From a virus: a stretch of DNA of 22,421 nucleotides. Below the pieces are notes generated by a model. The model was not told the DNA's origin. It did no database searches and worked only from the letters and a program-made list of their open reading frames with translations. Below are positions 1-22,421 of the stretch, in pieces (the first letter of the stretch is position 1; each line of letters opens with the position of its first letter). Both the position numbers and the translations under genes were made by a program. The stretch covers positions 1-22,421 of the IMG/VR virus record IMGVR_UViG_3300006924_000215, one strand, 5' to 3'.

Positions 1-210
1 CCAATATGTATATACCACCCTGAGAACGCGAAGCACCCTGGGGCCATATGGCTGATCTAAGGGCCGATAGACCAGATCCGACACGATACACCTATCTTCG
101 CTCAGGCCGTCACAGAGGACGCCACAGGAGCTTACAGGTGGCATTCCGTACACCGATGGACACATGATCACAATCGTGTAGAAACTGCACGCATTCATGG
201 CATTAAGTAG
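1..210 (+). other. Left-edge stretch, possible interrupted reading frame
   Basis: Frame 1 is open from the window edge to a TAA at 58-60, then stays open without another stop until a TAG at 208-210. The second part has no ATG or GTG start. This could be the end of a gene that begins outside the window (stop at 58-60), or a coding frame broken by a nonsense codon. The minus strand from about 164 to 1 is also open to the edge, so the coding strand is not settled. I see no recognisable domain and assign no product. Confidence 0.2.
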
Positions 211-233
211 GTCTTAAGTAGTACCTTAACTAC
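203..233. promoter_or_regulatory. Three phased 8-bp repeats, candidate operator
   Basis: TTAAGTAG occurs at 203-210 and again at 214-221, followed by the related TTAACTAC at 226-233. The spacings are 11 and 12 bases, about one helical turn, so all copies face the same side of the DNA. They end 29 bases before the start codon of the next gene. This looks like a binding site for a regulator or an initiator protein. No partner is identified, and no convincing -35/-10 pair is visible beside it. Confidence 0.35.
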
Positions 234-262
234 CTCACAGTTTCTGTTATGGAGGATGGGTT

Positions 263-544
263 ATGCAGAGCTACAGAGGCCAGAAGGGTGTGAAGCGTCT
301 ACATGTGAACCAGCACAACATGCGGGCCAACATGAAAGATGCTGATAATCGCCCGATATTTACTTGCAAGGTGGGCAAGGACAACCATTACGGCCATACG
401 GTCGAGATACATGGGCCTAGTGTGCTTGTGTATCCAGAGAACCCACTTGGGTGTGGAGCCCGAGCGTGGGTGGAGACAGTATCACCAATCACGGTGAGCA
501 CAGAATCAGCGGATGGAGCCGTAACCTCAATTGAAGTTTCTTAG
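263..544 (+). CDS. Hypothetical phage protein (93 aa)
   Basis: A small soluble protein with no recognised domain. The start is supported by GGAGG about 7 bases upstream of the ATG. The N-terminal third is basic (MQSYRGQKGVKRLHV) and includes several Asn and His residues. The C-terminal half is rich in Val, Thr and Ser with alternating hydrophobic residues, which suggests a beta-rich fold. It lies directly after the phased repeats and 12 bases before the next gene, so the two probably share a transcript that ends at the terminator at 874-908. It may be an early or accessory gene. No function is proposed. Confidence 0.7.
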   Translation: MQSYRGQKGVKRLHVNQHNMRANMKDADNRPIFTCKVGKDNHYGHTVEIHGPSVLVYPENPLGCGARAWVETVSPITVSTESADGAVTSIEVS

Positions 545-556
545 GGAGATACGGTT

Positions 557-811
557 ATGTTGCGAGCAGATGGGTTTGAGAAGGCAGAGATCGGCGTCAG
601 CGTGGGTCTAGGTGTGCATCGGATAATCTACGACTACGACAGGTGCATCCAGATCCTGATTGACCGGGACGAGATGAGCCAGACAGACGCTGTTGAGTAC
701 ATGCAGTACAATGTCGTTCATGCCTGGGTTGGTGATGACACCCCCATGTTCATTGAAACTATGGAATCCGCAGAGATTGACGAGTATGCGGATAGCATGA
801 TTGGCCCTTGA
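557..811 (+). CDS. Conserved small phage protein (84 aa), unknown function
   Basis: The start has an AGGGAG ribosome binding site. The pattern, an MLRADGFEKA opening, then YDYDRCIQIL, then a DAVEYMQYNVVHAWVG segment, resembles a small hypothetical protein I recall from many tailed phages of aquatic bacteria. To my knowledge its function is unknown. The protein is acidic, with no signal peptide or membrane segment. It is the second gene of a two-gene unit and is followed 62 bases later by an intrinsic terminator. Its presence supports a phage origin for the left edge of the window. Confidence 0.8.
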   Translation: MLRADGFEKAEIGVSVGLGVHRIIYDYDRCIQILIDRDEMSQTDAVEYMQYNVVHAWVGDDTPMFIETMESAEIDEYADSMIGP

Positions 812-873
812 ACCCAGCGGCCTATGCGGTCATACTACGGTTTGTTCCTTCGAGAGAAGAAACAGAAACAGAG

Positions 874-908
874 CCACCTCGTTGTTTCGGCAGCGGGGTG
901 GTTTTTTT
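874..908 (+). terminator. Intrinsic terminator after the two left-end genes
   Basis: CCACCTCG (874-881) pairs with CGGGGTGG (894-901) in an 8-bp stem with one T-G wobble and a 12-nt loop. Seven T residues (902-908) follow directly. It closes the transcript of the two preceding genes and separates them from the integration region. Confidence 0.8.
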
Positions 909-924
909 GTGCCTAGACGCATAT

Positions 925-949
925 CGCAAGTATCTGCAACTAACTTGCG
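925..949. promoter_or_regulatory. 7-bp perfect inverted repeat, candidate operator
   Basis: CGCAAGT (925-931) and ACTTGCG (943-949) form a perfect inverted repeat around 11 bases. Further CTTG and CAAGT half-sites follow at 953-957 and 968-972, so the same pentamer recurs four times in about 45 bp. This is what a dimeric repressor site ahead of an integration operon could look like. A TTGC-rich segment might supply a -35 box, but I see no good -10 box. Confidence 0.35.
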
Positions 950-1017
950 TTTGCTTGCATTTTTGCACAAGTAAATGTCGATTAGAACACGCACTGCCCC
1001 CTAATGGAGGTGAATGC

Positions 1018-1056
1018 ATGAACCCTTATGACCAATGGTGTCATTTAGTTCACTAA
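1018..1056 (+). CDS. 12-codon leader-like ORF (MNPYDQWCHLVH)
   Basis: A perfect Shine-Dalgarno, GGAGGTGA (1006-1013), lies four bases before an ATG that opens only 12 codons and ends in TAA. A site this strong on so short a frame is unusual. The ORF is followed 16 bases later by two adjacent hairpins (1073-1123), and then by the small HTH gene and the integrase. The order of leader ORF, hairpins and operon is the layout of a translation-sensing leader. The codons are not enriched for a single amino acid, so classical amino-acid attenuation is not indicated. It could also be a decayed gene start. Confidence 0.4.
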   Translation: MNPYDQWCHLVH

Positions 1057-1072
1057 CCTCAATGCTGTCAAA

Positions 1073-1123
1073 CCGCTAAAGTAAAGCGGCAGACCGAGGC
1101 CGGGAGTGCGAATCCCAGCCTCG
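1073..1123 (+). other. Two tandem hairpins in the integrase leader
   Basis: Hairpin A is CCGCT (1073-1077), a 7-nt loop, and AGCGG (1085-1089), the geometry of a tRNA anticodon arm. Hairpin B is CGAGGC-C-GGG (1095-1104), a 9-nt loop, and CCC-A-GCCTCG (1114-1123): nine pairs around one C/A mismatch. No U-tract follows, so this is not an intrinsic terminator. The loop of B (TGCGAAT) and its 3' flank look like a tRNA T-arm and acceptor end, but no matching 5' half is present. The pair may be a leader RNA structure or a tRNA-gene remnant. Confidence 0.45.
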
Positions 1124-1215
1124 ATCACTCACAACTCTAACCACCGGAATGGTCAGATGCTGCAAGCTTGCCGTGTAATGATTGCGACCACACCACTGGT
1201 GAAAGGAATCGCATC

Positions 1216-1425
1216 ATGGGAATCATCGAGGATTCTAAATCGTACACCACTAAGGCTCTCACTGAGCTTCTCGGTTACAAGCAGACACGCTCAGTTGACA
1301 AGCTGTTGCGAGACATTGGTTGTCCTGTCTTCTCTTCGGGTAGTCGCAAGATCGTTTCGGGTAAGCAATTTCGTTTAGCCTTGGAAAAGTCGTCATGTTC
1401 AAACACATCACGACATGGAAGTTGA
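1216..1425 (+). CDS. Small HTH DNA-binding protein, candidate excisionase/regulator (69 aa)
   Basis: The ATG at 1216 is chosen because AAAGGA lies 9 bases upstream. The region from residue 7 to about 50 (SYTTKALTELLGYK, then SVDKLLRDIGCPVF) resembles the winged-helix layout of excisionase and MerR-type DNA-binding domains: a helix choosing the site, a short turn, a second helix, then a basic hairpin (GSRKIVSGKQF). The gene overlaps the integrase start by 31 nt, so the two are probably translated together. By position it could be a directionality factor or an integrase regulator. No homologue is recognised with certainty. The last residues after about 60, in the overlap, look unstructured. Confidence 0.65.
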   Translation: MGIIEDSKSYTTKALTELLGYKQTRSVDKLLRDIGCPVFSSGSRKIVSGKQFRLALEKSSCSNTSRHGS

Positions 1426-2567
1426 TACGCCGGAAAGGAACCGGACCCTACATTCTCAGATTTACAACCGTCGCTGGAAAAACTGGTGAGCGGAAAACAT
1501 CTGAAACCACAAAACGCAAAGCTGACAAAGTAATCGTTGGTCTTCTTAAGAAGGCTGATGAAGATATCGAGGCAGCGCAACACGAAGAAGAACGCGAGCT
1601 GAATGGCTGGGACGAGTTCTGCGCCCGGTACATTGATGAGAAGCTTGCGTTTGGTCCGTACAAGACGCTTCAAGCGTTTGAAACTGCTAGAAACCGCCTC
1701 AATGAACTTTGCCCAGGCTTGGAGTGGGTGACGGACCTCGATGAACGAGTGTTCAGCCTGTTTGCTCTGAGGCTTAGGCAGGAGGGAAAGTCCATCTCCA
1801 CAGTGCATGCGTACCGTAACCATCTGATGGGAGCACTGAAGTGGGCGCGTCAGGTACGTCTGATCGATTCGCGACCAGATCCGCCGCCAATAGGAAAGAT
1901 TGATGACCCTGCGCGCGGTCGGCCAATTACAAGGGAAGAGGCCGAGCGTATAGCGATGCAGCTCCCGAGCGTAGTTACCGAGGAGTACGCTGACCGATGG
2001 GCGTGGAATCTGGAAGCCCTTTGGAGATCCGGCTTCCGGCTGGGGGAAACCTTTAAGTTTTTCTGGGAACCAACGCATGCTGGTCACTACGTCGTGGATC
2101 TTGAGTCGAATCGACCGATGATTCAGATCGTGGCTAGGGCAGAGAAGGCTAGACAGAACCGGCTCATACCGATGACTCCTGATTTTGCCTCGCTTCTCAG
2201 ATCGGTAAAAAAATCGAAACGACGCGACCTTGTCTTTCGATGGACGTTGTCGAAAGGCGACTCGATGAGCATCAAGACTGTGGGTAAATACATATCGCGA
2301 TGCGGGCGACAAGCTAATGTTGTCGTCAGCGACCGCGACGGTAAAAAACGGTTTGCAAGCTCGCATGAATTTAGGAGAAGTTTTGGCGCGAGATGGTCGC
2401 CAAAAGTAATGCCAGATACTTTACGAGTGATGATGCGCCACGCTTCTATTTCTACTACCCTCGAATACTACGTTCAAGCGAATGCAACCAAACATGCCGA
2501 TGCTCTTTACGAGGCGGTCGGTGACATGGCTGACGTTCAAACGCCTGTTCTCTCTTCAAAAACCTAA
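1395..2567 (+). CDS. int: Tyrosine recombinase / phage integrase
   Basis: A site-specific recombinase that would integrate and excise the phage genome through a 3'-phosphotyrosine intermediate. At 390 aa it has the usual length. Residues 1-60 form a basic arm-binding region and 70-160 a SAM-like core-binding domain. The catalytic domain spans about 175-365. Visible catalytic residues are R215 (GFRLGE), probably K251, the H324-x-x-R327 pair (HEFRR), H349 (MRHAS) and nucleophile Y358 nine residues later (LEYY). The set is complete, so the enzyme is probably active. The start overlaps the HTH gene by 31 nt. The stop lies 2 bp from a convergent tRNA gene, the usual arrangement when the attachment site is in that tRNA. 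Confidence 0.95.
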   Translation: MFKHITTWKLIRRKGTGPYILRFTTVAGKTGERKTSETTKRKADKVIVGLLKKADEDIEAAQHEEERELNGWDEFCARYIDEKLAFGPYKTLQAFETARNRLNELCPGLEWVTDLDERVFSLFALRLRQEGKSISTVHAYRNHLMGALKWARQVRLIDSRPDPPPIGKIDDPARGRPITREEAERIAMQLPSVVTEEYADRWAWNLEALWRSGFRLGETFKFFWEPTHAGHYVVDLESNRPMIQIVARAEKARQNRLIPMTPDFASLLRSVKKSKRRDLVFRWTLSKGDSMSIKTVGKYISRCGRQANVVVSDRDGKKRFASSHEFRRSFGARWSPKVMPDTLRVMMRHASISTTLEYYVQANATKHADALYEAVGDMADVQTPVLSSKT

Positions 2568-2569
2568 AG

Positions 2570-2652
2570 CGGATGACACGGGACTCGAACCCGCAACGGC
2601 TTGCGCCGCGCCTCAATTCCAATGAGGTTCCTCACCAATTCGGATATCATCC
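2570..2652 (-). tRNA. tRNA-Ser(GGA)-like gene
   Basis: On the minus strand, GGATGAT pairs with GTCATCC (last pair T-G) as the acceptor stem. The anticodon stem CCTCA/TGAGG closes the loop TTGGAAT, giving anticodon GGA (serine). A long variable arm (GCGGC-GCAA-GCCGT) fits a class II tRNA, and the T-arm is GCGGG-TTCGAGT-CCCGT. CCA is not encoded. The D-arm is TCC/GGA with a proper loop (A14, GG, A21), but if the acceptor has seven pairs only one base links it to the D stem, one fewer than normal. It has its own promoter and converges on the integrase. It may serve as the attachment site, be a working phage tRNA, or be slightly degenerate. Confidence 0.8.
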
Positions 2653-2659
2653 TCGAATG

Positions 2660-2691
2660 CCCGGTGCTTATAGCATCGGGTGTTGTTTTTT
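2660..2691 (+). terminator. Intrinsic terminator of the integrase transcript
   Basis: CCCGGTGC (2660-2667) pairs with GCATCGGG (2673-2680), an 8-bp stem with one G-T wobble and a 5-nt loop (TTATA). A T-rich run follows (2681-2691). It lies beyond the antisense tRNA gene, so integrase mRNA would carry the complement of the tRNA before ending here. Confidence 0.8.
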
Positions 2692-2696
2692 GACAA
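2667..2696 (-). promoter_or_regulatory. Sigma70-like promoter of the tRNA gene
   Basis: On the minus strand, TTGTCA (complement of 2691-2696) and TATAAG (complement of 2667-2672) are separated by 18 bases, each matching the consensus at five of six positions. Transcription would start a few bases before the tRNA 5' end at 2652. The -10 box lies in the loop and stem of the plus-strand integrase terminator. Confidence 0.6.
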
Positions 2697-2725
2697 GTCT
2701 GGTCACAGCCCGTCAAAAATACCTG

Positions 2726-2754
2726 TTGACTTTGTAGTAGACAAACCTCATAGT
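2726..2754 (+). promoter_or_regulatory. Promoter with an internal operator, replication module
   Basis: TTGACT (2726-2731) and CATAGT (2749-2754) are separated by 17 bases (five of six and four of six consensus matches). The spacer contains the inverted repeat TTTGT-AGTAG-ACAAA (2731-2745), placed where a bound repressor would block polymerase. It is the first good promoter before the long plus-strand module that starts at 2974, so it may be the early promoter. No repressor gene is recognised nearby. Confidence 0.5.
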
Positions 2755-2973
2755 TGTTTCGGGTGAGGCAAGCGGTGATTAAACCGCAGATTGTTTCAAT
2801 CGTATTGGTTTTGCTATCAATGCGTCTAAGTTCCAGTTAGATCGATCTGTCGATTGAGTGCGCTGGGGCGTCGAAACACTGCGTTTGACTACCAAGCTAC
2901 ATGCTTGTTTCACCGACTAACGCGGTACGGAATCGCTGTTAGGTGGGAAATCGGGTGAGCATGGAGCGAACGT
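2755..2973 (+). other. Long 5' leader of the replication module
   Basis: About 220 bases with no supported gene separate the promoter from the first start codon. The stretch contains a GCGGT/ACCGC hairpin, a perfect CAAGC-TACAT-GCTTG hairpin (2893-2907), and a longer stem near the start codon: CTAAC (2917-2921) with GTTAG (2938-2942), extended by CAC (2911-2913) with GTG (2943-2945). These could affect translation of the first gene. No known riboswitch is recognised. Confidence 0.35.
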
Positions 2974-3456
2974 ATGAAACCTGAGCTGAGAGGAATGTGG
3001 GTGTCTGACAAGTCACTCCATTCGAGGTCTTGGATCATACGTTCATCAAGCGAGGTGAATGGAGTGTTCAGAATTATTCGCAAGGCAGCGAAGACGGCGA
3101 AGGAACGCCGGTCTGTGAAATGGTTTCGCGGACGAGTTCTGGGTCACCTCGCTGCCGATTACTCCGACTCTGCTTTTCTAATCCGCTCTGGATGCAAGCC
3201 GGTTCGTTTGTTCGCGGTCGTCACAGTTTGCTCCGATGGCAAACTCCTTGTCGAGCAACTCATCGAGACAGACAAGAAGACTGTCTTTGATCGCGACGAG
3301 GCTTGCATCAAGGATGCGACAAGAATCCCAACTGAAGAAGAAATCAAGGCGGCGGTCACGGAGATCAGAGCCAATCGACCTCTCAGTGATTACGCCGAGA
3401 TGTGGGTAGGTCACGATGATCCAGGCATCCGCGAAATCAATCTCATGGAGGTGTAA
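2974..3456 (+). CDS. Hypothetical protein, first gene of the replication module (160 aa)
   Basis: The ATG has GGAG about 7 bases upstream. The N-terminal 55 residues are basic and Ser/Arg-rich. The middle (about residues 60-95) alternates hydrophobic residues in a beta-like pattern (VRLFAVVTVC, then LLVEQLIE). The last 55 residues are acidic and probably helical. There is no signal peptide, membrane segment or recognised motif. It is the first gene after the early promoter candidate and sits two bases before the CsrA-like gene, so the two are probably co-translated. Early first genes in phages often modify or regulate the host, but nothing in this sequence shows that. Confidence 0.75.
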   Translation: MKPELRGMWVSDKSLHSRSWIIRSSSEVNGVFRIIRKAAKTAKERRSVKWFRGRVLGHLAADYSDSAFLIRSGCKPVRLFAVVTVCSDGKLLVEQLIETDKKTVFDRDEACIKDATRIPTEEEIKAAVTEIRANRPLSDYAEMWVGHDDPGIREINLMEV

Positions 3457-3458
3457 AG

Positions 3459-3662
3459 ATGTTGAGTCTTAAAAGAAAAGACGGCGAAGGGCTAAAGCTC
3501 ACAACGCCAGATGGGCAAACAATCGAAATTTATTTTGATCGCATTCGAGGCGGTGCGGTCACCTCAAACACGAAAGCTGACCGCAGCATCTTGGTTGAGA
3601 GAATTGATTCACGCGGAAACTTACAGGCAAGACGAAATGAGCAGTACACAAAATCTAACTGA
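3459..3662 (+). CDS. CsrA-like RNA-binding translational regulator (67 aa)
   Basis: CsrA proteins are small dimers that bind GGA motifs in mRNA leaders and block or alter translation. Seen here: an MLSLKRKDGE opening that matches the CsrA pattern of Met-Leu-x-Leu-x-Arg-Lys-x-Gly-Glu, then IEIYFDRIRGGAV in place of the central strands (compare the usual I-R-G-G-x-V), and ILVERID, which aligns R48 with the essential RNA-binding Arg44 of E. coli CsrA. L4 and K7 align with Leu4 and Arg7. The length is typical (61-70 aa) with a short basic tail. GGAGG precedes the start by 8 bases. The last 26 bases overlap the exonuclease gene. It might regulate host or phage mRNAs. Confidence 0.7.
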   Translation: MLSLKRKDGEGLKLTTPDGQTIEIYFDRIRGGAVTSNTKADRSILVERIDSRGNLQARRNEQYTKSN

Positions 3663-4512
3663 TGCTGAATATCACGCGATGCTTGATGTTCTTTCAGCAA
3701 CCACGATCAAGACAGGCTACCGCCAGCAGTGGGAGCTTTACGACCAGCGGTATGTCTCGCAGACAGTGTCACCGCCTGATTTGTCCAACAATATCAGGGT
3801 ACAGGTTGGGTCTTTGGTTCACGCAATTTTGCTTGAACAAGCAGAACCAGCAGACAAGATTACGCACTACCCAGCAGATTGCTTCAAATCCAATGGAGCA
3901 ATTAACCCCAAGCCAGCGGCAGCATACCGCGAGCTGATGGCTTTGCAGGGCAAGACGGTTCTGAAAGATGAGGATTACCACCGCGTGGTCAGCATTTGCA
4001 ACTCCGTAATGACTCAGCCCCTTGGGGATTTGGTCATGGACCCAAACGCGACATTCGAGACTGCCGTTTTCTGGACAGACTCCGCGACAGGGCTCAAGTG
4101 CCGATGCAAGCCTGACTTCATGTTTGAGTCTGAGGATCAAGTCACGATCTACGATCTCAAAGTCAGCGAGGCTGCGTCACCAGATCAGTGGGAAAGAGTA
4201 GCCAAGAATCAACTCTACTGGCTGCAAGATGCCCACTATTCATCTGGTGTCGCTCACACAACTGGAAAGCCCGTCGCGTTTAAGTTCTGGGTAGTGGAGG
4301 CCGTCGCGCCGTACCGAGTCGGTTGCTACCACTATGACCCGATTTCGCGTGAGCGAGCCGGTGAAGCTTACCAGCGTCTGCTTGCAGAAATGAATCGTCG
4401 CTACCAAGAAGACGACTGGGTCAGCGATTGGACGCGAGAGCCAACAGTCCTGACGCTCGATGCGTGGGATGTGAATCTTCCTGATGAAGAACTGGAGGGA
4501 TTTGATGAGTGA
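3637..4512 (+). CDS. RecE-like / PD-(D/E)XK exonuclease (291 aa)
   Basis: Probably a 5'-3' double-strand DNA exonuclease of the RecE/exonuclease VIII type, producing single-stranded DNA for recombination. Visible motifs: VGSLVHAILLEQ (about 57-68, with H62), then E141, the CKPDF motif with D160, the core D173-L-K175 (YDLKVSEAAS), and the QDAHY element (Q197, Y201). These are the family's usual metal-binding and catalytic positions in order. The start at 3637 gives a 26-nt overlap with the CsrA-like gene. A longer in-frame ATG at 3511 would lie deep inside that gene and is not preferred. The OB-like protein and the helicase downstream support a recombination module. A host RecT-like annealase is not visible. 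Confidence 0.85.
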   Translation: MSSTQNLTDAEYHAMLDVLSATTIKTGYRQQWELYDQRYVSQTVSPPDLSNNIRVQVGSLVHAILLEQAEPADKITHYPADCFKSNGAINPKPAAAYRELMALQGKTVLKDEDYHRVVSICNSVMTQPLGDLVMDPNATFETAVFWTDSATGLKCRCKPDFMFESEDQVTIYDLKVSEAASPDQWERVAKNQLYWLQDAHYSSGVAHTTGKPVAFKFWVVEAVAPYRVGCYHYDPISRERAGEAYQRLLAEMNRRYQEDDWVSDWTREPTVLTLDAWDVNLPDEELEGFDE

Positions 4513-4849
4513 GCAAGGAGAGGAGTTTGAGGGACGCAGTGGCGAGATGAAAGTTTCGCAGTGGCTGTCGTCAGAAGACATTCAGGGTCAGGACGTAAAA
4601 GTGACTGTCGCAGCTTGCCGCAGGCACAAAGATGTTCAGTTTGACCAAGGCCGAAAAGAAGCCACGGTTTTTTCTCTTGAGTTCAAAGGCAAAGAGAAAC
4701 AGTTGGTGCTCAACAGCACTAATCGAAAGCGAATGGTTGAGTTGTTCGGCAACAACGTCAAGGAATGGAAAGACAAAGAGATCGTTCTTTTCGTTAATGA
4801 AAACGTCCGGTTCGCCGGGAAAAAGGTTTGTGGAATTCGGATTAAGTAG
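4505..4849 (+). CDS. Phage recombination-associated protein, possible OB-fold (114 aa)
   Basis: The start at 4505 follows GGAGGG and overlaps the exonuclease stop by 8 nt. The C-terminal two thirds (LVLNSTNRKRMVELFG, then WKDKEIVLFV, then VRFAGKKVCGIRIK) follow a pattern I recall from many small phage proteins encoded beside exonucleases and recombinases: a beta-strand, a helix, then strands ending in an IR motif. Such a strand order is compatible with an OB-like fold binding single-stranded DNA. This is an inference from pattern and position. No catalytic residues are apparent, and the acidic N-terminus differs from classical SSB. Confidence 0.7.
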   Translation: MSEQGEEFEGRSGEMKVSQWLSSEDIQGQDVKVTVAACRRHKDVQFDQGRKEATVFSLEFKGKEKQLVLNSTNRKRMVELFGNNVKEWKDKEIVLFVNENVRFAGKKVCGIRIK

Positions 4850-4863
4850 AAAGGAGTCGCAGG

Positions 4864-5586
4864 ATGGAAGCTGAATTGGTGGACGCAGAAGCGGTTGAGC
4901 TTGCTGACTTAGAAGTGAAGGTGCGAGAGGGATTCAGAAAAGGCTTGGAAGCGTTTGCCGCGCTCAAGTCGATTCGCGATTTGCAGCTTTACAAAGCGAG
5001 GGGCTTCAAGTCGTTTGAAAAATACTGCCAGCAAGAATTTGGGATCAAGCGTGATTACGCAGACAGGAACATTGTGGCAACAGGTGTGCTGGAAAAAGTG
5101 CTGACCTTGGGCAGCACTTTTGGCTGTGCTGAAAAGATCACGACCGAGCGACAGTGCAGGGAATTGCTAAAGGTTCCAGACGAGCAACTGGGTCAGGTGC
5201 TTGAAGAGATTGGTGTGCTGGCAGATGAAAAACAGAAGCCCAATCTACCCGCGAATCTAATAAGAGAAGCTGTCAAGCGAGTTGTTCCACAGCCAGAGCC
5301 AAAGCGGCCCATAGCGTTGGATAATTACGAGCCGGAGCCGGAACCGGAACCTGAGCCACAGGGAAAGACAGTCGTAATCGAGGATCTGCCTGAGCCTGAT
5401 TACATCAGAAACAAGCTTACCGAGCGCGAAGTCGAAATGTATCACCGGATGGGAAAGACTACGTTGAAGGATTTGCGAAGGCACATGGGTCAGTTCGGCT
5501 TCTACACAAAGTATGAAGATGTGCTAGATCAGATTGAGGCTGAGTTCAATTTGGCAAAGGAGAATGCCAGTGCCTTCACAAGCTGA
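4864..5586 (+). CDS. ParB/HTH-like phage protein with Glu-Pro linker (240 aa)
   Basis: AAAGGAG precedes the ATG. Residues about 29-75 (ALKSIRDLQLYK, FKSFEKYCQQEFGIK, then YADRNI) match a motif common in phage and plasmid DNA-binding proteins: a helix naming 'LY...F..YC...W/FG.sr', followed by a recognition-like helix. A middle region is helical. A (Glu-Pro)x5 linker (156-165) joins it to a C-terminal acidic part with a second helical unit (about 190-235). The domain plan suggests a DNA-binding partner of the replication or recombination proteins. Its exact role is unknown. It overlaps the helicase gene by 17 nt. Confidence 0.7.
   Translation: MEAELVDAEAVELADLEVKVREGFRKGLEAFAALKSIRDLQLYKARGFKSFEKYCQQEFGIKRDYADRNIVATGVLEKVLTLGSTFGCAEKITTERQCRELLKVPDEQLGQVLEEIGVLADEKQKPNLPANLIREAVKRVVPQPEPKRPIALDNYEPEPEPEPEPQGKTVVIEDLPEPDYIRNKLTEREVEMYHRMGKTTLKDLRRHMGQFGFYTKYEDVLDQIEAEFNLAKENASAFTS
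5329..5358 (+). repeat. GAGCCG-type tandem repeat encoding a Glu-Pro linker
   Basis: Ten codons alternate Glu and Pro (GAG CCG GAG CCG GAA CCG GAA CCT GAG CCA) as five units of six bases. They form a stiff acidic spacer between the two halves of the ParB/HTH-like protein. The codon variation suggests selection on the peptide rather than recent slippage. Confidence 0.8.
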
Positions 5587-11873: not shown

Positions 11874-11884
11874 GATTCCATCAA
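11855..11884 (-). promoter_or_regulatory. Candidate divergent promoter for the minus-strand cassette
   Basis: On the minus strand, TTGATG (complement of 11879-11884) and TTTAAA (11855-11860) are 18 bases apart, each matching four of six consensus positions. The -10 box lies inside the spacer of the plus-strand promoter, so the two promoters could not be occupied together. The match is weak. Confidence 0.3.
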
Positions 11885-11927
11885 AACACTGAGGCAATTT
11901 TTTTTACAAGCAAAAGTGGCAGGAATC

Positions 11928-12998
11928 ATGTCAGACGACTCTGTAGAAACTAATGATGCAGAGCAGGAGGCTTTTCCGAATGTTGAGCAGGATGCTCAGG
12001 TGGATGAACAAACAATGGACTCTGGTTCGGCGGATGCCTCACCTCCCGCTGATCAGAGTGCAGGCGAAGACGGCATGGAGGCCGTTGACGCTACACCAGC
12101 CTGGACATCTGCATTGCAAGATGCTGGCTTTCAAAGTTTCGACGATCCAGGCAATGCGGTGCAAGCCTTGGTTGAGGCAAACAAGCAGCGTGAAGCACAA
12201 ATCCAGCAGTACGCCGACCAAGTCAAGTTCTACCAAGAGCAGTCAAGGTTTCGTCAGCAGTATGAGCCAGAGCAGCCTAAACCAGAGCCCAGGCAGCTTG
12301 ATCCGCTTGGTGAATTGATTGATGGTTGGAAGGAGCCGGGTTGGGCGCAGCAGTATATTGAGGTTGACGAAGAAGGCAATCGGATGATTGCTGACCACGT
12401 TGATGATGCAACCCGCGAGCAGATCCTTGGCATTGATCGCAAAATGCGTCAATGGCAAGACGTTTTGCAAGATCCGCGACAGTTTGCCAGTGCAATCGAT
12501 CAGCGCGTTGAGCAAATGATCTCAGAGAAATTTGAGCATAGCTACACGCAAAAGCAAACGCAGGCACAAGAGCAAGCCACCGTCGATGGGTTTATTAACG
12601 AAAACGCCAACTGGCTTTATCAACAAGATCCGGCCACTGGAAACTACATACAAGATCCAATCAGCGGTGACTTCGTTTATTCGCAACAGGGTCAACAGTT
12701 TTTGCAACATATGGATTCAGCAGCACAAGATGGTGTTGGGACCACAAGCAAGCAAATTCAGTATGCAAAGCTTGCTATGGGCGTGGCATCGCCAACGCAA
12801 GCAGCGCAGCCGCCAACTCAACATACAGCCGCAGTCGCACAGCAGCAGAAGCGAGCGATGCGTGGCAAAGCAAACCAACGGACTGGTAGGCAGGCATCCT
12901 TCAACGGTGTGTCTGCTGAAAGTGGAGCAAGCCAAACCGGGCAAGATCAAATGTCCTTTGGTGAATCGGTTCTCGCCGCCATGCAAGTTGGCGAGTGA
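11928..12998 (+). CDS. Candidate capsid scaffolding protein (356 aa)
   Basis: Scaffolding proteins guide capsid assembly and leave before or during DNA packaging. The product is acidic and low-complexity at the N-terminus (Asp, Glu, Ser, Ala to about residue 55). The centre is Gln-rich and helical (LVEANKQREAQIQQYADQ and a Gln/Glu/Pro-rich region). The C-terminus is basic (QQQKRAMRGKANQR), which in other scaffolds contacts the capsid. It lies 49 bases before the capsid gene. ATG 11928 is preferred because it has AGGA nearby and lies after the promoter candidate. An in-frame ATG at 11865 would start within that promoter. No sequence motif proves the role. Confidence 0.6.
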   Translation: MSDDSVETNDAEQEAFPNVEQDAQVDEQTMDSGSADASPPADQSAGEDGMEAVDATPAWTSALQDAGFQSFDDPGNAVQALVEANKQREAQIQQYADQVKFYQEQSRFRQQYEPEQPKPEPRQLDPLGELIDGWKEPGWAQQYIEVDEEGNRMIADHVDDATREQILGIDRKMRQWQDVLQDPRQFASAIDQRVEQMISEKFEHSYTQKQTQAQEQATVDGFINENANWLYQQDPATGNYIQDPISGDFVYSQQGQQFLQHMDSAAQDGVGTTSKQIQYAKLAMGVASPTQAAQPPTQHTAAVAQQQKRAMRGKANQRTGRQASFNGVSAESGASQTGQDQMSFGESVLAAMQVGE

Positions 12999-13047
12999 GT
13001 TTTTATTCCTGAGTGCTTAGACAGCACATCACACGGAGGATAGAGAA

Positions 13048-14193
13048 ATGCCAAATGGATTTCAGGGCTTTGATCGCTTTTCTTGGCAGCGATCTTTAAC
13101 AACTACGATGCCTAAGCTTCTCAAAGAAATTGAGGATGCTTCAAAACGCAACTTTGCGCTGCTCGCGCTCATGGAACAGGCTGGGCGAATCAGCACTGGT
13201 CATGGCGGTGAAGGCATTCAGTGGGTAGTCAAATACAAAGACCATGCGACTCAAGCAGCGACCGGCGAAAACTCCCGAAGTTTCGTTGCGCAGAGCTTGT
13301 TCAAGCATGCTGCTTTGGACTGGCGCGGATATGAGTGTGTTGACTCAATTAAGCGCCGCGAGCTGGAAAAAAATAAAGGCGAAGCAGCAATCGTTAAGGT
13401 TGTTGATCAGTTTGCCGAACGCATCAAGAGCAGCTTGATGGAAGGACTTGCCACACAATTTTACGTTGACGGCGAGGACGCAAATAACGAGAGGTACTGG
13501 CACGGGCTCAAAACGCTCGCGCAAAGTAACGGCGAGACTTTGACTCTTGGAACCAATGTTGCTCGATCTGCAAACGCAGCCGACAAAGTGATTGCTCCAA
13601 GCGGAAGCTACGCCAATTTGGATTGCTCGCTTGGCTACTACGGTGGCTCGCAAGAAGCAGGCTCATCCTTTCCAGAGGCGACAGCCGACAAACAGTACGA
13701 CTTCTGGTCGCCACTGCAAGTCGTCAATGACTCGACAGCGTTTAGCGGTGCAACTGCTGGCGCAAAAATGGAGCAGGCATTGCGTTACGGAATCACCCAT
13801 GCTCAACGCAACAGTACCATCGAAGGGCAAATCACTAACGTGATGCTTGATCGAAATAAGTACATCGAGCTGAAAGATCACAACGACGGTCGTCAGACCA
13901 TTGAAGTGACCAACGCTCCCGGCTCTCTTCGTGAATTAGGATTTCTCAACTCGTACAGATTTGACGGTTGTGAGATCAGCTACGAGAACGCTGTACCTGT
14001 TGGTTTCGGGTTCGGTATCAACCTTCAGTGCATGGAACTGATGGCCCTTACTGATGACTTGTTTGATAGCGAAGGTGGTCCGCAGTACGACCTCGCTACT
14101 CAAAGCTTGAATGCAGTTGTCTCAACATTGAGCAACATCAAGTACAAGTCGCCTCGCAACTTTGTCGTGTGGAAACCGCTGTCCGCAGCGTAG
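13048..14193 (+). CDS. Major capsid protein, HK97-fold type (381 aa)
   Basis: The structural subunit of the icosahedral head. A strong GGAGG lies 9 bases upstream. The length fits, and the region from 46 to 130 (STGHGGEGIQWVVKYKDH, then KHAALDWRGYECVD) looks like the E-loop and spine helix, with long beta-strands in the C-terminal half and a compact end. The position directly after the scaffold candidate and before the decoration candidate and terminase is the main support. I see no obvious N-terminal prohead protease site, and no protease gene is in the window, so maturation may not involve cleavage. Confidence 0.75.
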   Translation: MPNGFQGFDRFSWQRSLTTTMPKLLKEIEDASKRNFALLALMEQAGRISTGHGGEGIQWVVKYKDHATQAATGENSRSFVAQSLFKHAALDWRGYECVDSIKRRELEKNKGEAAIVKVVDQFAERIKSSLMEGLATQFYVDGEDANNERYWHGLKTLAQSNGETLTLGTNVARSANAADKVIAPSGSYANLDCSLGYYGGSQEAGSSFPEATADKQYDFWSPLQVVNDSTAFSGATAGAKMEQALRYGITHAQRNSTIEGQITNVMLDRNKYIELKDHNDGRQTIEVTNAPGSLRELGFLNSYRFDGCEISYENAVPVGFGFGINLQCMELMALTDDLFDSEGGPQYDLATQSLNAVVSTLSNIKYKSPRNFVVWKPLSAA

Positions 14194-14242
14194 TCCGTTT
14201 CACTTTGGTTAATCACAAACATCCTTCATAGGAAAATTAGAG

Positions 14243-14812
14243 ATGAATGATTCAGTTTCTGATTTTGGCCTCGGTGAAACGATCCGAGGACAAAACGACG
14301 ACTCTATTGACATCAACACCGCGCTTGATGGTCGCGAGTACACATTCCCGGTAACCGCTGCTGTGGCAACCGCTGCTGGCATGCACAACCGAGTTGTGGG
14401 CCGTCGTGTTACCGCTCGTATCCTTCGCAACAAAACTGGCGGCACACTTGCTGCTGGCGAAATCGTTGTGGTTGATCTGGACGGTGGACACGCAGGTCTT
14501 GGCAAAGCAGATGCGAAGTCGTCAGCAGGCGACCGCTGTTGCCTTGTCGTAGATCCCTCGCTGGGGTCCGCAACTGTTGCAGCGAATGACCTGTTCCTCG
14601 CCATCGTCAAGGGTCCGGCCAAGGTCAAGCAGCCAGCATCAGCAGTTTCGCTGACTGCCGGTGGTCAGATCCGTGCTGGTGCAAGTGGTCGATTGGCAAG
14701 CGTGACGGAAGCTACGCTTGCTCACCAAGTCGCCAGCCTCGGAACGGTTGTCAAAGATGACAACACAAACAACGGTCTTGTTGAGGTTGAGCTTAACCCT
14801 CAGTGGGTCTAG
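14243..14812 (+). CDS. Candidate head decoration protein (189 aa)
   Basis: Ala, Val and Gly are abundant (AAVATAAG, then GGTLAAGEIVVVDLDGGHAG, then SLTAGGQIRAGASG), a beta-rich composition typical of capsid decoration or stabilising proteins that follow the capsid gene. AGGA lies 9 bases before the ATG. It has no signal peptide. It is followed by a strong terminator, so it is the last gene of the capsid transcript unless readthrough occurs. Decoration is inferred from position and composition. Confidence 0.6.
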   Translation: MNDSVSDFGLGETIRGQNDDSIDINTALDGREYTFPVTAAVATAAGMHNRVVGRRVTARILRNKTGGTLAAGEIVVVDLDGGHAGLGKADAKSSAGDRCCLVVDPSLGSATVAANDLFLAIVKGPAKVKQPASAVSLTAGGQIRAGASGRLASVTEATLAHQVASLGTVVKDDNTNNGLVEVELNPQWV

Positions 14813-14841
14813 TTCACGCGGCAAAGCCAGGATGGTTTACA

Positions 14842-14878
14842 GCGGACGAGCCGCGTTGTTGGTTCGTTCGCTTTTTTT
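14842..14878 (+). terminator. Strong intrinsic terminator/attenuator before the terminase genes
   Basis: GCGGACGAGCC (14842-14852) pairs with GGTTCGTTCGC (14861-14871): 11 pairs, two of them G-T, closing an 8-nt loop (GCGTTGTT). Seven T residues (14872-14878) follow. The last T touches an ATG at 14879, so the hairpin directly abuts the next reading frame. Because the terminase, portal and later genes show no promoter of their own, partial readthrough may set their expression. Confidence 0.8.
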
Positions 14879-14890
14879 ATGGATGATCAC

Positions 14891-15487
14891 ATGCCTTTGC
14901 AAGATGAAATTCCTGATCCAATCGAAGCAGAAGCTAATAAAGCTGGCTGCAAGTTTTGTACGCACTGCGGATCACGAAAGAGTCTTGATGATTTTCACAA
15001 GGATGTGTCCAAAGAAGATGGTCACCGAGATGTCTGCAAGGCATGTCGCACCAAGTTAGCGGAGCAGGCCAAGCAAGATCAGCTAGATCATCGGCTCGCT
15101 GTGCTTGAGGAGCAGGGGCTTGAGACGCTTGAAACGCTCAAAGACGGTGGGTCATTTGATCCCCATATCAATGAAATCTTTGAGAGCATGCTGCGACCAT
15201 TTGGTGGCGTGAACGGTTGGGCAAAGCACCTATTCGCGACATACCTGGCATGTGATCCAGGTAGTCAGAAGCGAGTAAAAATCCATGACATGATGATGCA
15301 GTTGGCTGGCAAGGTAACCAAGCTTGGGCTTGCCGAACGCCAACTCGACATGATGGAAGAACGTGACTTGATCCAAGTCATGCGTCAGCATCTCGTGGAG
15401 TACCAGGAAAGTAACTCACTCCCGGCGACTGCAATTCCTACCTTCAGTGAAAAGGTCATTGATGCGGAGGTGCAGGATGCAGAATGA
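14891..15487 (+). CDS. Candidate small terminase subunit with zinc-binding N-terminus (198 aa)
   Basis: The small subunit recognises phage DNA and hands it to the large subunit. Seen here: Cys pairs at C23/C26 and C49/C52 (CTHC and CKAC), a zinc finger-like module in the first 55 residues, then a helical region including KLAEQAKQDQLDHRLAVLEE. The gene ends 11 nt inside the large terminase gene, a strong positional argument. ATG 14891 is chosen because the ATG at 14879 directly follows the terminator T-run. A weak GGA site is 7 bases upstream. A non-terminase DNA-binding protein cannot be excluded. Confidence 0.6.
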   Translation: MPLQDEIPDPIEAEANKAGCKFCTHCGSRKSLDDFHKDVSKEDGHRDVCKACRTKLAEQAKQDQLDHRLAVLEEQGLETLETLKDGGSFDPHINEIFESMLRPFGGVNGWAKHLFATYLACDPGSQKRVKIHDMMMQLAGKVTKLGLAERQLDMMEERDLIQVMRQHLVEYQESNSLPATAIPTFSEKVIDAEVQDAE

Positions 15488-17240
15488 CAAAGGGTCCATC
15501 CCAGATAACGCTGTAGAGCTTATCGGAAAAGGCAATGCAAACTTTGCTAAGAAGAAGGCAATTCGGGTTGCCAATGAGATCGCACAGCGACGACTAGAGT
15601 CGTTGAATCTCTACGTCCCGCAGGCAACGCAGGATGAGTTTCATCAATGTGATGCACCTGAGTGCATGATCATGGGAGGCAACCGTGGTGGCAAGAGTCT
15701 CGCCGCATTCGTTGAAATTGCGCGTGCTGTGCAAGGGAAAGACCCGTACAAAAAGTATCCACTGCGTGATGGGGTGTGCGCGATCATTGGCTATAAGCAG
15801 TGGCATATTGGCAACGTGATCTACGGCTACCTGTTTAAAGCAGGAGCATTCAAGATCATCCGAGACTCTGAAACAAATCTTTGGCGTGTGTATCGACCGT
15901 GGGTTCCTCAAGACAGGGCTCGCGCAAAAGAAGCCAAGCCCGCGCCACCACTAATTCCGCCGAGAATGATTGAGAAGATTGTTTGGCAAGACCGAGCAAA
16001 GCAGATTTTTAGCAATGTGTTTCTTAAAAATGGCTGGGAAATAAAGGCGTTTTCTTCACGATCAAAACCTGAGCAGGGTTGGCAGGGTGATCTGATCGCG
16101 ATTGACGAAGACATCCTTGATCCAAGTTGGTACGAGGAAAGTGCGGGTCGTTTAATTGACCGTGCTGGTCGCCTGATTTGGTCAGCGTTGCCGCACGATG
16201 AAAACGACGCGATGGCACGTTTCGCTGAACGCGCCGAAACCCAAGAAGAGGAACATGAACGAGGCGGACCAAAACCGACAACGGTTGTTTATCGCATCAG
16301 CATGGAGAGCAACCCCTATCTTCCTGAAGAAGCGAAGAAGGCTGCGGTTGCTGGTTGGAAAAGTATGGGTGATGACGTTTATCGAAAACGTGCATTAGGT
16401 GAAATGGTCACCGACTCTGTCTTGATGTACCCGATGTGGAAACGGGGGCTTCATGATATTCAAGGGTACGCCGATCAGTTGAAGGGCGAAGCTAATCAAT
16501 ACCTAAAAGAACGTCGTGTTCCGCAACACTGGTGCAGGCGACTGGCGGTAGACCCCGGTCACGACACTGCTGCTGCTGTCTTGGTCGCGACTCCACCGAG
16601 CGGTAAATGGCATCTTGTGTACGACGAGATATACATCCATCAGTGTGATGCTCGAAAAATCGCATACGCACTTTCTAAGAAAACAGCCGGTGTTTGGTTT
16701 CAGACATTTGTAATTGATGCTCACGGGGGAAACCTCACCTCAATCGATACTGGGATCGCGCCTCGCGAAGCGTATGAACGCGAGATGAAACAAAAAGATG
16801 TGCAGTGCGTTGAAACGCGACACAGGTTCATTCCTGGCTGCTCGGTCATTGCTTATCGAGAAGAGGTAGCTCGCGGAATGTTGTCAATCGGAGGCAGCGG
16901 CAATCCACAGTTGATATTTGACTTTGAGAGATGTCCAAACCTCGACAGAGAGATGCGCCGTTTCAGGAAGAAAAAGGTCAACGGGACCGTCACCGACACC
17001 GGGAACCGACGCGCGAATACGCATGCGGTTGAATGCTTGGAATATCTCGCAGCCTATCTAACAGATTCAAGACAGCCCTATGTCGCGCCAAAAGGGCGAC
17101 GGCGAGTGGAAACACCCGGCCAGCGAAGGGTCCGCCAATTCAGGGAAAGAAAACGTATGCGGCAGGAGGCAGCAAATCCATTTGGTGCAGGAACCAGCAC
17201 CATCATTTTAGGACCAACCGGAGTTTATGAAGATGGCTAA
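15477..17240 (+). CDS. terL: Large terminase subunit (587 aa)
   Basis: The packaging motor: an N-terminal ATPase pumps DNA into the prohead and a C-terminal RNase H-like nuclease cuts concatemers. Visible: Walker A GGNRGGKS (67-74), Walker B LIAIDE (D210-E211), then the nuclease acids D359 (LAVDPGH) and D414 (FVIDAHGG), and the C-terminal THAVECLEYL element (H516, E519). ATG 15477 follows GGAGGTG. The in-frame ATG at 15447 would lie further into the upstream gene. The Arg-rich tail (about 540-565) is probably a DNA-contacting extension. It overlaps the next gene by 8 nt (14 nt if the ATG at 17227 is used). Confidence 0.9.
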   Translation: MQNDKGSIPDNAVELIGKGNANFAKKKAIRVANEIAQRRLESLNLYVPQATQDEFHQCDAPECMIMGGNRGGKSLAAFVEIARAVQGKDPYKKYPLRDGVCAIIGYKQWHIGNVIYGYLFKAGAFKIIRDSETNLWRVYRPWVPQDRARAKEAKPAPPLIPPRMIEKIVWQDRAKQIFSNVFLKNGWEIKAFSSRSKPEQGWQGDLIAIDEDILDPSWYEESAGRLIDRAGRLIWSALPHDENDAMARFAERAETQEEEHERGGPKPTTVVYRISMESNPYLPEEAKKAAVAGWKSMGDDVYRKRALGEMVTDSVLMYPMWKRGLHDIQGYADQLKGEANQYLKERRVPQHWCRRLAVDPGHDTAAAVLVATPPSGKWHLVYDEIYIHQCDARKIAYALSKKTAGVWFQTFVIDAHGGNLTSIDTGIAPREAYEREMKQKDVQCVETRHRFIPGCSVIAYREEVARGMLSIGGSGNPQLIFDFERCPNLDREMRRFRKKKVNGTVTDTGNRRANTHAVECLEYLAAYLTDSRQPYVAPKGRRRVETPGQRRVRQFRERKRMRQEAANPFGAGTSTIILGPTGVYEDG

Positions 17241-17628
17241 AAAAGCTGCTCGCCGCACAGAAGACAATTTAGATAAGACAGTCCAGCCGCAAGATACGGT
17301 GGCTGTCTCGGCTGCTCCTGAGCCGGTGGCATGGACTATGCCGCAGCCTACACGCGGACAGATCATTGTGTTCTACCACCGCGCGACGGTTTCAGAACGA
17401 AATGCTGACATCGCACACGTTATGCGTGTTGGCGAACGATCCATCGAGGTTGCGTTTCGCGGTCAGGGATACAGCGAGGTGCTTCACAAAGATGATGACA
17501 GGCTTGTGAAGAATCCTGACTTGCGAATGGATGTTGATGGTGTGTGGGATTTTACACAGGAACGCAAAGACCTAGATGCTTCCATTAGCAAACTGGAAGA
17601 ACGAATCACGCAACTTGAAAACAAATAG
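17233..17628 (+). CDS. Small protein with C-terminal coiled coil (131 aa)
   Basis: GGAG (17220-17223) lies 9 bases before ATG 17233. An ATG two codons earlier (17227) is only 3 bases from it, so 17233 is preferred. The N-terminus is basic (MAKKAARRTEDN), then Pro/Ala-rich. The middle (RGQIIVFYHR, IAHVMRVGERSIEVAF) looks beta-rich, like a small barrel. The last 28 residues (RKDLDASISKLEERITQLEN) form a heptad coiled coil. It lies between terminase and portal. Possible roles are a head or packaging accessory. No family is recognised. Confidence 0.7.
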   Translation: MAKKAARRTEDNLDKTVQPQDTVAVSAAPEPVAWTMPQPTRGQIIVFYHRATVSERNADIAHVMRVGERSIEVAFRGQGYSEVLHKDDDRLVKNPDLRMDVDGVWDFTQERKDLDASISKLEERITQLENK

Positions 17629-17637
17629 GTTTGGATA

Positions 17638-19683
17638 ATGGATGATTACGGACCACAACCGTCAGTCGGAGCGAAATACCCTCTTCAGCCAATCGTTGAC
17701 AGGTGGAAGAGAGTATTTGCGTCTGCTCGCAAAGACAGAAAAAAGAAGTTTGATGTCTACGCTGACGAGGCGATGACTTTCTACGATGGTCCTAACAATG
17801 CCATGTGGTCATCAATGCGTAATAGCGGTGGGGACCACGATGGTTTCTTGGGGAAAGATATCCCAAAGCCACAGTTTCAAATGTCGGTCAACCGGCTGTT
17901 TGAGGCAGTGTCGATGTTCGGACCAGTCCTGTATCACCAAAATCCGACCATTGCAGTGACACCTCGGCAGAATCCAGAGGTAAGCATTGAAACTTTTTAC
18001 GCGGGCAACCCAGAAGCAATGCAGTTACTTGCAATGTCTCAGGCTGTTCAGCAAGGAGTTGTTACAGATCCGTATATTATCCAAAGCGTTCAGATGCTGT
18101 ACCAGCAGTACCAGCAGAGCGTGGATACCGATCAAAAGGCTTCAATCATTGATGCTGATCATAGCAAGATCCTAGAGTCCATCAGTAATTACATACAGCA
18201 AGAGGGGAGCAAGCAAGATGAAGCTCGCCTAGCAATCACCGAGGCAATCATAACCGGCCTTGGGTTGCTTCATGTCGAGGTTGAGCAACCGCCAGGCGGT
18301 GGGCCGAAGATGGCTCGCAGTCGCTTTCGCACAAACAAGGATCTGTTGGTAGATCCAGATGCAAAGTATTGGCGAGATGTAACTTGGATAGCTCTGCGAA
18401 ATTGCCAGCCCGCGAATGTTGTCGAGGAAAAGTTTGGATTACCTCCCGGCTCCTTGAAAGGAAAGTATGCTCGCAAGTCTGCGATGGACAGCAAGTCATC
18501 GGGATCTAAGCGTAACGGGGATGGATCAACTGCTGGTGTTACGCATGATCTTGTCGAATACTGGGATGTTTACAGCAAGAATGGTGCAGGCCAAAACATA
18601 AAGCTTGGCTCTAAAGATAAAAAGGTAAAGGGGCTGGAGGTTCTCGGTGACTACGTTCATCTTGCAATCTGCGAGAGTTGTCCTTACCCACTCAATCTAG
18701 CACCAAACGTACTAGGCTCTGGTGACATGGAGCTAATACTGGAGCGGGCATCTTGGGAAGTACCTTTCTGGGATGACTACTGGTCTGACGGTGGTTGGCC
18801 CATTGTGCGACTGTCGTTTCATTCAAAGCCTGGCGAGGTGTATCCCATCTCGATGGTCAAGCCAGTTCTTGCTGAGTTAAAGTTTATCAACTGGTGCATG
18901 AGTTTCATTGCTGACAAGGTTGCAGCAGGGTCAAAGATATACGTCGGCGTCATGAAAGAAGCTGGCGAAAACATTAGGACTCAGTTGACATCTGGCTCAG
19001 GTCCGTTTTCGATAATTGATCTGGAACGCATTAGCGGTGCAAAGATTGGCGACATGGTTAGTTTCCTGAAAGCTCCTGAGTTTAACATGGAAATTTGGCG
19101 CATGATTAGCGAGGTCAACCAAGCCATCGACAAACGATTGGGCTTGACCGAGCTGATGTACGGAATGTCGGGCCGTCAGATGCGTTCGGCTGCTGAAGCG
19201 CAGTACCGACAGGAGAACATCAACATCCGTCCAGACGACATGGCATCGCGAGTTGAAGACTGGTTGTCTTTAAGCGCAACGCGAGAGATTCAGGCGATGA
19301 GGTATCTCGGTGAGTTTGAGGATCTTGTCCCAATCGTCGGTCAAACCGCTGCCAGTGTTTTTGCAGAGCAGATCCTGACGGACGATGTGTCTCGGATCAC
19401 TCGCGACTTTCGTTACCGAGTTGAAGCAGGTACGGCTCGCAAGCCAAATCGCGACACGCAAATTGCACAACTGACAGACATTGGTCAGTACATTCTTCCG
19501 GTCATTCAGCAAGCAATGATGAGTGGAGTCACTAGGCCGTTTAATGCGTACATGGAAGCACTTGGTAGAGCAATGGACATTGCTGTCGATCCGTTTTTGC
19601 TTGGTGATGAAGAGCAGCAAATGCTTATGCAAATGAACGCTCCACCAGAATCGCAACCCCCACAAGATGAGGCACAAGAATGA
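17638..19683 (+). CDS. Portal protein (681 aa)
   Basis: The dodecameric head-tail vertex and the DNA entry channel. Length and position fit: about 680 aa directly after terminase. Features: Gln-rich stretches (about 145-170), an RFRTNKDLLVDPDAKYWRD region (about 225-245), a long helical domain with LTELMYGMSGRQMRSAAEAQ (about 500-520), and a C-terminal acidic/Gln-rich tail (about 640-681). The central pattern of long helices and the MYG-x-SGRQ-like turn are typical of podovirus-like portals, in my judgement. It overlaps the next gene by 4 nt (ATGA). Tail genes would lie beyond the right edge. Confidence 0.8.
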   Translation: MDDYGPQPSVGAKYPLQPIVDRWKRVFASARKDRKKKFDVYADEAMTFYDGPNNAMWSSMRNSGGDHDGFLGKDIPKPQFQMSVNRLFEAVSMFGPVLYHQNPTIAVTPRQNPEVSIETFYAGNPEAMQLLAMSQAVQQGVVTDPYIIQSVQMLYQQYQQSVDTDQKASIIDADHSKILESISNYIQQEGSKQDEARLAITEAIITGLGLLHVEVEQPPGGGPKMARSRFRTNKDLLVDPDAKYWRDVTWIALRNCQPANVVEEKFGLPPGSLKGKYARKSAMDSKSSGSKRNGDGSTAGVTHDLVEYWDVYSKNGAGQNIKLGSKDKKVKGLEVLGDYVHLAICESCPYPLNLAPNVLGSGDMELILERASWEVPFWDDYWSDGGWPIVRLSFHSKPGEVYPISMVKPVLAELKFINWCMSFIADKVAAGSKIYVGVMKEAGENIRTQLTSGSGPFSIIDLERISGAKIGDMVSFLKAPEFNMEIWRMISEVNQAIDKRLGLTELMYGMSGRQMRSAAEAQYRQENINIRPDDMASRVEDWLSLSATREIQAMRYLGEFEDLVPIVGQTAASVFAEQILTDDVSRITRDFRYRVEAGTARKPNRDTQIAQLTDIGQYILPVIQQAMMSGVTRPFNAYMEALGRAMDIAVDPFLLGDEEQQMLMQMNAPPESQPPQDEAQE

Positions 19684-20231
19684 CCCCGCAACGCATGGCA
19701 AGCATCGAGGCAGAGATGGATTCTCTTGGCCTGAGAGAGGTGTATGACTGGTTACTAGAGGAAGGCAATACGCCGAACATGGCAGCAATGCTGGCGTCAC
19801 AGAAGCCACCTGGTAGCTGGAATACGGACGCTGATTTTAATCGTCGCGAAAACGGTCGAATGGCCGCGATGGAAGACGAGAACCTTCAAGCGATCAACAC
19901 GATTGCCAGGCGAAGCGGCATCAGTACGCAGGGCAAGACGTACAACGGCCAGCTTGGCAAATATGACGACCCTGCCGCATGGGTCGCTGGAACAGGCGAC
20001 GTTCGGGCGGCTGCTATCAAGAAACAATTCAACATCGATGGAATGGTCAAGGTTCAGGGCTACAAAGGACGCAAAAAGAAAACTCGCCTTGCATCAGACA
20101 TAGTTGACTCGCTGGAACGCCGCGCGCGGTCTAAGAATGCAAAGCTAGATGAAAAATGCCGCAGCAGTGATAATGCTAGAGCGGACCTGAGAAACAAGCT
20201 TATAAGCAAACATAGCAAGCCAAGGGATTGA
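19680..20231 (+). CDS. Hypothetical phage protein, head/tail module (183 aa)
   Basis: It starts in an ATGA overlap with the portal, with GAGG upstream. The N-terminal half looks helical and acidic (SIEAEMDSLGLREVYDWLLE), the middle carries TDADFNRRENGRMAAMED, a pattern I recall from phage structural-region hypotheticals, and the C-terminus is strongly basic (GRKKKTRLAS, ERRARSKNAK). Its location after the portal suggests a head completion or ejection-related protein, but no motif confirms this. No signal peptide or membrane segment is present. Confidence 0.65.
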   Translation: MTPQRMASIEAEMDSLGLREVYDWLLEEGNTPNMAAMLASQKPPGSWNTDADFNRRENGRMAAMEDENLQAINTIARRSGISTQGKTYNGQLGKYDDPAAWVAGTGDVRAAAIKKQFNIDGMVKVQGYKGRKKKTRLASDIVDSLERRARSKNAKLDEKCRSSDNARADLRNKLISKHSKPRD

Positions 20232-20233
20232 CT

Positions 20234-20548
20234 GTGAATTACTTGATGAGCAACGAAAGAAGACGCGAGGTTAGGTGGGTCGCAAGGACTGCTTACTTGA
20301 AAACAGCAGAACGCTTTATTACGCCGCACCTCAACCAGCCTGAAATACTAAGAATCACGCTGGGCGAAACTAGGCAAAAGCTCATCGAAAGCAAGCGATT
20401 CAAATCTGTGCTTGGTGGCGTGTTTCTCGCACTGGCAATGAAGTTCGCAGTCAAGATGATCGAACAGTGGATTGAAGACAACTTGTTTACCGAAGCTTCA
20501 CTTCCAAGGGACTACGCAAAAGGAGAACCGGGCTATGCTGAGAAATAA
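20234..20548 (+). CDS. Small protein with hydrophobic helix (104 aa)
   Basis: The GTG at 20234 follows AAGGGA by 6 bases and is preferred over a TTG at 20228 and an ATG at 20246. Residues about 57-74 (KSVLGGVFLALAMKFAVKM) are hydrophobic enough for membrane association, flanked by Arg/Lys-rich N-terminal helices. The gene overlaps the two-TM protein gene by 14 nt. It could be part of a membrane complex encoded by the next genes. Function unknown. Confidence 0.6.
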   Translation: MNYLMSNERRREVRWVARTAYLKTAERFITPHLNQPEILRITLGETRQKLIESKRFKSVLGGVFLALAMKFAVKMIEQWIEDNLFTEASLPRDYAKGEPGYAEK

Positions 20549-20918
20549 CCGAACGTGGCAGTTCCTTTGCGGGTGCTTTGTAATCTTTCTTGCATTCCAG
20601 TGCTGGTCGCTGGGGATCGTCCAGTGGTTCTACAGCGAAGACACAGAGGGATTCGAGAGCGTGTCCCTGATACCGTTAATCTTAAGCGCTGTCGTCAGCG
20701 CGATCCAAATGGTCGGATTGATAGCCATCATTTTGGTCAGCGGATTGCAGCCGCTCGCAGAAAAAACAGTGGACTACCTTCGCTCAAAGATGCCAAAGCT
20801 AAACCGTGCGGCTCAAGTAATCGAGGAGAAAGTAGATGCCGAAAAGCTTGTTGAAACGCTTAACGACCTGGACCAGCGGATTCGCTCGATTGAAATCAAA
20901 GTTGGGGATGACAAGTGA
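20535..20918 (+). CDS. Two-TM membrane protein with coiled-coil tail (127 aa)
   Basis: The ATG at 20535 follows AAAGGAG by 9 bases. Hydrophobic segments at about 10-32 (WQFLCGCFVIFLAFQCWSLG and on) and 46-71 (LIPLILSAVVSAIQMVGLIA and on) indicate two spans. The C-terminal 55 residues (VEKLVETLNDLDQRIRSIE-type, with DAEKLVETLNDLD) are predicted coiled coil. The shape is compatible with a class II holin, but the long coiled-coil tail is unusual for one, so a membrane anchor or channel component is an alternative. It overlaps the next gene by 4 nt. Confidence 0.65.
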   Translation: MLRNNRTWQFLCGCFVIFLAFQCWSLGIVQWFYSEDTEGFESVSLIPLILSAVVSAIQMVGLIAIILVSGLQPLAEKTVDYLRSKMPKLNRAAQVIEEKVDAEKLVETLNDLDQRIRSIEIKVGDDK

Positions 20919-21370
20919 TAGACATCCTTCAGGACAAAACGCCTGTGCCTGTTCAAAAGCAGGAGCATGTACCCAAGGGCTTCAAAGCAAGTGTATTGCT
21001 TGCTGTTGCGCTTGCTTGGGTGGTGTACGACACGGCTTACTGGAAGAAGTTTGTTCCTGCGATTGTGGTTCCTGTTGAAAGGTCAGCGCAAGTATTGTTC
21101 GTCACAGCAGACGACATGACTCCGGGGCAAGGCCAAGCCAGTGTCAGTCTTAAAGTCGATGACTTCTGTGACAAGAACGGAATAGAGAAGCGGCGACTTG
21201 AGGTCGGCCAAGACACATCCGGTGCTGAGAAGTGGCTGCAAGAGATGGCTGAGATCGGGTACGGACAAGCACCAGCAGTGGTGTTTCGTTCCAAGTCCGG
21301 TCAGCTCGACTGCATCCCAATGCCAAGCAGCATTGATGATACGATCTCCGAGATAGGAGACAGGCTATGA
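20915..21370 (+). CDS. Membrane-anchored thioredoxin-like protein (151 aa)
   Basis: It starts with GTG in a GTGA overlap. A single span (about 24-43, KASVLLAVALAWVVYDTAYW) is followed by a soluble domain. That domain has the order of a thioredoxin fold: a strand (QVLFVT), a segment with DDFCDKNGI, a second strand, a helix (AEKWLQEMAEIG), then the APAVVF strand that matches the cis-proline strand, and SKSGQLDC near the end. The CxxC active site is absent, so redox activity is unlikely; it may be a binding or scaffolding domain. It lies directly before the papain-like peptidase, with 4 nt overlap. Confidence 0.5.
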   Translation: MIDILQDKTPVPVQKQEHVPKGFKASVLLAVALAWVVYDTAYWKKFVPAIVVPVERSAQVLFVTADDMTPGQGQASVSLKVDDFCDKNGIEKRRLEVGQDTSGAEKWLQEMAEIGYGQAPAVVFRSKSGQLDCIPMPSSIDDTISEIGDRL

Positions 21371-22143
21371 GCGACATTAGCTGGGATGCAAACACAGATG
21401 CTGTGTGTGGATACGAGTCTCGCGACTGGGACTTACATCCACAGTTCAGCTCGCACGAAGAATACACAGGCACAGTCTATCCGCGAAAAGACTGGGTGGA
21501 ACTGATCGAGCTACAGAAGAAAAATCGAACAAGCCCGATGCACATCCACAAGGGCAACGAGGTTCCAATCCTGAATCAAGGTCGCTATGGCTATTGCTGG
21601 ATGTACGGAACTGTAGGCTGCATCCTTAATAGATATGCAGCGCAGGGTATTGATCCAGCCCCTAACCTGAATGCACACAGCACCGCTGCAATGGGTAAGA
21701 GGTATCGAAACCAAGGAGGGTTCGGGGTTGAAAGTACGGGGTACATTCAACAGAGGGGGGTAGCTACCTACGACACTTGGCCTGAGTTCAGTAATGACAG
21801 GTCGCTTGAGACTGACCCCAAGGTGATTGCAGATTGCAAGAAGCACAAGCTTGTGACCTTTGAAGAGATGCCTCGCGACAGCTTTGATGCTGTCATGTCT
21901 TGTTTGATTGATCCCATTGATCCATCCCCATGCACCCTAGCCTTTAGTTGGTGGAGACACCTAGTTGCTGGTCTGTGCGGGATGTATCGCGGCAGTGGTC
22001 GCAACATCGAATGGGGTTTAGGGTTTGCAAACAGTTGGACAGAAAAGTGGGGCCAGAAGGGGTACGGCACGGTCTGGAACTCCAAAGCAAAACCATTTGA
22101 ATCAGTAGCAGTTCGTTCAGTCAAAGCGGTAAAGGAAGTTTGA
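21367..22143 (+). CDS. Papain-like (C1-type) cysteine peptidase (258 aa)
   Basis: A cysteine protease candidate. The catalytic set of papain-like enzymes is visible in order: oxyanion Gln71 and nucleophile Cys77 in NQGRYGYCWMYG, His198 in SWWRHLVAG, and Asn222 in FANSWTEKWGQKGYG. Length is typical for a mature C1 domain (about 215-260 aa), and there is no clear signal peptide, so it is probably cytoplasmic or packaged in the virion. It overlaps the preceding gene by 4 nt. Papain-like peptidases are rare in phages. Roles could be processing virion proteins, cleaving host proteins on infection, or attacking a proteinaceous cell surface. Confidence 0.85.
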   Translation: MSDISWDANTDAVCGYESRDWDLHPQFSSHEEYTGTVYPRKDWVELIELQKKNRTSPMHIHKGNEVPILNQGRYGYCWMYGTVGCILNRYAAQGIDPAPNLNAHSTAAMGKRYRNQGGFGVESTGYIQQRGVATYDTWPEFSNDRSLETDPKVIADCKKHKLVTFEEMPRDSFDAVMSCLIDPIDPSPCTLAFSWWRHLVAGLCGMYRGSGRNIEWGLGFANSWTEKWGQKGYGTVWNSKAKPFESVAVRSVKAVKEV

Positions 22144-22144
22144 T

Positions 22145-22421
22145 ATGAGACTCACAAAGTTAGCAGATGCTTGTTTGTATTTCATGGCAGGGTCGGTGAT
22201 CTTAGCAGTCGTTGCGGCGTTCGTCGGCCAGATGTCAGAGGGCGCGACAGCACAGGAAGCCCAAGAACATTATGAGGATGTTTCTGAACCAATCATCTTG
22301 ACGGCAACCGAGTCAGCAGAAGTTCAGTTAGCCTCGGCAAGAAAGCCAGTCCGATCCGCAGCAAGCAGTTGCGTGAACGGAGTGTGTGGTGTGGCTGCAA
22401 ACATACAGGCAAGCAAGCCAG
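22145..22421 (+). CDS. Secreted or membrane-anchored protein, 3' end cut by the window
   Basis: AAGGAAG precedes the ATG by 6-7 bases. The N-terminus has a signal-peptide shape: a basic start (MRLTKLADAC), a hydrophobic core (LYFMAGSVILAVVAAFVGQM), and an ATAQ-A cleavage-like site around residues 33-37. The following part is acidic, then Ser/Ala/Arg-rich with a CVNGVCGVAAN Cys pair. The frame stays open to the window edge, so the protein is at least 92 aa. It follows the peptidase by one base. It may belong to the same membrane/envelope cassette. Confidence 0.6.
   Translation, partial: MRLTKLADACLYFMAGSVILAVVAAFVGQMSEGATAQEAQEHYEDVSEPIILTATESAEVQLASARKPVRSAASSCVNGVCGVAANIQASKP

Follow-up and report, generated by a model that had tools for sequence, protein, structure and literature searches.

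The right-hand end of a viral DNA fragment raises the question of what a phage does with a tight row of genes, placed behind its portal region, that encode small membrane proteins, a thioredoxin-like protein and a papain-like protease. The window analysed here is the complete IMG/VR record IMGVR_UViG_3300006924_000215, a linear fragment of 22,421 bases in which an integrase gene is followed by scaffold-, capsid- and terminase-like genes, the portal gene, a gene named u and five coupled genes (Table 1). The labels HH, TM2, TRX, PEP, SEC and HOL were coined in this analysis. The initial annotation had placed five tightly coupled genes at positions 20234-22421 and had proposed that they form an undescribed lysis, ejection or host-surface complex. 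The boundaries read from the sequence bear out the coupling: HH starts after a 2-nt gap behind u, HH and TM2 overlap by 14 nt, TM2/TRX and TRX/PEP share 4-nt overlaps (GTGA and ATGA, respectively), and SEC follows PEP after 1 nt. The five protein types proposed for these genes were recovered by hydropathy, Pfam (PF00112), Foldseek searches with AlphaFold models and alignments. A promoter and terminator scan gave no signal above shuffles. Directly after the integrase gene, the window carries a tRNA-Ser(GGA)-like sequence (2569-2652, minus strand) that is also present in the relative G002 (L035:18046-18129); it is not recognised by Rfam at the gathering threshold and may correspond to an attachment site within a tRNA-Ser gene of the host.

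Table 1. Coordinates of the features discussed, as positions in the window
Feature	Coordinates	Strand	Remarks and basis
Integrase	1395-2567		
Portal / head-tail adaptor	17638..19683	+	PHROG 332 'head-tail adaptor', E 9e-7; Pfam SU10 portal weak, E 0.028
Gene u	19680..20231	+	Conserved neighbour at the left border of the cassette, outside the module; identity correlations
HH	20234 (GTG)..20548	+	104 aa; sequence, hydropathy
TM2	20535 (ATG)..20918	+	127 aa; AGGAGA upstream of start
TRX	20915 (GTG)..21370	+	151 aa; alignments, predicted model, Foldseek
PEP	21367 (ATG)..22143	+	258 aa; Pfam, PDB sequence search, Foldseek, alignment
SEC	22145 (ATG)..22421, cut by window end	+	Hydropathy, full-length sequences of relatives

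PEP matches the Pfam family PF00112 (Peptidase_C1) with 24.8 bits, above the cut-off of 20.7, and the divergent PEP of L078 reaches 17.9 bits, below that cut-off. A PDB sequence search with PEP returned cathepsin K and ficin (E about 1e-6), and Foldseek with its AlphaFold model returned cathepsin K/L, papain and xylellain (best E 5.6e-6, cathepsin K, TMt 0.64); confidence in this model is low (mean pLDDT 57), but the sequence evidence agrees with its fold. In an alignment of 21 PEP sequences, with identity down to 34%, the residues Q71, C77, H198 and N222 are invariant. This result speaks against a catalytically dead peptidase, as the catalytic residues were kept in all 21 sequences, and together with the PF00112 score and the predicted fold it upholds the papain-like assignment of the initial annotation. 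By sequence and model, PEP is a papain-family (C1) cysteine peptidase with intact active-site residues and predicted proteolytic activity. Neither a signal peptide nor another export signal was detected in PEP by hydropathy.

HH, TM2, TRX and SEC of the window have no significant match among Pfam or PHROG families. HH has a basic N-terminal half and a single C-terminal hydrophobic or amphipathic helix (residues 58-76), and its homologues occupy the same position in nearly all cassette-bearing contigs, none being found in L054. TM2 displays, by hydropathy, two TM helices (11-29 and 48-66), an acidic loop and a C-terminal coiled coil, with a predicted N-in/C-in topology. TRX combines an N-terminal TM helix with a thioredoxin-fold domain (residues 58-150) modelled by AlphaFold at a pLDDT of about 90, for which the top PDB matches in Foldseek were thioredoxins, PDI/Dsb domains and peroxiredoxins (best E 1.1e-3, probability 1.0). 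The alignments contain no CxxC motif in TRX, in agreement with its earlier description as a thioredoxin-like protein lacking this motif, and a redox role was rejected because no cysteine is conserved across the divergent set. A match of TRX to protein-arginine deiminase (PAD, E 0.0022) was discounted in view of the thioredoxin-like model. In three contigs (L078, L079 and L082), TM2 and TRX are naturally fused into one ORF, which argues that the two proteins act together; by the positive-inside rule, the fusion would place the thioredoxin fold outside the cytoplasm.

SEC is a small membrane-anchored or secreted protein with an N-terminal anchor (TM about 9-27) and a CVNGVC motif, and its full-length form in close relatives has 115 aa. 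The C-terminal tails of SEC in relatives are strongly cationic (RRGIFFRWRKR, RRRRFFQRFFRR, RRRGLFRWRR, KKKRLMRLFRRR); the last 12 residues carry a net charge of +4 to +8, and +6 is reached by about 1% of 486 background proteins. In L141, L143, L145 and L147, SEC contains CGPC or CPPC in a thioredoxin-like context; the PDB sequence search was not significant, and the thioredoxin identity is supported at motif level. In L012, SEC is followed by a second gene, which encodes a secreted thioredoxin of its own (PF00085, 3.6e-7). The match of an Rz-like spanin profile to one SEC only (E 0.076) was not significant. HOL, of about 80 aa with one TM helix and a coiled coil, follows SEC in nearly all relatives, beyond the end of the window, and matches only a PHROG of unknown function (E 0.001). 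The size and TM helices of HOL and TM2 are compatible with holins, and neither protein matched a holin family. Among other secreted proteins, those encoded at L035:8380-8889 and at 52293-52496 of G007, in two unrelated cassette-bearing phages, have a common QLIFWDWS motif.

The distribution of the cassette was analysed by scanning 2.9 million viral contigs with PEP, TRX, the portal, gene u and HOL. The order HH-TM2-TRX-PEP-(SEC) was recovered in another 28 IMG/VR contigs, of which a few are incomplete or nearly identical to each other. In every PEP-bearing contig TRX and TM2 lie directly upstream, and among the scanned contigs neither TRX nor TM2 was found without PEP except at contig ends, which is the outcome that bears on whether the genes occur separately in relatives. 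A scan with HOL alone yielded 16 contigs, 13 with the full cassette and two with an alternative protease cassette; in the remaining one, G006, HOL lies near the portal and the cassette elsewhere. Across 12 contigs with the same portal, pairwise identities within the set HH, TM2, TRX and PEP are correlated (Mantel r 0.82-0.92, p<=0.002), whereas those of the cassette genes against portal or u are not (r -0.05 to 0.11; u alone -0.05 to 0.07), and the identities of the portal follow those of u (r 0.51, p 0.001). The L078 contig shares with the window 79% identity in the portal, 43% in PEP, 29% in TRX and 30% in TM2. When L078, L082 and L053 were left out, r remained at 0.75 for TRX-PEP and was only 0.22 for TM2-PEP, and therefore recombination also takes place within the block; exchange of this kind is also seen in the window, whose HH is 93% identical to that of G001 and whose TM2 is only 71% identical.

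The genomic location of the block is also variable. In the window-type arrangement it lies between portal/u and the tail genes. In G011 it is located after SSB and before an integrase gene, in L140-L147 after helicase or RusA-like genes, and in L139-L147 directly before LamG-like or fibre-like genes. G006 has a lambda-type portal family and carries the cassette on the strand opposite to the virion genes, G007 has a capsid of the Phage_capsid family (PF05065), and a homologue of the window-type portal is absent from G006, G007 and G011; in G012 the cassette is present on a backbone that also lacks a portal homologue. HH-TM2-TRX-PEP-SEC-HOL is thus co-inherited and swapped largely as a unit between unrelated phages. 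The recurrent order and the co-divergence of the genes strongly support the proposal of an undescribed coupled cassette: tblastn found neither PEP nor TRX in named phages, and in the literature searched no lysis module of phages with a papain-like enzyme was described. Judged from sequence, it is a new six-gene unit in which a protease with an intact catalytic set is combined with a putative membrane and thioredoxin-fold scaffold.

Several features of the neighbourhood were observed in passing. Many relatives carry between u and HH two small lysine-rich proteins (KPGQWSARKAQMLALAYKKAGGGY, SLEKWTSEKWRTSDGK...; L003:6345-6823, L007:3212-3753, L078:11599-12077), an insertion that is absent from the window. 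G004 (IMGVR_UViG_3300025085_000016, 63,415 bp; L077, L081) has two different portal/u/HH/TM2 copies near its ends and is probably a chimeric assembly of two related phages. The region immediately before the cassette in G006 and G007, which have unrelated capsids, encodes a calcineurin-like phosphoesterase together with an SPFH/Band_7-like protein (L012:4945-6724, E 3.2e-4; L013:5212-6913, E 2.5e-3); neither NfeD nor FtsH was seen in cassette neighbourhoods.

Further evidence on function came from contigs that share gene u and have enough downstream sequence to compare the equivalent slot. The slot contains PEP, a second protein, PEP2 (L019), or a secreted trypsin-like protease (L095-L098, L103), so that in relatives other proteases replace PEP at the same genomic position. 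PEP2 of L019 and L134 conserves the motifs QLIGSC, SWAH and ENSWG, and its similarity to the PEP profile is weak (hhalign E 0.042, probability 1.3%; Pfam E 0.1-0.2); by these motifs, it is probably papain-like. The trypsin-like protease (PF00089, 2.4e-13; PF13365, 1.3e-19 in L097/L103) belongs to the more distant relatives L095-L098 and L103, where it adjoins a nuclease-like gene; both genes follow u at L097:6689-8584 and L103:12554-14347. In L097 and L103 this protease contains collagen-like repeats and a C-x-G-G-Q-C motif, and the contig of L097 also carries a one-TM coiled-coil gene near the slot. No murein hydrolase was found in the slot among the contigs compared.

The same enzymes were searched for genome-wide. 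Pfam scans, four of them with lists of up to 25 families, covered the called proteins of G002, G006 and G012 and the majority of those of G007 and G011. Tape-measure-like proteins of 3,628 aa (G002) and 2,209 aa (G006) were among those scanned, in contrast to a 6,659-aa protein of G011. The latter is encoded by a single ORF (22220-42199; L106/L107) downstream of the tail genes of this podovirus-like relative. Among the Pfam families listed for these five relatives, which are not certified complete, there was no lysozyme, amidase, M23, CHAP or other murein hydrolase; PHROGs revealed none in G002 and G007, and the cassette itself encodes none. The cassette proteins had no significant match to holin, spanin or lysis families. 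A novel endolysin family could be hidden among the uncharacterised proteins.

Altogether, these findings favour, at a probability of roughly 40%, a module with which the phage breaks through the envelope of its host by proteolysis, and most likely a lysis cassette. Among the functions initially proposed, envelope attack or lysis thus becomes the best reading, in view of the endolysin search that found none in the relatives scanned, the protease swaps and the cationic or CxxC-bearing partner, and ejection becomes less likely because the cassette lies outside the virion-gene cluster in two unrelated phages (G006, G011). Within the lysis model we infer the localisations, the holin-like role and the substrate as follows. 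TM2 and TRX would together build a platform in the inner membrane, the coiled coil lying on its inner side and the redox-inactive thioredoxin fold on its outer side. HOL, TM2 or both would be holin-like and either release cytosolic PEP or organise the inner membrane. Once out, PEP would cut envelope proteins, while SEC, anchored on the outside, might perturb the outer membrane through its cationic tail in a disruptin- or spanin-like manner; in some phages, its CxxC domain may keep thiols reduced, either in the PEP cysteine or in disulfide-linked envelope proteins. What TRX and HH would contribute to lysis is not obvious, and the cassette of G006 is a point against the model, as it stands amid SPFH, phosphoesterase and PhoH genes and not among late genes.

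The main rival is a proteolytic complex at the membrane that would serve host takeover or superinfection exclusion, with TM2 and TRX as an inner-membrane scaffold for PEP, which would cut host membrane proteins or the ejection proteins of incoming phages. In favour of this rival, PEP lacks an export signal and its gene is coupled to those of two membrane proteins, SPFH/Band_7 and calcineurin-like phosphoesterase genes stand directly upstream in G006 and G007 with PhoH downstream in G006, the cassette location is variable and sometimes adjoins replication genes, and the phages look temperate, given the integrase. However, the protease that fills the slot in relatives is Sec-exported and trypsin-like, and therefore its substrate is likely extracytoplasmic; SPFH adjoins the cassette in two contigs only, and a secreted SEC with a cationic tail or CxxC fits poorly, so that we consider this explanation rather unlikely. 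It is improbable that the proteins belong to the virion and help the infecting particle through a proteinaceous surface layer. The window-type block does lie between portal/u and tail genes and, in L139-L147, directly before LamG-like or fibre-like genes, as a host-range-linked block might, but a TM helix or signal anchor is present in most of the six proteins, the blocks of G006 and G011 stand apart from the virion genes, and the histories of portal and cassette are uncorrelated. Equally improbable is a moron-like modification of the surface, in which the proteases would remodel surface proteins of the infected or lysogenic cell (e.g. receptors, adhesins) without lysis: frequent exchange, the integrase in the window and the swap with a secreted protease bearing collagen-like repeats are in its favour, but PEP lacks a signal peptide, and every lineage with enough downstream sequence kept some protease at the slot, more than expected for an accessory moron.

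The initial annotation had reasoned that an envelope-attacking protease would make sense in some planctomycetes, in which a normal cell wall is lacking or modified. This rationale was rejected as stated, because planctomycetes have lysozyme-sensitive peptidoglycan (PMC4432640) and because no host could be assigned. Contig scans with PEP and portal alignments and plasmid searches with SEC and TerL assigned none, and searches against named phages with PEP, portal, TerL, MCP, TRX, tail and slot proteases yielded nothing beyond a match of the MCP to a Bradyrhizobium phage at 24%. The planctomycete family PF07587 was not detected in the control genomes.

The cassette was compared with its closest known systems. 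With the papain family C1 (cathepsins K/L, papain, xylellain), PEP shares the Gln-Cys-His-Asn catalytic set, the Q-G-x-x-x-x-C-W and N-S-W motifs and the predicted fold; unlike known C1 peptidases, to which it is about 20% identical, it has no signal peptide, its N-terminal segment of 55-60 residues is non-canonical and its gene is part of a phage membrane-protein operon. Membrane proteases partnered with SPFH proteins are represented by HflKC-FtsH and stomatin-NfeD. An SPFH gene likewise adjoins the cassette in two phages only (L012, L013), but the cassette protease is papain-like and most cassette neighbourhoods lack SPFH. Disruptins such as that of PhiKT are short amphipathic phage lysis peptides (PMC12819732). 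SEC similarly has a cationic stretch, proposed to disturb the outer membrane, and differs in being an anchored protein of 65-150 aa that is cationic only at its C-terminal tail and for which the activity is a candidate one; by resemblance, disruptins would be its closest known analogue.

The current picture of phage lysis consists almost wholly of murein hydrolysis combined with membrane disruption. If the cassette uses a protease to lyse the cell or breach its envelope, with three proteases able to fill the slot, it would extend the concept of the endolysin and hint at hosts in which proteins give the envelope its strength. It is possible, if doubtful, that widespread undescribed phages lyse by proteolysis rather than murein hydrolysis, by means of interchangeable proteases (two papain-like and one secreted trypsin-like) that a dedicated membrane module would deliver and that a secreted partner, cationic or active on thiols, would assist. 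Compared with the holin-endolysin-spanin/disruptin cassettes of tailed phages, recognised holin, Rz and Rz1 are all absent here, the enzyme is a protease and not a murein hydrolase, and a redox-inactive thioredoxin-fold membrane protein is added. In common with them, the cassette is a compact coupled block exchanged as a module, with one or more small TM proteins, a soluble enzyme without signal peptide and a putative anchored cationic outer protein.
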